The translations under genes were made by a program, and so were the position numbers. DNA of 64,000 nt. It comes from Microbacterium sp. Nx66. Its GTDB lineage: Bacteria > Actinomycetota > Actinomycetes > Actinomycetales > Microbacteriaceae. The stretch is from the NCBI RefSeq assembly GCF_904066215.1, contig NZ_LR880474.1, positions 1,116,001-1,180,000 on the forward strand. The letters are read 5' to 3'. The notes beneath the pieces are model-generated. The model searched no databases. It was not told the DNA's origin and worked only from the letters and a program-made list of their open reading frames with translations. Below are positions 1 through 64,000 of this stretch, piece by piece (the first letter of the stretch is position 1; each line of letters starts with the position of its first letter).

Positions 1-1158
1 AGCTTCACCGGGATCGCCGTCGCGCCCGGTGTGCTCCTCGAACTCGACGATCTCCAGGGCCTCGTCTCGGCGGACGTCGCGAGCGGACACGTCACGCTCC
101 TCGCCGGCACGCGGCTGCATCGCATCCCCGGGCTGCTCGCGCGCTACGGTCTCGCGATGGAGAACCTCGGCGACATCGACCGGCAATCCATCGCGGGCGC
201 GATCTCCACGGGCACGCACGGGACCGGCGCCGGCTTCGGCGGTCTCGCCACGCAGGTGGTGGGGGTGACCCTCATCACCGCAGACGGGGAGTTCCTCCGC
301 ATCGATGAGGCGCACAGTCCCGAGCTGCTGCCGGCGGTCGCCCTGGGGCTGGGTGCGCTCGGCATCATCGTCGAGGTGACGCTGCAGTGCGTGCCGACGT
401 TCGTGATGCATGCGATCGACGAGCCGGTGCCCCTGGACGAGGTGCTCTCCACGATCGACGAACGCATCGCCGCGGCCGACCACTTCGAGTTCTACTGGTT
501 CCCGCACACCGACGTGGCACTGACCAAGCGGCAATCGCGGCTGCCCGAGTCGACGCGGAGAAAGCCTCTGCCGATCGTGGGCCGGTGGGTGGACGAAACC
601 CTTCTCGCCAACGGCGTGTACCGCGTCGTCTGCGCGGCGGGACAGGCCGTCCCGGCGATCACGCCGCCGTTCAACCGGCTCGCCGTGCGGCTCACCGGGG
701 ACCGGGAGTACACCGACCTGTCGAACCGCGTGCTCACCCAGAGTCGGACCGTGCGGTTCCGCGAGATGGAGTACGCGCTGCCGGCCGCCGAGGTCGTGCC
801 GGCGTTCCGCGCCCTCCAGGAGCTCATCGCACAGCGCGGCTGGCGCATCGAATTCCCCGTGGAGGTGCGGTTCGCGGCGGCGGACGACCGCTGGCTCTCG
901 ACGGCGCACGACCGCGCGACCGCGTACATCGCGGTGCACCGGTACTGGCGGGCGGACCCGACCGTGTACTTCGGCGCGGTGGAGGAGATCATGCTGGCGC
1001 ACGGCGGCCGCCCGCACTGGGGCAAGCTGCACACGCTGACGCACGAGACCCTGCGTGACCGGTATCCCCGCTTCGACGACTTCGTGGCAGTGCGCGACCG
1101 CCTCGATCCGGAGCGCCGGTTCACGAACCGGTACCTGGAGCGGGTTCTGGGCAGCTGA
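1..1158 (+). CDS. FAD-linked D-arabinono-1,4-lactone oxidase family protein (5' partial)
   Basis: This is the C-terminal part of a vanillyl-alcohol-oxidase-type FAD enzyme of the aldonolactone oxidase (ALO/GulO) family, which oxidises an aldono-1,4-lactone using covalently or tightly bound FAD. The frame is open from base 1 and begins inside the FAD-binding domain (SFTGIAVAPGV), so the true start lies upstream. The internal GTG at base 31 is not a credible start. The segment with STGTHGTG and the GGLATQVVGV stretch belong to the PCMH FAD domain. The C-terminal HWGKLH and a final RDRLDPERRFTN segment are typical of the ALO domain. The physiological substrate cannot be told from sequence. It is followed by lemA after about 90 bp in the same direction. 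Confidence 0.85.
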   Translation, partial: SFTGIAVAPGVLLELDDLQGLVSADVASGHVTLLAGTRLHRIPGLLARYGLAMENLGDIDRQSIAGAISTGTHGTGAGFGGLATQVVGVTLITADGEFLRIDEAHSPELLPAVALGLGALGIIVEVTLQCVPTFVMHAIDEPVPLDEVLSTIDERIAAADHFEFYWFPHTDVALTKRQSRLPESTRRKPLPIVGRWVDETLLANGVYRVVCAAGQAVPAITPPFNRLAVRLTGDREYTDLSNRVLTQSRTVRFREMEYALPAAEVVPAFRALQELIAQRGWRIEFPVEVRFAAADDRWLSTAHDRATAYIAVHRYWRADPTVYFGAVEEIMLAHGGRPHWGKLHTLTHETLRDRYPRFDDFVAVRDRLDPERRFTNRYLERVLGS

Positions 1159-1210
1159 TGCGCGGGCCGGCGAGCTGCCGAGTCCCCAGTCCACGTGCAG
1201 GCACCGCGTC

Positions 1211-1216
1211 TAGGAT
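1211..1216 (+). promoter_or_regulatory. Putative -10 element (TAGGAT) of lemA
   Basis: TAGGAT lies 30 bp before the lemA ATG and is followed by an AG-rich ribosome binding site (GGGAAAGG), so this transcript probably has a short leader. No good -35 element is visible. Confidence 0.3.
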
Positions 1217-1246
1217 GAGAGAAACACGGGAAAGGGTGGGGCACTG

Positions 1247-1813
1247 ATGGAATGGCTCGTGCCGGTACTGATCGTCGTCGGGGTGATCCTGCTCGTCGGC
1301 GTCTATCTCTGGGCGACGTACAACTCGCTGGTGCAGCTGAACGTCCGCGTGGACGAAGCCTGGAGCGGCATCACGGTCCAGCTCAAGCGCCGTGCCGACC
1401 TCATCCCGAATCTCATCGAGACGGTCAAGGGCTATGCCTCGCACGAGAAGGCGGTGTTCGAGAACGTCACCCGCGCCCGTGCCGAGACCCTCTCCGCCGG
1501 CAGCCCCGGTGAGGCGGGGATCGCCGAAGGGCACCTGCAGCAGGCGCTGCGCAGCCTCTTCGCCGTGGCCGAGGCCTACCCGCAGCTTCAGGCGAGCCAG
1601 AACTTCCTGCAGGTGCAGCAGGCCCTCGTCGACACCGAGGACAAGATCCAGGCCGCGCGGCGCTTCTACAACGGCGGGGTGAGGGAGCTGAACACGAAGA
1701 TCAAGGTGTTCCCCAACAACCTCTTCGCCAAGGGGCTCGGCTTCACGGAGCGCGAGTTCTTCGAGGTCGCCGACAGCGGCGCCATCTCCGAGCCGCCGCG
1801 CGTGCAGTTCTGA
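1247..1813 (+). CDS. lemA: LemA family protein
   Basis: A 188-residue LemA family protein. The N-terminal transmembrane helix (about residues 4-24) is followed by a long antiparallel helical bundle facing the cytoplasm. Hallmarks are YNSLVQLNVRVDEAWSGI, then LKRRADLIPNLIETVKGYASHE, and the C-terminal YN.GVRELNTKIKVFPNN block. Length is normal for the family. The biochemical role is unknown; LemA proteins are often found with membrane-bound metalloproteases or TPM-domain proteins, but neither is next door here. The ATG follows a GGGAAAGG ribosome binding site. A strong hairpin sits just after the stop codon. Confidence 0.9.
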   Translation: MEWLVPVLIVVGVILLVGVYLWATYNSLVQLNVRVDEAWSGITVQLKRRADLIPNLIETVKGYASHEKAVFENVTRARAETLSAGSPGEAGIAEGHLQQALRSLFAVAEAYPQLQASQNFLQVQQALVDTEDKIQAARRFYNGGVRELNTKIKVFPNNLFAKGLGFTEREFFEVADSGAISEPPRVQF

Positions 1814-1815
1814 TC

Positions 1816-1843
1816 CTCGCCCTCACCACACGGTGAGGGCGAG
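1816..1843. terminator. Bidirectional hairpin between lemA and the convergent gene
   Basis: A perfect 12-bp stem (CTCGCCCTCACC with its complement) closes a four-base loop directly after the lemA stop. It also covers the last codons of the convergent minus-strand gene, so one structure could end both transcripts. No U-tract is present. Confidence 0.55.
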
Positions 1844-2722
1844 TTCGTCTGCGGTGATCTCGACGCCTCCGCGCACGCTCCATGCGGTGCTGCGATAGGT
1901 GACCGACCGCGTCGTCCCGTTCTGTCCGGTGCCGGTCACCGTCGCCTCGAGGACGCCGTCGTCGGCGGCGAACGTCGTCGGGGTGAGGGTCACCATCGGG
2001 AACCGCTCGACGCGGAAGGCGACATCGGAGACCTCTCGGAACTCCGTGCCCCAGGGGATCCGGATGCCGCAGTTCTCGGGAATCGCGCTTCCACCGGCCG
2101 TGCAGGTCTCCAGGTAGGCCTCGAGCTGCGACTGCGCGGCCTCGGTCGCCTCGGGGCGGAGCGCGGCGGTCACTGTCGCCGTGGCGTCGCCGCCGGGCAG
2201 CACGACGGCCTCGGTCGTCCCCGTCAGCAGCGTCAGGGGCGCGGCCGCCACGGGATACACGGCAGGCAGCAGCGCCGCATCCTCCGCCACCGGGAGGACG
2301 GCGTCGCCGACCTGCACGGCCGTCCCGACCGTCGTCGTGGCGCGGAGCGTGCCGAGGCCGGAGGCGTCGACGACCCAGCGCCCGTCCTCCTGATCCAGCC
2401 TCAGCCGAGCCTCGTGCTCGTCCCCGTCGAGCCGGAACGTCACGGTCGCTGACGCCTCGCCGTCGCTGTCGCGGACCCCCGTGACCTGGGCGTCCTCGAT
2501 GGTCGAGGCTGCCCCGGCGAAGGCGGCGAGGGCGCGGTCGGACACCGCGGTCCCGGTCGCCGTGACCGCCTCCGGATCGCCCGTCTCCAGAGCCCGGAGG
2601 TAGTCCCGCACGGCCTCTTCCGGGGTGGGCGAGCGGAGCGTGGAGACACCCCACCACACCCCTGCCGCCACGGCGACGACCGCGACGAGACCGGCCAGGA
2701 GCCACCGGTGACGACGGGTCAT
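1823..2722 (-). CDS. Membrane-anchored hypothetical protein (NTF2-like lumazine-binding region)
   Basis: A 299-residue protein with a basic N-terminus, one transmembrane helix (about residues 7-25) and a large extracytoplasmic part. The segment right after the membrane helix (PTPEEAVRDYLRALETGDPEAV) resembles the first helix of SnoaL/NTF2-like DUF4878-type lipoprotein domains, and a second similar beta-rich unit follows. No catalytic motif is recognised and I assign no function. The start is the ATG that overlaps the upstream YcaQ-like gene stop by four bases (ATGA), so the two are probably co-transcribed. An open frame continues further upstream inside the neighbouring gene, but it is not needed. 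Confidence 0.75.
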   Translation of the reverse strand: MTRRHRWLLAGLVAVVAVAAGVWWGVSTLRSPTPEEAVRDYLRALETGDPEAVTATGTAVSDRALAAFAGAASTIEDAQVTGVRDSDGEASATVTFRLDGDEHEARLRLDQEDGRWVVDASGLGTLRATTTVGTAVQVGDAVLPVAEDAALLPAVYPVAAAPLTLLTGTTEAVVLPGGDATATVTAALRPEATEAAQSQLEAYLETCTAGGSAIPENCGIRIPWGTEFREVSDVAFRVERFPMVTLTPTTFAADDGVLEATVTGTGQNGTTRSVTYRSTAWSVRGGVEITADELALTVW

Positions 2723-3978
2723 GCGACACCCTCGCGCACGTGGACATGACGCCGCACCACGCCCGGCGCGGTCGAGGCGAGCGCCGCGTGGACGGCTGCG
2801 GTCGCATCGCCCCACCCGGAGACCGACACCTGCTCGAGGCGCTGCCACTGCGCGGCCCGCAGGAGCTCCGCGGCGATCGCCTCGGCATCACCCGGGCGAG
2901 CCTGCGGCTCCCACCACGCCGACTGCACCTGGAGGGTCGAGGTGCCGCGGTCGGCCTTGAGGTCGACGCGCGCCACGATCCGGTCGCCGACGAGCACGGG
3001 CAGCGAGTAGTAGCCGTAGCGGCGCTTCGCAGCCGGGACGTAGATCTCGATGCGGTAGTCGAGCTCGAATGCCCGCAACGCGCGTTCCCGGAACCACACC
3101 ACCGGATCGAAGGGGGTCAGCAGGGCGGCGGTCTCGACCCGGCGTGGGAGCACGGCGTCCCGGTGCCGCCAGGCGGGGAGAGGTCTGCCACCACGCTCCC
3201 AGCCGCGGACGCTCACCGGCTGCACCTCTTCGGTGTCCACGAGGTCGGCGATCGCCGCCGTCACCGCAGCGCGGTCGCGGAGACGGTAGTAGTCCGCGAG
3301 ATCGGCCGCGGTGCCGACGCCGCTGGAGCGCGCCGCACGCCGGACGAGCTCGCGGATGGCGTCCTCCCGCGGGATCTCCCGGGACCGGATGCCGTCCGGG
3401 ATGACCTGCTCGGCGAGGGCGTACGTGCGTTCGAACCCCCGCCGCCCGCTCACGGCCACATCGCCCGTGCGCCACAGATGCTCGAGAGCGAGCTTGACCT
3501 CGTCCCAGTCCCACCAGGTGCCGCGCTCGCGCGGGGCATCGGCACGGAGGTCGACGGGGCGCAGGGGTCCGCGCGCGCGAAGCTCGTCCTGCACCCACTC
3601 CACCGTCCGGGCATTCGAGCGGAGCCAGGAGTCCTCCGCGGACCAGCGTCGCCGGAAGTCGTCCATGCGGAACCGCCACAGGGGCCAGTCCTCGACGGGG
3701 ATGAAAGTCGCCTCATGGGCGAGATACTCCACGTAATGGGTCGTGCGGGACAGGAAGAGGCGGTCGAGGAGCGCGGGATCATAGGCGCCGAGACGGGAGA
3801 ACAGCGGGAGGTAGTGCGACCGGGCGAACACGTTGACGGAGTCGATCTGCAGCACGCCGAGCCGGTCCATCACGCGGTGCAGATGGCGCCCGGAGACGGT
3901 GGCCGGACGTGCGCGGGTGAAGCCCTGGGCGGCGAGGGCGATCCGGCGTGCCTGAGCGGGACTGAGGGTGTCGGTCAC
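2719..3978 (-). CDS. Winged-helix DNA glycosylase of the YcaQ/AlkZ (HTH_42) family
   Basis: A 419-residue protein, close in length to E. coli YcaQ/AlkX. These enzymes are tandem winged-helix DNA glycosylases that excise bulky alkylated bases and unhook interstrand crosslinks. The N-terminal LGVLQIDSVNVFARSHYLP segment is the family signature; its Q-I-D is the catalytic QxD form described for the YcaQ-like branch, as opposed to QxQ in the AlkZ-like branch. Other conserved pieces are THYVEYLAHEA and WDWDEVKLALEHLWRTGDV in the middle wing, and PFDPVVWFRERALRAFELDYRIEIY near the end. The GTG start at 3978 was chosen because the upstream in-frame extension has no family similarity. It is divergent from the AI-2E permease. 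Confidence 0.85.
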   Translation of the reverse strand: MTDTLSPAQARRIALAAQGFTRARPATVSGRHLHRVMDRLGVLQIDSVNVFARSHYLPLFSRLGAYDPALLDRLFLSRTTHYVEYLAHEATFIPVEDWPLWRFRMDDFRRRWSAEDSWLRSNARTVEWVQDELRARGPLRPVDLRADAPRERGTWWDWDEVKLALEHLWRTGDVAVSGRRGFERTYALAEQVIPDGIRSREIPREDAIRELVRRAARSSGVGTAADLADYYRLRDRAAVTAAIADLVDTEEVQPVSVRGWERGGRPLPAWRHRDAVLPRRVETAALLTPFDPVVWFRERALRAFELDYRIEIYVPAAKRRYGYYSLPVLVGDRIVARVDLKADRGTSTLQVQSAWWEPQARPGDAEAIAAELLRAAQWQRLEQVSVSGWGDATAAVHAALASTAPGVVRRHVHVREGVA

Positions 3979-4051
3979 GCCGCCAGCGTATCCCCGGTAT
4001 CCGACATCGTCGCCGCGCGCAAGATGCGTCGAACGGCATACGGCATGACCG

Positions 4052-4057
4052 TAGACT
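4052..4057 (+). promoter_or_regulatory. Leaderless promoter -10 (TAGACT) of the AI-2E family gene
   Basis: TAGACT ends six bases before the ATG at 4064, so transcription would start at or next to the start codon. The site lies in the short divergent gap with the YcaQ-like gene. Confidence 0.5.
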
Positions 4058-4063
4058 GAGGCG

Positions 4064-5260
4064 ATGAGCGAGGACCAGCGACCCCGGCTGCGCGATCTGT
4101 TCCGTCCGCGCCCCGTGGTGACCGACCGGACCGTGACCACCGAAGCCGACGAAGCGGTGCCGCTGCCTCTGCGCATCACGGCGAGCTACGCCTGGCGCCT
4201 GCTGCTCATCGCAGCGGCCATCGGCGTCTTCATCTGGCTGGTGATGCTGCTCAAGCTCCTCGTCATCCCGCTCATGGTCGGGATCCTCATCACCGCCCTG
4301 CTGTGGCCGGCGTTCTCCTGGATGCTGCGCCACGGGTTCCCGCGCTGGCTCGCGATCGCCGTCTCGCTCATCGGCACCGCGGCGATCGTCACGGGACTCA
4401 TGTGGCTCGTGGTGTGGCAGGTGCGCGCCCAGCTCCCCGACGTGCAGCAGCGCACGACCGAGGCCTTGGACCAGTTCCAGGTCTGGCTGCACGAGGGCCC
4501 GCTGAGTCTGTCGGACACGCAGATCGCGGACTATCTGCAGCAGGGCCTCGACTTCATCAGCGAGCAGGCGCAGGTCCTCTGGACGGGGGCCCTCGCGATC
4601 GGGACCACCGTGGGGCACGTCGCCACGGGGGCGCTGCTGTCCCTGTTCATCCTCATCTGCCTCCTCGCGGACGGCGCCGGTATCTGGCGCTGGACGCTCC
4701 GGATCTTCCCGCGGAAGGCCCGTCCCGCTGTCGACGGTGCCGCGCGCAACGGCTGGACGACGATCGTCAACTACGCCAGGACGCAGCTGTTCGTGGCGAC
4801 GATCGACGCGATCGGCATCGGCCTCGGTGCCTTCCTGCTCCAGGTCCCGCTCGCGCTGCCCGTCGCCGTCCTGGTGTTCCTCGGCTCGTTCATCCCGATC
4901 GTCGGTGCGGTCGTGACCGGTGCGGTCGCCGTGTTCCTCGCGCTCGTCTACAACGGCCCGTGGATCGCGCTCTGGATGCTCGTGGTCGTGCTGGCCGTGC
5001 AGCAGATCGAGGGTCACATCCTGCAGCCGATCATGATGGGCTCCGCCGTCAAGGTGCACCCGCTCGCCGTCGTCCTCGTGGTCGCGGGCGGCGCGATGAT
5101 CGCGGGGATCCCCGGCGCCCTCTTCGCCGTTCCGCTGGCCGCGTTCGTGAACGTGGCGGCGGTGACCATCAGCTCGGGATCCTGGCGCACCGGCGTCGGG
5201 CCGAGCGGAGACCTGATCTGGAGCACAGTTCCGCGCGAGCGGAGACGGAGGAATCGATGA
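4064..5260 (+). CDS. AI-2E family transporter (PerM/YdiK-type permease)
   Basis: A 398-residue polytopic membrane protein of the AI-2E exporter superfamily. It shows about eight hydrophobic helices: a paired group at residues 45-95, a soluble central region (about 120-165), and a C-terminal group from about 175. The characteristic FIPIVGAVVTG turn and the QQIEGHILQPIMMGSAVKVHPLAV signature near the C-terminus identify the family. Members have been linked to autoinducer export or to sodium/proton exchange, so the substrate is unknown. The stop overlaps the ATG of threonine ammonia-lyase (ATGA), which implies translational coupling. Confidence 0.85.
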   Translation: MSEDQRPRLRDLFRPRPVVTDRTVTTEADEAVPLPLRITASYAWRLLLIAAAIGVFIWLVMLLKLLVIPLMVGILITALLWPAFSWMLRHGFPRWLAIAVSLIGTAAIVTGLMWLVVWQVRAQLPDVQQRTTEALDQFQVWLHEGPLSLSDTQIADYLQQGLDFISEQAQVLWTGALAIGTTVGHVATGALLSLFILICLLADGAGIWRWTLRIFPRKARPAVDGAARNGWTTIVNYARTQLFVATIDAIGIGLGAFLLQVPLALPVAVLVFLGSFIPIVGAVVTGAVAVFLALVYNGPWIALWMLVVVLAVQQIEGHILQPIMMGSAVKVHPLAVVLVVAGGAMIAGIPGALFAVPLAAFVNVAAVTISSGSWRTGVGPSGDLIWSTVPRERRRRNR

Positions 5261-6486
5261 GCGCAGTCCCCAGCCTGACCGAGTTCCAGGACGCGGCTCG
5301 AAGTCTGGCTGAGGTGATCTCGCACACCCCGACCCTGCCCTCGCGGGCGCTGTCCGATGCGCTCGGCGCCCCGGTGCTGCTGAAGATGGAGAACCTGCAG
5401 CGCACGGGCTCCTTCAAGATCCGCGGTGCGGCCTACCGCCTCTCCCGGCTCAGCGCGGAGGAGCGCTCCCGCGGCGTCGTGGCGGCCTCGGCCGGGAACC
5501 ACGCACAGGGCGTCGCCCTGGCCGCCCAGGCACTCGGCATCCCCGCGACGATCTTCATGCCGCTCGGGGTCCCGGTTCCGAAGCTCCTCGCCACACGCGG
5601 GTACGGCGCGGACGTGGTGCTCGAGGGGGAGACGGTCGCCACCTCGCTGCGCCTGGCCGCCGAGTTCTCGGAGCGCACCGGTGCCGTGCTCATCCATCCC
5701 TTCGATCACCGTGACATCGTCATCGGGCAGGGCACACTCGGCCTGGAACTGCTGGAGGATGCGCCCGAGATCGACACCGTCGTCCTCGGGATCGGCGGCG
5801 GCGGGCTGATCGCCGGCGTCGCCGCAGCGGTGAAGGCCAAGGCCGCGGAACTCGGTCGCACGATCCGCGTGATCGGCGTGCAGGCGGAGAACGCGGCCGC
5901 CGTCCCGCCGTCGCTGGCGGCCGGGGAGCCGGTCGACATCGTCACGCGCCCCACCATCGCGGACGGCATCCTCGTCGCGCGACCGGGCGCCGTGCCGTTC
6001 GAGATCATCAAGGAGCTCGTCGACGAGGTCGTCACGGTCTCCGACGACGACCTCGCGCGCGCGATGCTCGTGCTCCTGGAACAGGCGAAGGTCGTGGTCG
6101 AGCCGGCCGGTGCGGCAGGCGTCGCCGCCATCCTCTCCGGACGCGTGTCGGCGACCGGCACGACGATGGCGGTGCTGTCCGGCGGCAACATCGACCCGCT
6201 CCTGCTGCAGCGGGTGGTGTCGCACGGCCTCGCGGCCTCCGGGCGGTACCTGACGATCCGCATCCCGCTACCCGACCGTCCGGGTCAGCTCGCCCGCGTG
6301 TCCGAGCTCATCGCGGAGGCGGGAGCGAACGTCATCGAGGCCATGCACACCCGTCACGGCCACGGACTCCAGATCAGCGAGGTCATCCTCGAACTGAGCG
6401 TGGAGACCCGCGGGGCGGAGCACTCGGCCCACACGCTGGACACCCTCCGTCGCGCCGGGTTCGCGCCCATCGTCGTCCCGGACTGA
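5257..6486 (+). CDS. ilvA: Threonine ammonia-lyase with C-terminal ACT domain
   Basis: A PLP enzyme that deaminates L-threonine to 2-oxobutyrate, the first step toward isoleucine. It has 409 residues: a fold-type II PLP domain (about 1-330) with the Schiff-base lysine in SFKIRGA (K54) and the phosphate-binding GIGGGG loop near residue 181, then one ACT-like domain (RLPDRPGQLARVSELIAEAGANV) from about 333. One short ACT domain is typical of the CTN-type actinobacterial enzymes, whereas E. coli IlvA carries two. Threonine dehydratase and serine dehydratase activities cannot be separated fully by sequence. Start ATG overlaps the upstream gene stop; a strong terminator follows. Confidence 0.92.
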   Translation: MSAVPSLTEFQDAARSLAEVISHTPTLPSRALSDALGAPVLLKMENLQRTGSFKIRGAAYRLSRLSAEERSRGVVAASAGNHAQGVALAAQALGIPATIFMPLGVPVPKLLATRGYGADVVLEGETVATSLRLAAEFSERTGAVLIHPFDHRDIVIGQGTLGLELLEDAPEIDTVVLGIGGGGLIAGVAAAVKAKAAELGRTIRVIGVQAENAAAVPPSLAAGEPVDIVTRPTIADGILVARPGAVPFEIIKELVDEVVTVSDDDLARAMLVLLEQAKVVVEPAGAAGVAAILSGRVSATGTTMAVLSGGNIDPLLLQRVVSHGLAASGRYLTIRIPLPDRPGQLARVSELIAEAGANVIEAMHTRHGHGLQISEVILELSVETRGAEHSAHTLDTLRRAGFAPIVVPD

Positions 6487-6497
6487 GTCCGCCCGAT

Positions 6498-6540
6498 ACG
6501 ACGCACCCCCTCGACCGTCGCGGTCGAGGGGGTGCGTCGT
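6498..6540. terminator. Bidirectional terminator between ilvA and greA
   Basis: A perfect 19-bp stem closes a five-base loop (GTCGC) between the convergent ends of ilvA and greA. It lacks a U-tract, as is common in high-GC actinobacteria. Confidence 0.8.
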
Positions 6541-6552
6541 GACGAACAGGCG

Positions 6553-7044
6553 TCAGCCCGTGTAGGTCTCGACCTTCACGATCTCGACGCTGATCGAGCG
6601 GCCGTTCGGCGCCTCGTACGACGAGGACTCACCGACCTTGAGGCCGAGGATCGCCTGGCCCAGCGGGCTGGCCTCGCTGTAGACGTCGAGGTCGCTGCCG
6701 GCGGCGGCGATCTCGCGGCTGCCGAGGAGGAAGACCTCCTCGCCGCCCGCGACGACCGCGGTCACGACAGTGCCCGGCTCGACGATGCCGCGGCTGGCGG
6801 GAGCCTCGCCCACCTTCGCGGTCTTCAGCAGCGCCTCCAGGGTGCGGATGCGCGCCTCCTGCTTGCCCTGCTCGTCCTTCGCCGCGTGGTAGCCGCCGTT
6901 CTCCTTGAGGTCGCCCTCCTCGCGGGCCGCCTCGATGCGCTTGGCGATCTCGTCGCGGCCGACGGTGGAGAGGTGTTCCAGCTCGGCGACGAGCCGGTCG
7001 TAGGCTTCCTGCGTGAGGAAGGGGACCTGAGCATCGGTGGACAT
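6553..7044 (-). CDS. greA: Transcription elongation factor GreA
   Basis: A 163-residue GreA. It enters the RNA polymerase secondary channel and stimulates cleavage of backtracked RNA. The N-terminal coiled coil (about 1-75) carries the acidic tip EEGDLKENGGYHAAKDEQG, with the D and E residues needed for cleavage. The C-terminal FKBP-like domain ends with SPLGQAILGLKVGE and a YEAPNG segment. The ATG at 7044 has a clear AGAAGGAGC ribosome binding site seven bases upstream; an open extension beyond it has no family similarity. DUF4307 lies upstream on the same strand, as in mycobacteria. Confidence 0.95.
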   Translation of the reverse strand: MSTDAQVPFLTQEAYDRLVAELEHLSTVGRDEIAKRIEAAREEGDLKENGGYHAAKDEQGKQEARIRTLEALLKTAKVGEAPASRGIVEPGTVVTAVVAGGEEVFLLGSREIAAAGSDLDVYSEASPLGQAILGLKVGESSSYEAPNGRSISVEIVKVETYTG

Positions 7045-7097
7045 GACGAAGCTCCTTCTATCGGGATCCCGCCGAGATGCCGCGGGGGATATGCCAA

Positions 7098-7124
7098 GAC
7101 GCCCCGGCACGGTGCCGGGGCGTC
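7098..7124 (-). terminator. Hairpin after the DUF4307 gene
   Basis: GACGCCCCGGCAC and its complement form a 12-13 bp stem with a minimal loop. ATGCCA/TGGCAT at 7091-7096 and 7132-7137 can extend the base. It lies between the DUF4307 stop and the greA leader, so it should limit read-through into greA. Confidence 0.55.
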
Positions 7125-7141
7125 GTCTGTCTGGCATCAGT

Positions 7142-7528
7142 CTAGGCGACCCAGCAGGTGTTCACCAAACCTGTCGTGGCCTCCGCGACGGTCGGGATGC
7201 GCTCCGCACGGGTGAGCGAGTGGGCGTCTCCGGCCGGGATCTCCACGATCTTCCAGCCCACGACACCGAACTCCTCGTCGAGGGCTTCGAGCACGCAGAC
7301 GACGTCCTTGCCCTGGACGCCGGTGACCTGGAAGCGGAGGTCGACGGCATGCTCGTCCACGAGTTCGAAGCCCAGGTCGTCGGCATCGACGGAGCTCATC
7401 GACTGACTCACGGTGGACCAGGCGAGGGCGGCGAGGAGGAGCAGGGCGACGGCCCCGGCGAGGAACCACGGCCACCGACGGCGGCGGGTGCGGCCGTAGC
7501 GTTCGTCGAGCTGGAGGGCGGTCGTCAC
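7142..7528 (-). CDS. DUF4307 domain-containing membrane protein
   Basis: A 128-residue protein with a basic cytoplasmic N-terminus (RYGRTRRRRWPW), one transmembrane helix (about residues 19-40) and a small extracytoplasmic beta-rich domain carrying the conserved CVLEALDEEFGVVGWK and the final NTCWVA. The pair of cysteines (in VVCVLEA and NTCWV) could form a disulfide outside the membrane. Function is unknown. The family is actinobacterial and typically sits next to greA and the mycothiol conjugate amidase gene mca. Here greA is present but mca is not. Start is GTG. Confidence 0.85.
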   Translation of the reverse strand: MTTALQLDERYGRTRRRRWPWFLAGAVALLLLAALAWSTVSQSMSSVDADDLGFELVDEHAVDLRFQVTGVQGKDVVCVLEALDEEFGVVGWKIVEIPAGDAHSLTRAERIPTVAEATTGLVNTCWVA

Positions 7529-7596
7529 AGGTGGGGTCTTCCGGTCGTTAGGCTGGTGTTACCAGGTTATGCGACCTGCGTACGAAAGGCCGATTC

Positions 7597-7884
7597 ATGC
7601 GCTTCCTCTCCGAGACTCCGATGCCGACACCGTCGATGACGGTGGCTCCGGAGTCGGTCACGCCGGGCTTCGCCGGCTTCGCGGTGATCGTCTTCGTGCT
7701 CATCGCCGTGATCCTGCTGATCTGGGACATGAACCGCCGGATCCGCCGGGTGCGGTACCGCGAAGAGGTCCGCGAGGAGCTCGACGCGGAAGAAGCCGCC
7801 CGCGCCGCCGAGAACGCCGCGGACGACGGTCGCACCGCACCGGAAGCTCCGGCCGCGTCCGATGAGGAGCCGCGCGAGCGCTGA
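7597..7884 (+). CDS. Small single-pass membrane protein
   Basis: A 95-residue protein with a transmembrane helix at about residues 25-44 (FAGFAVIVFVLIAVILLIWDM), then a basic RRIRRVRYREEVREEL stop-transfer segment and an acidic, alanine-rich charged tail. It matches in position and orientation the small protein Rv1083 found downstream of mca in M. tuberculosis. No enzymatic motif is present and its role is unknown. It is divergent from DUF4307 and convergent with the hemolysin III gene. Confidence 0.75.
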   Translation: MRFLSETPMPTPSMTVAPESVTPGFAGFAVIVFVLIAVILLIWDMNRRIRRVRYREEVREELDAEEAARAAENAADDGRTAPEAPAASDEEPRER

Positions 7885-7891
7885 CCCCGGC

Positions 7892-8623
7892 TCAGGGCGC
7901 GCCGAGCGACGGCGACAGCGGGTGCAGGGCGATCAGCAGGCACGCCGTCCAGTGGCACAGGAACGCCAGAACAGTGCACACGTGGAAGATCTCGTGGAAG
8001 CCGAAGTGTCCGGGCCAGGGGTTCGGCTTCTTCAGCGCGTAGACGATGGCGCCGCCCGTGTAGAGCAGACCGCCGACGATCACGAGGACCATCATGGCGA
8101 CGTTGGCGTCGAGCAGGTCGACGATGTACATCACCGCGGCCCAGCCGAGCAGTAGGTACAGCGCGACGTAGAGCCAGCGCGGCGCGTGGATCCAGAACAC
8201 CCGGAAGAGGATGCCGAGCAGGGCTCCGCTCCAGACCAGCGTCAGCAGCAGGACGCCCTTCGCCGGCGGCAGCGCCAGGGTCGCGAGCGGCGTGTACGTG
8301 CCGGCGATGAGCAGCAGGATGTTCGCATGGTCGATCCGCTTGAGGATGCCCTTGACCCGCGGCCGCCAGTTGAAGCGGTGGTACACGGCCGAGTTCCCGA
8401 ACAGCAGCAGCGAGGTGGCCATGAAGACCACCGCGGCCCACTTCGCCGCGGCGCCCTGCGACACGACGACGAGGATGATGCCGGCGACGAGCGCGACGGG
8501 GAACGTGCCGGCGTGGATCCAGCCGCGCCAGGTCGGTTTGATCTCGGTCGCCGCATCGGCGGCCGCGGCTTCGAGCAGCGGCAGCTGTGGGACGTCGGCG
8601 CCGGTCTGGTCGGAAGTGCTCAC
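7892..8623 (-). CDS. Hemolysin III family (PAQR/TrhA-type) membrane protein
   Basis: A 243-residue protein with seven predicted transmembrane helices of the PAQR/hemolysin III family. Family residues visible are S-A-V-Y-H-R in the second helix region (GNSAVYHRFNW), the D of RIDHANILLLIAGTYTP, and the C-terminal FHEIFHVCTVLAFLCHW, which supplies the two metal-binding histidines. The family includes receptors and putative hydrolases; E. coli YqfA/TrhA affects membrane energetics and fluidity. Haemolytic activity should not be assumed. Start is GTG at 8623. It diverges from the prenyltransferase gene, as Rv1085c does from Rv1086. Confidence 0.88.
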   Translation of the reverse strand: MSTSDQTGADVPQLPLLEAAAADAATEIKPTWRGWIHAGTFPVALVAGIILVVVSQGAAAKWAAVVFMATSLLLFGNSAVYHRFNWRPRVKGILKRIDHANILLLIAGTYTPLATLALPPAKGVLLLTLVWSGALLGILFRVFWIHAPRWLYVALYLLLGWAAVMYIVDLLDANVAMMVLVIVGGLLYTGGAIVYALKKPNPWPGHFGFHEIFHVCTVLAFLCHWTACLLIALHPLSPSLGAP

Positions 8624-8704
8624 GTGCTCACTCTAAGCGGCTGCGCATGCCCCGCCCCGTACATGTCCCCAGGTTCTGCACCGGCGCGGAAGACCGGGGC
8701 AGGG

Positions 8705-8710
8705 TAGCGT
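8705..8710 (+). promoter_or_regulatory. Leaderless promoter -10 (TAGCGT) of the cis-prenyltransferase gene
   Basis: TAGCGT is followed by exactly six bases and then GTG at 8717. This spacing favours the GTG over the adjacent ATG at 8720 as the start codon. Confidence 0.45.
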
Positions 8711-8716
8711 AGGTGG

Positions 8717-9499
8717 GTGATGTCACGCGAGAGCCCGGGGCGGGGACCGCTGTACCGGCTGTACACCAGCCGGCTGCGTCGTCAGCTCGATCCGGCCTCC
8801 GTTCCGCACCATGTCGCGATGATGATCGACGGCAATCGCCGGTGGGCGCGGCAGCTCGGATTCGACACCCCGGCCGAAGGACACCGTGCGGGGGCGGCCA
8901 AGATGCAGGAGTTCCTCGGCTGGTGCGATGAGCTCGGGGTACGGGTCGTCTCGCTCTACCTCCTGTCCAGCGACAACCTCCGCAAACGTGACTCGGCCGA
9001 GCTCGCCGATCTCATCGAGATCATCGCGGAGCTCGCCGAGGCGCTATCCCAGAAGGGGAACTGGCGGGTCAAGCACGTCGGCCGCTCCGACATCCTCCCC
9101 GTCGAACTGGCACGGGTGCTCGCCGACGCGGAGGAGCGGACGAAGGACCACACCGGACTGCACGTGAACCTCGCGGTCGGCTACGGCGGCCGGAACGAGA
9201 TCGTCGACGCGGTGCGCAGCATCATCACGAAGCATGAGGCATCGGGTGGCACGCTGGAAGACCTCGCGGCGCACCTCACTCCGGAGATGATCGGGGAGCA
9301 CCTCTACACGGGCGGCCAGCCCGACCCCGACCTCGTGATCCGCACAAGCGGCGAGCAGCGGCTGAGCGACTTCCTGCTGTGGCAGAGCGCGCACAGCGAG
9401 TTCTACTTCGTCGAGGCCTTGGGGCCGGACCTCCGCCAGGTCGACTTCCTCCGCGCGATCCGCGACTACGCCGACCGCGACCGCCGATTCGGACGCTGA
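8717..9499 (+). CDS. uppS: Isoprenyl transferase (cis-prenyl diphosphate synthase)
   Basis: A 260-residue cis-prenyltransferase that condenses isopentenyl diphosphate with an allylic diphosphate on the path to polyprenyl phosphate carriers. Family motifs are MMIDGNRRWAR (catalytic Asp), GHRAGAAKMQEFL, SLYLLSSDNLRK (usually STENW/RP), and the C-terminal DLVIRTSGEQRLSDFLLWQSAHSEFYF. Context (next to hemolysin III, near greA) matches Rv1086, the short-chain Z-farnesyl diphosphate synthase, so this copy may make a short product. The long-chain enzyme is the alternative. GTG and ATG are adjacent; GTG is preferred because of the upstream -10 spacing. Confidence 0.9.
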   Translation: MMSRESPGRGPLYRLYTSRLRRQLDPASVPHHVAMMIDGNRRWARQLGFDTPAEGHRAGAAKMQEFLGWCDELGVRVVSLYLLSSDNLRKRDSAELADLIEIIAELAEALSQKGNWRVKHVGRSDILPVELARVLADAEERTKDHTGLHVNLAVGYGGRNEIVDAVRSIITKHEASGGTLEDLAAHLTPEMIGEHLYTGGQPDPDLVIRTSGEQRLSDFLLWQSAHSEFYFVEALGPDLRQVDFLRAIRDYADRDRRFGR

Positions 9500-9521
9500 T
9501 CCGGGAACCGCGCGCGCGTGT

Positions 9522-9527
9522 CACAAT
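9522..9527 (+). promoter_or_regulatory. Leaderless promoter -10 (CACAAT) of the aminotransferase gene
   Basis: CACAAT ends six bases before GTG at 9534, the same spacing seen at other leaderless genes in this window. No ribosome binding site precedes the GTG. Confidence 0.4.
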
Positions 9528-9533
9528 GACGCA

Positions 9534-10664
9534 GTGAGCTCCTTCGACGACTACATCGGAACGTTCGACGCCGAGCCCGGGTACCTGAACTGGGCGGCGT
9601 TCGGCCCCGTGTCACCCTCGGTCCGTGCCGAGGTGTTCGCGGACGCGGACCTGCTCGGCAGCGGTCGGCCGTCGTCGCTGGCCCTCGTGGGAGAGCGGAT
9701 CGGGCAGGCGCAGGAGGTCATCGCCGAACTCCTCGGCGCGGACGCCGCGGAGGTCACGCTGCAGCCGTCGTCGACGCACGGCCTCATGCACGCGCTCTAC
9801 GGGGTCTCCGGCGCGGTCGTCGCGAGCACGGCGGAGTTCCCGAGTGTGAGCCTCACTCTGGAGCGCGCGGCGACCGCGTCCGGCCGCGCGGTCACACCAC
9901 GGTGGATCACGCCCGAGGACGGACGGGTCACTCCCGACGCCGTCAGTGCTGTCCTCGACGACGAGGTCGTCGCCCTCGCCGTCAGCCACGTCGACTTCCG
10001 CACCGGCTACCGTGCCGACCTCGCCGCGCTGCGTGACGTCCTCGGCCCTGATCGCCTCCTCATCGTCGATGCCGTGCAGTCCTTCGGTGTGATCGACGCC
10101 GACTACAGCGTCGCGGACGTCGTCGTCGGGCACGGGTACAAGTGGCTGCGCGCGGGCCGGGGCACCGGGTTCGCCTGGTTCTCGCCGCAGGCGCGCGAGC
10201 GCATCGCGCCCGTGCTCTCCGGCATCACCGGGACGACGGCGAGCGGACTCTTCGTCGACGAGCTGCCCGCCCCGGCACCGGACGCGAAGGCGTACACGAT
10301 CAGCGTGCCGGACACGCTCGCCGCCGGCCGGCTCTCAACCGGCGCACGTGATGTCAGGGACGCCGGTGTCGCGGCCATCGAAGAGCGGGTCTCCGCGCAT
10401 GTGGACGCGGTGATCGAGACCGCCGACCGCCATGGGATCGCCGTCGTCTCCCCGCGCGACCGCACCGAGCGCGCGGGGATCGTCGCCCTCGCACCCGAGG
10501 AACCCGCTCGGCTCGCGGCGGCCCTCGCGAACGCCGGACTGGTCGTCACGGCGCGTGGCGAGTCGATCCGCGTCGCACCGCACGCGGGCACCGACGCCGA
10601 GACCCTCGCACTGCTCGATGAGACCCTCGGCGCGTTCGGCAAGGAATCGTTCATCGTCCCGTAA
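9534..10664 (+). CDS. Class V aminotransferase-fold PLP-dependent enzyme
   Basis: A 376-residue fold-type I PLP enzyme of the class V aminotransferase / cysteine desulfurase-like group. The cofactor-binding lysine is in [12 protein letters not shown], with the conserved D of [11 protein letters not shown] upstream and the substrate-side [13 protein letters not shown] near residue 80. It has no cysteine-containing active-site loop like true desulfurases, so an aminotransferase, isopenicillin epimerase-like or kynureninase-like role is more likely. The exact substrate cannot be inferred. A GTG start fits a leaderless promoter. The gene stands alone between uppS and phoH. Confidence 0.8.
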
Positions 10665-10822
10665 CGAATCGCTGGCGTGTCTTGTCCGTGGAAAACGCCC
10701 GGGCGGTCGTACCTTCAAGGCATCGGGCAAGGCGCCCGGTCGGGTCGGCCTCAGGTTCGCGACTCGTGACCCCCTGGTCGACTCGTTCGAATAGCCGGGA
10801 ATCCCCGGGTCGGGAGTGGGTC

Positions 10823-12205
10823 GTGACCACACGTTCAGCGCAGCAGTCCACCAGCACCGCGCAGCAGTCCACCCGTCAGACGACGAGACAGGCCGCGGCC
10901 GCAGAACCCGATCAGGATCTGCGCACCTACGTCCTCGACACCTCGGTCCTGCTGAGCGATCCGCAGGCGCTCTTCCGCTTCGCGGAGCATTCCGTGGTGC
11001 TCCCGGTGGTCGTCATCACCGAACTCGAGGGCAAGCGGCACGACCCGGAGATCGGCTACTTCGCCCGCCAGGCGCTGCGTCACCTCGACGACCTCCGCGT
11101 CGAGCACGGCCGCCTCGACTTCCCGGTGGAGGTCGGCGAGGGCGGCACCCTCCGCGTGGAGCTCGGCAACGCCGACCTCTCGGTGCTCCCGGCCGGCATC
11201 CGCCTCAGTGACAACGACAGCCGCATCCTCTCCGTGGCGATGCACCTCGCGCAGGACGGCCAGGACGTGACCATCGTGTCGAAGGATCTCCCGATGCGGG
11301 TGAAGGCCGCGTCCCTCGGGCTGCGTGCCGAGGAGTATCTCGCGGAGCAGGCCGTCGACTCGGGCTGGACGGGTATCGCCCCCCTCGACCTCTCCGGCGA
11401 TGACATCAGCGACCTCTATGAGAGCGAGGTCGGGATCAGTGAGGACGTGCACGGGCTCCCCGTCAACACCGGCCTCATCATCCACTCCGAGCGCGGATCG
11501 GCCCTCGGTCGGGTCACCGGCGACGGCGAGTTCCGGCTCGTCCGCGGGGACCGGGACATCTTCGGCATGCACGGGCGCTCCGCCGAACAGCGCATCGCGA
11601 TCGATCTGCTCCTCGACCCCGAGGTGGGCATCGTGTCGCTGGGCGGACGCGCGGGCACCGGCAAGTCCGCGCTGGCGCTGTGCGCGGGTCTGGAGGCCGT
11701 GCTGGAGCGGCAGCAGCAGAAGAAGATCATCGTGTTCCGTCCGCTGTTCGCCGTCGGGGGCCAGGAGCTCGGATACCTCCCGGGCGACCAGGGGGAGAAG
11801 ATGAACCCCTGGGGCCAGGCGGTGTACGACACCCTCGGCTCCGTCGTCTCCGGGAACGTCATCGACGAGGTCGTGGAGCGCGGGTTGCTGGAGGTCATGC
11901 CGCTCACCCACATCCGCGGACGGTCCCTGCACGACGCCTTCGTGATCGTGGATGAGGCGCAGTCCCTGGAGCGGAACGTGCTGCTCACGGTGCTCAGCCG
12001 GATGGGCCAGAACTCCCGGGTGATCCTCACCCACGACGTCGGGCAGCGCGACAACCTCCGTGTCGGTCGGCACGACGGCATCGCGAGTGTCATCGAAACC
12101 CTCAAGGGACACGGCCTCTTCGGCCACGTCACGCTGACCCGCTCGGAGCGCTCCGCCATCGCCGCCCTCGTCACGGACCTCCTGGAGGGCGGCGAGCTCA
12201 GCTGA
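10823..12205 (+). CDS. phoH2: PIN-PhoH fusion ATPase/ribonuclease
   Basis: A 460-residue PhoH2-type protein joining an N-terminal PIN ribonuclease domain (about 32-160, starting YVLDTSVLL; acidic residues also in ITELEGK and [11 protein letters not shown]) to a PhoH P-loop ATPase (about 250-455). Walker A is GGRAGTGKS near residue 275, Walker B is FVIVDEAQ near 377. In mycobacteria PhoH2 is an RNA helicase and ribonuclease. The GTG at 10823 has a GGGAGTGGG ribosome binding site; an in-frame open extension to 10682 lacks similarity and could hold the counterpart of the small mycobacterial phoAT gene, which I cannot confirm. Confidence 0.9.
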
Positions 12206-12552
12206 CCCGATCCGTGCGGGCGGGCTCTGCACGACCCGGGCCCGCCCGCACGATCGCGTCCCGGCCGCACGATCTCGTCCCGCCTGTTGGCCCCACCGGC
12301 CTCTTCGATCGTGCATCCATGTCGGGCTCGTGCACCTGGAGGTCCGGACGTCACGTCACACGAGCGGGTGGATGCACGGTCACGTCGGATACACGATCTC
12401 CCGGATGCACGATCCGACGACAGTGGTGGGTCGATCAGGGGTGTTCCGTCGTGCAGGCGTATCCAGCTCGTGCATCCGTCCCGCGGGCCCTCGGACGTCG
12501 GTAGCGACACCTGCACGATCCTGGTCCGTCGGCCGGCTGCCGGGGCCAGAGG
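12206..12552. repeat. Cluster of dispersed TCGTGCA / GGATGCACGATC motifs (non-coding)
   Basis: About 350 bp without a credible gene between phoH2 and the DUF559 gene. It holds roughly a dozen variants of one motif in both orientations. Examples are GATCGTGCATCC at 12307, GGATGCACGGTC at 12370, GGATACACGATC at 12387, GGATGCACGATC at 12403, TCGTGCAGG at 12449, CTCGTGCATCC at 12467 and CCTGCACGATCC at 12510. The same core appears in the tandem array immediately downstream and on the other side of the DUF559 gene. Confidence 0.75.
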
Positions 12553-12628
12553 GGTCGTGCACGCGGAACGAGGTCGTGCAGGTGGAACGGGGCCGTGCGG
12601 GCGGAACAGGGCCGTGCGGGAGGAACCG
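12553..12628 (+). repeat. Four tandem 19-bp repeats
   Basis: Four units start at 12553, 12572, 12591 and 12610, exactly 19 bp apart. Two read GGTCGTGCACGCGGAACGA and GGTCGTGCAGGTGGAACGG. The other two read GGCCGTGCGGGCGGAACAG and GGCCGTGCGGGAGGAACCG. The array ends three bases before the stop of the convergent DUF559 gene. Confidence 0.85.
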
Positions 12629-12631
12629 CGG

Positions 12632-13468
12632 TCAGACGCGGTCGCGGGCCCGGCGCAGAGCCCCTTCGATCGCAGCCTGGACCATGGGCCAGTCGTGCAC
12701 GACCTGGGCGTAGTCGAAGCGCAGCGTCTCGTACCCGAGTCGCGATGCCGCAGCATCGCGGGAGAGATCGCGGTGGCGCATCTCGGGAGCACCGTGGTGC
12801 TCCCGGCCGTCGACCTCGATGATGAGTCGGCCGTCGACCACGAAGTCGACGCGGCCGACACCGGGGATCGAGACCTGCGTCGCGAGGTGCACGCCGAGGA
12901 TGTGGAGACGGAGGCGCAGGAGGGATTCCAGACCGCTGTCCGCGTCGGAACGGGCGAAGTCCACGAGCCAACGCGCGGACCGGGGCAGCGCGGCGCGGAT
13001 CCGGGCTCGTGACGCGCTGCCGATCAGACCCAGGCGCCAGGCGGACTCGAACGAGACGAAGAACGACTCGTCACCCTCGCAGGCGTGCAGATGCCGGAGC
13101 GCGTCCTCGACAGCCACGATGCCGAACCGGGTGCGTCCCTCGAAATGATGCGGGATGCACCGGCACTCGATGTGCGGGTGCGCGCGGCCGTTGCGCCCGA
13201 GCCAGACGTGCGGCGCATCGCTCTCCGACAGCACCCAGACTCCGTGGGCACGTAGCGCGGTGCCGCAGCTGATGGCCCCTCCGTGGGCAGCCGCCGTGAG
13301 CACCGTCGCGTCGAGGTCGTGGGTGGCGAACACCCCCGCGCGGACCCGATGGATCCGGCCGGCGCGCACCGCGCGGGACAAGGCGGAGCGGGAGATTCCG
13401 AAAGCCCCGAGGTCGCGACCGCGGGCGATGCCTCCGAGACGGTGAACGGTCGAGACGGGATCGAGCAC
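12632..13468 (-). CDS. AbiEi-like winged-helix plus DUF559 (Vsr-fold nuclease) protein
   Basis: A 278-residue two-domain protein. The N-terminus (about 1-60: GGIARGRDLGAFGISRSALSRAV) looks like the winged-helix domain of AbiEi-type antitoxins. The C-terminus (about 175-278) is DUF559, a Vsr/PD-(D/E)XK-like fold with VGRVDFVVD, then RLIIEVDGREHH and YETLRFDYAQV, which provides the D...ExD constellation of a potential nuclease. Such proteins are common and multicopy in Microbacteriaceae, and their function is unknown. No AbiEii toxin partner is adjacent. The 19-bp repeats and their variants flank it on both sides. Confidence 0.8.
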   Translation of the reverse strand: MLDPVSTVHRLGGIARGRDLGAFGISRSALSRAVRAGRIHRVRAGVFATHDLDATVLTAAAHGGAISCGTALRAHGVWVLSESDAPHVWLGRNGRAHPHIECRCIPHHFEGRTRFGIVAVEDALRHLHACEGDESFFVSFESAWRLGLIGSASRARIRAALPRSARWLVDFARSDADSGLESLLRLRLHILGVHLATQVSIPGVGRVDFVVDGRLIIEVDGREHHGAPEMRHRDLSRDAAASRLGYETLRFDYAQVVHDWPMVQAAIEGALRRARDRV

Positions 13469-13693
13469 TCGCCGATTCTGCGTCCTCCGGCGTCACGGCG
13501 GGGGCCGAAGGACGTCGTGGGGACGAGTCGGGATGTCCGGGGATCCGTGGAGGAAGAGTCACCTGCACGATCCGGAGCCGCGGGTAGTCCTGATCCGGGG
13601 ATTCCGTCGTGCAGACGGAACGTGGTCGTGCATCCGAGGTGGGAACCGAGACGGACGGAAAACGGGATCGGAGAACGGGACGGTGCCGGAAAC
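13469..13693. repeat. Right-hand flank of the DUF559 gene with further 19-bp repeat units
   Basis: A non-coding stretch upstream of the DUF559 gene. CCTGCACGATCC is at 13562. CGTCGTGCAGACGGAAC at 13605 and GGTCGTGCATCC at 13624 are again 19 bp apart, matching the left-hand tandem array. No open frame here resembles a known gene. Confidence 0.65.
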
Positions 13694-13733
13694 GACGGAT
13701 GCCGCGGGGACCGAGGTCCTCGCGGCATCCGTC
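13694..13733 (-). terminator. Terminator of the fumC operon
   Basis: An 18-bp stem (one G-U pair) with a CGAG loop lies just beyond the fumC stop on the minus strand. The base of the stem is GACGGATGCCGCG with its exact complement. Confidence 0.75.
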
Positions 13734-13745
13734 TTCGAGCGTGGA

Positions 13746-15140
13746 TCAGCCCGGGTGGGTCATCGACAGCAGGTCGAGCTTCTCGTCCAGCTGCTCGAGG
13801 GTGAGCTCGCCGCGCTCGACGTAGCCGAGGTCGATCACGGCGTCGCGCACCGTGATGCCCTTGGCGACAGAGTGCTTGGCGATCTTCGCCGCGGCTTCGT
13901 AGCCGATGAGCTTGTTCAGGGGCGTCACGATCGACGGGCTCATACCCGCGAAGGCCGCCGCCCGCTCGACGTTCGCCTGCAGGCCGTCGATCGTCTTGTC
14001 CGCGAGCACCCGCGAGGCGTTCGACAGCAGACGGATCGACTCGAGCACCGCGGTGCCCATGACCGGGATGGCGACGTTCAGCTCGAACGAGCCGGAGGCG
14101 CCGGCCCAGGCGACCGTGGCGTCGTTGCCGATGACCCGCGCGCACACCATGAGCACGGCCTCGGGCACGACGGGGTTGACCTTGCCCGGCATGATCGACG
14201 ACCCCGGCTGCAGGTCGGGGATGTGCAGCTCGCCGAGACCGGTGTTGGGGCCGGAGCCCATCCAGCGCAGGTCGTTGTTGATCTTCGTGAGCGACACGGC
14301 GATCGTGCGGAGCGCGCCGGAAGCCTCGACGAGACCGTCGCGGTTCGCCTGCGCCTCGAAGTGGTCCTTCGCCTCGGTGATCGGCAGCTCGGTCTCGGCC
14401 GCGAGCAGCTCGATGACCTTCTGCGGGAATCCGAGGGGAGTGTTGATCCCGGTGCCGACGGCGGTGCCGCCCAGGGGCACCTCGGCCACTCGGGGGAGCG
14501 CCGACTGCACGCGCTCGATGCCCAGACGGATCTGGCGGGCGTAGCCGCCGAACTCCTGGCCGAGCGTGACGGGCGTCGCGTCCATGAGGTGCGTGCGGCC
14601 GGACTTGACCGCGTCCTTCCAGAGCTCCGCCTTGGCCTCGAGCGCGACCGCGAGGTGGTCGAGCGCGGGGATCAGGGTGTCGATGAGCGCCTGGGTGACC
14701 GCGATGTGCACCGAGGTCGGGAACACGTCGTTCGACGACTGCGAGGCGTTCACGTGGTCGTTGGGGTGCACGGTCGATCCGAGGATGCGGCTCGCGAGCG
14801 TCGCCAGGACCTCGTTCATGTTCATGTTCGAGGAGGTGCCGGAGCCGGTCTGGTAGGTGTCGACCGGGAACTCGCCGTCGTGTGCGCCGGATGCGACCTG
14901 GTCGGCGGCCTGCGCGATGGCATCGGCGATGGCGCCGTCGAGGGTGCCGAGCTCCTTGTTGGCCAGGGCGGCGGCCTTCTTGATACGCGCGAGTGCGGCG
15001 ATCTGCGTCGACTCCAGGCCCTTGCCGGAGATCGGGAAGTTCTCCACGGCGCGCTGTGTCTGCGCCCCGTAGAGCGCGTTCACGGGCACTCGCACCTCAC
15101 CCATGGTGTCGTGTTCGATGCGGTACTCGGTGTCGGTCAT
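13746..15140 (-). CDS. fumC: Class II fumarate hydratase
   Basis: A 464-residue class II fumarase that converts fumarate and L-malate in the TCA cycle; it is an iron-independent homotetramer in the cytoplasm. The superfamily signature [11 protein letters not shown] is present near residue 320, as are [18 protein letters not shown] (catalytic His region) and SSNDVFPTS. Length is normal. The ATG at 15140 has a strong AAGGAGGG ribosome binding site and overlaps the carbonic anhydrase stop by four bases (ATGA), placing fumC last in an operon with carbonic anhydrase, DUF4245 and xseB. Confidence 0.96.
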
Positions 15141-15811
15141 TCCGAACCCTCCTTGGTTGCGGGGTCGATCCCCTCGGCTTCGATGCCGACCGTGACGACG
15201 GGCGCTGCCTCGCCCTCGGCCAGACGATAGTTGGCGCCGACGATGCCGAGACGGCCTTCGGCGACGGCGTTGCTGATGATCTCGGACGACTGCAGCAGGT
15301 CGTTGACGGTGTTGCGCAGGTGCTCGCGGCCGACGAGCTCCGCATCGATGTCGGCCACCGTGCCGCCGCCGCTCTCCGCGAGGACCTTGCGGGCGGCAGG
15401 GACGATCGGCGCGATGAGCTTCCAGATGTGCGGGGGGAGCGGGTCGGCGTCGATGGCCGTGCCGTCGATGGCGGCACGCACCGCACCGCAGGAGTCGTGC
15501 GCGAGGACCACGATGAGCGGCACCTCGAGAACGGCGACCGCGTACTCCAGGCTCGCCACGATCGACTCGCCGATCACCTGTCCGGCGTTGCGCACGACGA
15601 AGAGGTCGCCGAGGCCGAGGTCGAAGATGATCTCGGCGGCGAGACGGGAGTCCGAGCAGCCGAACAGCGTCGCGACGGGGTGCTGGGCCGCGGTGAGGTC
15701 CTTGCGACGGTCGACGTTCTGGTTCGGGTGCTGGGGCTCGTCGCGGACGAAGCGACGGTTGCCGTCCTGCATCTGCTTCCAGGCGGCGGCGGGGGTCAGC
15801 GGGTGGGTCAT
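15137..15811 (-). CDS. Beta-class carbonic anhydrase
   Basis: A 224-residue beta-carbonic anhydrase that interconverts CO2 and bicarbonate with a zinc ion. Zinc ligands and the catalytic dyad are visible in FGCSDSRL (Cys, and the Asp-Arg pair) and in LAHDSCGAV (His and Cys). FVVRNAGQV is also conserved. Length and lack of a signal peptide indicate a cytoplasmic enzyme. The ATG at 15811 overlaps the DUF4245 stop, and its stop overlaps the fumC start, which suggests coupled translation. Placement with fumC would connect bicarbonate supply to C4-acid metabolism, but that is inference. Confidence 0.93.
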
Positions 15812-16452
15812 CGGGCCTCCGAGACGGTGCGGATCTGGGGGATGAGCGACTCCGCGAGCTCGGCGGTGGAGTCCGCGGAGCGGGAGCCGTAGAGGAGCAC
15901 GTAGTCGTCGCCGGCCTGGGTGCCGAGGGCATAGGTGACGTTCGCCTCGGCGCTGGCGGAGCCGGGCTGGTAGACGTCCCACTCCCGGCCGCCGATGCGC
16001 ACGGTGTCGGTCGGGGCGACGCCGTTCAGCCGCTGCGGGGCCCAGGAGGCATCGGCGTCGAACGCCTGGGCGAGCTTGATGAATCCGCGCTCATCCTGCG
16101 CCGCGGGCGCGAGGGTGACCTCCCAGACCACGGGGGCTCCGCTCTGGAGTTCCGCCGCGTTCACCCGCCAGAACTCGTCCGTCTCGGGAACGATCGCCGG
16201 GCTGCCCATGGACGACTCGACGTCGGCGGCGATGGCGGCCACGTCGATCGGCTTCGCCGCGACCGGCTCACCGCGGGGGACGAGCGCGATGATGACGACG
16301 ACGACCGCGAGGGTCACCACGAGGGCGGCGACGAGATTGCGGACCGTCTGGCTCGACCGATAGGCCTTGCTCGACGCGGCCTTGCGCGCGGCGGTCTCGT
16401 CAGGTGTCTCCGGCCGACCGAGGTCGGCGTTGATCGCGGGGCCCTTGCTCAT
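15808..16452 (-). CDS. DUF4245 domain-containing membrane protein
   Basis: A 214-residue actinobacterial protein with a cytoplasmic N-terminal stretch, a transmembrane helix (about residues 38-60: [22 protein letters not shown]) and an extracytoplasmic domain with [18 protein letters not shown] and WDVYQPG segments typical of DUF4245. Function unknown. The ATG at 16452 overlaps the xseB stop by four bases, and its stop overlaps the carbonic anhydrase ATG in the same way. A DUF4245 gene (Rv1100) also lies in the fum/xse region of M. tuberculosis. Confidence 0.85.
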
Positions 16453-16682
16453 GACGCGTCGCTCTCGTCGGCGGTGGCGGTGCGAGCGGCCTCGAGCCGG
16501 CGCTTCGCGCCGAGCAGCCACTCCTCGCAACGGGCGGCCAGGGCCTCGCCGCGCTCCCAGAGTGCGAGCGAGTGCTCGAGGGTCGGTGCCCCCTGTTCGA
16601 GCTCGGCGACGACCCGCACGAGCTCGTCACGGGCCGCCTCGAACGACAGCGTGTCCACGGGGGTGTCGTTCACGGCGCTCAC
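16449..16682 (-). CDS. xseB: Exodeoxyribonuclease VII small subunit
   Basis: A 77-residue XseB. Several copies bind each XseA and form the helical stalk of exonuclease VII, which degrades single-stranded DNA to oligonucleotides. The family pattern [44 protein letters not shown] is complete (residues 13-56). Start is GTG. It lies 36 bp after xseA in the same direction and overlaps DUF4245 by four bases at its end. Confidence 0.93.
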
Positions 16683-16718
16683 TCCTCCATCCTACGTCGT
16701 GCCTCGGACGCCTCCCGC

Positions 16719-17996
16719 TCAGGCGTCCTCCGCGATCTCGCCCTCCGAGCGCACCGCCAACGACCCTCGGTCCACCGTGAGCGTCAGCGCACTGCCCGCG
16801 GGCGCATCGGCTGCATCGCGGAGGATGACACCGCCCTCGAGGTGTGCGATCGCGTAGCCGCGGGCCAGGGTCGCGGCGGGGGACAGGGCGCGCAGTGAGG
16901 CGCGCAACTCGCTGGTCCGGCGGCCGGCGTCGTCGAGCTGCCGGGTGACCGCGTCGCGGCCACGGGCGAGGAGCAGGAAGGTCTCCTGCGCGCGCGTGTC
17001 GATGATCGGAGCGGGCGAGCGCAGCACGGGACGGGACCGCAGCTGCTCCAGCTGGGCGATGTCGTGCGAGAGGCGCTGGGTGAGGCGCGTCGTGGCGCGG
17101 GACCGGAGCTGCGCGATGAGCGCGCGCTGCTCCCCGACGTCCGGAACGACGCGCTTGGCGGCGTCGGTCGGCGTCGACGCGCGCAGATCGGCGACGTCGT
17201 CGAGGAGGGGATGATCGTTCTCATGGCCGATGGCGCTGACCACCGGCGTGGAGGCCGCCGCGACGGCGCGGACCAGGCGCTCGTCGCTGAAGCCGAGGAG
17301 GGTCTGCGGGTCGCCGCCGCCGCGCGCGATGATGATGACGTCGACCTCGGGGTCGGCGTCGAGACGGGCCAACGCGGCCAGGGTGTCCGGCACGCAGCGG
17401 TCGCCCTGCACGGCGGCGTACGCGGTCTTGAACCGTACCTGCGGCCAGCGCAGCTCGGCGTTGCGGTGCACGTCCTTCTCGGCGTCGGAGCGCTCGCCGG
17501 TGATGAGGCCGACGACGTGGGGGAGGAACGGCAGGCGCTTCTTGCGGGCGGGGTCGAAGAGGCCCTCCTGGCGGAGCTGCACGCGCAGCCGCTCCAGGCG
17601 TTCGAGCTGGTCGCCGAGCCCGACGTGCTTCATGGCGGAGACCGCGAAGCTGAAGTCGCCGGAGCGGACGAAGTAGTCGGCCTTGACGGCGGCGACGACG
17701 TGATCGCCCACACCCACGTCGGCGGGGATGCGGCCGCGCACGCTCGACCAGACGCGGATGGAGATCTGCGCGTCGGAGCGGGTGTCCTTGAGGCGGGCGA
17801 AGACGTTCCCGGCGCGGACGTTCCACGAGGTGATCTCGCCCTCGACCCAGACCGTGTTCCAGCGGGCCACGAAGTCGCGGATGGTGGCGTTCAGTCGGGC
17901 CACGGACGTCGGCGCCTGGGCGGTGGAGTCGCGCGGGGCCACGGCATCCGCCGGCGGCGTCTCGCCCGGTCCTGTCGCCGCTTCGAAGACTGTCAT
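16719..17996 (-). CDS. xseA: Exodeoxyribonuclease VII large subunit
   Basis: A 425-residue XseA, the catalytic subunit of exonuclease VII in mismatch and recombination repair. The N-terminal OB fold (about 30-130: VWVEGEITSWNVRAGNVFARLKD) is followed by the catalytic domain with LITGERSDAEKDV, VDVIIIARGGGDPQTLLGFSDE and SAIGHENDHPLLDDVAD, which contain the conserved Asp, Arg and His residues, and a coiled coil at about 290-390. Length is typical. It is divergent from ispH across about 64 bp, an arrangement shared with mycobacteria. Confidence 0.95.
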   Translation of the reverse strand: MTVFEAATGPGETPPADAVAPRDSTAQAPTSVARLNATIRDFVARWNTVWVEGEITSWNVRAGNVFARLKDTRSDAQISIRVWSSVRGRIPADVGVGDHVVAAVKADYFVRSGDFSFAVSAMKHVGLGDQLERLERLRVQLRQEGLFDPARKKRLPFLPHVVGLITGERSDAEKDVHRNAELRWPQVRFKTAYAAVQGDRCVPDTLAALARLDADPEVDVIIIARGGGDPQTLLGFSDERLVRAVAAASTPVVSAIGHENDHPLLDDVADLRASTPTDAAKRVVPDVGEQRALIAQLRSRATTRLTQRLSHDIAQLEQLRSRPVLRSPAPIIDTRAQETFLLLARGRDAVTRQLDDAGRRTSELRASLRALSPAATLARGYAIAHLEGGVILRDAADAPAGSALTLTVDRGSLAVRSEGEIAEDA

Positions 17997-18048
17997 CTGC
18001 TCCCGTTCCTGCCCGCGCGCTCACCGGCCCCGTCCAGCCGCGCGACGG

Positions 18049-18054
18049 TAGAAT
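18049..18054 (+). promoter_or_regulatory. Leaderless promoter -10 (TAGAAT) of ispH
   Basis: TAGAAT ends six bases before the GTG at 18061. Transcription would begin at the start codon, in the divergent gap with xseA. Confidence 0.55.
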
Positions 18055-18060
18055 CGAGGG

Positions 18061-19143
18061 GTGACTTCGACTGCCGTTCATCTTCCCGCTCCTCGCATCC
18101 CACGAGTGCGCGCCGCGGCCGGGCGGCTTCAGGATAACCCGGTGCCCGGACACAAGCGCGTCCTGCTCGCCGCCCCCCGCGGATACTGTGCAGGGGTGGA
18201 CCGCGCGGTGGTCGCTGTGGAGAAGGCGCTCGAGCGCTACGGCGCCCCCGTGTACGTCCGCAAGCAGATCGTGCACAACATCCACGTCGTGACGGAGCTG
18301 GAGGCCAAGGGCGCGATCTTCGTCGAAGAGGTCGACGAGGTGCCCGAGGGGGCGCACGTCGTCTTCAGCGCGCACGGCGTCTCCCCGGCCGTCGTCAATG
18401 CCGCATCGGATCGCGGCCTGCACGCGATCGACGCGACCTGCCCGCTCGTCACCAAGGTCCACCGCGAGGCCGTGCGCTTCGCCCGGGACGACTTCGAGAT
18501 CCTGCTCATCGGCCACGACGGCCACGAGGAGGTCGAGGGAACCGCGGGGGAGGCCCCGGACCACGTCACCGTCGTGAACTCGCCGGAAGAGGCCGACACC
18601 GTGCAGGTGAAGGACCCGTCGAAGGTCGTGTGGCTGTCGCAGACGACGCTCTCGGTCGACGAGACGATGGAGACGGTGAACAGGCTCCGCACGCGCTTCC
18701 CCGAGCTGCACAACCCGCCGTCCGACGACATCTGCTACGCCACGCAGAACCGGCAGGTCGCCATCAAGAAGGTCGCCCAGGGCGCCGATCTCGTGATCGT
18801 GGTCGGATCGGCCAACTCGTCCAACAGCGTCCGGCTCGTCGAGGTCGCCCTCGAGTACGGCGCCAAGGCCGCCTACCGCGTGGACTACGCCGAGGAGATC
18901 CGCCAGGAGTGGCTCGACGGGGTGGAGACCGTGGGCGTCACCAGCGGTGCGTCGGTGCCCGAGGTTCTCGTGCGCGAGGTGCTCGACGCGATCGGCGATG
19001 CCGGGTACCGCGACGTGGAAGAGGTCAAGACGGCGGAGGAGGACCTCATGTTCTCGCTGCCGAAGGAGCTCCGTCAGGATGCCGCGGGTCAGCGCGACGC
19101 GCGCGCCCTCGGCGGCCGCGCCTCCGCTGGAGGGGGTGCGTAG
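18061..19143 (+). CDS. ispH: 4-hydroxy-3-methylbut-2-enyl diphosphate reductase
   Basis: A 360-residue IspH (LytB), the last enzyme of the MEP isoprenoid pathway, yielding IPP and DMAPP with a [4Fe-4S] cluster. The three cluster cysteines are C43 ([11 protein letters not shown]), C127 ([10 protein letters not shown]) and C225 ([11 protein letters not shown]). The catalytic E in GHEEVEGT and the SANSSNS loop are present. About 30 residues before the first motif and a glycine-rich C-terminal tail are extra relative to E. coli. GTG start fits a leaderless promoter. An IclR-type gene follows after two bases. Confidence 0.96.
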
Positions 19144-19145
19144 CG

Positions 19146-19937
19146 GTGAACGCCGCGGAGGCGGAGCCGACCCTCATCGGGTCCGTGCAACGCGCGCTCC
19201 GCCTCGTCGACATCGTCGCGAACTCCCCACGGCCTCTTCCGGCCAAGATGCTCTCGTCGATCACGGGACTCACGCCGGGAACGACCTACAACCTCGTGCG
19301 CACGCTGGTGCATGAGGGGTATCTGAGCGCAGAGCCGGACGGACTCGTGCTGGGAGGCCGATTTCCGTCGTTCCAGCAGCAGATCGACTCGCGCGGGGTG
19401 TTCCTGGCGCGGGTGCGCGCCGCGCTGCGCGCAGTGACGGAGGACGTCGGCGCCACGGCCTACCTCTCCCGATACGCGGACGGGGAGATGCACCTCGTCG
19501 ACATCGTGGACTCCGTGCGGAATCCGCGCATCGAGCTCTGGGTGGGACTGCACGCCAGTGCCCACGCCACCGCGCTCGGCAAACAGATCCTCGCGGCGCT
19601 CTCCGAGGAGGATCGCCTGGACTACCTCTCCCGGCACCGGCTCGAAGAGCTCACGCCGCGGACGATCAGCGATCGGCGGACCCTCCTCACCCAGCTCGAG
19701 CAGACGCCCGGGTGGGCGGTCGACCGGGAGGAGTACGCGATCGGCGCGACGTGCGTCGCGGTGCCCGTCATCGCGCCCGGCGTCACGGCGTCGCTGGCGG
19801 TCTCCCTGCCCGCCGACCGGGCCGTCGTCAACCGCCGACTGGTGTCGAACCTGCAACGCACGGCGCGGCGGCTCTCGCTGCAGCTGGGGGCGGATGCCCT
19901 CGACACCGACGGGCCGGACGCGGAGTTCACCATCTGA
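19146..19937 (+). CDS. IclR family transcriptional regulator
   Basis: A 263-residue IclR-type regulator. The N-terminal winged helix (about 10-65: GSVQRALRLVDIVANSPRPLPAKML, TYNLVRTLVHEGYL) is followed by a GAF-like effector domain (about 80-255) with LHASAHATALGKQILAAL and AIGATCVAVPVI, the usual IclR signature region. The effector and target are unknown. It starts (GTG) two bases after the ispH stop, so it is probably co-transcribed with ispH, although nothing shows that it regulates isoprenoid synthesis. Confidence 0.88.
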   Translation: MNAAEAEPTLIGSVQRALRLVDIVANSPRPLPAKMLSSITGLTPGTTYNLVRTLVHEGYLSAEPDGLVLGGRFPSFQQQIDSRGVFLARVRAALRAVTEDVGATAYLSRYADGEMHLVDIVDSVRNPRIELWVGLHASAHATALGKQILAALSEEDRLDYLSRHRLEELTPRTISDRRTLLTQLEQTPGWAVDREEYAIGATCVAVPVIAPGVTASLAVSLPADRAVVNRRLVSNLQRTARRLSLQLGADALDTDGPDAEFTI

Positions 19938-19971
19938 ATTCCGGGGCCTGGTGCGGGCATCGCGGGTTCCC

Positions 19972-19977
19972 TATGAT
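19972..19977 (+). promoter_or_regulatory. Putative -10 element (TATGAT) for the small RNA
   Basis: TATGAT, close to the consensus -10, lies 35 bp after the IclR stop and would start transcription near 19984, just ahead of the hairpin series. Confidence 0.45.
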
Positions 19978-19983
19978 CGAAGA

Positions 19984-20112
19984 CGTAGTGGCTGACAACG
20001 CCCTACTGATCGCCTACGGCGTCCCCAGCGCCGGCGACCAACGGGATGAGGAGCGTCCCCAGCGCTCCACGTCCGCGGCCCCGAGAAGTCCCCACTTCTC
20101 CGGGGCCGCTAT
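19984..20112 (+). ncRNA. Candidate structured small RNA with three UCCCC-loop hairpins
   Basis: Three successive hairpins present nearly the same loop. CGGCG/CGCCG (20017-20021 with 20029-20033) encloses TCCCCAG. GGAGCG/CGCTCC (20050-20055 with 20063-20068) encloses TCCCCAG. A 14-bp stem with one bulged base (20075-20088 with 20095-20109) encloses TCCCCA and could double as terminator. A TATGAT -10 box lies upstream. A 48-codon frame starting with GTG at 19988 crosses the region, but it has no recognisable protein character. C-rich loops recall the actinobacterial 6C RNA, although here there are four Cs, not six. The RNA may base-pair with G-rich ribosome binding sites; that is inference. Confidence 0.5.
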
Positions 20113-20157
20113 CGGTTGGGGCCCGATTCCCTGAACGGCCCGCTGAGCCCCTGCCGA

Positions 20158-20163
20158 TACCAT
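20158..20163 (+). promoter_or_regulatory. Leaderless promoter -10 (TACCAT) of the DUF6264 gene
   Basis: TACCAT ends six bases before the ATG at 20170. An independent promoter here would separate this gene from the small RNA upstream. Confidence 0.4.
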
Positions 20164-20169
20164 GGCGGG

Positions 20170-20703
20170 ATGACCGACCAGCGCCCCCGTTACGGGGAAC
20201 TCGCCACGCCAGAGGAGCAGCGGAGGGCCGCGGGTCTTCCACCCCTGGCGGAGGTGGTCGCACCGACGGCGCCGTCCCCGGCGCCGGCACCGTCGGCCGC
20301 ACCGCAGACGTCCGCTCCGGCGCGCCCCCACCCTGTGGACAGGTTCGCGACGATCGCACTCCTCGCCTACGGCCTCGTCAACGTCGTGGTGACCGGTCTG
20401 TCCTACCTCGACATCGTTCCCGTCATGAACCAGACCATGGGCATGCTGGGCATCGAGGGCGAGTTCACGAATTACGCCGCGGGCCGCATGTGGGGGACCA
20501 TCGCCGCCGTGGTGCTCGCTGTCGGCTGGTGCGTCACCGCGGCGCTGTCCATCCGTCGCCTGCGCCGTGGCCGCGTCACATGGTGGCTCCCGGTCGTCGG
20601 GGCGGTGGTCACGGTGGGCATCGCCGCCTTCTGTCTCGTCGTACCGATGATGGGCGATCCGGCCTTCATCGCCTACCTCGACCAGGCGACCGGGACCCGC
20701 TGA
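20170..20703 (+). CDS. DUF6264 family membrane protein
   Basis: A 177-residue Microbacteriaceae protein. The N-terminus RPRYGELATPEEQRRAAGLPP is typical of the DUF6264 family, followed by a Pro/Ala-rich linker (about 38-58). Three or four transmembrane helices follow (about 62-82, 105-130, 145-165). Function is unknown. The ATG at 20170 fits the leaderless promoter spacing; the 18-codon upstream extension has no similarity. It ends at a strong bidirectional terminator shared with fbaA. Confidence 0.75.
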   Translation: MTDQRPRYGELATPEEQRRAAGLPPLAEVVAPTAPSPAPAPSAAPQTSAPARPHPVDRFATIALLAYGLVNVVVTGLSYLDIVPVMNQTMGMLGIEGEFTNYAAGRMWGTIAAVVLAVGWCVTAALSIRRLRRGRVTWWLPVVGAVVTVGIAAFCLVVPMMGDPAFIAYLDQATGTR

Positions 20704-20716
20704 CCCCGCGCGCAGA

Positions 20717-20754
20717 CACGAAAGGGGCCCGGCATGATGCCGGGCCCCTTCGTG
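20717..20754. terminator. Bidirectional terminator between DUF6264 and fbaA
   Basis: A near-perfect inverted repeat (AAGGGGCCCGGCAT with its complement, extended by CACG/CGTG) lies between the convergent genes. The A-tract on one side and T residues on the other suit both directions. Confidence 0.75.
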
Positions 20755-20767
20755 TGCGTGCGGACGG

Positions 20768-21796
20768 TCAGCTCTTCGACTGGCCGTACGAGCCGAGCTG
20801 ACGGGTCGACTCGACCACGCGGGCGGCCATGGCCGTCTCGGCGATCTTGCCCCAGGCGCGCGGGTCGTACTGCTTCTTGTTGCCGACCTCGCCGTCGACC
20901 TTCAGCACGCCGTCGTAGTTCTTGAACATGTAGTCGGCGATGGCACGGGTGTAGGCGTACTGCGTGTCGGTGTCGATGTTCATCTTGATGACACCGTTGG
21001 CGACCGCGAGCGCGATCTCCTCGTCGGTCGAACCGGAGCCGCCGTGGAAGACGAGGTCGAGGGGCTTGGCGCCGGTGTTGTACTTCGCGGCGACCTCGGC
21101 CTGGATCTCGCCGAGCAGCTCGGGACGCAGCTTCACGCCGCCCGGCTTGTACACGCCGTGCACGTTTCCGAAGGTGAGGGCGGCGATGTACCGGCCCTGC
21201 TCGCCGAGGCCCAGTGCCTGCACGGCCTGGTCCACGTCGGCGAAGGTCGTGTAGAGGGCCTCGTTCGAGCCCTCGTGCTGCACGCCGTCCTCCTCGCCGC
21301 CGACGACGCCGATCTCGACCTCGAGGATAGCGTTGATGGCCTTCATGCGGGGGAGCAGCTCCTTGGCGATCTCGATGTTCTCGGCGAGCGGGACCGCCGA
21401 GCCGTCCCACATGTGGGACTGGAAGATCGGGTTGCGGCCGGCCTTGACCTCTTCCTCCGAGGCGGCGATGAGCGGCTCGACGAAGCCCGCGAGGGCGTCC
21501 TTCGGGCAGTGGTCGGTGTGCAGGGCGACGGTGACCGGGTAGTTCTTGGCGACCTCGGTGGCGTAGCGGGCGAAGGCGAGGGCGCCGGTCGCGCGCGCCT
21601 TGACCGTGTGGCCGGCGAAGTAGTCGGCGCCACCGGTGGTGACCTGGATGATGCCGTCGGAGCCGGCCTCGGTCAGGCCCTGGAGGACGGCGTTGATCGT
21701 CTGCGAGCTCGAGACGTTGAACGCGGGGTACGCGAAGCCGCCTGCCTTCGCGCGGTCGAGCATGTCGGCGTACTGATCCGGGGTGGCGACGGGCAT
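20768..21796 (-). CDS. fbaA: Class II fructose-bisphosphate aldolase
   Basis: A 342-residue zinc-dependent class II aldolase, cleaving fructose 1,6-bisphosphate to DHAP and glyceraldehyde 3-phosphate. Zinc and catalytic residues appear in LHTDHCPKD (catalytic Asp and metal His), LEVEIGVVGGEEDGV, LTFGNVHGVYKPG (His) and FHGGSGS (His and phosphate loop). MNIDTDTQYAYTRA, a signature of the class IIA Fba, is near the C-terminus. The ATG at 21796 has a CAGGAG ribosome binding site. The gluconeogenic partner glpX diverges from it across about 190 bp. Confidence 0.96.
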   Translation of the reverse strand: MPVATPDQYADMLDRAKAGGFAYPAFNVSSSQTINAVLQGLTEAGSDGIIQVTTGGADYFAGHTVKARATGALAFARYATEVAKNYPVTVALHTDHCPKDALAGFVEPLIAASEEEVKAGRNPIFQSHMWDGSAVPLAENIEIAKELLPRMKAINAILEVEIGVVGGEEDGVQHEGSNEALYTTFADVDQAVQALGLGEQGRYIAALTFGNVHGVYKPGGVKLRPELLGEIQAEVAAKYNTGAKPLDLVFHGGSGSTDEEIALAVANGVIKMNIDTDTQYAYTRAIADYMFKNYDGVLKVDGEVGNKKQYDPRAWGKIAETAMAARVVESTRQLGSYGQSKS

Positions 21797-21970
21797 GAGA
21801 ACTCCTGCGGTAGGTGAAGCCGGGACAGCTGCCACTCTATCGGGGCGGGTGTGCGGCGTCGGCAGGGCGAGGCACGCCGTGGCGGTGGGTCTCCTTCGTC
21901 GGTGTTAAGAACCGCGATTTCTTCATAGTCTGCGAGCGGAAAACGAGCCGATCGGTGCCCTCCTCGTGGC

Positions 21971-21976
21971 TAGGCT
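21971..21976 (+). promoter_or_regulatory. Leaderless promoter -10 (TAGGCT) of glpX
   Basis: TAGGCT ends seven bases before the ATG at 21984, so the glpX message probably starts at or near its start codon. Confidence 0.45.
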
Positions 21977-21983
21977 GGGAATC

Positions 21984-22970
21984 ATGGTGAGTCTGACTGC
22001 CGACCTGAGTCCGCTGCGTCCTGACCGCAACCTCGCGATGGAGTTGGTGCGCGCGACCGAGGCGGCGGCGATCCGAGCCGTGCCGTTCATCGGCCGCGGG
22101 GCGAAGGAGGCCGCTGACGGTGCGGCCGTCGACGCCATGCGGGCCTTCCTCGGGACGGTCGACTTCCAGGGCCGCGTGGTGATCGGCGAGGGCGAGAAGG
22201 ACAACGCCCCGATGCTCTTCAACGGCGAGGTCGTCGGGACCGGTCGCGGGCCCCTCTGCGACATCGCGGTGGACCCCATCGACGGCACGTCGCTGACCGC
22301 CGCCGGGCGGCAGAACGCCCTCTCGGTGATCGCCGTGTCCGACCGCGACACGATGCTCGACGCCTCCAGCGTCTTCTACATGGACAAGCTCGTCACGGGG
22401 CCCGCCGGTGTGGGCGTGGTGGACATCCGTCTGCCCATCGGCGAGAACATCCGCAAGCTCGCCGGTGCGCTGGACAAGCCGGTGGACGAGATCGTGGTGT
22501 CGGTGCTCAACCGCCCCCGGCACGAGCAGCTCATCCAGGAGATCCGCGACGCCGGAGCCGGAACCCGCCTCATGAGCGACGGCGATGTCGCCGGCGGCAT
22601 CAACGCCGCCCGGCACGACGCCCGCACGGACATGTGCGTGGGGGTCGGCGGCAGCCCCGAGGGCATCGTCACCGCGTGTGCGATCAAGGCCCTTGGCGGT
22701 CATATCCAGGGTCGGCTCTGGCCGCGGGACGACGACGAGCGCCAGCGCGGCATCGACGCGGGGCTCGACATGGACAAGGTCTACGAAGCCGACGACCTGG
22801 TGCAGGGGAACAACACGATCTTCGTCGCGACGGGTGTCACGGACGGCCAGCTCGTGGCCGGTGTGCGGCGCGAGCGCGGCTACGTCTACACCGAGAGCGT
22901 GGTCCTGCGAGGAGCCTCCGGAACTCTGCGCCGCATCGCGTCGGAGCACCTCGTCTCGAAGTGGCTGTGA
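21984..22970 (+). CDS. glpX: Class II fructose-1,6-bisphosphatase
   Basis: A 328-residue GlpX phosphatase, the gluconeogenic FBPase of actinobacteria. Metal and substrate residues lie in VIGEGEKDNAPML (Glu-Asp pair), the DPIDGTS motif (about residue 97) and GVGGSPEGIVTACAIKALGG. DGDVAGGINAAR is also conserved. The ATG at 21984 is chosen over a GTG 18 bases upstream because of the -10 spacing and the usual start LTADLSPLRPDRNLAMELVRATEAAA. In M. tuberculosis glpX lies beside fum in the same block; here it is next to fbaA, so both directions of this step are neighbours. Confidence 0.95.
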   Translation: MVSLTADLSPLRPDRNLAMELVRATEAAAIRAVPFIGRGAKEAADGAAVDAMRAFLGTVDFQGRVVIGEGEKDNAPMLFNGEVVGTGRGPLCDIAVDPIDGTSLTAAGRQNALSVIAVSDRDTMLDASSVFYMDKLVTGPAGVGVVDIRLPIGENIRKLAGALDKPVDEIVVSVLNRPRHEQLIQEIRDAGAGTRLMSDGDVAGGINAARHDARTDMCVGVGGSPEGIVTACAIKALGGHIQGRLWPRDDDERQRGIDAGLDMDKVYEADDLVQGNNTIFVATGVTDGQLVAGVRRERGYVYTESVVLRGASGTLRRIASEHLVSKWL

Positions 22971-23141
22971 GGCCTCTCCCGCGGTGATGATCGTGGGCCG
23001 GATTCCCGCCATCGTTACCGACCCGGTATCGCCTCCTCCACGGGTCGGCCCCGGTTCGGCGAGCCGTCGTGTCACAATTGTCACTGGGTTTGTCGCCGTC
23101 GACGGAGCCGCCAGGCACCGCAGGCACAGGAGGGCGAACGC

Positions 23142-23429
23142 ATGACAACGCAGCACACGAGCGGCTCGAAGAGCGCCGCGCCGACCAAGATCATCACGAC
23201 GAACACCGGACGCATCCTCCGGGTGAGCGCCGATGCCGAAGCGGCGGCCGTGGCCCCGCCGGCACCCGTCGCGCAGCCGGCCGTCGATCCGGCTCGCCGC
23301 GCCGACGTGCTGTTCCGCGTCCGCCGCGCCGAGGGGCACGAGGTCAGTGCCTGGTGGATGATCGGCGCCTTCCTCGCTACGAGCGGCCTCGTCATCCTGC
23401 TGCTCAGCGGCGTTCCCGGCGTCGCCTGA
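23142..23429 (+). CDS. Small C-terminally anchored membrane protein
   Basis: A 95-residue protein with a polar, Ala/Pro-rich N-terminal half and a single hydrophobic helix near the C-terminus (about residues 70-92: WWMIGAFLATSGLVILLLSGVPGVA). The ATG has a good CAGGAGGG ribosome binding site nine bases upstream. No known domain is recognised. It is convergent with rmuC and 170 bp downstream of glpX, with no visible functional link. Confidence 0.6.
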   Translation: MTTQHTSGSKSAAPTKIITTNTGRILRVSADAEAAAVAPPAPVAQPAVDPARRADVLFRVRRAEGHEVSAWWMIGAFLATSGLVILLLSGVPGVA

Positions 23430-23461
23430 CGCCCTCGCGGCCGGTCGATCCGTCGCCGCTG

Positions 23462-24730
23462 TCAGTCCTCCCGGTCGGGAAGCGCGGCGGCGTGATCCAG
23501 ACGCGCGCGAACCTCGCCGACATCAGCCTGCATCGCGTCGGCGGCGTCTTCGGCCTCGGTCGGGACCAGGAGCTCCGGCGCGGTGAAGCGCCGTCCGTCC
23601 GCGGTGATCGCCGGGACCGGTGCCAAGGCCTCCGCATCGACGCCGGGGAACTGGCGGGCGGTGACGAGAATCCGGGACTCCAGAGATCCGGCGAAGCGGT
23701 TGTAGCTGTCGACCGTACGTTCGATCGCCCGCCGCAGGTCGTCGGCATGACCCGCGAGCGTGCCGAGGCGCTCGTACAGCTGCGTGCCGAGCGCCAGCAG
23801 GCTCCGGGCCTCGGTGGACACCTCCTGCTGCGTCCACGTGTACGCGACCGTCTTGAGGACCGCCCAGAGGTTCACGGGGGAGGCGAGCGCCACGCGGCGG
23901 CTGAAGGCGTAGTCGAGCAGCGTCGGGTCCTCGTCGATGGCGGCGGCCAGCAGCGACTCGCTCGGCAGGAAGCAGATGACGAACTCCGGGCTCGCGTCGA
24001 GGCCTGACCAGTAGGCCTTCTTGGCGAGGGCGTCGACGTGCGCGCGGACCGCACGGACGTGTTTCTGCATGTGGGCACGACGCTGCGGTTCGTGGGCGTC
24101 GCCTGCGGGCAGCGCCGACGCCTCGAGATAGGCGTCGAGCGGCACCTTCGCGTCCACGGCGATCGACGTGCCGCCCGGCAGGCGGACCACCATGTCGGGG
24201 CGCCCCTGGCCGCGGTCGGAGGTGATCGCCGCCTGCAGATCGAAGTCGACGTGCCTGGTCAGCCCCGCGGCCTCGACGACGCGTCGCAGCTGGGTCTCGC
24301 CCCAGACGCCGCGCGTGGACGTGGAGCGCAGCGCGCCGGCGAGCGACTCGGTCGTCGCGCGGAGCGCTTCATCGGACTCCTGGGCACGTCGGAGCTGCTC
24401 GGCGAGCGTGCCGAACTGCGCCTGCCGTTCGCTCTCGATCGCAGCGACCTTGGACTGCATCTGCTGGAGGCTCTCGCGCACCGGCGCCAGGGCCTGCAGC
24501 ACGGCGTTCTGCTGCTGGACACGCTGCGCTTCCGCCCGCTGCTCGGAGCGGGCGTGTTCGACCGCGTCCCGGTAGAGGTCGTACTGGCGGTCGCGGTCGT
24601 CTCGCGCCGCCGCGAGCTCAGCCTGCGTGCGCGCGATGTCGGCGGCGCTCCGTCCGGCTCGGAGGAACCAGCCGAGAGCGACGCCCGCGGCGAGGGCCGC
24701 GAGCAGGAGAACGATCGACAGGGCATCCAT
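23462..24730 (-). CDS. rmuC: DNA recombination protein RmuC
   Basis: A 422-residue RmuC family protein, thought to limit DNA inversion at repeats and related to PD-(D/E)XK nucleases. An N-terminal transmembrane helix (about 4-22) is followed by a coiled coil (about 30-125). The RmuC core (about 135-360) begins STRGVWGETQLRRVVEAAGL and includes RPDMVVRLPGG, IAVDAKVPLDAYLEA and PEFVICFLPSES, which carry the conserved Asp and DxK residues. Biochemical activity has not been fixed for the family. Confidence 0.92.
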   Translation of the reverse strand: MDALSIVLLLAALAAGVALGWFLRAGRSAADIARTQAELAAARDDRDRQYDLYRDAVEHARSEQRAEAQRVQQQNAVLQALAPVRESLQQMQSKVAAIESERQAQFGTLAEQLRRAQESDEALRATTESLAGALRSTSTRGVWGETQLRRVVEAAGLTRHVDFDLQAAITSDRGQGRPDMVVRLPGGTSIAVDAKVPLDAYLEASALPAGDAHEPQRRAHMQKHVRAVRAHVDALAKKAYWSGLDASPEFVICFLPSESLLAAAIDEDPTLLDYAFSRRVALASPVNLWAVLKTVAYTWTQQEVSTEARSLLALGTQLYERLGTLAGHADDLRRAIERTVDSYNRFAGSLESRILVTARQFPGVDAEALAPVPAITADGRRFTAPELLVPTEAEDAADAMQADVGEVRARLDHAAALPDRED

Positions 24731-24781
24731 GGCTCCATGATGCCGAGGGCCTCCGACATCGCCGGGAGGCGGCGAGGCGCG

Positions 24782-25375
24782 TCAGGCGACGGCGCGCTCC
24801 AGCGCCGGCACGGCGGGCTCGGTGACGCGGAGGCCGAGGGCGTCGGCGAGCCCGAACACGTCGAAGGCGCCGGCGCGGGCGGCCGCGTCGACGATGATCT
24901 GTGCGCAGGCGAGCGCATCCGCGAGCGCGTCGTGATGCGAGAACTCCGCATACCCTGCCGCCGCGGCGGCGAGCGGAAGGCGGTACGAGTCGAGCTGATA
25001 GGTCTTCCGCGCCACCTGGAGGCTGCACAGCGAACGGTACGGCGGGCAGATCTGGCCCGTGACCTCCGTCGCCCGACGCAGCACGTTGAGATCGAAGCCG
25101 GCGTTGTGAGCCACGAGCACGTCCGCTCCGGCGAAGGCGCAGAGCCGTTCGAACTGGTCGACCCACGTGTCCGCCGAGAGCACGTGCTCGGGGCGGATGC
25201 CGTGGATGCGGACGTTCCACTCCTGGAACTCGTCATGGCCGGGCGGAGGCTGGATCAGCCAGTTCGCGGTGGCGACGACCTTCCCGTCCCGCACCCGCAC
25301 GAGTCCCACGGAACACGCGGAGGCCGGGCTGGAGTTCGCGGTCTCGAAGTCGATCGCAGTGAAGTCCAGTGGCAC
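24782..25375 (-). CDS. DnaQ-like DEDDh 3'-5' exonuclease
   Basis: A 197-residue exonuclease of the DnaQ superfamily. Exo I is FTAIDFETA (Asp, Glu), Exo II is VLVAHNAGFDLNVLRR (Asp), and Exo III is HHDALADALACA (His and Asp), so all four catalytic residues are present. The middle stretch CSLQVARKTYQLDSYRLPLAAAAAG is typical of stand-alone PolC/epsilon-like exonucleases. It may act in repair or RNA processing rather than replication. A GTG start and a short spacing to rmuC suggest a shared minus-strand transcript with rmuC. Confidence 0.9.
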   Translation of the reverse strand: MPLDFTAIDFETANSSPASACSVGLVRVRDGKVVATANWLIQPPPGHDEFQEWNVRIHGIRPEHVLSADTWVDQFERLCAFAGADVLVAHNAGFDLNVLRRATEVTGQICPPYRSLCSLQVARKTYQLDSYRLPLAAAAAGYAEFSHHDALADALACAQIIVDAAARAGAFDVFGLADALGLRVTEPAVPALERAVA

Positions 25376-25422
25376 GTCCTCACTCTCTCCCGGGCCTCCG
25401 ACGTCGCTGTGCAGGCTCGCCG

Positions 25423-25428
25423 TATGCT
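25423..25428 (+). promoter_or_regulatory. Leaderless promoter -10 (TATGCT) of the methyltransferase gene
   Basis: TATGCT ends six bases before the ATG at 25435, in the divergent gap with the exonuclease gene. Confidence 0.5.
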
Positions 25429-25434
25429 GGCCAC

Positions 25435-26175
25435 ATGGCGGACGAACTGGCGAGGTCCTTCGGTGCGGCGGCCGGAAGCTACGAGGCCGGACGGCCCGAG
25501 TACCCGTTCGAGGCGGTCGCCTGGATGTTGGAGCCGATGGCGGACGGTGCGCGTCGGGTCGCCGACGTCGGCGCCGGGACCGGCAAGCTCACGCGGGCGC
25601 TCGTCGCGGCTGCGGACGCCGAGGTCGTGGCGATCGACGCGGACCCCGCGATGCTCGCCGCGCTTCGCGAGGCCGTACCAGGGGTCCCCACTTTCGTCGG
25701 GACCGCCGAGGAGCTCCCACTGCCGGACGCGAGCGTGGACGCCGTGGTGCTCGGTCAGGCATGGCACTGGGTCGAGCCCGTCGCCGCATCCGCGGAGATC
25801 GGTCGTGCGGTGCGGCCGGGCGGTGTACTGGGACTCGTCTGGAACCTCCGTGACGAGCGCGTGGACTGGGTGAAGCGGCTCACCGACATCATGCACGGCA
25901 GCAACGCCGAGATCATGCTCGCGGCCGGCGACCCCGTGGTGGCGGAGCCGTTCGGCTCCTTGGCCCAGGAACGCTGGGAGTGGTCGCGCCCCATGACGCG
26001 GGAGCTCCTGCACCGCATGGCCGCGTCGCGCAGCGCCGTGATCACCGCCGACGAGGCCGAGAAGGACCGGATCCGTCGCGAGATGGACGCGCTGTTCGAC
26101 GAGCTCGGCCTGCACGGGGACGACACGGTCGAGGTGCCGTACGTGACGAGGGCGTTCCGCGCGACCCGCGGCTGA
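25435..26175 (+). CDS. Class I SAM-dependent methyltransferase
   Basis: A 246-residue methyltransferase of the Methyltransf_11 type. The SAM-binding motif I is VADVGAGTGKLTRAL (about residues 41-55), motif II contains VVAIDADPAMLAAL and motif IV is DAVVLGQAWHWV. The N-terminal FGAAAGSYEAGRPEYP is typical of UbiE/yeast-Tmt1-like small-molecule methyltransferases. The substrate is unknown. The ATG fits a leaderless start. Confidence 0.85.
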   Translation: MADELARSFGAAAGSYEAGRPEYPFEAVAWMLEPMADGARRVADVGAGTGKLTRALVAAADAEVVAIDADPAMLAALREAVPGVPTFVGTAEELPLPDASVDAVVLGQAWHWVEPVAASAEIGRAVRPGGVLGLVWNLRDERVDWVKRLTDIMHGSNAEIMLAAGDPVVAEPFGSLAQERWEWSRPMTRELLHRMAASRSAVITADEAEKDRIRREMDALFDELGLHGDDTVEVPYVTRAFRATRG

Positions 26176-26275
26176 ACAGGCGCCCGCGCCGTATCAGGCA
26201 CCTTTCGCGCACTCCCGCCTGATCCCGCGTGGGTGCCTGCGCTCGCGAGGGTGAGGCGGGGGAGGGCGGCGCAGG

Positions 26276-26281
26276 TAGACT
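26276..26281 (+). promoter_or_regulatory. Promoter -10 (TAGACT) of ychF
   Basis: TAGACT ends eight bases before the GTG at 26290, consistent with a leaderless or nearly leaderless message. Confidence 0.45.
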
Positions 26282-26289
26282 CGTTCCCC

Positions 26290-27363
26290 GTGGCTCTCAC
26301 TATCGGTATCGTCGGCCTGCCCAACGTCGGCAAGTCCACCCTCTTCAACGCTCTCACCAAGAACGACGTGCTCGCGGCGAACTACCCGTTCGCGACGATC
26401 GAGCCGAACGTCGGCGTGGTGAACCTGCCCGACCCGCGGCTCGAGAAGCTCGCCGAGATCTTCGGGAGCGAGCGCATCCTGCCCGCCGCCGTGTCGTTCG
26501 TCGACATCGCGGGCATCGTCCGAGGGGCGAGCGAGGGGGAGGGCCTGGGCAACCAGTTCCTCGCGAACATCCGCGAGGCCGACGCGATCGCCCAGGTGGT
26601 GCGTGGGTTCTCCGACGACGACGTCGTGCACGTGGACGGTGCCGTGAACCCGGCGTCGGACATGGAGACCATCAACGCGGAGCTCATGCTCGCCGACCTG
26701 CAGACCGTCGAGAAGGCCATCACGCGGTACGAGAAGGAGGTGCGGGGCAAGAAGATCGACCCGTCGGTCCTCGAAGCCGCGAAGGCCGCCAAGGATGCGC
26801 TGGAGCGCGGAATTCTGCTCTCCACCAGCGGCCTCGACCTCGAGCCGATCCGCGAACTCGGGCTCCTCACGGTCAAGCCCGTCATCTTCGTCTTCAACGT
26901 CGACGAGTCCGTGCTGACCGACGACGCCCGCAAGGCCGAGCTCGCCGCCCTCGTCGCGCCGGCGCAGGCCATCTTCCTCGACGCGAAGATCGAGTCCGAG
27001 CTCAAGGACCTCGACCCCGAGGACGCTGCCGAGCTCCTCGCCTCGACGGGGCAGGACGAGTCGGGCCTCGACCAGCTCGCCCGCATCGGCTTCGACACGC
27101 TCGGCCTGCAGACCTACCTCACCGCAGGCCCGAAGGAAGCCCGCGCCTGGACCATCCCCAAGGGATCGAAGGCCCCGCAGGCCGCCGGCGTCATCCACAC
27201 CGACTTCGAGAAGGGCTTCATCAAGGCCGAGATCGTGTCGTTCGACGACCTCGTCGAGACCGGTTCCGTGCAGGAGGCTCGGTCCAAGGGCAAGGCGCGC
27301 CTGGAGGGCAAGGACTACGTCATGCAGGACGGCGACGTCGTGGAGTTCCGCTTCAACAACTAA
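26290..27363 (+). CDS. ychF: Redox-regulated ATPase/GTPase YchF
   Basis: A 357-residue Obg-family P-loop NTPase that prefers ATP and binds the ribosome. G1 is GLPNVGKS (residues 9-16), G3 contains DIAG, and the usual NKxD specificity motif is replaced by FNVDES (about residue 204), as expected for YchF. A coiled-coil insertion lies at about 120-180, and the C-terminal TGS-like domain (from about 270) includes PKGSKAPQAAGVIHTDFEKGFIKAE. GTG 26290 is the natural start since the family begins directly with LTIGIVGLPNVGK; upstream codons are not conserved. In M. tuberculosis Rv1112 occupies the matching place. Confidence 0.95.
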   Translation: MALTIGIVGLPNVGKSTLFNALTKNDVLAANYPFATIEPNVGVVNLPDPRLEKLAEIFGSERILPAAVSFVDIAGIVRGASEGEGLGNQFLANIREADAIAQVVRGFSDDDVVHVDGAVNPASDMETINAELMLADLQTVEKAITRYEKEVRGKKIDPSVLEAAKAAKDALERGILLSTSGLDLEPIRELGLLTVKPVIFVFNVDESVLTDDARKAELAALVAPAQAIFLDAKIESELKDLDPEDAAELLASTGQDESGLDQLARIGFDTLGLQTYLTAGPKEARAWTIPKGSKAPQAAGVIHTDFEKGFIKAEIVSFDDLVETGSVQEARSKGKARLEGKDYVMQDGDVVEFRFNN

Positions 27364-27438
27364 GCTCCGCTCCAGTACGGTGAGGTGACCACGGCTTCGA
27401 TCGCCGGAGGTCTGCCGGGGCAAAGGAGCGCAAGAAGC

Positions 27439-28881
27439 ATGAGCGGCGTCGATGACGTGGACTACACGAGCTGGGATTGGCTACCGCGGGCGGCGAACGA
27501 AGCCGAGAACTACGTGCGGCGTCTCCTCGCCGAGTCGAGCATCCAGCCACATGACGTCTCTGCTCGGGCTAAGTCCATCGCCTCGTTTCAGCGCAAGCAA
27601 CGGTTGAAGCAGTACGACGATCCGATGGCGCAGATTACGGATATCGTCGCCCTTCGCATCATCACGTACTCCAATACCGACCGAGATCGAGTCCGTGAAC
27701 TCATCCGAACCCGCTTTGCCGTCCTGCCAGGCGAAGACCGAAATCCTGGCCGAGAGAAACCGGACCATCTGCGAGGCTACGATTGCCTTCACATCGTGGT
27801 GTCGGGCGAATCCGAGGAGAGGGACTCCGACTGGATGGTGTCGGGCGGAGACCTCGAACGATACTTCACTGCCTTCGGGGGTCTCGAAGTCCAGATCCGC
27901 ACCGTCGCTGGACACGCGTGGGCTGAGTTTGAGCATGCGCGGCGGTATAAAGGCGCCGCGTACCATTCGATCAGCGTGCAGGACAGGGAAACGATCGATC
28001 GACTGTTCGGCGCCGCATCTGACGCGAGAAGCGCGCTTGATGAGACGTTCGTGGCGATCGATCGCATTCTTGCGCGACCCACGATCGATATCGAGGTGTC
28101 GCGCGTCGAGGAGCGACCAGTTCGCGATTCGGCGTCATCGGAAGCACCTTCGGACCTCGACATCGAGAGCCTCGCCCGCTTTCTTGCGTCGCGATTCTCT
28201 GATGATGCGGAGGGAAGCGCGAAGGGGGTCGAGTTCGGGCTCGAGCTGGTCCGGGCGTGCCGTTTGCAGAGCATCGACCAGCTGGAAGCGACATTGGAGG
28301 ACGTCGATAGCGACCAAGTGCGTGCCCTCATGGACTCCGGCGTGCCGGTAACGCGCGTGCGACGCCTCGACGATGAGCTCCTGGCTCATTTCGGGCAGGA
28401 GTACATTGAGCTCACAAAATCCGCCGGAAACGGCAGGCATCGCGCGCTGCAGCTGGAGTGGCGATACGACCGGCTGCGAGGAAAGACGCGCTACCGCACC
28501 TATCTTCTGTCCAGCCGTGCCCCGTCGGCTACCTTCAATGCGGGGCCTTACACCGCTGTTGGCGCTCTACGCGAGGTCGTAAGAATGATCGCCGGTGATC
28601 GCGGACGAGAAGCTGTGGTCACCGACGGGCTCATCGACGTGAGCTCTGATCTCCCCCCAGGGACTCGTGCGAAGGAAGTTCTTGTAGACGGTCGCGGGGC
28701 CGTGTGGGTCGCTTCCAACCTCAATCGGGAGTCATCGGAAAGGCTGATGGCTGATCTGCTGCGGCGAGCACAGCCGTTCGATCTGCGTGTACAACGAGGC
28801 GACGTCGTTGTCGCTGACGGTCTGGATGGATTTCCAGCCTTAGGTCAAGAGCGCCTCGACGAGGCTGAACGCCCTCACTAG
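27439..28881 (+). CDS. RelA/SpoT-domain protein with unknown C-terminal region
   Basis: A 480-residue protein whose N-terminal third (about 20-185) is a RelA/SpoT nucleotide pyrophosphotransferase domain. It has R43/K45/S49/K53, D68...R73, Y114...H118 and EVQIRT (150-155) followed by W161, E163, H166 and YK (170-171), so the catalytic set for (p)ppGpp-type synthesis looks intact. No HD hydrolase domain is present. The C-terminal 290 residues match nothing I recognise; residues 230-300 are acidic and helical. Base composition is clearly less GC-rich than both neighbours, with many AGA, CGA and A/T-ending codons, suggesting transfer. The ATG follows AAAGGAG; a GTG at 27385 is an alternative. 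It could be an alarmone synthetase or a toxSAS-like defence factor. Confidence 0.75.
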   Translation: MSGVDDVDYTSWDWLPRAANEAENYVRRLLAESSIQPHDVSARAKSIASFQRKQRLKQYDDPMAQITDIVALRIITYSNTDRDRVRELIRTRFAVLPGEDRNPGREKPDHLRGYDCLHIVVSGESEERDSDWMVSGGDLERYFTAFGGLEVQIRTVAGHAWAEFEHARRYKGAAYHSISVQDRETIDRLFGAASDARSALDETFVAIDRILARPTIDIEVSRVEERPVRDSASSEAPSDLDIESLARFLASRFSDDAEGSAKGVEFGLELVRACRLQSIDQLEATLEDVDSDQVRALMDSGVPVTRVRRLDDELLAHFGQEYIELTKSAGNGRHRALQLEWRYDRLRGKTRYRTYLLSSRAPSATFNAGPYTAVGALREVVRMIAGDRGREAVVTDGLIDVSSDLPPGTRAKEVLVDGRGAVWVASNLNRESSERLMADLLRRAQPFDLRVQRGDVVVADGLDGFPALGQERLDEAERPH

Positions 28882-29162
28882 TGCCGTACACCGGCGTCCG
28901 GCCCGTGGCGGTCCTCGAACTCACGGATCGCGCGCCTCGCGCGGCGGGTCTCGACGATACCGACGACGATCCCGGCGGCGAACACGATGATGCTGAGAAC
29001 GCGCCACAACCCGGCGGGCGCATCGAGGAGGAACGCGACCGTCCAGCCGACCGTCATCACCGACGAGAACACGATCGCGTAGATGCCCCAGTTCCGCCGC
29101 CGTTCCAGTGCCATGCGCTGCTGGATGAGCGACGGCTCCGGTCCGCCCGCGGGCCTGCTCAT
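28878..29162 (-). CDS. Small two-helix membrane protein of the BLUF operon
   Basis: A 94-residue protein with a polar N-terminal helix (about 10-23), two transmembrane helices (about 25-45 and 50-70) and a charged Arg/Glu tail. No known catalytic domain. The ATG overlaps the BLUF gene stop (ATGA), so it is the third gene of that operon. Its stop codon overlaps the stop of the convergent RelA/SpoT gene within a shared CTAG. Confidence 0.7.
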   Translation of the reverse strand: MSRPAGGPEPSLIQQRMALERRRNWGIYAIVFSSVMTVGWTVAFLLDAPAGLWRVLSIIVFAAGIVVGIVETRRARRAIREFEDRHGPDAGVRH

Positions 29163-29641
29163 ACCCGGAGGGAGGTGCCCTCGACGCTGCCGGCAGGGAT
29201 CGGGACCGCAGCGCCGGAGCGGGTGCGGAACCACAGGGTGAGCTCGAACAGGGCGCGCTCCATGGTGGAGGCGTCCGCGCCGTCGACGAGGTCGTCGAAG
29301 GAGTCGCGGAAGCCCCTGGGTGCGGCCGCGCTCCCCGCGCGGAACGACCGGTAGCCCATCGACCAGTCGGAGAAGAGCCGGGTGGTGATCGGCGTCTCCA
29401 GGAGGATGCGCATCGCGTGGTGACGCGGATCGTCCGCGATCGTGTCGACGAGTCGGCGCACGGCCTCGACCGGTCCTTCGAGGACCTGGAGGAAGCGCCC
29501 CTGGCGGAACAGGAGGAGACCGGTGATGTCGCGGGCCGCGTTCGACCGACGGCACTGCTCCAGAAGCTGCTCCAGGGCGGTCTCACGGAACGGCTGCGCC
29601 GCCGTGCTGGTGTAGACGAGGCGGAGCAACCCGTCGGTCAT
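29159..29641 (-). CDS. BLUF-domain blue-light sensor
   Basis: A 160-residue protein with a BLUF domain (about 5-95), a flavin-binding blue-light photoreceptor. Residues forming the flavin hydrogen-bond switch are all present: Y10 (LVYTS), N34 five residues before I-T-G, Q52 (FLQVLEG), and the W and M of DWSMGY. The C-terminal 60 residues are helical and could pass the signal to a partner; there is no fused output domain, as in short BLUF proteins such as PixD and BlrB. A GTG 12 bases upstream (29653), overlapping the previous stop as GTGA, is the alternative start. It is the middle gene of a three-gene operon. Confidence 0.85.
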   Translation of the reverse strand: MTDGLLRLVYTSTAAQPFRETALEQLLEQCRRSNAARDITGLLLFRQGRFLQVLEGPVEAVRRLVDTIADDPRHHAMRILLETPITTRLFSDWSMGYRSFRAGSAAAPRGFRDSFDDLVDGADASTMERALFELTLWFRTRSGAAVPIPAGSVEGTSLRV

Positions 29642-29649
29642 GGCCGCCG

Positions 29650-29907
29650 TCACCCCTGCACCAGCTCCGGGGTTCCGAGGGCGGCATCGCCCTCCGACGG
29701 GCCGGCGTGGGCGACGACCTCCGTGGTCGCGTCGCTCAGCGTGGCGTGCAGGCCGAGCGGCTGCGCGGACGCGGAGAACGCGGCGAAGCGGCCGTCCGGC
29801 TGACGGTCGACGTAGCCGAGGAAGTCTCCGCCGCGGCTTCCGACGTGGAAGCCGTCCTCGACGCACGCCCAGAGGACATCCGATGCGGGGTGGGGGGAAT
29901 CAGGCAC
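29650..29907 (-). CDS. Hypothetical small protein, first gene of the BLUF operon
   Basis: An 85-residue soluble protein without membrane helices or cysteine motifs. It contains WACVEDGFHVGSRGGDFLGYVDRQPDGRF and a second beta-rich half that reads as a compact domain. I do not recognise the family. It overlaps the BLUF reading frame by about four bases if the GTG start is used. It is presumably co-expressed with the photoreceptor. Confidence 0.6.
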   Translation of the reverse strand: MPDSPHPASDVLWACVEDGFHVGSRGGDFLGYVDRQPDGRFAAFSASAQPLGLHATLSDATTEVVAHAGPSEGDAALGTPELVQG

Positions 29908-29991
29908 GGCTCCACCCTACGGTGGACGGCCGACATCGCCGCGGGCCTTGCGCGCACCCGCCTCGATATGGCACACGGACCCGGCGCGGCC

Positions 29992-32352
29992 TCAGTCGCC
30001 GGCGCGCGGGCGTCCCGGTTCCCGCCAGCGCGGCGGCACAGGTGCCGGGGTGAGCGGCTCGACGCGGTCCGGCGTCGGCAGGCTCGCGGGAACGCCGGCG
30101 TGCAGGACGAGCTCCTCGTCGGCGTGCCGGATCGTCACCGGCTCCCCGGCGCTCAGTCGGTAGGTCGTCTCCGTCGGTGCGATGTCGACGTGCAGGATGC
30201 AGCCGTGCAGCCGGACTCCGAACGCGAGACGGGTGACGCCGTCCGGAAGCTGCGGCCGGAAGGACAGGCCGTGGTCTCCCTCCCGCATACCCCCGTAGCC
30301 GGCCGTCACGCCCGTCCAGATGCCGGCGAGTGCCGCGATGTGCAGTCCCTCGTCGGTGTTGCCGTGGAGGTCGTCCAGGTCGAGGGCAGCGAGCTCGGCC
30401 AGATAGGCCGATGCCAGTTCGAGATGCCCGACCTCGGCGGCGATCACGGCCTGAGCGGCCGCGGAGAGCGAGGAGTCTCGCACGGTCAGGGCGTCGTAAT
30501 AGGCGAACGCCCTGGCCTTCTCCTCCCAGGTGAACTCTTCGTGGGAGGTGTAGAGCGCCAGCACGAGGTCGGCCTGCTTCAGCACCTGCTTGCGGTAGAT
30601 GTCGAAATACGGGAAGTGGCTGTGCAACGGATACTCGTCGGGCGCCGTGGCGTCGAAGTCCCACCGGGCGTGCGCGGTGAAGCCCGCCGACTGCGGGTGC
30701 ACCTGTCGCTCTTCGTCGTAGAGCACGGTCATGGCGTCGGCCGCGGCCTCCCAGGCGGCGACCTCCTCCTCGTCCGCTCCCAGCGCTGCGGCGACCTCCG
30801 GGTGCCGTCGGGCGGCAGCCGCCGCCCCCCGGAGGTTCCGGCGCGCGGAGAGGTTCGTGTAGACGTTGTCGTCGACGACGGCGGTGTACTCGTCCGGGCC
30901 GGTGACGCCGTCGATGTGGAAGCCGCCGTCGTCATCCCCGCGCCCGAGGGACAGCCAGAGGCGCGCCGTCTCGACGAGGATCTCCGTGCCCCCCTCCCGC
31001 TCGAAGTCCTGGTCACCCGTCGTGCGGACGTAGTGCATCACGGCACCTGCGACGGCGGCGTTGATGTGGAAGGCCGCCGTGCTCGCGGGCCAGTAGCCGG
31101 AGCTCTCCCGGCCGTCGATCGTGCGCCAGGCGAAGGAGGCGCCGCGCAGGCCGAGCGTGCGCGCCCGCTCCCTGGCGTGATCGAGCGTCGCATGACGCCA
31201 GCGCAGTGCCTGGAGCGCGGCATCGGGAGCGGTCGAGGTGAGCACGGGGAGCACGAACGCCTCGAAGTCCCAGAACGTGTGGCCCTCGTAACCGGAGCCG
31301 GTGAGGCCCTTGCCCGGCACGGATCGGGCTTCGGCTCTCGCCGACGCCTGGAACACCTGGAACAGCGCGAAGCGCACGGCCTGCTGCAGCCGCGCATCGC
31401 CGTCGATACGGACGTCACCGCACTCCCAGTACCGATCGAGGACCGCGCGCTGACCCGCCATCAGCGCCTCCCAGCCCAGACGAGCGGCTTCCTCCACGGC
31501 CTCCTCCGCGCGGTCCCGCAGCGTCTGCGGCGCGAGGGTGGCCGACCACTCGTGTCCGATGAGCTTGACGACCTCGAGCTCCTCGCCGGGCGCGAGGTCC
31601 ACGCGGATGCGCGTGCGTGCCAGGTCGTCGTCGACCTCGGTCGTCACCTCCGGAGCGCCCTCTCCGGAGACGCGCACGATGTGGTCAGCGCTCACCGCGA
31701 CGCGCAGGCCGCTGCGCCGGGTGCGATGCAGCAGCGTGCTCCGCGCGCCGCGCTCCGATCCCGCGACGGCTTCCAGCGGGCGGGCGAGGAGCTCCTGCAC
31801 GCGCGGGTCGTCGTGGGTCGTGGGAAGCGGTTCGTTCGCGAGCAGCTCGGACAGCACGGTGATCGCGAGTGCGCCGTCGACCGCTGTCACGCGGTAGCGC
31901 ACGGCGGCCAGCGACCGGTGCTCGAGGGAGACCAGACGGGTCGACGTGATGTGCACGCGACGGCCCTCCGCCGATTCCCAGTCGACCTCCCGGTGCAGGG
32001 TGCCGTCGCGGAGGTCGAGGCGGCGGGTGTGCGTGTGCACCGCCCCGTGCTCGACGTCGAACGGCTCGTCGCCCACCAGCAGGCGGATGAGCTGCCCGTT
32101 CGGGACATTGATCACCGTCTGTCCGGTCTCGGGGTACCCGTACCCGTCCTCGGCATACGGCATCGGATGCTCTTCGAACACGCCGTTGAGGTAGCTTCCC
32201 GCGACGCCTCGCGGGTCACCCTCGTCGAGGTTCCCGCGCCAGCCGACGTGGCCGTTGGAGAGACCGAAGACGGACTCCTCCTGCGCGAGATGGGCGGTGT
32301 CGACGCTCTCGATGCCGACGGCCCACGGTTCGACGGTGAAGCGCGCCGTCAT
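29992..32352 (-). CDS. Glycoside hydrolase family 65 protein (disaccharide phosphorylase type)
   Basis: A 786-residue GH65 enzyme with the usual three parts: an N-terminal beta-sandwich (about 1-265), an (alpha/alpha)6 barrel catalytic domain (about 320-690) and a short C-terminal beta domain. GYEGHTFWDFEAFVLPVL and the general acid in VTGPDEYT (E at about residue 488) are diagnostic. HFPYFDIYRKQVLKQADLVLAL supplies the phosphate-side segment typical of maltose, trehalose and kojibiose phosphorylases. The substrate linkage cannot be told. The usual partner beta-phosphoglucomutase is not adjacent. An open frame extends 80 codons upstream of the ATG at 32352 but has no similarity. Confidence 0.9.
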   Translation of the reverse strand: MTARFTVEPWAVGIESVDTAHLAQEESVFGLSNGHVGWRGNLDEGDPRGVAGSYLNGVFEEHPMPYAEDGYGYPETGQTVINVPNGQLIRLLVGDEPFDVEHGAVHTHTRRLDLRDGTLHREVDWESAEGRRVHITSTRLVSLEHRSLAAVRYRVTAVDGALAITVLSELLANEPLPTTHDDPRVQELLARPLEAVAGSERGARSTLLHRTRRSGLRVAVSADHIVRVSGEGAPEVTTEVDDDLARTRIRVDLAPGEELEVVKLIGHEWSATLAPQTLRDRAEEAVEEAARLGWEALMAGQRAVLDRYWECGDVRIDGDARLQQAVRFALFQVFQASARAEARSVPGKGLTGSGYEGHTFWDFEAFVLPVLTSTAPDAALQALRWRHATLDHARERARTLGLRGASFAWRTIDGRESSGYWPASTAAFHINAAVAGAVMHYVRTTGDQDFEREGGTEILVETARLWLSLGRGDDDGGFHIDGVTGPDEYTAVVDDNVYTNLSARRNLRGAAAAARRHPEVAAALGADEEEVAAWEAAADAMTVLYDEERQVHPQSAGFTAHARWDFDATAPDEYPLHSHFPYFDIYRKQVLKQADLVLALYTSHEEFTWEEKARAFAYYDALTVRDSSLSAAAQAVIAAEVGHLELASAYLAELAALDLDDLHGNTDEGLHIAALAGIWTGVTAGYGGMREGDHGLSFRPQLPDGVTRLAFGVRLHGCILHVDIAPTETTYRLSAGEPVTIRHADEELVLHAGVPASLPTPDRVEPLTPAPVPPRWREPGRPRAGD

Positions 32353-32509
32353 CGGCGCGCCCGACCCTCGGGGCGCCCGTCCGAGGAGGAGGTGAGGATG
32401 CCGAGGAGCATGGAGTTCCCTTCTGCCGGAGACCGTGTGCCTCGACGGTATCCGTGCCCACGCGTCGGCACGAGGGAGTTGCGCGGCGCCGAGCCGGTCG
32501 GGTAGGTGC

Positions 32510-33550
32510 TCAGCGGCGCGAGCGGCGCCAGGGCACCAGTACCGCGCCGAGGACGCCCGCGACCGCCACGGTCCGCCACCCGGGGTGCACACGCAGCCAG
32601 GTCGTGATGCTGCCCCGTCCGCGGTGCGGCAGCCCGCCCCGCTGATCGGTGTCGCGGAGTGGACCGACGAGGTTCCCGAACTGCGCAGGGGCGCTCTCGT
32701 TCGTGCGCATCATCCGGAACCCGAACCGGCCGAGCGCCGCATCGAGAAGACCGGGCGCGATCCGCTGGACCCCGGTGAGCAGCAGGGCGCCACCGCCGAC
32801 GTGGATCGTGCGGGCCGGATGGACGGCGGCGTAGACGATCGCCCGCGCGACGGACCGGGCGCGGTAGTGCGGATGCGGTCCGCTCGGGCGATACGTCATG
32901 CGGCTGCGGGCGTGGCGGTAGATCGGGGTGTCGATGACGGCGGGACGGACGACGGTGATCGTGACGGGCGCGCGCTCGGCGCGCAGTTCGCGGCGGAGGG
33001 CGTCGACCGCTCCTTCCACCGCATGCTTCGAGGCGGCGTAGGCCCCGTGCAGCGGCATCGCCGCCACCGCCTCGGCCGAGCTCACCACGATGATGGTCCC
33101 GCGCGAGTGCCGGAGCGCCGGCAGCGCCGCCTGGAGGCCGTTGAGCTGTCCGACGACGTTGACGTCGAGGATCCGGCGGAGCTCCTCGGGGGTGGTGTCG
33201 GCGACGGGGGCGTAGAGGAGCACCCCCGCGTTGCCCACCCAGGTGTCGATCCGGCCGAACGCATGCGTGATCTGGTCGACTGCGTCCTGCACCGCCCGGC
33301 GATCGGAGATGTCGCACACGACGCCGCGGACGTCCCCGCCCTCCGCGGCGATCTCCTCGACCGTCTCGGTCAGCGCCTGCTCACCGCGGGCGAGCAGGAC
33401 GACGGATGCCCCCGCTCGGGCGAAGCCGAAGGCCGCCTCCCGGCCGATCCCGCGGGAGCCGCCGGTGACCACCACCACCTGGGCGTCGAGGGGCGGCCGC
33501 CGTACGCGTGTGCGCGGCGACCGTCCCTTCCGCGAGACCGATGACGGCAT
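32510..33550 (-). CDS. SDR family oxidoreductase with C-terminal extension
   Basis: A 346-residue short-chain dehydrogenase/reductase. The cofactor motif is TGGSRGIG (about residue 30), followed by NAGV, the catalytic Ser in VSSAEAV and the YAASK motif (Y and K). The C-terminal 100 residues contain a membrane-proximal stretch (VAVAGVLGAVLVPW) after an arginine-rich segment. This layout is found in Microbacterium and Streptomyces SDRs close to stress genes. The substrate is unknown. It starts one base before the stop of the manganese catalase gene, so it is second in that operon. Confidence 0.88.
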   Translation of the reverse strand: MPSSVSRKGRSPRTRVRRPPLDAQVVVVTGGSRGIGREAAFGFARAGASVVLLARGEQALTETVEEIAAEGGDVRGVVCDISDRRAVQDAVDQITHAFGRIDTWVGNAGVLLYAPVADTTPEELRRILDVNVVGQLNGLQAALPALRHSRGTIIVVSSAEAVAAMPLHGAYAASKHAVEGAVDALRRELRAERAPVTITVVRPAVIDTPIYRHARSRMTYRPSGPHPHYRARSVARAIVYAAVHPARTIHVGGGALLLTGVQRIAPGLLDAALGRFGFRMMRTNESAPAQFGNLVGPLRDTDQRGGLPHRGRGSITTWLRVHPGWRTVAVAGVLGAVLVPWRRSRR

Positions 33551-33551
33551 G

Positions 33552-34433
33552 TCACTCCTTGTGGAGCGCGTCCTGCGCGGCGCCGGCCACCTTCTCCACG
33601 ACGTTCGGCAGCTCGGTGGTGCCGTAGAAACGTGCGTCCGGGTGAGTGGGCGGAGGCATCTCGGCCGTGGTCGTCGGGCCCTCGTGGTAGCTGAACTCGC
33701 CGTGTCCGTCCGGCGTGGGGCCGGATGCCCAGGTGCCTTCCGCGGCGGCAGGACCGTCGCTGAAGTTGAGGTACTGGTACGACACGTCGCGGTGCTCCTT
33801 GGAGAGCGGGAAGTTGCTCGGCACGGGGAGCTTCTCGGCGCCCTCGGCCTTCAGCTCCTCGGCCGCGGCGAGCCACTGGTTCTGGTGCATCGTGTCGCGC
33901 GCCAGCAGGAAGCTCAGCAGATCCCGGACGCCGTGGTCGTCGGTCATGTGGTAGAGCCGGGCGACCTGCACCCTGCCCTGCATCTCGGCGTTCGCGTTGG
34001 CCATGAAGTCGGCGAGGAGGTTGCCGCTGGCGGTGATGTACGAGCCCTGCCACGGGTTGCCGTTGCTGTCGACCGGACGCGCGCCGGCACCGGCGACGAT
34101 GCCCTGCTGCACATCCGTGCCGCCCACGATGGCGGCGACCGTCGGGTCATCCTGCACGGCGTCCTCCGTGATGCCGAGCGGGGACTTCTCGAGCAGCTGC
34201 GCGATCATGACCGCGAGCATCTCGACGTGCCCCATCTCCTCGGCGCCGATGCCGAAGACGAGGTCGCGGTACTTGCCGGGGATGTGCATGTTCCACGCCT
34301 GGAACTGGTACTGCAGCGCGACGGTGATCTCGCCGTACTGCCCGCCGAGGACCTCTTGCAGCTTGCGGGCGTAGACGGCGTCCGGGGCCTCGGGCGTCGC
34401 GGAGAACTGGAGCTCCTGTCGATGGAAGAACAT
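33552..34433 (-). CDS. Manganese catalase family protein
   Basis: A 293-residue di-manganese (non-haem) catalase that disproportionates hydrogen peroxide. The four-helix bundle ligands are visible: the Glu in GEITVALQYQFQAW, the E-E-x-G-H of GIGAEEMGHVEM, and the E...H pair around ANAEMQGRVQVARLYHMTDDHGV with ARDTMHQNQW. The C-terminal lid is shorter than in Thermus. The ATG at 34433 has an AAAGG ribosome binding site. An SDR gene follows, and the divergent M20 peptidase lies 200 bp away. Confidence 0.92.
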   Translation of the reverse strand: MFFHRQELQFSATPEAPDAVYARKLQEVLGGQYGEITVALQYQFQAWNMHIPGKYRDLVFGIGAEEMGHVEMLAVMIAQLLEKSPLGITEDAVQDDPTVAAIVGGTDVQQGIVAGAGARPVDSNGNPWQGSYITASGNLLADFMANANAEMQGRVQVARLYHMTDDHGVRDLLSFLLARDTMHQNQWLAAAEELKAEGAEKLPVPSNFPLSKEHRDVSYQYLNFSDGPAAAEGTWASGPTPDGHGEFSYHEGPTTTAEMPPPTHPDARFYGTTELPNVVEKVAGAAQDALHKE

Positions 34434-34634
34434 ATCGAGCCTTTCTCTTCTGGGGATGGGCTGGCCATGCAACGCCCGGTCGGCCGATCCACGCAGGGCC
34501 TTTCCAAAGCCCGACGCGCCTGGGACAATCACTCTCGGCCCGCGCGACATCGGACTTCGCCGCGGTGATAGCCGGTCGGCGCCGACGCCGTCAACCCCCG
34601 CCCGTATCCCCGGCGCTCCCGGCAGTCTGTCCCC

Positions 34635-36032
34635 ATGACGGAGGAGACGGCGGCAGCGCAGGACGCGATCGACGCCTTCCTCGAGTCCCACCTCGCTGAG
34701 ATGGTCGAGCGGCTGTCGGCCTGGGTCGAGATCCCCTCCGTCTCGGCGGCCCCCGAGCGTCGGATGGACGGGGTGCGATCCGCGCATTGGATCGCCGCAG
34801 AGCTGCGCGACGCGGGCTTCACGACGTCGCTGCTCCCGGCGGGCGATGCGGTGACCGTGTTCGCCGAGCGCGAGGGCGCGCCGGGGTCACCCACGGTCCT
34901 CGTCTACACGCACCACGACGTCCGCCACGCCAAGGCGGAGGAGTGGAACGAGACGGCGCCGTTCGCGCCGGTGCTCCGAGAAGGGCGGCTCTACGGGCGC
35001 GGCGCGTCGGACGCGAAGGGCCAGGCCCTCGCGCACGTCTGGGCGCACCGGGCGGTCGAGGCCGTGGACGGCGTCGGAGCCGGGGTGCACCTCAAGCTGC
35101 TCATCGACGGCGAGGAGGAGATCGGCTCCCCGCACCTCAAGGACCTCCTGGAGGCCGACCCCGACCGGTTCGCGTGCGACCTCGTCGTCTTCTCCGACAC
35201 CCTGCAGTGGGAGGTCGACTCCCCGGCTCCGGTCACCTCGATGCGGGGGACGCTCACCGCGACGCTCACGGTGCAGGGGCCCGACCGGGACGTGCACAGC
35301 GGTGCCGCCTCCGGCGTGACGGTGAATCCTGCCCTCGTGCTCTCCCGCGTGCTCGCGCAGCTGCACGACGAGGACGGCGGGATCGCCATCCCCGGATTCC
35401 ATGACGGCGTGGCCCCGCTCAGCGACGAGCGCGCTGCGGAACTGGACGCGTTGCCCTTCGACCCCGAGGACTGGACGCGGCGTACCGAGACCAGGGTCAT
35501 CGTGGGGGAGGAGGGCTTCACCCCGAAGGAGCGCCTCTGGGTGCGCCCGGCCATCGAGGTGATCTCGCTGCTCGCCGGAGACCCGGAGGGCATCGAGCGC
35601 TCCGTGATCCCGCGGGAGGCCATGGCCTCGCTGAGCATCCGAACCGTCGCCGATCAGCGTAACCACGACGTCGCCGACGCGCTCCGCGCCTTCATCGCCG
35701 ACGTGATGCCCGCCGAGGCGACGTATCGCCTCGAGGTCGACGAGGACATCGCGCAGGAACCGTATGTCTCTCGTCCCGGACCCTATCGGGACGCCCTGGA
35801 GCGGGCCCTCGCCCGCGGTTACGGTCGCGCGGTGCGGGGGAGGATGGGCAACGCCGGGGGAGGGCCGGCCGAGCTGCTGTCCCGGGAACTCGGCGCCCCG
35901 GTCGTGTTCCTCGGCACCGGGCTGCCCGAGGACCACTGGCATGCGAGCGACGAGAGCATCGATCTGCGCATGCTGGTCCGCGGCGCTGCGACCCTCGCGC
36001 ATCTGTGGCGCGAGCTCGCCGCCGCCTCATGA
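34635..36032 (+). CDS. M20 family dipeptidase/metallopeptidase
   Basis: A 465-residue M20 metallopeptidase (CNDP/carnosinase-like or DapE-like). Metal ligands lie in VLVYTHHDVRHA (His...Asp), YGRGASDAKGQ (Asp), IDGEEEIGSPHL (catalytic Glu and bridging Glu) and SDTL (Asp); a C-terminal His is in LPEDHWHASDES. The dimerisation (lid) domain spans about 215-340. Length matches dipeptidases that cleave small peptides in the cytoplasm. The ATG at 34635 comes seven bases after CAGTCT, a possible leaderless -10. Confidence 0.9.
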   Translation: MTEETAAAQDAIDAFLESHLAEMVERLSAWVEIPSVSAAPERRMDGVRSAHWIAAELRDAGFTTSLLPAGDAVTVFAEREGAPGSPTVLVYTHHDVRHAKAEEWNETAPFAPVLREGRLYGRGASDAKGQALAHVWAHRAVEAVDGVGAGVHLKLLIDGEEEIGSPHLKDLLEADPDRFACDLVVFSDTLQWEVDSPAPVTSMRGTLTATLTVQGPDRDVHSGAASGVTVNPALVLSRVLAQLHDEDGGIAIPGFHDGVAPLSDERAAELDALPFDPEDWTRRTETRVIVGEEGFTPKERLWVRPAIEVISLLAGDPEGIERSVIPREAMASLSIRTVADQRNHDVADALRAFIADVMPAEATYRLEVDEDIAQEPYVSRPGPYRDALERALARGYGRAVRGRMGNAGGGPAELLSRELGAPVVFLGTGLPEDHWHASDESIDLRMLVRGAATLAHLWRELAAAS

Positions 36033-36176
36033 CTCCGCCGGGGGATGCGAGGAGGAGGCTCGTCCCCCGGCGGGCTACGCTGGACGCAGGCGCCACCGCC
36101 CGGTGCCCGGTCGCAGGAGCCCGGCGCGGACGGCGCCTGCGAACCTGACACCGACGGCTTGAGGAGAACGACGCCG

Positions 36177-36746
36177 ATGACCGACACCCAGATCTTCGAG
36201 CCCGAGGGCCGCGCCATCCCCTTCGTCGATGAGGGCGATGGGCCGGTCAAGCTGGTGCTCATCCAGGAGCGCGGCCTGGCCGCCGACGTGCTCGGAGTGG
36301 TCGGTCACTACCTGGCGGAGGAGGCCGGATTCCACGTGGTGCGGATCGGCCATCGCGCGGATGACGCAGAGATCTCGGTCGAGGACCGCGTCGCGGACGC
36401 GCTCGCCGTCATCGACCACATCGGCCTCGGCGACACGTGGATCGGCGGGCACGGCTTCGGCGGCACGATCGCGCGGTCGTTCGCGCTCGTTCACCCGGAG
36501 CGCGTGAACGGTCTGGCCCTCCTCGGCGTGGAGGACGTGGACACCCCCCTCGCCCCGGTCATCCCGGTGCTGCTGATCCAGGGGACGGCCGACGAGGTCA
36601 CCCCGCCCGCGAACGCCGAGAGCGTGCGCGCCATGGCTCCGGAACGCGCCAGCATCAAGGTCGTCGAGGGCGGGGATCACCTCTTCCCGATGACGCACCC
36701 CATCGAGACGGCTGTCGTGCTCGAGGAGTATCTCGACTGGGACTGA
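36177..36746 (+). CDS. Alpha/beta hydrolase fold protein lacking the nucleophilic Ser
   Basis: A 189-residue protein of the alpha/beta hydrolase fold. The nucleophile elbow reads GGHGFGGT, so the usual Ser of G-x-S-x-G is Gly. The acid (GTADEV) and the His (GGDHLF) of the triad are kept in their normal places. The lid domain is nearly absent, which explains the short length. It may be a binding protein or act without the Ser. The start is an ATG with a GAGGAGAACG ribosome binding site; upstream codons are unlikely to be translated. Confidence 0.8.
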   Translation: MTDTQIFEPEGRAIPFVDEGDGPVKLVLIQERGLAADVLGVVGHYLAEEAGFHVVRIGHRADDAEISVEDRVADALAVIDHIGLGDTWIGGHGFGGTIARSFALVHPERVNGLALLGVEDVDTPLAPVIPVLLIQGTADEVTPPANAESVRAMAPERASIKVVEGGDHLFPMTHPIETAVVLEEYLDWD

Positions 36747-36765
36747 GCCCGACCCTGTGCACACG

Positions 36766-36798
36766 CGAACGCCGCGGCCGGATCGGCCGCGGCGTTCG
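36766..36798. terminator. Terminator between the alpha/beta hydrolase and HesB-like genes
   Basis: A perfect 14-bp stem (CGAACGCCGCGGCC and its complement) with a five-base GGATC loop lies between two convergent genes and can serve both. Confidence 0.8.
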
Positions 36799-36810
36799 AA
36801 GTCTGAGCTC

Positions 36811-37110
36811 TCAGGCGACCTGAGGGAGCACGGCGAAGGAGACGGAGCCCTCGTCGTCCACGCCCGCGTCGAGCACCTTGTCGTCCAGGGCGGAGGCGGC
36901 GGCCTCGTCGAGGAACAGGCGGGTGCCCGACAGCTCGACGACCTGATCGGCGGGCTCCGGGTCGGCGGTCACGGCGACGGCGAGACGGGCCGCGCCCGTG
37001 TCGTCCTGCGCCTCGGCGGTATGGATGCGCAGCCCAGCGGCCGGCGCGTCGTTCTGACGACTCACGAGGGTCGACACGATGGCGGTGGCGTTGTCGGTGA
37101 GGGTGAGCAT
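36811..37110 (-). CDS. HesB/IscA-like protein without cysteines
   Basis: A 99-residue protein shaped like an A-type iron-sulfur carrier: LTDNATAIVSTLVSRQ at the N-terminus, GLRIHTAE in the first strand and a RLFLDEAAASALDDKVLDAG stretch. True IscA/HesB/ErpA carriers bind the cluster with three cysteines; this sequence contains no cysteine. It should not be called an Fe-S carrier without proof. The ATG at 37110 has a GGAAAGGAGAG ribosome binding site. It is convergent with the alpha/beta hydrolase gene. Confidence 0.8.
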   Translation of the reverse strand: MLTLTDNATAIVSTLVSRQNDAPAAGLRIHTAEAQDDTGAARLAVAVTADPEPADQVVELSGTRLFLDEAAASALDDKVLDAGVDDEGSVSFAVLPQVA

Positions 37111-37217
37111 GAGCTCTCCTTTCCGGTTGGGGCATGACGCGGTCGCGACATGTGCGGACTACGATTCCGCATCGTCCGGATCCGTTCGACCCCCTTGCGC
37201 CTGCGGGGGTGGTGCCT

Positions 37218-37706
37218 TTAGCCTCGCAGCCGCTTGCGGAGGAACACCTGAGCGGTGCCGTCGCCCTGCGGCACCCGCTCGCGCTCCTCGTAGCCGCAGG
37301 ACTCGTACAGCCGGATGTTCGCCTCGCTGAGGCTTCCGGTGAAGAGCTCGGACTCGCGGGCGTCCGAGGCCTTCTCCGCCGCGTCGAGGAGCTTCCTCCC
37401 GATGCCCTCGCCCTGCATGTCGGGGGCGATCGCGATCCGCCCGATCAGGAGCAGGTCGTCGTCCTCGACGAACCGGATCGCCCCCACCAGGCGGCCGTCG
37501 ATCCGTGCGCCGAGCCCGCTCTCCGAGGTGAGCTCTGCCTCCATCTCGGCGAGCGTCTGCGTCAGCGGCGGCATGTCGACGCTGCCGTAGATCGCCGCCT
37601 CGGACACGAAGGCCGCCCGCTGGATCGTGAGCACCTCTCCGGCATCCGCCGCGGTGAGAGGCGCGATGACCACCTCGGGACGATCCTCCTGTGCTGCTGT
37701 TCCCAC
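37218..37706 (-). CDS. GNAT family N-acetyltransferase
   Basis: A 162-residue acetyl-CoA-dependent acyltransferase. The acetyl-CoA loop is in IAIAPDMQGEGIGRKLLDAAE (Q-x-x-G-x-G form, about residues 95-115) and the C-terminal RLYESCGYEERER follows the usual N-x-x-x-x-x-Y-x-x-x-G-F pattern. The acceptor substrate is unknown. Three starts are possible: an ATG at 37772, a GTG at 37706 with a GAGAGAGG ribosome binding site, and a GTG 11 bases after AGGAGG; the second is preferred. It is divergent from dps. Confidence 0.82.
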   Translation of the reverse strand: MGTAAQEDRPEVVIAPLTAADAGEVLTIQRAAFVSEAAIYGSVDMPPLTQTLAEMEAELTSESGLGARIDGRLVGAIRFVEDDDLLLIGRIAIAPDMQGEGIGRKLLDAAEKASDARESELFTGSLSEANIRLYESCGYEERERVPQGDGTAQVFLRKRLRG

Positions 37707-37825
37707 TGTTCCGCCTCTCTCGATGGCCCTGTCGCCTCCCTCACGTTCGGGGGTCCGCCCGGTGGGTGTCAACCCCCTCGAATCGGCTGTGCCGCGGGGC
37801 TACCGTGACAGCAGGAGGTCACACC

Positions 37826-38386
37826 ATGGCAGACACGAAGACCAAGAAGACCGGAAGCTCCAGCAGCAAGAGCGGAGCGACGAAGGCGGGCGTCAAGACC
37901 ACGCGCCAGCAGAATGCGGAGAAGGGGTTCACCGCATCCCCGACCCTCGCGGCGAACCTGCAGGCGGTGCTCGTCGACCTTCTCGAACTCTCGCTGCAGG
38001 GCAAGCAGGCCCACTGGAACGTCGTCGGACGGAACTTCCGCGACACCCACCGTCAGCTCGACGAGATCATCGAGGACGCCCGGACGTTCAGCGACACCAT
38101 CGCGGAGCGCATGCGCGCCCTGCACGCCGTGCCTGACGGGCGCAGCGCCACGATCGCGAAGACGACGACGCTCCCCGAGTTCCCGACCGGTGAGGTGTCG
38201 ACGACGGAGACCATCGACCTCGTCACCGCGCGCCTCGAAGCCGCAGTCGGGACGATGCGCGATGTGCATGACGCCGTCGACGAGGAAGACCCCACGTCCG
38301 CGGATCTGCTGCACGCCGTCATCGAGCGCCTGGAGCAGTTCGCGTGGATGGTGAGCGCGGAGAACCGCAGCCCCGCCGGCCGCTGA
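37826..38386 (+). CDS. dps: DNA starvation/stationary phase protection protein Dps
   Basis: A 186-residue Dps, a dodecameric ferritin-like cage that oxidises iron with peroxide and can coat DNA. The ferroxidase site residues are in LQGKQAHWNVVGRNFRDTHRQLDEI (His, Asp and Glu). A 30-residue Lys/Ser/Thr-rich N-terminal tail (TKTKKTGSSSSKSG) is a likely DNA-binding extension, as in mycobacterial Dps. The ATG at 37826 has a strong AGGAGG ribosome binding site. A hairpin follows the stop codon. Confidence 0.93.
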   Translation: MADTKTKKTGSSSSKSGATKAGVKTTRQQNAEKGFTASPTLAANLQAVLVDLLELSLQGKQAHWNVVGRNFRDTHRQLDEIIEDARTFSDTIAERMRALHAVPDGRSATIAKTTTLPEFPTGEVSTTETIDLVTARLEAAVGTMRDVHDAVDEEDPTSADLLHAVIERLEQFAWMVSAENRSPAGR

Positions 38387-38400
38387 TCAGCCCGCTGTCC

Positions 38401-38443
38401 GACCGCCGCCCCCGTCGCGCTCATGCCGACGAGGGCGGCGGTC
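38401..38443. terminator. Terminator between dps and DUF6328
   Basis: GACCGCCGCCC and its complement form an 11-bp stem, with GTCG/CGAC pairing above a two-base internal loop. It overlaps the end of the convergent DUF6328 gene. Confidence 0.65.
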
Positions 38444-38966
38444 CTTCGTCTGCTCCGACCCGCGCGCGGGCTCGCCGCAGCAGGCCGGGCAGCGCCATCC
38501 ACAGCCCGACCACGAGCAGGAGCGAGGCGATCAGCGCGACGATCCCGGCGGTGCGGCTGACCGTGAAGTCCACGATGAGCGTCGTGACCCCGATCGTGAG
38601 GGGGCCGATCACGAAGAGGTCGATCTTCACCAGGCGCGCCGCCGTCCGGACGAGCTCAGGCTTCAGCCGGCTGCCGAACAGGGCACGATGGATGCCGACG
38701 GGGGCGAGGGCGAGGATGGTGGCGACCGCCGCGAGTGCCACGAGCACGACATACAGGTCGCGCTGGAATTCGTCCATATCGGTGAAGCGCGGCTGGAACG
38801 CCACCGCGAGGAGGAAGCCGGTGAGGATCTGCGTGCCGGTCTGCATCACCCGCAGTTCCTGCAGCAGCTCCTCCCAGTTGCGGTCCGCGCGCTCGTTCGG
38901 GGTCTCGTCGCGGCCGTCATCGCGGTCGTCGCGCTCGTCGGCGCCGCCACGGGATTCTGCTGTCAT
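38421..38966 (-). CDS. DUF6328 family membrane protein
   Basis: A 181-residue protein with an acidic, Asp/Arg-rich N-terminus (about 1-30), the diagnostic NWEELLQELRVMQTGTQILTGFLL segment, and about four transmembrane helices (42-62, 72-95, 115-135, 140-160). Arginine-rich C-terminal region. Function unknown. Close to dps and manganese catalase, so a stress link is possible but unsupported. ATG at 38966 precedes a polar stretch typical of the family. Confidence 0.78.
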   Translation of the reverse strand: MTAESRGGADERDDRDDGRDETPNERADRNWEELLQELRVMQTGTQILTGFLLAVAFQPRFTDMDEFQRDLYVVLVALAAVATILALAPVGIHRALFGSRLKPELVRTAARLVKIDLFVIGPLTIGVTTLIVDFTVSRTAGIVALIASLLLVVGLWMALPGLLRRARARVGADEGPPPSSA

Positions 38967-39047
38967 GGCGATAGTCTCGTGGGCACGATCCGCCGCTGTC
39001 CAGAACCTTGCGCTGCCGGATGGACAGGCCTCAGGAAAGGACCCGAG

Positions 39048-39251
39048 ATGACCCTTCCCCCGATCGACGAATGGTGGCCCGAGCTGTCCGACGATGCGCG
39101 TCGCGCGGTCATCGACAGCGGGTCGCGGCATCTCGACGAGGACGTCCGTGAGGAGATCCGGGAGATCACCGGAGCGGTGGTGGGGATGATCGAGTCGCTG
39201 TCCGACGACGACCTCGCGTACGCCCGGGACCACGCACCCGACGAGGACTGA
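39048..39251 (+). CDS. Small acidic hypothetical protein
   Basis: A 67-residue acidic protein (PIDEWWPELSDDARRAV at the N-terminus; DDDLAYARDHAPDED at the end) with helical character and no cysteine or membrane segment. The ATG is preceded by CAGGAAAGG. It is convergent with the acyltransferase gene and ends four bases before that stop. Similar small acidic proteins of unknown function occur in related actinobacteria. Confidence 0.6.
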   Translation: MTLPPIDEWWPELSDDARRAVIDSGSRHLDEDVREEIREITGAVVGMIESLSDDDLAYARDHAPDED

Positions 39252-39255
39252 GACG

Positions 39256-39840
39256 TCAGCCCTCCGGCTGCTCGGCGGTCTCCTCGCGCAGCCGCGGCTC
39301 CGTGCGACGCTCGGGGCGCACGCCGTGCTTGTCGGCGTAGAACGCGCGGATCCGGTCCATGTCGGCGGCCACGTCGCCCGTGAGGTCGATCGTCGGCCCG
39401 AGGCCCGTCGTCATCGTGTGGCGGTCGACGAAGCCGAGGGTGACCGGCATGCCGGTGGCTCGCGCGATCCGGTAGAAGCCGCTCTTCCAGTACTCGTTGC
39501 CGCCCCGCGTGCCGTCGGGGGTGACGACGAGGCCGAACACCGTCCCGGCATGCACCTGGTCCACGACCTCGCCGACGACGCGCGCCGGATCCGTGCGATC
39601 GACGGCGATGCCCCCGAGCCCGCGCATGATCGGCCCCCGCCAGCCGCGGAACAGGCTCTTCTTGCCCAGCCAGTGCACGTCGATGCCGAGGCGCCACGCG
39701 ATCGCGAGCATGAGCACGAAATCCCAGTTCGAGGTGTGCGGGGCGCCGATCAGGACGGTCGGTCGCGTCGGCGCGGCGTCGGCGACGAGGGTCCACCGGC
39801 TGACGGCCCAGTACACGCGGGCGAGGAATCGTCGGAGCAT
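39256..39840 (-). CDS. 1-acyl-sn-glycerol-3-phosphate acyltransferase-like protein
   Basis: A 194-residue PlsC-like acyltransferase. The HX4D catalytic motif is APHTSNWDF, the substrate motif is GGIAVDR and the PEGTR-like motif is VTPDGTRG. It is shorter than PlsC of E. coli (245 residues) and lacks an N-terminal membrane helix; the acyl acceptor may be a lysophospholipid or another lipid. It stands next to the AhpD-like gene on the same strand, 23 bp apart. Confidence 0.85.
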   Translation of the reverse strand: MLRRFLARVYWAVSRWTLVADAAPTRPTVLIGAPHTSNWDFVLMLAIAWRLGIDVHWLGKKSLFRGWRGPIMRGLGGIAVDRTDPARVVGEVVDQVHAGTVFGLVVTPDGTRGGNEYWKSGFYRIARATGMPVTLGFVDRHTMTTGLGPTIDLTGDVAADMDRIRAFYADKHGVRPERRTEPRLREETAEQPEG

Positions 39841-39863
39841 CCGTCCAGATTAGGCGGAACGGC

Positions 39864-40457
39864 CTATCGATCGCCTGGCGGCGGGGCCCCGGTGGTCCGC
39901 GTGAGAGCCGCGGTGAGCGCCGGGTCCAGCCCCGGGACGTCCTCGACGGGCACGGCCAGCGCGAGAAGAGCCCTGCTGAAGTAGTTGCGCGCCGCCGCCG
40001 CCAGGGTGATGTCCACGATCTGCCGGTCGCTGAACCCCCGGTCTCGCAGCTCCTGCGCATCGGCGTCGGTCATCGCCCCCGGATCGGTCGACAGCCGCGT
40101 GGCGAAGCGGATCACGGCCTGCTCCTGCTCCGTGAAACCGCGGTCGTCTCCCGCGGCGAAGGCGGCGAGTCCTTCCTCGTCGACGACGCCGGCGCGCAGG
40201 GAACGGCGGCCGTGGGCGAGCAGACAGTGCGCGGATCCGATGGCCCGCGCCGCCCCCAGGGTCGCGGCCTCGTAGATCGGCACGCCGATCGACGGGACGA
40301 CCGCGCGGACGAGGGCTTCGAAGGCGGCGTGGGCGTCGGGGTTCACGGCCATGGCCTTGGTGTGAGCGAACACGATGCCGTCGTCGACGAGGTCGCTCTC
40401 GTACATCGCGGCGACGTGGCCGGTCGCGGTGGCCCGTTCGGGAGGGTGGATGATCAT
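39864..40457 (-). CDS. Carboxymuconolactone decarboxylase/AhpD-like protein
   Basis: A 197-residue CMD/AhpD-fold protein. The active site reads SAHCLLAHG, so the first Cys of the canonical CxxC is Ser while the second Cys and the His remain. That suggests a peroxidase-related role without a CxxC disulfide, or a non-redox role. The C-terminal DIT LAAAARNYFSRALLALA helix is typical of the family. The ATG at 40457 has good coding support. Confidence 0.82.
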   Translation of the reverse strand: MIIHPPERATATGHVAAMYESDLVDDGIVFAHTKAMAVNPDAHAAFEALVRAVVPSIGVPIYEAATLGAARAIGSAHCLLAHGRRSLRAGVVDEEGLAAFAAGDDRGFTEQEQAVIRFATRLSTDPGAMTDADAQELRDRGFSDRQIVDITLAAAARNYFSRALLALAVPVEDVPGLDPALTAALTRTTGAPPPGDR

Positions 40458-40571
40458 GGCGCCTCCTCGGCTCCGGGGCGCGCGGCGAGGGTGCGCACCC
40501 CTCGCCGGGAACGATACGCCGCTCTCAGGCCGCAGAGAAGAGCGTGCGGCGCCCGGTGCTCCTGGCAGGCG

Positions 40572-40577
40572 TACGAT
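40572..40577 (+). promoter_or_regulatory. Leaderless promoter -10 (TACGAT) of the 48-residue gene
   Basis: TACGAT ends six bases before the ATG at 40584. This independent promoter is the best support that the small frame is a gene. Confidence 0.45.
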
Positions 40578-40583
40578 CGAGGG

Positions 40584-40730
40584 ATGACCGAATCGAAGCA
40601 GGAGAACACCGGGCAGGACGCGCCGCTCGGGCTGCAGCCGCTGCCGGGTGCGATCGAGCTGCTCGAGGGCGATGCCGCCGGCTACTGCAGCAACGGCGTC
40701 TGCCACATCCCCGCCCCCAAGGAGCGGTGA
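40584..40730 (+). CDS. 48-residue protein with a C-x4-C motif
   Basis: A 48-residue protein ending GYCSNGVCHIPAPKER, with cysteines 35 and 40. The spacing (CSNGVC) suits a metal or Fe-S site or a disulfide. A Leu/Pro-rich middle precedes it. No family is recognised. The six-base spacing from TACGAT indicates a leaderless message. The stop lies about 30 bp before the end of the convergent MFS gene. Confidence 0.6.
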   Translation: MTESKQENTGQDAPLGLQPLPGAIELLEGDAAGYCSNGVCHIPAPKER

Positions 40731-40760
40731 GCAGCAGACGCCGTCGGTGTGGCTGCGCGG

Positions 40761-42236
40761 TCAGTGACCGCCGTGCGCCGCGTCGCCGATGTCGTCGGCG
40801 GGCTTGCGCACCAGCGGGCTGAGCGCGACCGCCGCGAGCGAGATGATCGCCGCGATGAGGAAGGCCGTCCGCGCTCCGGGGGCACCGGCCACGGCCCGCG
40901 ACAGGCCCTCGTCCTCGCCGGCGTGCAGGATCGCCGAGTACGTGACCGTGAGCAGGGCGACGCCGGCCGCCCCGCCGACCTGCTGCAGCGTGTTGAGCAC
41001 CGCCGAGCCGTGCGAGTACAGCGAGCGGTGCAACGACCCGAGCGACGAGGAGAACAGCGGCGTGAACGACATCGCGAGGCCGACCGACATGGCCGCCTGC
41101 ACGATGATCAGCAGCCACCACACGGTGTGCTCTCCGACCGTCGAATAGAAGAACAGCGCCGCCGAGACGAGGATCGTCCCGGGGATGAGCAGCGGACGGG
41201 TGCCCTTCGCGTCGTAGACGCGGCCCATGATCGGACCGAGCAGGCCCATCAGCACCGAACCGGGGAGCAGGATGAGGCCCGACTCCAGCGCGGTCAGTCC
41301 CGCCACGTTCTGCAGGTACTGCGGCAGCAGCGTCAGGGTGCCGAACATCGACAACGCCAGGATCGTCATGATGATGACGGCCAGCGAGAAGTTCGCCGAG
41401 CGGAACACGCGCAGGTCGAGCAGGGCGTCGTCGACGCGCTGCAGCACGATCTGACGCCAGACGAACAGGGCGAGCGAGACGGCGCCGACGACCAGAGCGA
41501 TGACGCCGGTCGTGCCGCCCGATCCGCCCTCGCCGCCGAACTGGCTGAGGCCGAAGACGATGCCGCCGAAGCCGAGCGCCGCGAGCGGGATGGACAGCAC
41601 GTCGAGCGGAGCCTTGCGGGTCTCGCCGAGGTTGGTCATCCACTTCGCGCCCATGGCGAGCGAGATCAGGGCGATGGGCAGCACGATGGCGAACAGCGCG
41701 CGCCAGTTGAACGCGTCGAGCACGGCCCCCGCGAGCGTCGGGCCGATCGCGGGAGCGAGCGAGATGACGAGACCGACGCGGCCCATCATGCGACCGCGGG
41801 ACTGCGCGGGCACGACGTTCATGATCGTCGTCATCAGCAGCGGCATCATGATCCCCGTGCCGGCGGCCTGGATCACGCGGCCCACGAGCAGCACCGAGAA
41901 GCCGGGCGCCACGAAAGCCACGAGCGTGCCGAGCGAGAACGCCGTCATCGCGGCGATGAAGACCTGCCGGGTCGTGAAGCGCTGCAGGATGAAGCCGGTG
42001 GTCGGGATGACCACCGCCATCGTCAGCATGAACGCGCTCGTCAGCCACTGTCCGAGCTCGGGCGGGATGCCGAGGTCGGTGTTCAGATGCGGGATCGCGA
42101 TGCCCATCGTCGTCTCGTTGAGGATGGCGACGAAGGCGGCGACGAGCAGCAGCCAGATGACCCGCATGTCCTTGCGCGGGATCTCCCCGTGCGATGCGGG
42201 GGGCGTCGTGATGGAGCCGGTATCGACGGCAGACAT
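40761..42236 (-). CDS. MFS transporter, DHA2-type drug exporter
   Basis: A 491-residue member of the major facilitator superfamily with about 14 transmembrane helices. The first helix begins VIWLLLVAAFVAILNETTMGIAIPHLNTDLG, the DHA2 start, and motif C-like APAIGPTLAGAVLDAFNWRALFAIVLP lies in helix 5. Members export drugs, dyes or bile salts, coupled to protons. The substrate is unknown. The start at 42236 (M-SAVDTGS) is preferred to upstream ATGs. A gap of about 160 bp separates it from the divergent ABC exporter gene. Confidence 0.9.
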   Translation of the reverse strand: MSAVDTGSITTPPASHGEIPRKDMRVIWLLLVAAFVAILNETTMGIAIPHLNTDLGIPPELGQWLTSAFMLTMAVVIPTTGFILQRFTTRQVFIAAMTAFSLGTLVAFVAPGFSVLLVGRVIQAAGTGIMMPLLMTTIMNVVPAQSRGRMMGRVGLVISLAPAIGPTLAGAVLDAFNWRALFAIVLPIALISLAMGAKWMTNLGETRKAPLDVLSIPLAALGFGGIVFGLSQFGGEGGSGGTTGVIALVVGAVSLALFVWRQIVLQRVDDALLDLRVFRSANFSLAVIIMTILALSMFGTLTLLPQYLQNVAGLTALESGLILLPGSVLMGLLGPIMGRVYDAKGTRPLLIPGTILVSAALFFYSTVGEHTVWWLLIIVQAAMSVGLAMSFTPLFSSSLGSLHRSLYSHGSAVLNTLQQVGGAAGVALLTVTYSAILHAGEDEGLSRAVAGAPGARTAFLIAAIISLAAVALSPLVRKPADDIGDAAHGGH

Positions 42237-42385
42237 GGGCGGCCTCCAGGGCATCGGAAGAAAAAGAGATGTGCGAGAGTTCGCGAGAGTCATTCAGCGT
42301 AACGGGTCGGTGGGACATTTCATTCCGATCCCTGCGATATCCGCCCTGAGCGGAGACGGCGGCCCGCGGTGTCCGCCGTCCTGAG

Positions 42386-42391
42386 TACGCT
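42386..42391 (+). promoter_or_regulatory. Leaderless promoter -10 (TACGCT) of the ABC exporter gene
   Basis: TACGCT ends six bases before the ATG at 42398. Confidence 0.45.
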
Positions 42392-42397
42392 GGCGCC

Positions 42398-44479
42398 ATG
42401 AGCATGGGCGGGATGGGCGGTGGTCCGCGGGGCGGTTTCCGCGGCGTGGACGAGGACGCCCAGCGTCGGCTCAACGCGGAGGCCCCGAAGATCGACGGGC
42501 TGGGCACCCGGGTCGTCGCTCTGTTCAGCGCCTACCGGTGGCGCATCCTCTTCACGGGCGTCCTCGTCGTCGTCGGCGCGGGTATCGCGGTCATCCCGCC
42601 GCTCCTCGTGCAGCGCATCTTCGACGACGCCCTGTTCCCCGTCGACGGCGGCGGCCCCCATCTCTCCCTGCTCGGCGTGCTCGTCGGGGCGATGGTCGGC
42701 CTCTTCCTCTTCTCGGCGGTCCTCGGCGTCGCGCAGACCTGGCTCACGGCGACGGTCGGCAACAGCGTCACGGGCGACCTCCGGGTGCGGCTGTTCGAGC
42801 ACCTGCAGGCGATGGAGCTCGGCTTCTTCACCCGGACGAAGACCGGGGTGATCCAGTCCCGGCTGCAGAACGACGTCGGCGGCGTCTCCGGCGTGCTCAC
42901 GAACACGGTCACCAGCATCCTCGGCAACGCCGTCACGGTGATCGCCTCCCTCGTCGCGATGATCCTCATCGACTGGCGCCTCACCCTCATCGCGGTCGTG
43001 CTGATGCCCTTCCTCGTGCTCGTGCAGCGACGCGTGGGGCAGGTGCGGGCGCGCATCGCGGGGGAGACCCAGGAGTCGCTGTCCGAGTTGACCTCCATCA
43101 CCCAGGAGACCCTGAGCGTCTCGGGCATGCTGCTGTCCAAGGCGTTCAACCGCCAGCGCACCGAGTCCGAGCGCTACCAGCAGGAGAACCGCAACCAGGT
43201 GCGCCTGCAGGTGCGCCGGGCCATGAGCGGCCAGGGCTTCTTCGCGGTCGTGCAGGTCATCATGGCGAGCGTGCCGGCCGTCATCTATCTGGTGTCCGGC
43301 TACCTCATCGCGGGCGGGACGGGAGCGATCACCGCGGGTACGATCGTGGCCTTCACGACGGTCCAGGCGCGGCTGCTCATGCCGCTCATGGGGCTCATGC
43401 GGGTCTCGCTCGATCTGCAGACCTCGTCCGCGCTGTTCGCCCGCATCTTCGAGTACCTCGACCTCGTACCGGAGATCACCGACGCCCCCGACGCGGTCAC
43501 CGTCGCGCAGGCCCCTGGGCCGCGCGGACGCGTCGAGTTCCAGGACGTCGTGTTCCGCTATCCGGATGCCGCGGCCGACTCGCGCCCCACGCTGCACGGG
43601 GTCTCGTTCGTGGCCGAGCCCGGGCAGCACGTCGCCTTCGTCGGCCCGTCCGGCGCCGGCAAGACCACGATCCTCTATCTCGCCCCGCGGCTGTACGAGG
43701 CCAAGGGTGGCGCGGTGCTGTTCGCGGGGGCGGACGTGCGCACGCTCACGCAGGAGTCGATCATCGACGACGTGGGCATCGTCTCCCAGGAGACCTACCT
43801 GTTCCACGCGACGATCCGGGAGAACCTCCGCTACGCGAAGCCCGATGCGACGGACGAGGAACTGGTCGCCGCCTGCACCGCGGCCAACATCCACCACATC
43901 ATCGCGGGCTTCGAGAAGGGCTACGACACCGTCGTGGGGGAGCGCGGATACCGGCTCTCCGGCGGGGAGAAGCAGCGGATCGCGATCGCCCGCGTGCTCC
44001 TGAAGGACCCGCCGGTGCTCCTGCTCGACGAGGCCACCTCCGCCCTGGACACCGTGTCCGAGCGCGTGGTGCAGGAAGCCCTCGACGAGGCGGCCAAGGG
44101 GCGCACGACCCTGTCGATCGCACACCGCCTCTCGACGGTCATGGGGGCGGACGTCATCCATGTGCTCGAGGCCGGTCGCATCGTGGAGTCCGGCACCCAC
44201 GCGGAGCTCCTCGCGCAGGGCGGCCTCTACGCCGAGCTGGCGGCACAGCAGGTGGCCGCGTCGCGTGTGCTGAACGCCGAGATCGAAGCAGAAGCCGAGG
44301 AGGAGGCCGCGATCCGTGGCGGTGTCGAGGAGGGCGTCGATGCGGCGCTCGCCGGGCGCCGTGCGGACCGCGAGCCGGAGGACTCCGCGGCGGCCGACGC
44401 CGTCGTGGCGCTCACGACCGGCGTACCGCTGCCGACGGCATCCAGCGCCGACGCCCGACCGCGCCCGACCGACGGCTGA
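42398..44479 (+). CDS. ABC exporter, fused permease and ATPase
   Basis: A 693-residue half-transporter. Six transmembrane helices (about 48-345) precede an ABC ATPase (about 370-600): Walker A GPSGAGKT near residue 418, signature LSGGEKQR near 520, Walker B VLLLDEATSALD near 541 and the H-loop IAHRLST. The C-terminal 100 residues are acidic and alanine-rich and not part of the ATPase. MsbA-like multidrug or lipid export is likely; two subunits, same or different, make the active transporter. Confidence 0.92.
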   Translation: MSMGGMGGGPRGGFRGVDEDAQRRLNAEAPKIDGLGTRVVALFSAYRWRILFTGVLVVVGAGIAVIPPLLVQRIFDDALFPVDGGGPHLSLLGVLVGAMVGLFLFSAVLGVAQTWLTATVGNSVTGDLRVRLFEHLQAMELGFFTRTKTGVIQSRLQNDVGGVSGVLTNTVTSILGNAVTVIASLVAMILIDWRLTLIAVVLMPFLVLVQRRVGQVRARIAGETQESLSELTSITQETLSVSGMLLSKAFNRQRTESERYQQENRNQVRLQVRRAMSGQGFFAVVQVIMASVPAVIYLVSGYLIAGGTGAITAGTIVAFTTVQARLLMPLMGLMRVSLDLQTSSALFARIFEYLDLVPEITDAPDAVTVAQAPGPRGRVEFQDVVFRYPDAAADSRPTLHGVSFVAEPGQHVAFVGPSGAGKTTILYLAPRLYEAKGGAVLFAGADVRTLTQESIIDDVGIVSQETYLFHATIRENLRYAKPDATDEELVAACTAANIHHIIAGFEKGYDTVVGERGYRLSGGEKQRIAIARVLLKDPPVLLLDEATSALDTVSERVVQEALDEAAKGRTTLSIAHRLSTVMGADVIHVLEAGRIVESGTHAELLAQGGLYAELAAQQVAASRVLNAEIEAEAEEEAAIRGGVEEGVDAALAGRRADREPEDSAAADAVVALTTGVPLPTASSADARPRPTDG

Positions 44480-44491
44480 CGGCTTCGCGGG

Positions 44492-45265
44492 TCAGTGGAC
44501 GGAGAGCCCGCCGTCGACGAACAGCGACTGGCCGGTGACATACGCCGAGCCGGGACCCGCGAGGAAGACCGCGGCCGCGGCGAAGTCCTCCGGGAGGCCG
44601 TTGCGTCCGACCATCGTCCGGGCCGCGAGGGCCGCGATCGTGGCGGGATCCTCCTGCAGGCGGGCGTTCAGGGGAGTGAGGACGAATCCCGGGACGAGGG
44701 TGTTGCTCGTCACGCCGGTACCACCCCAGGCCTCGGCCTCCGAGCGCATGAGCGACTCGACCGCGCCCTTGGAGGCGCCGTACACCCCGCTGCCCACGAA
44801 TGCCCGGTGCGCCTGCTGCGAGCTGATGTGGATGAGCCGCCCGTACCCGCGCACAGCCATGCCCTGCGCCCAGCGCTGACCGAGAAGGAACGGGGCGAGC
44901 GCGTTGACGGTCATCGTCGCGTCCCAGTCCGCCTCGGTGATCTCGGCGTAGGGCGGACGGATGTTGATGCCGGCGGAGTTGACGAGGATGTCCGGCTCGC
45001 CGAAGGGGACGGCAGCGGCCTCCGCGACCGCGTGGATGCCGTCGCGGGAGCCCAGATCGCCGACGACGCCCGCGGCCCGGCACCCCTGCGCGTTCAGCTC
45101 CTCGACGGTCTCCGCGATGCGCTCCGCGCCGCGGGCGACGATCACCGTGGCCGCGCCGGCCCGGGCGAGCGCCGTCGCGATGCCGCGGCCGATGCCCGAG
45201 CTGCCGCCGGTCACGACGGCGGTGCGGCCGTCGAGCGCGAAGAGCGAGGAGAGGTAGTCGGTCAT
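44492..45265 (-). CDS. SDR family oxidoreductase (gluconate 5-dehydrogenase-like)
   Basis: A 257-residue classical SDR. The cofactor motif is TGGSSGIG (about residue 20), followed by NSAG, catalytic Ser in HISSQQAH, and YGASK. The C-terminus SAYVTGQSLFVDGGLSVH is typical of sugar or polyol dehydrogenases. The R of IVARGAERI after the second strand suggests NADP(H), which is only a weak hint. The exact substrate is unknown. It lies 22 bp after the GT2 gene stop and is probably in the same transcript. Confidence 0.88.
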   Translation of the reverse strand: MTDYLSSLFALDGRTAVVTGGSSGIGRGIATALARAGAATVIVARGAERIAETVEELNAQGCRAAGVVGDLGSRDGIHAVAEAAAVPFGEPDILVNSAGINIRPPYAEITEADWDATMTVNALAPFLLGQRWAQGMAVRGYGRLIHISSQQAHRAFVGSGVYGASKGAVESLMRSEAEAWGGTGVTSNTLVPGFVLTPLNARLQEDPATIAALAARTMVGRNGLPEDFAAAAVFLAGPGSAYVTGQSLFVDGGLSVH

Positions 45266-45287
45266 GTGGGGGTCCTTCCGGCGGGGC

Positions 45288-46235
45288 TCACCACGCGAGG
45301 GCGTCGGCGAGGGTGGGGTCGGGGCGGGCGTCGGCGAATTCGGGAAGGGCGCGCAGTTCGGCCAGGAACGCGGACACCTCCGCCGCGTAGGCGGGATCCG
45401 GGTGCGTGTCCGCGATCTCCCGGAGCGGAGCGACGTCCATCGCGAGGATGAGGTCGAGTCGAGCGGTCACGGCGGCGTGCGCGCCCGCCGTCTGCAGCAC
45501 ACGGATGCCGCCGCGGAGCGCAGCGAGGTAGTCGCGGAGCACGGGGAGCTGCGCCTTGCCCTGGGTGATCGAGGTGCCGTCCGCTCGGACGCGCCAGCGC
45601 ACCACGACGTCAGGCAGCACGTCGAAGGCGCGCGCCCGGGTGTACATCGTCTGCGCGACGACCTGGTCCTCGTAGGCGACACCCTCGGGGAACCGCAGGT
45701 CGGACCACATCTCGGTGCGGCTCACCTTGGACCATGCGACGATGTTCGACACGGCCTGCGGATGCTCCGCGAGGGTGGTGCCGAGACGGCGAGGAGAGGT
45801 CGCCGCGGCCACCCACGGCTGTACGCGGCCGGGCACGTACCCTCGCCCCTGGGGACGCAGCCGCACGTAGGCACCGGCGGCGAAGTCGCTCTCCGTGCGT
45901 TCGAGCGTGCCCACGAGCGTCGAGAGGGCGTCCGGCATCAGCTCGTCATCCGCATCGAGGAAGCCCGTGAAGGGCGTGTCGACCCGCGCGAGGCCGACAT
46001 TGCGCGCGGCGCCGAGCCCGACGGAAGCCTCATGCCGGATCAGGGTGAAGCGGGGATCCGTCGCGGCGGCGTCGGCGAAGATCGCTCCCGTGTCGTCGGT
46101 GGAGCCGTCGTCGATGAGGATCGCACGCCACCGCTCGTCCGTCTGCGCACGGAGGGAGTCGAGGGCGGCGGGGGCGAACGCGGCGATGTCGCGTCCGGGC
46201 ACGATCAGCGTCACGATCGGGGCGGGGGCGGTCAC
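45288..46235 (-). CDS. Family 2 glycosyltransferase
   Basis: A 315-residue GT-A fold glycosyltransferase. The N-terminus VTLIVPGRDIAAF, the ILIDDGSTDDTG nucleotide-binding segment and the DxD-like FLDADDELM are characteristic of GT2, followed by GLGAARNVGLARV. The C-terminal region (about 160-315) is not conserved. Substrate could be a cell-wall or teichoic-acid-like glycan. The GTG at 46235 is chosen because the next in-frame upstream start lacks similarity. Confidence 0.85.
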   Translation of the reverse strand: MTAPAPIVTLIVPGRDIAAFAPAALDSLRAQTDERWRAILIDDGSTDDTGAIFADAAATDPRFTLIRHEASVGLGAARNVGLARVDTPFTGFLDADDELMPDALSTLVGTLERTESDFAAGAYVRLRPQGRGYVPGRVQPWVAAATSPRRLGTTLAEHPQAVSNIVAWSKVSRTEMWSDLRFPEGVAYEDQVVAQTMYTRARAFDVLPDVVVRWRVRADGTSITQGKAQLPVLRDYLAALRGGIRVLQTAGAHAAVTARLDLILAMDVAPLREIADTHPDPAYAAEVSAFLAELRALPEFADARPDPTLADALAW

Positions 46236-46258
46236 TCCGCCGAGTCTAGGGCCGTCCG

Positions 46259-47395
46259 TCAGCCGCGGACCGCGTCGACCGCTTCCGCCACGAGTGCGGC
46301 GAGACGCTCCGGAGCGTCCGCAGGGAGGGCCGAGCGCCCGAAGGTGAAGCGCACGGCCGTCTGGGCGACCTCCGGGGCGATGCCGCACGCGAGCAGCACG
46401 GGGGAGGGCTCGTCGCTGCCGGCGGCGCAGGCGGAGCCGCTGGACGAGATCACCCCGCGGCGCTCCAGCTCCAGCAGCACCGCCTCGCCGCTCACGCCGG
46501 CGATCGTGAAGCTCGCCGTCGCGGGGAGCCGCTGCGTGGGATGCCCCGTGAGCGCGGCCACGGGCACGCGGCGCTGCACCTCGGCGATGAAACGCGCCGT
46601 CGCGGCCTCCACCCGGGTCACGGTGTCTTCGCGCTCCCGCTCGGCGAGATCCAGTGCCGTCGCCAGGCCCACCGCTCCGGCGACGTCGACGGTGCCGGAC
46701 CGCCGCCCACGCTCCTGGCCGCCGCCGTGCAGGAGCGGTTCCAGAGGGAGGCGTCCGCGGACGACGAGCGCCCCGGTGCCCTTGGGAGCGCCGAGCTTGT
46801 GCCCGGCGATCGACACCGCGTCGGCATGCAGCTCGTGCAGCGGCAGCCAGCCGGCCGACTGCACGGCGTCGACGTGGAGGGGCACGCGGCGGGCGTGGAC
46901 GACCTCGCGGAGCGCCGGGATGTCCTGGACGGTGCCGATCTCGTTGTTCGCGTGTCCGAAGGACACGACGGCCGTGTCGTCGGTGAGCGCCGTGTCGAGG
47001 GCGTCAGGCGTGATCCGTCCGGTGCCGTCGACGGCGGGCATCGCGACCGTCACCCCGTGGAACCGCGCGAGGTACGCCGCCGACTCCCGGATCGACTCGT
47101 GCTCGATGGGGGACACGACGACGCGCCGCCGGCCGGAGGCGAGCGCTCCCAGGGCGAGTCCCTTCACAGCGAGGTTGTTCGCCTCCGTGCCGCCGCCGGT
47201 GAAGACGACATCCCCTGCCCGCGTCCCGAACACGCGGGCCACCCGGGCGCGGGCGTCCTCCAGCGCGCGCGCCGCGGTCTCGCCCGCGGTGTGGTGACTG
47301 GCGGGGTTGCCGAACACCTCGGTGAGGAAGGGCTCCATGGCCGCCCGCACCTCGGGGCGTACCGGAGACGTCGCGGCGTGGTCGAGGTACAGCAC
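46259..47395 (-). CDS. Cysteine desulfurase (NifS/IscS-like) of the NAD operon
   Basis: A 378-residue PLP enzyme that removes sulfur from cysteine. The N-terminus LYLDHAATSPVRPEV, the Lys in SIAGHKLGAPKGTGAL, and the catalytic Cys in SSGSACAAGSDEPSP are present, with FGHANNEIGTVQDI. It lies four bases after nadC and ends the nadA-nadB-nadC operon. The likely job is sulfur supply for the [4Fe-4S] cluster of NadA, as proposed for NifS-like genes linked to nad operons elsewhere; a general Fe-S role is also possible. Start is GTG. Confidence 0.9.
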   Translation of the reverse strand: MLYLDHAATSPVRPEVRAAMEPFLTEVFGNPASHHTAGETAARALEDARARVARVFGTRAGDVVFTGGGTEANNLAVKGLALGALASGRRRVVVSPIEHESIRESAAYLARFHGVTVAMPAVDGTGRITPDALDTALTDDTAVVSFGHANNEIGTVQDIPALREVVHARRVPLHVDAVQSAGWLPLHELHADAVSIAGHKLGAPKGTGALVVRGRLPLEPLLHGGGQERGRRSGTVDVAGAVGLATALDLAEREREDTVTRVEAATARFIAEVQRRVPVAALTGHPTQRLPATASFTIAGVSGEAVLLELERRGVISSSGSACAAGSDEPSPVLLACGIAPEVAQTAVRFTFGRSALPADAPERLAALVAEAVDAVRG

Positions 47396-47399
47396 GGAG

Positions 47400-48251
47400 T
47401 CAGTCGATCCGGAGGTCGAGTCCGAGGTCCAGCGCCCGCGCGGAGTGCGTGAGGGCTCCGACCGAGATCACATCCACCCCGGTCTCGGCGATGGCGCGGA
47501 CGGTGGTCAGCTCGACGCCGCCCGAGGCCTCCACGATGGCGCGCTCGCCGATGAGCGCCACGCCGGCGCGCAGATCGTCGAGGGAGAAATTGTCCAGGAG
47601 CACGGTATGGGCGCCGCCGTCGAGCACCGCAGGGATCTGGTCGAGACGGTCGACCTCGACGACGACGTGGGCGGTGTGCGGCAGCCGCGAGAGTGCCTCG
47701 CGGAGAGCCGTCGCGAGATCGAGCCCGGACCTCTGGAGCACTGCGAGGTGGTTGTCCTTCGCCATGACCGCGTCGGAGAGCGAGTACCGATGGTTCCGCC
47801 CGCCGCCGGACACGACCGCGTGCCGCTCGAACGCTCGCAGACCGGGCGTGGTCTTGCGGGTGTCGGCGATGCGCGCCCGCGTTCCCTCGACTTCGCGGAC
47901 GTAGGCGGCGGTGAGCGTCGCGATGCCCGACATCCGCTGCGCGAAGTTCAACGCGACGCGTTCGGCGGTGAGCACAGCGCGGGCCGGCCCTGTCACGGTG
48001 GCCAGCACGTCGGAAGCCCTGAAGGCATCGCCGTCGCCCACGTGCAGGTCGACCGTGACGTCCGGGTCGGTGAGGAGGAACGCGGCGGCGAACACCTCGC
48101 CGCCGCTGAAGACCCCGTGCTCGCGGGCGACGAGGTCGGCCGTTGCCGTCGTCTCCGCGGGGAGCAGGGTGGTGCTGGTGAGGTCGCCCCAGGGGGCGTC
48201 CTCCTCGAGCGCGGCTCCGACGACGCGGTGCAGGGTGGCGTGGGTGAGCAT
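47400..48251 (-). CDS. nadC: Nicotinate-nucleotide diphosphorylase (carboxylating)
   Basis: A 283-residue quinolinate phosphoribosyltransferase that makes nicotinate mononucleotide from quinolinate and PRPP. Typical segments are EDAPWGDLTS, LNFAQRMSGIAT, ADTRKTTPGLRAFERHAVVSGGGRNHRYSLSD and DNHLA, with the C-terminal VDVISVGALTHS. The stop/start junction with nadB shares one base (TGATG), so translation is coupled. Confidence 0.96.
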   Translation of the reverse strand: MLTHATLHRVVGAALEEDAPWGDLTSTTLLPAETTATADLVAREHGVFSGGEVFAAAFLLTDPDVTVDLHVGDGDAFRASDVLATVTGPARAVLTAERVALNFAQRMSGIATLTAAYVREVEGTRARIADTRKTTPGLRAFERHAVVSGGGRNHRYSLSDAVMAKDNHLAVLQRSGLDLATALREALSRLPHTAHVVVEVDRLDQIPAVLDGGAHTVLLDNFSLDDLRAGVALIGERAIVEASGGVELTTVRAIAETGVDVISVGALTHSARALDLGLDLRID

Positions 48252-49786
48252 CAGGCGGTCTCCAGGATCGACGGGTGTCCCATGGTCGGTGCGTCGGGGG
48301 CGGGATCATCACGGTGATGGGCGCCGGCCGAGGCCGGGCGTGCCAGGGCGGCACGGAGGGTGGCGTCGGCGACCAGCAGCAGATTCCGGTCCTCGTGCGT
48401 GCGGACGTCGACCGCAGGAGGCAACCCGACGGCCCACCCGCGCACGATGCGGAGAGCGCGCTGCAGGCCGGATACGTTCCGCCGCAGGCCGACCTCGTCC
48501 CACAGCAGCCGCTGCAGAGCCGCGCGGTCGAACGGGGGGAGGGGCTCCGGTGCGACATCCGCGTCCGCGGCGTCTGTCCCGTCCGTCGATGACGGACACG
48601 GGGTGATGTCGACGGCAGCGGTGGGCCATGGCTCGTCCAGCGCGGCGGCGGCCCTGGCTCCGAACACGGCTCCTTCGAGGAGCGAGTTGGAGGCGAGCCG
48701 GTTGGCTCCGTGCACTCCTGTCCGGGCGATCTCGCCGGCGGCGTACAGCCCCGGGATGGTGGTCCGTCCGTGCCGGTCGGTGACGACGCCGCCCATGAGG
48801 TAGTGCGCGGCGGGGGTCACCGGCAGCGGCTCCCGGGACCAGTCGAAACCGCGGTCGCGCGTCACGCGGTCGATGGTCGGGAAGCGGCGGGCGAGCGCAT
48901 CGGCCCCCAGCCCGGTGGCATCGAGGTGCACGGGCGTCCCCTGCCGGGCTGCCTGCCCGGCGATGGCCCGGGCGACGACGTCGCGCGGGGCGAGCTCCCC
49001 GTCGGGGTGGCTGTCGAACACGAACCGTCGTCCGTCGCTGTCGCGGAGCACGGCTCCCTCACCGCGGACGGCTTCGGACAGGAGGAAGACCGGGACGCCG
49101 GGGAGGGTGGTCGGGTGGAACTGCACGAACTCCAGGTCGGCGATGGCGGCGCCGGCGCGCAGAGCCGCCGCGATGCCGTCGCCGGTCGTCTCGATCGGAT
49201 TGGTCGTGTGCGCGTAGAGCTGCCCTGCCCCGCCCGTGGCGAGGATCACGGCGTCGGCCCGGATCTCGACCGCGGCGCCCTCGCGGAGGACCGTGATCCC
49301 GCGGATCCGTCCCGCCTCGACGATCAGATCGAGGAGCATCGTCCGCTCGCGGACGGACATCGGCGTGCGCTGAACGGCCGCGCATAGCGCCGCGGAGATC
49401 GCGGCCCCGGTCGCGTCGCCCCCGGCGTGGAGGATGCGGGCATGGGTGTGCGCCGCCTCCCGCCCGCGGGCGAGGGCACCGCCCGGCGCCCGGTCGAAGG
49501 CGACGCCGCGGGCCAGGAGCTCGGCGATCCGGGCGGCGCCGTCCGCCACGAGGGCGTCGACGGCGGCCGGATCGCACAGACCCGCTCCGGCGCTGATCGT
49601 GTCGGCGGCATGCGCCGCCGGTCCGTCGCTCGGCCCGTAGCCGCCGGCCACGCCGCCCTGCGCGAGCGGCGTGCATCCGCCCCCGAGCGCGCTCTTCGTC
49701 ACGAGCGTCACGGCATGCCCGATCTCGTGCGCGTGCAGCGCGGCGGTGAGTCCGGCGATCCCGGAGCCGACGACGACGACGTTCAT
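48251..49786 (-). CDS. nadB: L-aspartate oxidase
   Basis: A 511-residue flavoprotein that oxidises L-aspartate to iminoaspartate, the first step of de novo NAD synthesis. FAD binding is by VVVVGSGIAGLTAALHA at the N-terminus. The succinate dehydrogenase-like active site includes the ALGGGCTPLAQGGVAG loop, FDRAPGGALARGREAAHTH and the VQFHPTTLPG segment; ANRLASNSLLEGAVFG is near residue 355. A helical C-terminal domain follows. Overlap with nadA is four bases (ATGA). Confidence 0.95.
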   Translation of the reverse strand: MNVVVVGSGIAGLTAALHAHEIGHAVTLVTKSALGGGCTPLAQGGVAGGYGPSDGPAAHAADTISAGAGLCDPAAVDALVADGAARIAELLARGVAFDRAPGGALARGREAAHTHARILHAGGDATGAAISAALCAAVQRTPMSVRERTMLLDLIVEAGRIRGITVLREGAAVEIRADAVILATGGAGQLYAHTTNPIETTGDGIAAALRAGAAIADLEFVQFHPTTLPGVPVFLLSEAVRGEGAVLRDSDGRRFVFDSHPDGELAPRDVVARAIAGQAARQGTPVHLDATGLGADALARRFPTIDRVTRDRGFDWSREPLPVTPAAHYLMGGVVTDRHGRTTIPGLYAAGEIARTGVHGANRLASNSLLEGAVFGARAAAALDEPWPTAAVDITPCPSSTDGTDAADADVAPEPLPPFDRAALQRLLWDEVGLRRNVSGLQRALRIVRGWAVGLPPAVDVRTHEDRNLLLVADATLRAALARPASAGAHHRDDPAPDAPTMGHPSILETA

Positions 49787-51120
49787 CGTGCCCCGGCGGC
49801 CACCGGCGGCTTGGCGGCGAGCATCCGCTCGAGCGCGAGGCGAGCCGGGGCGGCGACGTCAGGGGAGACCGTGATGCGGTTCGGGGTGCGGCCGGCGACC
49901 AGCTCCTCCAGGACCCACGCGAGGTAGCCGGGGTGGATGCGGTACATGGTCGAGCACGGGCAGACGACCGGGTCGAGGCAGAAGATCCGGTGCTGCGGGT
50001 ACTGCGCGGCCAGGCGGCGCACGAGGTTGATCTCGGTCCCGACCGCGAACGTCGTCGGTTCCGTGGCCTCGGCGATGGCGCGGCGGATGTACTCCGTCGA
50101 GCCGGCCTCGTCGGCCGCGTCGACGACCTCCATCGGGCACTCCGGATGCACGATCACACGGACCCCCGGGTGCTCCGCGCGGGCCTGGTCGATCTGCGCC
50201 ACGGTGAACCGCCGGTGCACGGAGCAGAAGCCGTGCCAGAGGATCACCTCCGCGTCGACGAGCTCCTCCGGGGTGGAGCCGCCGAGCGCTCGCCGCGGGT
50301 TCCACATCGGCATCCGGTCGAGCGGCACCCCCATGGCCTTCGCGGTGTTCCGACCCAGATGCTGGTCGGGGAAGAAGAGCACGCGACGGCCGCGGGCGAA
50401 GGCCCACTCCAGCACCGTGGCGGCGTTCGACGAGGTGCACACGATGCCGCCGTGCCGCCCGACGAAACCCTTGATCGCCGCGGAGGAGTTCATGTAGGTG
50501 ACGGGGATCACCGGCACGCGGCCGTCGGAGTCGGGGGTGTCGAGGTCGCCCAGCACATCGGCGAGCTGCTCCCAGCACTCCTCCACCTGGTCGATGTCGG
50601 CCATGTCCGCCATGGAGCACCCGGCGGCGAGATTCGGCAGGATCACGGCCTGGTCGGGCTGCGACAGGAGGTCGGCGGTCTCGGCCATGAAGTGCACGCC
50701 GCAGAAGACGATCGCCTCCGCATCCGGCCGCATCGTGGCGGCGGTGGCGAGCTGGAACGAGTCACCCACCTCGTCCGCATGGGTCACGACCTCCTCGCGC
50801 TGGTAGAAGTGGCCGAGGATCACCACCCGGTCTCCGAGGGTCGCCTTGGCCGCCTCGATGCGCCGGTGGAGCTCGGCTTCGTCCGCCTCGCGGTAGGCGG
50901 CGGGGAGCTCCCCCTGCCGGGGAGCCCCGGTCGGGATGACGTCGCCCATGGAGGATCCGGGCCCGTACCCGGGGCGCGTGTCGAAGTCCCACGGGCCGAC
51001 GGCGAGGTCGGTGGTGCACGTAGCGTCGGTGGAGGTCCCGCCAACGATGGCCTGGATCGCGTGATCGACGGACGGGTCGGCCGCAGGGACCACGGGGGTC
51101 GGGACGAAGGTGATGCTCAT
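49783..51120 (-). CDS. nadA: Quinolinate synthase
   Basis: A 445-residue NadA, which condenses iminoaspartate with DHAP to quinolinate using a [4Fe-4S] cluster. Cluster cysteines are in FCGVHFMAE, HGFCSVH or HPECPMEV, and DPVVCPCSTMYR, with GHFYQREEVV at the N-terminal substrate site. About 70 residues precede the conserved core. The ATG at 51120 overlaps the NrtR-like gene stop by four bases. With nadB and nadC this gives a full aspartate-to-NaMN route. Confidence 0.95.
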   Translation of the reverse strand: MSITFVPTPVVPAADPSVDHAIQAIVGGTSTDATCTTDLAVGPWDFDTRPGYGPGSSMGDVIPTGAPRQGELPAAYREADEAELHRRIEAAKATLGDRVVILGHFYQREEVVTHADEVGDSFQLATAATMRPDAEAIVFCGVHFMAETADLLSQPDQAVILPNLAAGCSMADMADIDQVEECWEQLADVLGDLDTPDSDGRVPVIPVTYMNSSAAIKGFVGRHGGIVCTSSNAATVLEWAFARGRRVLFFPDQHLGRNTAKAMGVPLDRMPMWNPRRALGGSTPEELVDAEVILWHGFCSVHRRFTVAQIDQARAEHPGVRVIVHPECPMEVVDAADEAGSTEYIRRAIAEATEPTTFAVGTEINLVRRLAAQYPQHRIFCLDPVVCPCSTMYRIHPGYLAWVLEELVAGRTPNRITVSPDVAAPARLALERMLAAKPPVAAGAR

Positions 51121-51833
51121 CGGGTTCTCGTTTCCTCGGGGCGGAGCGGGCCGCGGTCGGCCAGCTCGACGTCGGTGTCGTCGCGGTACAGGCGGGCCGG
51201 GCGGTGGCTGCCCGTGCGGAAGCGGTCGGTGCGGGTGAGGTTGCCCGCGGCCTCGACCTGCCGCCGGAAGTTCGCAGGGTCCAGTGGGCGCCCGAGGATC
51301 GACTCGTACGCCTCCCGCAGCTCGGCGAGCGTGAACTCGGCGGGCAGGAAGCCCTGGGCCACGCGGCTGTAGCCGACCTTGTTGCGGAGGCGCCAGAGCG
51401 CGTACTCGATGATCTCGTGATGATCGAAGGCGAGTGCGGGCAGGCCGTCGACATCGAACCACTCCACGTTCTCCGGCGCGCGACCGGACGCCCGATGCGC
51501 GGTGATCTGGGCTTCGACGTCGTCCTGACGCAGCAGTGCCCAGTACACGATCGAGACGACCCGCGTGGGGGAGCGGTCGACGGCGCCGAAGGCGTAGAGC
51601 TGCTCCAGGTAGGTGGGCGCAAGGCCCGTCGTCTCGGCGAGTGTCCGGGCCGCGGCGTCGACCGGCGACTCCTCGGGGGTGAGCCACCCGCCGGGAAGCG
51701 CCCATCGCTCTGCGAACGGCTCGCGGGTACGGCGGACGAGGGGGAGCGCGAGAACGGGAGGACCGTCGTCACCGCGGCGCAGCGTGAGGATCACCGTCGA
51801 GACGGCGACGCGGATGTCCGCACTTCGAGTCAT
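51117..51833 (-). CDS. nrtR: NrtR-like Nudix-related transcriptional regulator
   Basis: A 238-residue protein with an N-terminal Nudix fold (about 5-140) and a C-terminal winged helix (about 150-235: PAEFTLAELREAYESILGRPLDPANFRRQVEAAG). The Nudix box reads GGWLTPEESPVDAAARTLAETTGL, so two catalytic Glu of the consensus are Thr. This fits NrtR, which senses ADP-ribose-type ligands and represses NAD genes. It is the first gene of the nad operon and probably autoregulates it. ATG 51833 preferred; the extension upstream overlaps the control region. Confidence 0.85.
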   Translation of the reverse strand: MTRSADIRVAVSTVILTLRRGDDGPPVLALPLVRRTREPFAERWALPGGWLTPEESPVDAAARTLAETTGLAPTYLEQLYAFGAVDRSPTRVVSIVYWALLRQDDVEAQITAHRASGRAPENVEWFDVDGLPALAFDHHEIIEYALWRLRNKVGYSRVAQGFLPAEFTLAELREAYESILGRPLDPANFRRQVEAAGNLTRTDRFRTGSHRPARLYRDDTDVELADRGPLRPEETRTR

Positions 51834-51859
51834 ATGCACCTTAACCTCCGTAGACGATC

Positions 51860-51883
51860 TTAGTGTCACGACGACCTTTAGTG
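51860..51883. promoter_or_regulatory. Possible NrtR operator region
   Basis: Two copies of TTAGTG (51860 and 51878) are 18 bp apart in the region upstream of nrtR, with a GT-N7-AC core (GTCACGACGAC, 51865-51875) between them. A GT-N7-AC core is described for NrtR sites. The match is weak and the strand of the repeats is the same. Confidence 0.25.
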
Positions 51884-51943
51884 CGGGCGCATGACGCAGA
51901 AAGGTGTCGAGTCCGAAACGTTATCTCCTGCCCGCAGGAAGGC

Positions 51944-51972
51944 TTGTTCCCCCGGAGCGGGTTTGTTAGGTT
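51944..51972 (+). promoter_or_regulatory. Promoter of the family-5 ABC importer operon
   Basis: TTGTTC (51944-51949) and TAGGTT (51967-51972) are 17 bp apart, the optimal spacing. Transcription would begin near 51979. Confidence 0.45.
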
Positions 51973-51989
51973 ACTGTCCTAACAAACCC
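51959..51989. promoter_or_regulatory. Inverted-repeat operator over the importer promoter
   Basis: A 12-bp perfect inverted repeat, GGGTTTGTTAGG and its complement, separated by seven bases, covers the -10 box and the probable start site. This is the position of a repressor site; the regulator is not adjacent. The repeat in RNA could also form a hairpin. Confidence 0.55.
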
Positions 51990-52099
51990 CTTCGAGGGCG
52001 GCCCGCAGGCCACCTCCCGGGGTTCCCGTGAACCCCGCCCGGGGTTCGGCTCCAACCGGAGAATCCCTCCTGCAGTGCAGCACCGAGAGGAAATGAAGA

Positions 52100-53800
52100 A
52101 TGATCCGTAACGGAAAGCGCAAGATCGCGCTCACGGCGGTCGCGGGGGCCTCGGTCCTCGCCCTGGGCCTGACGGCCTGTGGTGGCGGCGGCGGTGACGG
52201 CGACGAGGGCGGCAACGCGTCCAGCGACCGTGCCCTCCGCGTCTGGGCCGGCAGCACGACGCCGATCACGACGAACTACAACCCGTTCGCCCCGAACGTG
52301 CTCCACGGCGCACTCGGCCCGATCTACGAGCCGCTGTTCTTCTACAACAAGACCAAGGACGAGGAGCCCATCGGCCTCATCGGCGAGTCCTTCGAGTACA
52401 ACGAAGACGGCACGCAGATCACGGTGAAGATCAAGCCCGACCTGAAGTGGAGCGACGGCGAGCCGCTCACGGCCGCGGACGTGGCCTTCACCTTCCTGTA
52501 CGAGGCGAACAACCCCGAGGGCAACCAGCTGGTCTCCGCCGAGGCCACCGACGACACCACGGTCGTGCTCACCTACGGCATCGCGCAGTACACCACGGAG
52601 TTCCAGCGGATGGGGTCGAGCTACATCCTCCCCGAGCACATCTGGAAGGACGTCGACGACTTCGCGAACTTCACGAACGAGGAGCCGGTCGGGTCGGGCC
52701 CGTACGTCGTGGACAAGACCACGAGCGAGTCCTACACGCTGGTCGCCAACGAGAACTACCGCGGCGCCGACGAGCTGGCCATCAAGAAGGTCCAGTACAT
52801 CGCGGTCGACAACAACCAGACCGCGCAGGATCTCGTGACGGCGGGTGAGCTGGACTGGACCGGCATGTTCATCCCGAACCCGGACGACGCGACCGCCAAC
52901 GGCAAGATCGAGTGGATCAACACGCCGCAGGACCCGACCGTCCTCTACACCTGCTCGAACGCCGAGCTCGGCTGCACGGGCCCGCAGACGGACGTGGCGG
53001 TCCGGCAGGCGCTGAACGTCGCCGTCGACCGCGCCACCATCAAGGACAAGGCGTTCGTCGGTCTCACCGCCGACGTCTCGCCCGCCTACACGCTGCTCCC
53101 GCGCGATGAGAAGTGGCTCACCGACGACGCGTACGAGGTCAGCCCGCAGGAGGCCAACGTCGAGGAGGCCGCGTCCATCCTCGAGGCTGCCGGCTACACC
53201 AAGGGCTCCTCCGGGATCTACGAGAAGGACGGCGCGCCCGTCGAGCTCAGCCTGATCTCGGTCGACGGCTGGACGGACTACAACGACGCCGCGAAGCTCA
53301 TCGCCGAGCAGGCCGAGGCTGCGGGCATCAAGATCACCGCGTCGACCGTGCAGTGGCAGGAGTTCGTCGACGCCCGCCAGTCCGGCGAGTTCCAGCTGAT
53401 CGTCGGCGGCGTGGTCGGCACGACCATCGCCGACCCGTTCCAGATCTACCGCGACTGGTTCGGTGGCACCGAGGTGCAGTCCACCAGCCCCGTCGGCACC
53501 GAGATCCCCCCGGGGCGCTGGAACTTCAGCCGCTACAACAACCCGACCGTCGATGCGGCCATCCAGCAGGCCATCAGCACCGAGGACGAGGCGGAGCGCA
53601 AGGAGCTCTACGCCACGATCCAGGACGCGATCGTCACTGACGTGCCCTACATCCCGCTCGTGATCAACGCCACGCAGACCTTCTACAACACGAAGGACTA
53701 CACCGGTTGGCCGACCGAGGAGAACCTCTACGCGTTCCCGCCCTCCTGGGGTGCGATCGCGGCCGGGTACGTGCTGACGCAGATCAAGCCCGCCGGCTGA
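52100..53800 (+). CDS. Family-5 solute-binding lipoprotein of an ABC importer
   Basis: A 566-residue lipoprotein of the SBP_bac_5 family. The signal peptide ends in LTAC (Cys 27). Typical segments are PDLKWSDGEPLTAADVAFTF, PVGSGPYVVDK and VRQALNVAVDRATIKDKAF. Ligands of the family include di- and oligopeptides, nickel and several oligosaccharides; the transport partners here are the DppBCDF-type genes next door. An alternative ATG at 52093 encodes only five codons. Ribosome binding site GAGAGGA is eight bases upstream. The leader (51979-52099) has GC hairpins such as CGGGGTTC/GAACCCCG. Confidence 0.9.
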   Translation: MIRNGKRKIALTAVAGASVLALGLTACGGGGGDGDEGGNASSDRALRVWAGSTTPITTNYNPFAPNVLHGALGPIYEPLFFYNKTKDEEPIGLIGESFEYNEDGTQITVKIKPDLKWSDGEPLTAADVAFTFLYEANNPEGNQLVSAEATDDTTVVLTYGIAQYTTEFQRMGSSYILPEHIWKDVDDFANFTNEEPVGSGPYVVDKTTSESYTLVANENYRGADELAIKKVQYIAVDNNQTAQDLVTAGELDWTGMFIPNPDDATANGKIEWINTPQDPTVLYTCSNAELGCTGPQTDVAVRQALNVAVDRATIKDKAFVGLTADVSPAYTLLPRDEKWLTDDAYEVSPQEANVEEAASILEAAGYTKGSSGIYEKDGAPVELSLISVDGWTDYNDAAKLIAEQAEAAGIKITASTVQWQEFVDARQSGEFQLIVGGVVGTTIADPFQIYRDWFGGTEVQSTSPVGTEIPPGRWNFSRYNNPTVDAAIQQAISTEDEAERKELYATIQDAIVTDVPYIPLVINATQTFYNTKDYTGWPTEENLYAFPPSWGAIAAGYVLTQIKPAG

Positions 53801-53843
53801 GTCTCGAGAGGAGCAGGGGAAGCAGGAAGTCAGGACAGGTGAC

Positions 53844-54839
53844 ATGAAGTTCTATGCACGAAGGATCGGGTTCTACGCATTCACGCTGTGGGCCGCGATC
53901 TCCATCAACTTCCTGCTTCCCCGGCTCATGCCGGGGGATCCCGCCGACATCATGATCGCGAAGATGCAGCGGGCCGGCGGAGAGGTCTCCGAGACCACCA
54001 TCCGCAACATCAAGCTCCTGCTCGGCGGTGATGATGCGTCCCTCTGGGAGCAGTACCTCGCGTACTGGGGACGCATGCTCCGCGGCGATCTCGGGGTGTC
54101 GGTGACCAAGTTCCCCACCCCGGTGTCGGAGCTGATCGCCGGCGCCCTGCCGTGGACGCTGGTGCTCGTCGGCACCGCCACGGTCATCTCCTTCCTGCTC
54201 GGCGTCGTTCTCGGCGCGTGGGCCGGGTGGAAGCGCGGCACCTGGGTCGACCACCTCATCCCGGCGACCACCGTCCTGCAGTCCATCCCGTACTTCTGGC
54301 TCGCGCTCGTCCTCATCGCCGTCTTCGCCGTCGGTCTGGGATGGTTCCCGATGTTCGGCGGGTATGACGTCTTCGACTTCCCGGACGGCCCGGAGCCGAC
54401 CTGGGCGTTCTTCACCGACGCCGTCACCCACTCGCTCCTTCCCGCGATCACGATCGTGATCAGCTCGGTGGGCGGCTGGATGTTCGGCATGCGCAACATG
54501 ATGGTCTCCACGCTCGCCGAGGACTACGTCCTCACCGCTGAGGCGAAGGGACTGCGGCCGCGGCGCATCATGACGACGTACGCCGCGCGGAACGCCGCCA
54601 TCCCGTCGATCGCAGGCTTCTCGATCACCCTCGGCTTCGTCGTCGCCGGCTCCATCGTCATGGAGCAGGTGTTCACCTACCCGGGTGTCGGCAAGCTCAT
54701 GTTCCAGGCCGTCACCAACAACGACTACGCGCTGATGCAGGGGCTGTTCCTCGTGATCACCCTCACGGTGCTCGTCGCCAACTTCTTCATGGACCTCGTC
54801 TATGGCTTCATCGACCCGAGGGCTCGCCAGAATGTCTGA
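53844..54839 (+). CDS. ABC importer permease (DppB/OppB type)
   Basis: A 331-residue inner permease with six transmembrane helices. It begins FYARRIGFYAFTLWAAISINFLLPRLMPGDPAD, the DppB-type first helix with the N-terminal TPN extension. The EAA loop is in EDYVLTAEAKGLRPRRIMTTYAARNA, which contacts the ATPase. It follows the SBP gene by 43 bp and overlaps the next permease gene by eight bases. Confidence 0.92.
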   Translation: MKFYARRIGFYAFTLWAAISINFLLPRLMPGDPADIMIAKMQRAGGEVSETTIRNIKLLLGGDDASLWEQYLAYWGRMLRGDLGVSVTKFPTPVSELIAGALPWTLVLVGTATVISFLLGVVLGAWAGWKRGTWVDHLIPATTVLQSIPYFWLALVLIAVFAVGLGWFPMFGGYDVFDFPDGPEPTWAFFTDAVTHSLLPAITIVISSVGGWMFGMRNMMVSTLAEDYVLTAEAKGLRPRRIMTTYAARNAAIPSIAGFSITLGFVVAGSIVMEQVFTYPGVGKLMFQAVTNNDYALMQGLFLVITLTVLVANFFMDLVYGFIDPRARQNV

Positions 54840-55812
54840 CACGAAGAACCCGCTCCTCGTGGAGGAGTCGCCCACCGTCGCCCCCGAGGGCACCGTCGCT
54901 CTGGCCACCCAGCGTCAGGAACGCAGACGTCGCCGCATCCTGCCCAGCACCTCGCCGAAGTTCATCGTCGGTGCCGTGCTCGTGCTCACCATCGTGCTCT
55001 TCGCGATCATCGCGCCGTTCTTCACGCAGAACCCGCGCAGCACCGACAACCCCGCCCTCGCCGCGCCGTCGGCGGAGCACTGGCTGGGCACGACCAAGCT
55101 CGGCAACGACGTGCTCGCGCAGCTCGCGATCGGAGCGCAGGGGTCGCTGCTCATCGGCGTCACGGCCGGCGGCATCGCCATCGTGCTCTCGCTCCTCTTC
55201 GGTGTCCTGGCCGGGTACCTCGGCGGTTGGCGGGAGGACGTCCTCGCGCTGCTGACCAACGTCATGATCGTGATCCCCGGACTGCCGCTGGTCATGGTGA
55301 TCGCGTCGTTCGTGCCGCAGCGCAGCTGGCAGCTCGTCGCCTTCGTCCTCGGCATCACCTCCTGGGCCGGAGCGGCGTACGTGCTGCGGCTGCAGACCCG
55401 CTCGCTCCGCACCCGCGACTACGTGTACGCGTCGAAGGTGGCAGGCGAGAAGTCCCTCCGGGTGATCCTCGTCGAGATCATGCCGAACCTGCTCCCGCTG
55501 CTGACCGCGCAGTTCCTGTTCGCGATCATCTTCGCCATCCTCGGCGAGGCGGGGCTCTCCTACCTCGGCCTCGGCCCGAACTCCTCGATCACCTGGGGCT
55601 CGATCCTCAACGACGCCCAGTCTGGTCAGGCCCTCGGCCGCGGCGCCTGGTGGTGGTTCGTGCCGCCGGGCATCATGATCGCGATCCTCGGCGCGGGGCT
55701 CGCCCTGATCAACTTCGCCATCGACGAGGTCATCAACCCGAAGCTGCGCAACGCGCCCGATGCGGCCCGTCGTCTGCGCAAGGCCGCGAAGGAGAAGGGA
55801 GTCACCGCATGA
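54832..55812 (+). CDS. ABC importer permease (DppC/OppC type)
   Basis: A 326-residue permease with a cytoplasmic N-terminal arginine-rich stretch (QRQERRRRRI) and six transmembrane helices. The EAA loop is in TRDYVYASKVAGEKSLRVILVEIMPNLLPLL. GEAGLSYLGLGPNSSITWGSIL is typical of DppC. ATG 54832 overlaps dppB by eight bases; an ATG ten codons upstream is possible but less likely. It overlaps the ATPase gene by four bases (ATGA). Confidence 0.92.
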   Translation: MSDTKNPLLVEESPTVAPEGTVALATQRQERRRRRILPSTSPKFIVGAVLVLTIVLFAIIAPFFTQNPRSTDNPALAAPSAEHWLGTTKLGNDVLAQLAIGAQGSLLIGVTAGGIAIVLSLLFGVLAGYLGGWREDVLALLTNVMIVIPGLPLVMVIASFVPQRSWQLVAFVLGITSWAGAAYVLRLQTRSLRTRDYVYASKVAGEKSLRVILVEIMPNLLPLLTAQFLFAIIFAILGEAGLSYLGLGPNSSITWGSILNDAQSGQALGRGAWWWFVPPGIMIAILGAGLALINFAIDEVINPKLRNAPDAARRLRKAAKEKGVTA

Positions 55813-56663
55813 GCGACGCCGTGCTCACCGCCAGGAACGTCTCGATCGAGTACGAGGTCGACCCGCCGGTCAAAGCCGTCCGCGATGTCTCACTCACTCT
55901 CCACCGGGGCGAGATCCTCGGGCTCGCGGGGGAGTCGGGCTGCGGGAAGACCACCCTCGCGTACGGGATGAACCGGCTGCTCAAGGCGCCGGCCCTGATG
56001 ACCGACGGCGAGATCGTGTTCCACGACCGCGACGGCCATGACATCGACGTCGTCGGACTCGACGGCGACGGGCTGCGCGCATTCCGCTGGGACAAGATCT
56101 CGATGGTCTTCCAGGGGGCGATGAACTCCCTCAACCCCGTCATCTCGGTCCGCGCGCAGATCTTCGACATCTTCGACACCCACCGCCCCGGAATGTCGAA
56201 GAAGGCCAAGCACGAGCGCGCCGAGGAGCTGCTCACGCTCGTCGGCGTCGACCCCGGGCGGCTGACGAGCTTCCCGCACGAGCTCTCCGGCGGCATGCGC
56301 CAGCGCATGATGATCGCGATGGCGCTGGCACTCGACCCGCAGGTCATGATCATGGACGAGCCCACCACGGCGCTCGACGTGGTCGTGCAGCGCGGCATCA
56401 TCCGGGAGATCATGCGTCTGCGGGAGAAGCTCGGGTTCGCCGTGATCTTCATCACCCACGACCTGCCCATGCTCATCGAGATCAGCGACCGCATCGCCGT
56501 CATGCTGCAGGGACGGATCGTCGAGCAGGGCACGGCCGAGGAGATCTACCGCAACCCGCAGCACGAGTACACCCAGCGGCTGCTGTCGAGCTTCCCGTCC
56601 CTCACGGGCGAGCGGGGCGACTTCGTCCGCAGCGGCGGCGTGAACCAGGAGGTCATCCGATGA
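55809..56663 (+). CDS. ABC importer ATPase (DppD/OppD type)
   Basis: A 284-residue ATPase. Walker A is GESGCGKT, Q-loop VFQGAMNSLNPV, signature LSGGMRQR, Walker B VMIMDEPTTALD, and H-loop FITHDLPML. A short C-terminal tail follows, without the long oligopeptide/dipeptide HPY extension with the Fe-S cysteines. It pairs with the next ATPase as a heterodimer. Start overlaps the permease stop. Confidence 0.93.
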   Translation: MSDAVLTARNVSIEYEVDPPVKAVRDVSLTLHRGEILGLAGESGCGKTTLAYGMNRLLKAPALMTDGEIVFHDRDGHDIDVVGLDGDGLRAFRWDKISMVFQGAMNSLNPVISVRAQIFDIFDTHRPGMSKKAKHERAEELLTLVGVDPGRLTSFPHELSGGMRQRMMIAMALALDPQVMIMDEPTTALDVVVQRGIIREIMRLREKLGFAVIFITHDLPMLIEISDRIAVMLQGRIVEQGTAEEIYRNPQHEYTQRLLSSFPSLTGERGDFVRSGGVNQEVIR

Positions 56664-57517
56664 GCGTGGACGGGACGAGGCGTGCGGGCACCCTCGAGGC
56701 GAGGAACCTCGTCAAGGACTTCCACCTGCGGTCGGGGTTCCGCACGAGTGTGCTGCACGCGGTGAAGGACGTGTCGTTCACCCTGGAGGCGGGGCGGACC
56801 ACGGCCCTCGTCGGCGAGTCCGGATCGGGGAAATCCACCATCGCCCGGATGCTGATGAAGCTGGAGACGCCGACCTCGGGGAGCATCCTCCTGGACGGCG
56901 AGGAATCCGGCACGCGGGGCTCGGCCCTGGAGCGCTACCGGTCGGACGTGCAGATGGTCTTCCAGGACCCGTTCGCCTCGCTGAATCCCTTCCACACGAT
57001 CGTGCACCACCTGGAGCGTCCGATCCGGCTGCACCACCCGAAGCTCGACAGCCGCGAGGTGCGGGCGCGGGCGATCGAGCTGCTGGAGCGCGTGCGGCTC
57101 ACTCCGGGGGAGAGCTTCGCCGAACGGCGCCCGCACGAGCTCTCCGGTGGGCAGCGGCAACGCGTGGCGATCGCGCGGGCCCTCGCCCCCGGTGCCCGGT
57201 TCATCGTGGCGGACGAGCCGGTGTCGATGCTCGACGTGTCGATCCGGCTCGGCGTGCTCAACCTGCTCGCCGAGCTGCAGCGCGAGGAGAACCTCGGCGT
57301 CCTCTACATCACACACGATCTGGCGACCGCGCGGCACTTCTCCGACGACATCATGGTGCTCTTCCAGGGCGATGTCGTGGAGCGGGGAACAGCCGACGAG
57401 GTGATCCTGAACCCGCAGCACGAGTACACCAAGACGCTCCTGGCGGCGGCACCCGAACCGGAGAACCTCGGCAGGCTCCGTGACGAGGTCAGGGCGGAGC
57501 TCGCCCTGGGCTCCTGA
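56660..57517 (+). CDS. ABC importer ATPase (DppF/OppF type)
   Basis: A 285-residue ATPase, partner of the previous gene. Walker A is GESGSGKST, Q-loop VFQDPFASLNPF, signature LSGGQRQR, Walker B FIVADEPVSMLD, and H-loop YITHDLATA. The C-terminal NPQHEYTKTLLAAAPEP is typical of the DppF/OppF branch. ATG overlaps the preceding stop. It ends the importer operon; the glycine riboswitch begins within 60 bp. Confidence 0.93.
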   Translation: MSVDGTRRAGTLEARNLVKDFHLRSGFRTSVLHAVKDVSFTLEAGRTTALVGESGSGKSTIARMLMKLETPTSGSILLDGEESGTRGSALERYRSDVQMVFQDPFASLNPFHTIVHHLERPIRLHHPKLDSREVRARAIELLERVRLTPGESFAERRPHELSGGQRQRVAIARALAPGARFIVADEPVSMLDVSIRLGVLNLLAELQREENLGVLYITHDLATARHFSDDIMVLFQGDVVERGTADEVILNPQHEYTKTLLAAAPEPENLGRLRDEVRAELALGS

Positions 57518-57535
57518 GCGGGCGGGGGAGACCGC

Positions 57536-57541
57536 TAGACT
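57536..57541 (+). promoter_or_regulatory. Promoter -10 (TAGACT) of the glycine riboswitch operon
   Basis: TAGACT lies 18 bp after the ATPase stop and would start transcription about 57548, just ahead of the riboswitch. Confidence 0.45.
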
Positions 57542-57572
57542 GAACCCACAATCGAAGACAGGCCGAACGACC

Positions 57573-57763
57573 GACGCGGGAGAGCCCCGGCGCATGCAGC
57601 CGGGCACCGAAGGAGCAAGCCTCCCCGCCAATCTCTCAGGTACGCGTACCGCGGAGGTCCGGCCGCTCTGAAAAGCGATCCCGAGCACCGGGGGATCCGC
57701 CGACGGTGAAAGCCCTGTGCACGCGCGCGGGCGAAGCTCTCAGGCCCATGACAGAGGGGGAGT
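57573..57763 (+). promoter_or_regulatory. Tandem glycine riboswitch upstream of gcvT
   Basis: Two aptamers can be read. The first has GCGGGAGAG, CACCGAAGGAGCAA and TCTCTCAGG (57576-57640). The second has CTCTGAAAAGC, GACGGTGAAAGCC and GCTCTCAGGCCCATGACAGAGG (57664-57756). The pairing and conserved loops match the two-aptamer glycine riboswitch. With glycine bound it normally promotes expression of the glycine cleavage system. A gap of about 50 bp separates it from the gcvT ATG. Confidence 0.9.
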
Positions 57764-57812
57764 TCCCAGGGACGACGTCGTCGTCCCGCCCGACCCAGCC
57801 CGGGAGAACTCC

Positions 57813-58928
57813 ATGTCCGACCCCCGCTACACCCCGTTGCGCGAGCGCCATGAGGCGCTCGGCGCCTCCTTCACCGATTTCGGCGGCTGGCAGATGCCGG
57901 TGCGCTACACGTCCGACCTCGCCGAACACCACGCGGTGCGGCAGGCGGCGGGCGTCTTCGACATCTCGCACATGGCGGAGTTCACGGTCCGCGGCACCGG
58001 TGCCGCGGGGTTCCTCGACTACGCCCTCGCCGGACGGCTGTCCGCGCTCGCGGTCGGCAAGGCGAAGTACTCGCTGCTGCTGACGCCTCAGGGCGGCATC
58101 GTCGACGATGTGATCGTCTACCGCCTGGCGGACGACGACTTCCTCATCATCTCCAACGCGGGCAACCGCGAGGCCGTGCGTCAGGCACTCACCGAGCGGG
58201 TGGCGGACGCCGACGCGGGCCCCGTGGAGGTCGCGGACGTCTCGGACGACTACGCGCTGATCGCCGTGCAGGGCCCTCGGGCCGAGGAGATCCTCGCGGC
58301 GACGGAGGGCATCGCCGACGTCAGCGTCCCGTGGGCGGAGCAGAAGTACTACGCGTGGGCGACCGCGTCTTTCGCGGGGGAGCCGCTGCTCCTCGCCCGC
58401 ACCGGCTACACCGGAGAGGACGGCTTCGAACTCCTCGTCCCGGCCGCCCACGCGACCGCGCTGTGGGACGCGGTGCTCGACGCCGGTACTCCGCACGGTC
58501 TGGTCCCCGCCGGCCTCGCCGCCCGCGACACGCTCCGGCTGGAGGCCGGCATGCCGCTGTACGGCCATGAGCTCAGCCTCGCCACCGCACCCGCCCAGGC
58601 CGGCCTCGGCCGCGTCGTGGTCGCCGCGAAGGACAGTTTCGTCGGCAAGGACGCGCCGGCGCCCGCCGACGACGCCCGGATCCTCGTCGGCCTGACGGCG
58701 GAGGGGCGACGCGCCGGCCGTGCCGGCTACGCGGTCGTCGACGCCGACGGCACCTCGATCGGAGAGATCACCAGCGGCGCCCTGAGCCCGACGCTCGGCC
58801 ACCCCATCGCGATGGCCTTCGTCGACCCTTCTTCCGCAGAGGAGGGAACCGCAGTATTCCTTGATGTGCGGGGGACCCGCATCCCCGCGACCGTGACCGC
58901 CCTGCCTTTCTACCGGAGGACAAAATGA
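57813..58928 (+). CDS. gcvT: Glycine cleavage system aminomethyltransferase (T protein)
   Basis: A 371-residue tetrahydrofolate-dependent T protein. Motifs include [10 protein letters not shown] near the N-terminus, [10 protein letters not shown], the [13 protein letters not shown] folate-binding segment and [18 protein letters not shown]. The C-terminal OB-like domain ends with [13 protein letters not shown] 57813 has a CGGGAGAAC ribosome binding site. The stop overlaps gcvH by four bases. Confidence 0.95.
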
Positions 58929-59302
58929 CCGACCTCAGCGCACTCCGCTACACCGACGAGCACGAGTGGATCGCCGGTGATGGCGACACCGTCACCATCG
59001 GCATCACCGACTACGCCGCCGAGAAGTTGGGGGACGTCGTCTTCGTCGAACTCCCCGCCGTCGGCACCGAGCTGACCGCCGGCTCCGTCGTCGGCGAGAT
59101 CGAGTCCACCAAGTCGGTCGGGGAGCTCTACGCCCCGGTCGCCGGCACGGTCGTCGAGATCAACGACGCCGTCGTCGACGACCCCTCGCTCGTTAACGCC
59201 GAGCCGTTCGAGGGCGGCTGGCTGCTCAAGGTGTCCGTCGCCGCCGGCGCGCTGGACGGACTGCTGGACCGCGACGCCTACGTCGCACTCACGGAGGGCT
59301 GA
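58925..59302 (+). CDS. gcvH: Glycine cleavage system H protein
   Basis: A 125-residue lipoyl carrier that shuttles the aminomethyl group between P, T and L proteins. The lipoylated lysine is K63 in [13 protein letters not shown]. The N-terminal [10 protein letters not shown] and the C-terminal [15 protein letters not shown] are diagnostic. ATG overlaps gcvT (ATGA). Lipoylation requires LipB/LipA or LplA, encoded elsewhere. Confidence 0.96.
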
Positions 59303-59309
59303 TCCGGAA

Positions 59310-62204
<2,895 letters not shown>

Positions 62205-62219
62205 CACGGACCCGCACGA

Positions 62220-62262
62220 CGAACGGCGTCGCGCCCGCCTCCCGGCGGCGCGGCGCCGTTCG
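62220..62262 (+). terminator. Terminator of the gcv operon
   Basis: CGAACGGCG and its complement pair (62220-62228 with 62254-62262) around an inner GCGCC/GGCGC stem. It lies just after the gcvP stop. Confidence 0.65.
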
Positions 62263-62419
62263 CGTTACGCCATGTTTCCGTCATGTGACAGATGGTCACC
62301 ACTCAGTAACAGTTCGTTAGCCGAACGTCCTGGACGCGCGACCCCCGGGTTACGCTCAGGTATCCCTGCGCGCTCGATGATGAGCCGCGCAGAATTCCCA
62401 CGTCCACAGGAGGACAAAA

Positions 62420-64000
62420 GTGAAGCGCAACAAGATCGCCCTCGCGGGCAGCGCACTGTTCGTGATCGGCGCCCTGACTCTCGCCGGCTGCGCGAGCGGC
62501 GGCGGCAACTCGGGAGACGACGGCAGCGGGGCGAAGGCCGACCCGGATGCCATCATCACCACGAACGGCTCCGAGCCCGAGAACCCGCTCATCCCGACCA
62601 ACACCAACGAGGTCGGCGGCGGCAAGATCCTCGACGAGATCTTCGCCGGGCTCGTCTACTACGACGCCGAGGGCAAGCCGGTCAACGACATGGCCGAGGA
62701 GATCGTGACCGAAGACCCGCAGCACCTCACGGTGACGCTGAAGGAGGGGCAGACCTTCTCCGACGGCGAAGAGGTCACGGCCGACAACTTCATCAAGGCG
62801 TGGAACTACGGCGCCCAGGCGGAGAACGCGCACCTCTCGAACTACTTCTTCGAGGACATCGAGGGCTTCCAGAACACCGAAGAGGTGTACGGCGCGCAGG
62901 GCGACCTGACCGGCCTCGAGCAGGTGGACGACTACACCTTCAAGATCACCCTGAACAAGCCGGCCGCCGACTTCGCGCTGCGCCTCGGCTACTCGGCGTA
63001 CTACCCGCTGCCTGACGCGGCGTTCGAGGACATGGACGCCTTCGGGGAGAACCCGATCGGCAACGGTCCGTACAAGCTCGACGGCGAGGGCGCCTGGCAG
63101 CACGACGTGCAGATCGACCTGGTCCGCAACGACGACTACGAGGGCGGGCGCCAGGCGAAGAACGGCGGTCTCACGATCAAGTTCTACGCGACCCAGGATG
63201 CGGCCTACGCGGACCTGCAGGGCAACAAGGTCGACGTCATCGACGTCATCCCCGCCGTCTCGCTGCCCACGTTCCAGGATGACCTCGGCGACCGCGCTGT
63301 GAACCAGCCGTCCGCCGTGTTCCAGTCGTTCACGATCGGGCAGTTCCTGCCGCACTTCTCGGGCGAAGAGGGTATCCTCCGTCGCCAGGCCATCTCGATG
63401 GCGTTCGACCGCGACCAGATCACCGACAAGATCTTCTTCGGCACCCGCACCACGGCCTCCGACTTCACGTCGCCGGTCATCGACGGCTGGTCGGACTCGA
63501 TCTCGGGCAATGAGGTCCTGAAGTACGACCCGGAGAAGGCCAAGGAGCTGTGGGCCGAGGCCGACGCGATCTCCCCGTGGGAGGGCGAGTTCAAGATCGC
63601 CTACAACACCGACGGCGGCCACCAGGAGTGGGTCGAGGCCGTGACCAACGCGATCTCCAACACGCTGGGCATCGAGGCCTCGGGTGACCCGTACCCGACC
63701 TTCTCGGTCATCCGCGAGGAGATCAACAACAACAGCATCAAGACCGCCGCCCGCTCGGGTTGGCAGGCCGACTACCCCGGTCTGTACAACTTCCTCGGCC
63801 CGCTCTACGCGACCAACGCCGGTTCGAACGACGGCGACTACTCGAACCCCGAGTTCGACAAGCTGATCGCCGACGGCATCAGCAACACCGACACCGCGGC
63901 TCAGGTCGAGGAGTTCACCAAGGCGCAGGAGATCCTCTTCAACGACCTCCCCGCGATCCCGCTGTGGTACTCCAACGTGACCGGTGGCTACGCCGACACG
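62420..64000 (+). CDS. Family-5 solute-binding lipoprotein (3' partial)
   Basis: The first 527 codons of an SBP_bac_5 lipoprotein; the frame is open to the window edge. The signal peptide ends LAGC (Cys 24), then a Gly/Ser-rich linker. Typical segments are QTFSDGEEVTADNFIKAWNYG, NPIGNGPYKL, RRQAISMAFDRDQI and the late WQADYPGLYNFLGPLY, which points to OppA-type oligopeptide binding. GTG at 62420 has a strong CAGGAGGAC ribosome binding site. It is separate from the earlier importer and probably heads its own operon beyond the window. A TACGCT box at 62351 may be its -10. Confidence 0.9.
   Translation, partial: MKRNKIALAGSALFVIGALTLAGCASGGGNSGDDGSGAKADPDAIITTNGSEPENPLIPTNTNEVGGGKILDEIFAGLVYYDAEGKPVNDMAEEIVTEDPQHLTVTLKEGQTFSDGEEVTADNFIKAWNYGAQAENAHLSNYFFEDIEGFQNTEEVYGAQGDLTGLEQVDDYTFKITLNKPAADFALRLGYSAYYPLPDAAFEDMDAFGENPIGNGPYKLDGEGAWQHDVQIDLVRNDDYEGGRQAKNGGLTIKFYATQDAAYADLQGNKVDVIDVIPAVSLPTFQDDLGDRAVNQPSAVFQSFTIGQFLPHFSGEEGILRRQAISMAFDRDQITDKIFFGTRTTASDFTSPVIDGWSDSISGNEVLKYDPEKAKELWAEADAISPWEGEFKIAYNTDGGHQEWVEAVTNAISNTLGIEASGDPYPTFSVIREEINNNSIKTAARSGWQADYPGLYNFLGPLYATNAGSNDGDYSNPEFDKLIADGISNTDTAAQVEEFTKAQEILFNDLPAIPLWYSNVTGGYADT

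Follow-up and report, generated by a model that had tools for sequence, protein, structure and literature searches.

Ideas on how short palindromic repeats are spread, and on why bacteria retain an enzyme for this, rest, to our knowledge, on one type of enzyme, the RAYTs. TnpAREP is an HUH enzyme that processes single-stranded REP (PMC8266576), syntenic RAYT genes may carry different repeats, a situation termed 'orthoswitch', and bracketing by repeats was proposed to hold the RAYT gene near its substrate (PMC3686654). Other described proteins share parts with the one studied here. AbiEi and Rv2827c each bind inverted repeats of 23 bp upstream of the gene encoding them (PMC7319586), the EDxHD homing endonuclease I-Bth0305I dimerises on nearly 60 bp (PMC3943268), and Caulobacter VsrA was investigated as a predicted enzyme of mismatch repair with a link to cytosine methylation (PMC12907096). 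Among the matches listed in the open-licence literature, no title or abstract opening joined DUF559 with flanking or dispersed repeats. Here we analysed a 64,000-nt stretch of Microbacterium sp. Nx66 (the window), in which a DUF559 gene is bracketed by dyads of a 19-bp repeat, and compared it with other loci and genomes (L and G numbers, respectively).

The DUF559 gene and its predicted protein

The predicted protein scored above the Pfam cut-offs for both DUF559 (PF04480; 34.5 bits, cut-off 20.6) and AbiEi_4 (PF13338; 33.4 bits, cut-off 25), which bears out its sequence-only reading as a DUF559/AbiEi-like nuclease, and a comparison with NCBIfam gave nothing worth naming (one match, E 0.13). 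In an AlphaFold2 model (pLDDT 94.9), an AbiEi-like and a Vsr/EDxHD-like half are predicted (Table 1), with the middle of the protein hardly covered by the fold comparison. Residues E181, D208, E218, D220, H225 and D234, the nuclease-domain acidic residues among them, are kept in 99-100% of 117 DUF559 proteins, and the window protein as modelled appears to combine a Vsr-type fold with these conserved acidic residues. A conserved Cys/His cluster in mid-protein (residues 68, 102, 104, 107 and 130) is possibly a metal site. Past fumC, a near-perfect hairpin with 19-nt arms (95%; 13694-13733) is likely the fumC terminator, and similar GGATGCCGC hairpins lie near DUF559 flanks in other species.

Table 1. 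Features of the DUF559 locus (window positions, or residues of the DUF559 protein)
Feature	Position	Strand	Remarks
PhoH-like gene	10682-12205	+	one neighbour of the DUF559 gene
Third 3' dyad	12228-12334		units - at 12228, 12247, 12266; units + at 12309, 12328
Second 3' dyad	12406-12474		within the 140-bp block missing from LCT-H2, a close relative
3' dyad nearest the stop codon	12512-12618		unit - at 12512; units + at 12555, 12574
DUF559 gene	12632-13468	-	278 aa; between the PhoH-like gene and fumC
Upstream module, degenerate copy	13514-13556	-	between 5' dyad and start codon; read by eye
5' dyad	13564-13632		unit - at 13564; units + at 13607, 13626; near end 96 bp before start codon
fumC	stop at 13746	-	other neighbour of the DUF559 gene
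N-terminal half, AbiEi-like	residues 1-173		predicted; fold match to AbiEi antitoxin 6y8q
C-terminal half, Vsr/EDxHD-like nuclease	residues 176-276		predicted; fold matches

The repeat unit and its dyad geometry

Four tandem 19-bp units had been noted at the 3' end of the gene, and TRF recovered them with a period of 19 and 3.9 copies at 12553-12626; the same motif, also noted on the 5' side, was found there at 13564, 13607 and 13626, with a 19-bp step from the second copy to the third. Between 12206 and 13745 there are 14 exact copies of the core TCGTGCA/TGCACGA, 12 of them intergenic and 2 within the gene, compared to 18 in the remaining 62.5 kb of the window. A weight matrix built from 69 units at loci of the window's genome was used to analyse unit spacing. 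Neighbouring units on the same strand lie 19 bp apart (19 and 13 cases), minus-then-plus neighbours lie 43 bp (15), 24 bp (7) or 62 bp (4) apart, and plus-then-minus neighbours have no preferred distance. This quantised spacing indicates that the repeat is an array of 19-bp units turning round at a fixed centre, with the unit of core TCGTGCA as the arm of a dyad. The sequence-only reading recognised the units but missed this dyad arrangement.

Four dyads surround the gene, one on its 5' and three on its 3' side, compared to one such feature in 617 kb of a reversed-sequence control. The 3' dyad nearest the stop codon, whose tandem units are the four described earlier, has its core at 12512-12580 and degenerate tandem units at 12593 and 12612, and in the third 3' dyad the units at 12247 and 12266 carry one mismatch each. 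An RNA or hairpin reading of the dyads was rejected, since the 5' dyad folded no better as RNA than shuffles (z -0.31) and no Rfam family reached its gathering score in four flanked loci, the only match in the window being a chance one (E 0.19) at the hairpin beyond fumC. Across 51 dyads (distinct up to strand), inner arm positions showed no co-variation (561 of 2000 shuffles reached the observed value), which would favour double-stranded recognition over a hairpin, and outer spacers co-varied weakly (0.60 vs 0.55; reached by 3 of 2000 shuffles). GTAG/CTAC was found in 0 of 51 four-unit dyads, and CGTC/GACG, absent from the consensus, in 38 of 51 when counted regardless of its position in the dyad. 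Dyads of 19/24/19 geometry with the core TGCATGA/TCATGCA, a natural variant of the TCGTGCA class, lie beside DUF559 genes at L043 (5827) and L044 (6843).

Dispersal of the dyad in the genome

In the window's genome, TCGTGCATCC was found 36 times, compared to 8 for the reversed pattern, and the dyad TGCACGA-N36-TCGTGCA 77 times at up to two mismatches (reversed control, 7) and 33 times at up to one (reversed control, 0). The 33 matches group into 19 places, two of which flank the window gene; a repeat confined to this gene was therefore rejected. The dyad is not tied to every DUF559 gene of this genome either: five DUF559 matches were found, and only the window gene is flanked. The other four showed no dyad at up to one mismatch in 3-kb loci, and a single dyad match with two mismatches lies near one of them. 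At E ≤ 1e-60 the genome gave one match, the single gene of this clade.

Placement was examined for 37 dyad clusters in five genomes (G000, G107, G115, G078 and G117), using gene calls from a simple in-house script. Sixteen clusters have convergent neighbouring genes and 14 have tandem ones, no cluster is clearly between divergent genes, and seven could not be placed since a predicted gene overlaps them. REP elements have a similar placement relative to genes. The clusters of the window's genome adjoin many ordinary genes, and an NAD(P)-binding-domain gene (L024, 9190-10542) also lies between two clusters there. A dense array of 11 overlapping dyad pairs (L018, 3270-3585) is found in the same genome, away from its five DUF559 matches.

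Association of dyads with DUF559 genes across Microbacterium

Among 149 Microbacterium genomes, 11 had at least 8 dyad matches and 138 had 0-6, with a median of 2 over all. The flank survey covered all 122 DUF559 matches at E ≤ 1e-60, which fall in 74 of the 149 genomes, with the contig half L150 added; the other 75, lacking such a match, were outside the survey. All 11 dyad-rich genomes have a DUF559 match at this threshold, and dyads stand on both sides of a DUF559 gene in 7 of these 11, compared to 1 of the 63 others (Fisher p 1.4e-6 over 74 genomes). Since a gene's own flanking copies inflate the dyad count, they were subtracted in the seven dyad-rich genomes with a flanked gene, with G136 counted as unflanked, and the difference persisted (Mann-Whitney p 9e-5, 74 genomes). 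These p-values are too small by an indeterminate amount, as species and orthologous genes are not independent. Tests that scored the 75 genomes outside the survey as unflanked (p 1e-9 and 9e-9) were set aside. The sequence-only reading had proposed scanning related genomes for copies beside DUF559 genes, and the link holds there; of the opposing picture that it had raised, a repeat found all over the genome with no tie to DUF559 genes, the first half is true and the second is contradicted by the 7/11 vs 1/63 distribution.

The doubly flanked gene is intact in six dyad-rich genomes (G000, G034, G042, G108, G111 and G133), where 96-108 bp separate the end of the 5' dyad from the start codon and the 3' dyad starts 18-86 bp past the end of the match. 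In the seventh, G078, the gene is split over two contigs, L093 and L150, with one dyad each. The flanked gene of G136, which is not dyad-rich, is at L195; its match covers residues 55-275 and its dyads are of the 62-bp type, and G136 has only two matches of the 43-bp search pattern despite the double flanking. No doubly flanked DUF559 gene was seen among the loci examined from the dyad-rich genomes G107, G115, G117 and G147: G117 has a 3' dyad only, and the other three have no dyad beside the gene of the window's clade, the syntenic DUF559 gene of G107 bearing a different repeat. For ten dyad-rich genomes, 30 of 50 PF04480 matches were obtained as loci and scanned for dyads.

Other DUF559 clades carry other repeats

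We compared the 300-bp flanks on the two sides of each gene for a shared word, with terminator words (GGATGCCGC and the like) masked; an earlier flank comparison had left terminator-type words unmasked. A shared word of at least 14 nt was found for 65 of 119 DUF559 genes, compared to 7 of 281 other genes and 5 of 239 shifted windows, controls that were drawn from the collected loci, many of them chosen as repeat carriers, and not from whole genomes. Shared-word length likewise differed between DUF559 and other genes (Mann-Whitney p 4e-30). In 36 of the 119, no shared word exceeded 11 nt, and some of these bear mismatched dyads (L086, L097). Genes without the TCGTGCA dyads turned out to have other repeats, and reading of the flanks revealed paired inverted-repeat elements whose arms are specific to a clade, such as GTCCCGATCTGC, ACATCTGGCGTGTCGG, GCACAACGGCGGA, GCACAACTTCGGAG and AGAATCGGATCCGC. 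In one DUF559 branch (L234, L233, L224 and L226), clade-specific outer arms enclose a common inner pair like GACACGCCG/CGGCGTGTC.

The site between fumC and phoH offers a comparison at a fixed position, with 23 loci from different species (22 with FumC and PhoH, one with FumC only). Repeats vary between these loci and the two flanks agree within a locus: the summed word length was 366, compared to a mean of 210, and 0 of 10,000 shuffles of the 3' flanks reached it; the own partner flank was strictly best in 13 of the 23. Dyads that were ordinary repeats or terminators gathering in long intergenic regions, with the DUF559 link as a by-product, would account for clusters beside so many ordinary genes in the window's genome and for the further doubly flanked gene at L024. 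Such an origin is nevertheless highly improbable, given that the 281 other genes and 239 shifted windows did not reproduce the pattern with GGATGCCGC words masked, and that at this one site the repeat differs between loci yet matches within each.

The same site bears on mobility. A small transposon made of the gene and its two dyads, with the solo dyads as miniature derivatives, would place the gene between two like elements, as observed, and related DUF559 genes do occur at other sites, each with its own pair; moreover, L289 and L290 have fumC-phoH gaps of 170 and 82 bp with neither gene nor dyad inside. These two came from an empty-site comparison of 28 genomes, in which the other 26 had no PhoH within 1.5 kb beyond fumC. 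Against this, the window's genome holds one gene of the clade at E ≤ 1e-60, and 22 loci, each in a different genome, have both FumC and PhoH in the fetched flanks. The unit as a whole was not seen to recur almost unchanged at different sites, a trait of insertion sequences, in a genome with one match at that threshold. We thus regard a transposon as improbable, and the earlier suggestion of a small mobile unit is weakened. With one clade gene in the genome and a site conserved among species, the window gene looks domesticated, not mobile.

For two of the repeats other than TCGTGCA, whole genomes were searched, and some of the carriers have dispersed copies. GTCCCGATCTGCTGA, at up to one mismatch, was found 28 times in G124, 10 in G107, 5 in G014, 4 in G083 and 2 in G042 (reversed control, 0), with no copy in five other genomes searched; its units lie 19 bp apart, and its recurring centre measures 32 bp between unit starts. 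Exact GCACAACGGCGGA was found 40 times in G097, 8 in G085, 3 in G006, 2 in G072 and once in G034 (reversed control, 0), and recurs as pairs 70 bp apart start to start. It had no copy in seven other genomes searched, G015 and G082 among them, which carry a gene of the GCACAACGGCGGA clade.

Outside the genus, a first test, in which start codons were badly placed, covered 14 loci and yielded p 0.06. In a second test, with a length-limited choice of start codon, a shared word of at least 14 nt was found at 12 of 28 DUF559 loci and at 0 of 26 shifted windows, leaving 16 loci without one at this length; these 28 were the loci obtained from other genera, out of 55 matches listed.

Protein-repeat matching, upstream module and repeat turnover

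Five proteins stand closest to the window protein in a tree of 117, and each of them belongs to the TCGTGCA class. That class has seven members in the tree, which do not form a clade, the smallest clade enclosing them having 37 tips. Over 6216 pairs, protein identity correlated with the sharing of a word by the 5' flank of one gene and the 3' flank of the other (Mantel r 0.17, reached by 0 of 999 permutations), and a word was shared by 4-6% of pairs when identity was below 60% and by 31% when it exceeded 65%. Closer DUF559 proteins thus share repeats more often, and the correlation is weak.

In the stretch that separates the 5' dyad from the start codon, a module is found in most DUF559 genes (e.g. 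L087, L118 and L173), consisting of TYCTSCACA followed 27-29 bp on by TTRTCCACA (TYCTSCACA-N18/19-TTRTCCACA), which is found on the 5' side only. The relaxed word YYCTBCHCA occurs in 78 of 119 5' flanks (250 bp), compared to 2 of 119 3' flanks and 6 of 322 control genes, and TTRTCCACA, which resembles a DnaA box, follows at 27-29 bp in 37 of the 40 genes that matched well. The copy in the window fails the strict pattern.

This one-sided module is among the observations that would suit a protein acting only as an AbiEi-like autoregulator, with the flanking dyads as operators, the dispersed copies as regulon sites or by-products, and the nuclease half in a separate job such as mismatch repair. 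So would the match of residues 1-173 to AbiEi antitoxin 6y8q, the constant 96-108 bp between 5' dyad and start codon, and the binding of inverted repeats before their own gene by AbiEi proteins (PMC7319586). An operator, however, does not explain an equal dyad past the stop codon, and the dispersed dyads lie behind genes, with 16 convergent, 14 tandem, no clearly divergent and 7 unclear placements in the 37 clusters. We consider autoregulation as the sole function unlikely, though the least unlikely of the alternatives weighed here. In a combined form, the DUF559-repeat link could reflect autoregulation together with passive repeat turnover.

Turnover of dyads is visible in an alignment with the close relative LCT-H2. 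The window has an extra dyad-bearing block of 140 bp (12335-12474 in the alignment), which is absent from LCT-H2 and bounded by TGCACGAG words, and each of the two has one 18-nt stretch missing from the other. Dyads come and go between the window and LCT-H2.

Proposed function of the AbiEi-Vsr-like protein

Dyads bracket the DUF559 gene on both sides, and such bracketing recurs across species and clades, with repeats that differ but match internally; three repeats are dispersed in genomes, and the acidic residues of the nuclease domain are conserved. An AbiEi half joined to a Vsr-like half suggests that the protein recognises inverted repeats and cleaves at them. We therefore propose, as the likely reading, that this AbiEi-Vsr-like protein, bracketed by its own dyads, binds them, nicks or cuts them and spreads them in a RAYT-like way. 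The N-terminal half would read the repeat and the nuclease half would nick or cut the dyads, and repair of a cut dyad from another copy, or a copied flank, could then spread units to other intergenic sites. RAYT enzymes are thought to spread REP elements in a like manner. Through the flanking copies, the gene would stay close to its substrate and matched to its repeat, and these copies may double as an operator, as in AbiEi autoregulation. The likeness to RAYT/REP systems put forward in the sequence-only reading gains support from the cross-species link and from the clades having repeats of their own.

More broadly, we lean slightly towards the view that Actinobacteria have a second, independent REP-like system, in which enzymes of the AbiEi-Vsr (DUF559) superfamily each copy their own dyad repeat and enzyme and repeat switch specificity together in place; as part of this joint reading, and with the same slight preference, the enzyme would read tandem double-stranded sites. 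If true, a second type of enzyme with an unrelated nuclease fold would separate the general rules of repeat spread from the accidents of one lineage, and the many natural enzyme-repeat pairs at one chromosomal site would aid such a comparison. The proposal also gives DUF559, a domain of unknown function, a testable role, and the loci provide natural matched sets of DNA-binding domains and target sites.

Comparison with known systems

Among described proteins, Caulobacter VsrA is likewise a DUF559 protein with a Vsr-like domain, and the portion of the paper used here mentions no flanking repeats of the kind seen at our locus (PMC12907096). Unlike the EDxHD homing endonuclease I-Bth0305I and Vsr, the protein studied here is encoded by a free-standing gene between two intact sites; a gene in an intron or intein, or one interrupting its own site, is the trait of homing endonucleases, and here intact dyads were found on both sides. 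The AbiEi antitoxins (AbiE type IV toxin-antitoxin; Rv2827c) share the N-terminal fold and the inverted repeats upstream of their own gene. They differ from the present protein, in which a nuclease is fused and the repeats stand on both sides and genome-wide. Judged from the identity of the neighbours, PhoH-like and fumC in the window and in 22 loci, no AbiEii toxin gene is adjacent.

The closest parallel is with the RAYT/TnpAREP-REP/REPIN/BIME systems ('REPtron'). As in these, a nuclease gene has on its flanks inverted repeats of its own that are dispersed in extragenic space, the repeats differ between syntenic genes, and genomes with the cognate gene are rich in the repeat, apart from some orphans; the gene studied here is flanked by its cognate repeat, which is extragenic and mostly in inverted pairs. 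The enzyme, in contrast, is an AbiEi plus Vsr-like protein and not HUH, and its element consists of tandem 19-bp units arranged as a dyad, with no co-variation between the inner arms. A search for Y1 transposases (PF01797, Y1_Tnp) gave no match at E ≤ 0.001 in the window's genome and was positive in 5 of 14 control genomes. This result and the different fold of the enzyme indicate that the locus is not a RAYT system. The proposed system would be new by descent, and in behaviour it has a known counterpart in RAYT-REP.
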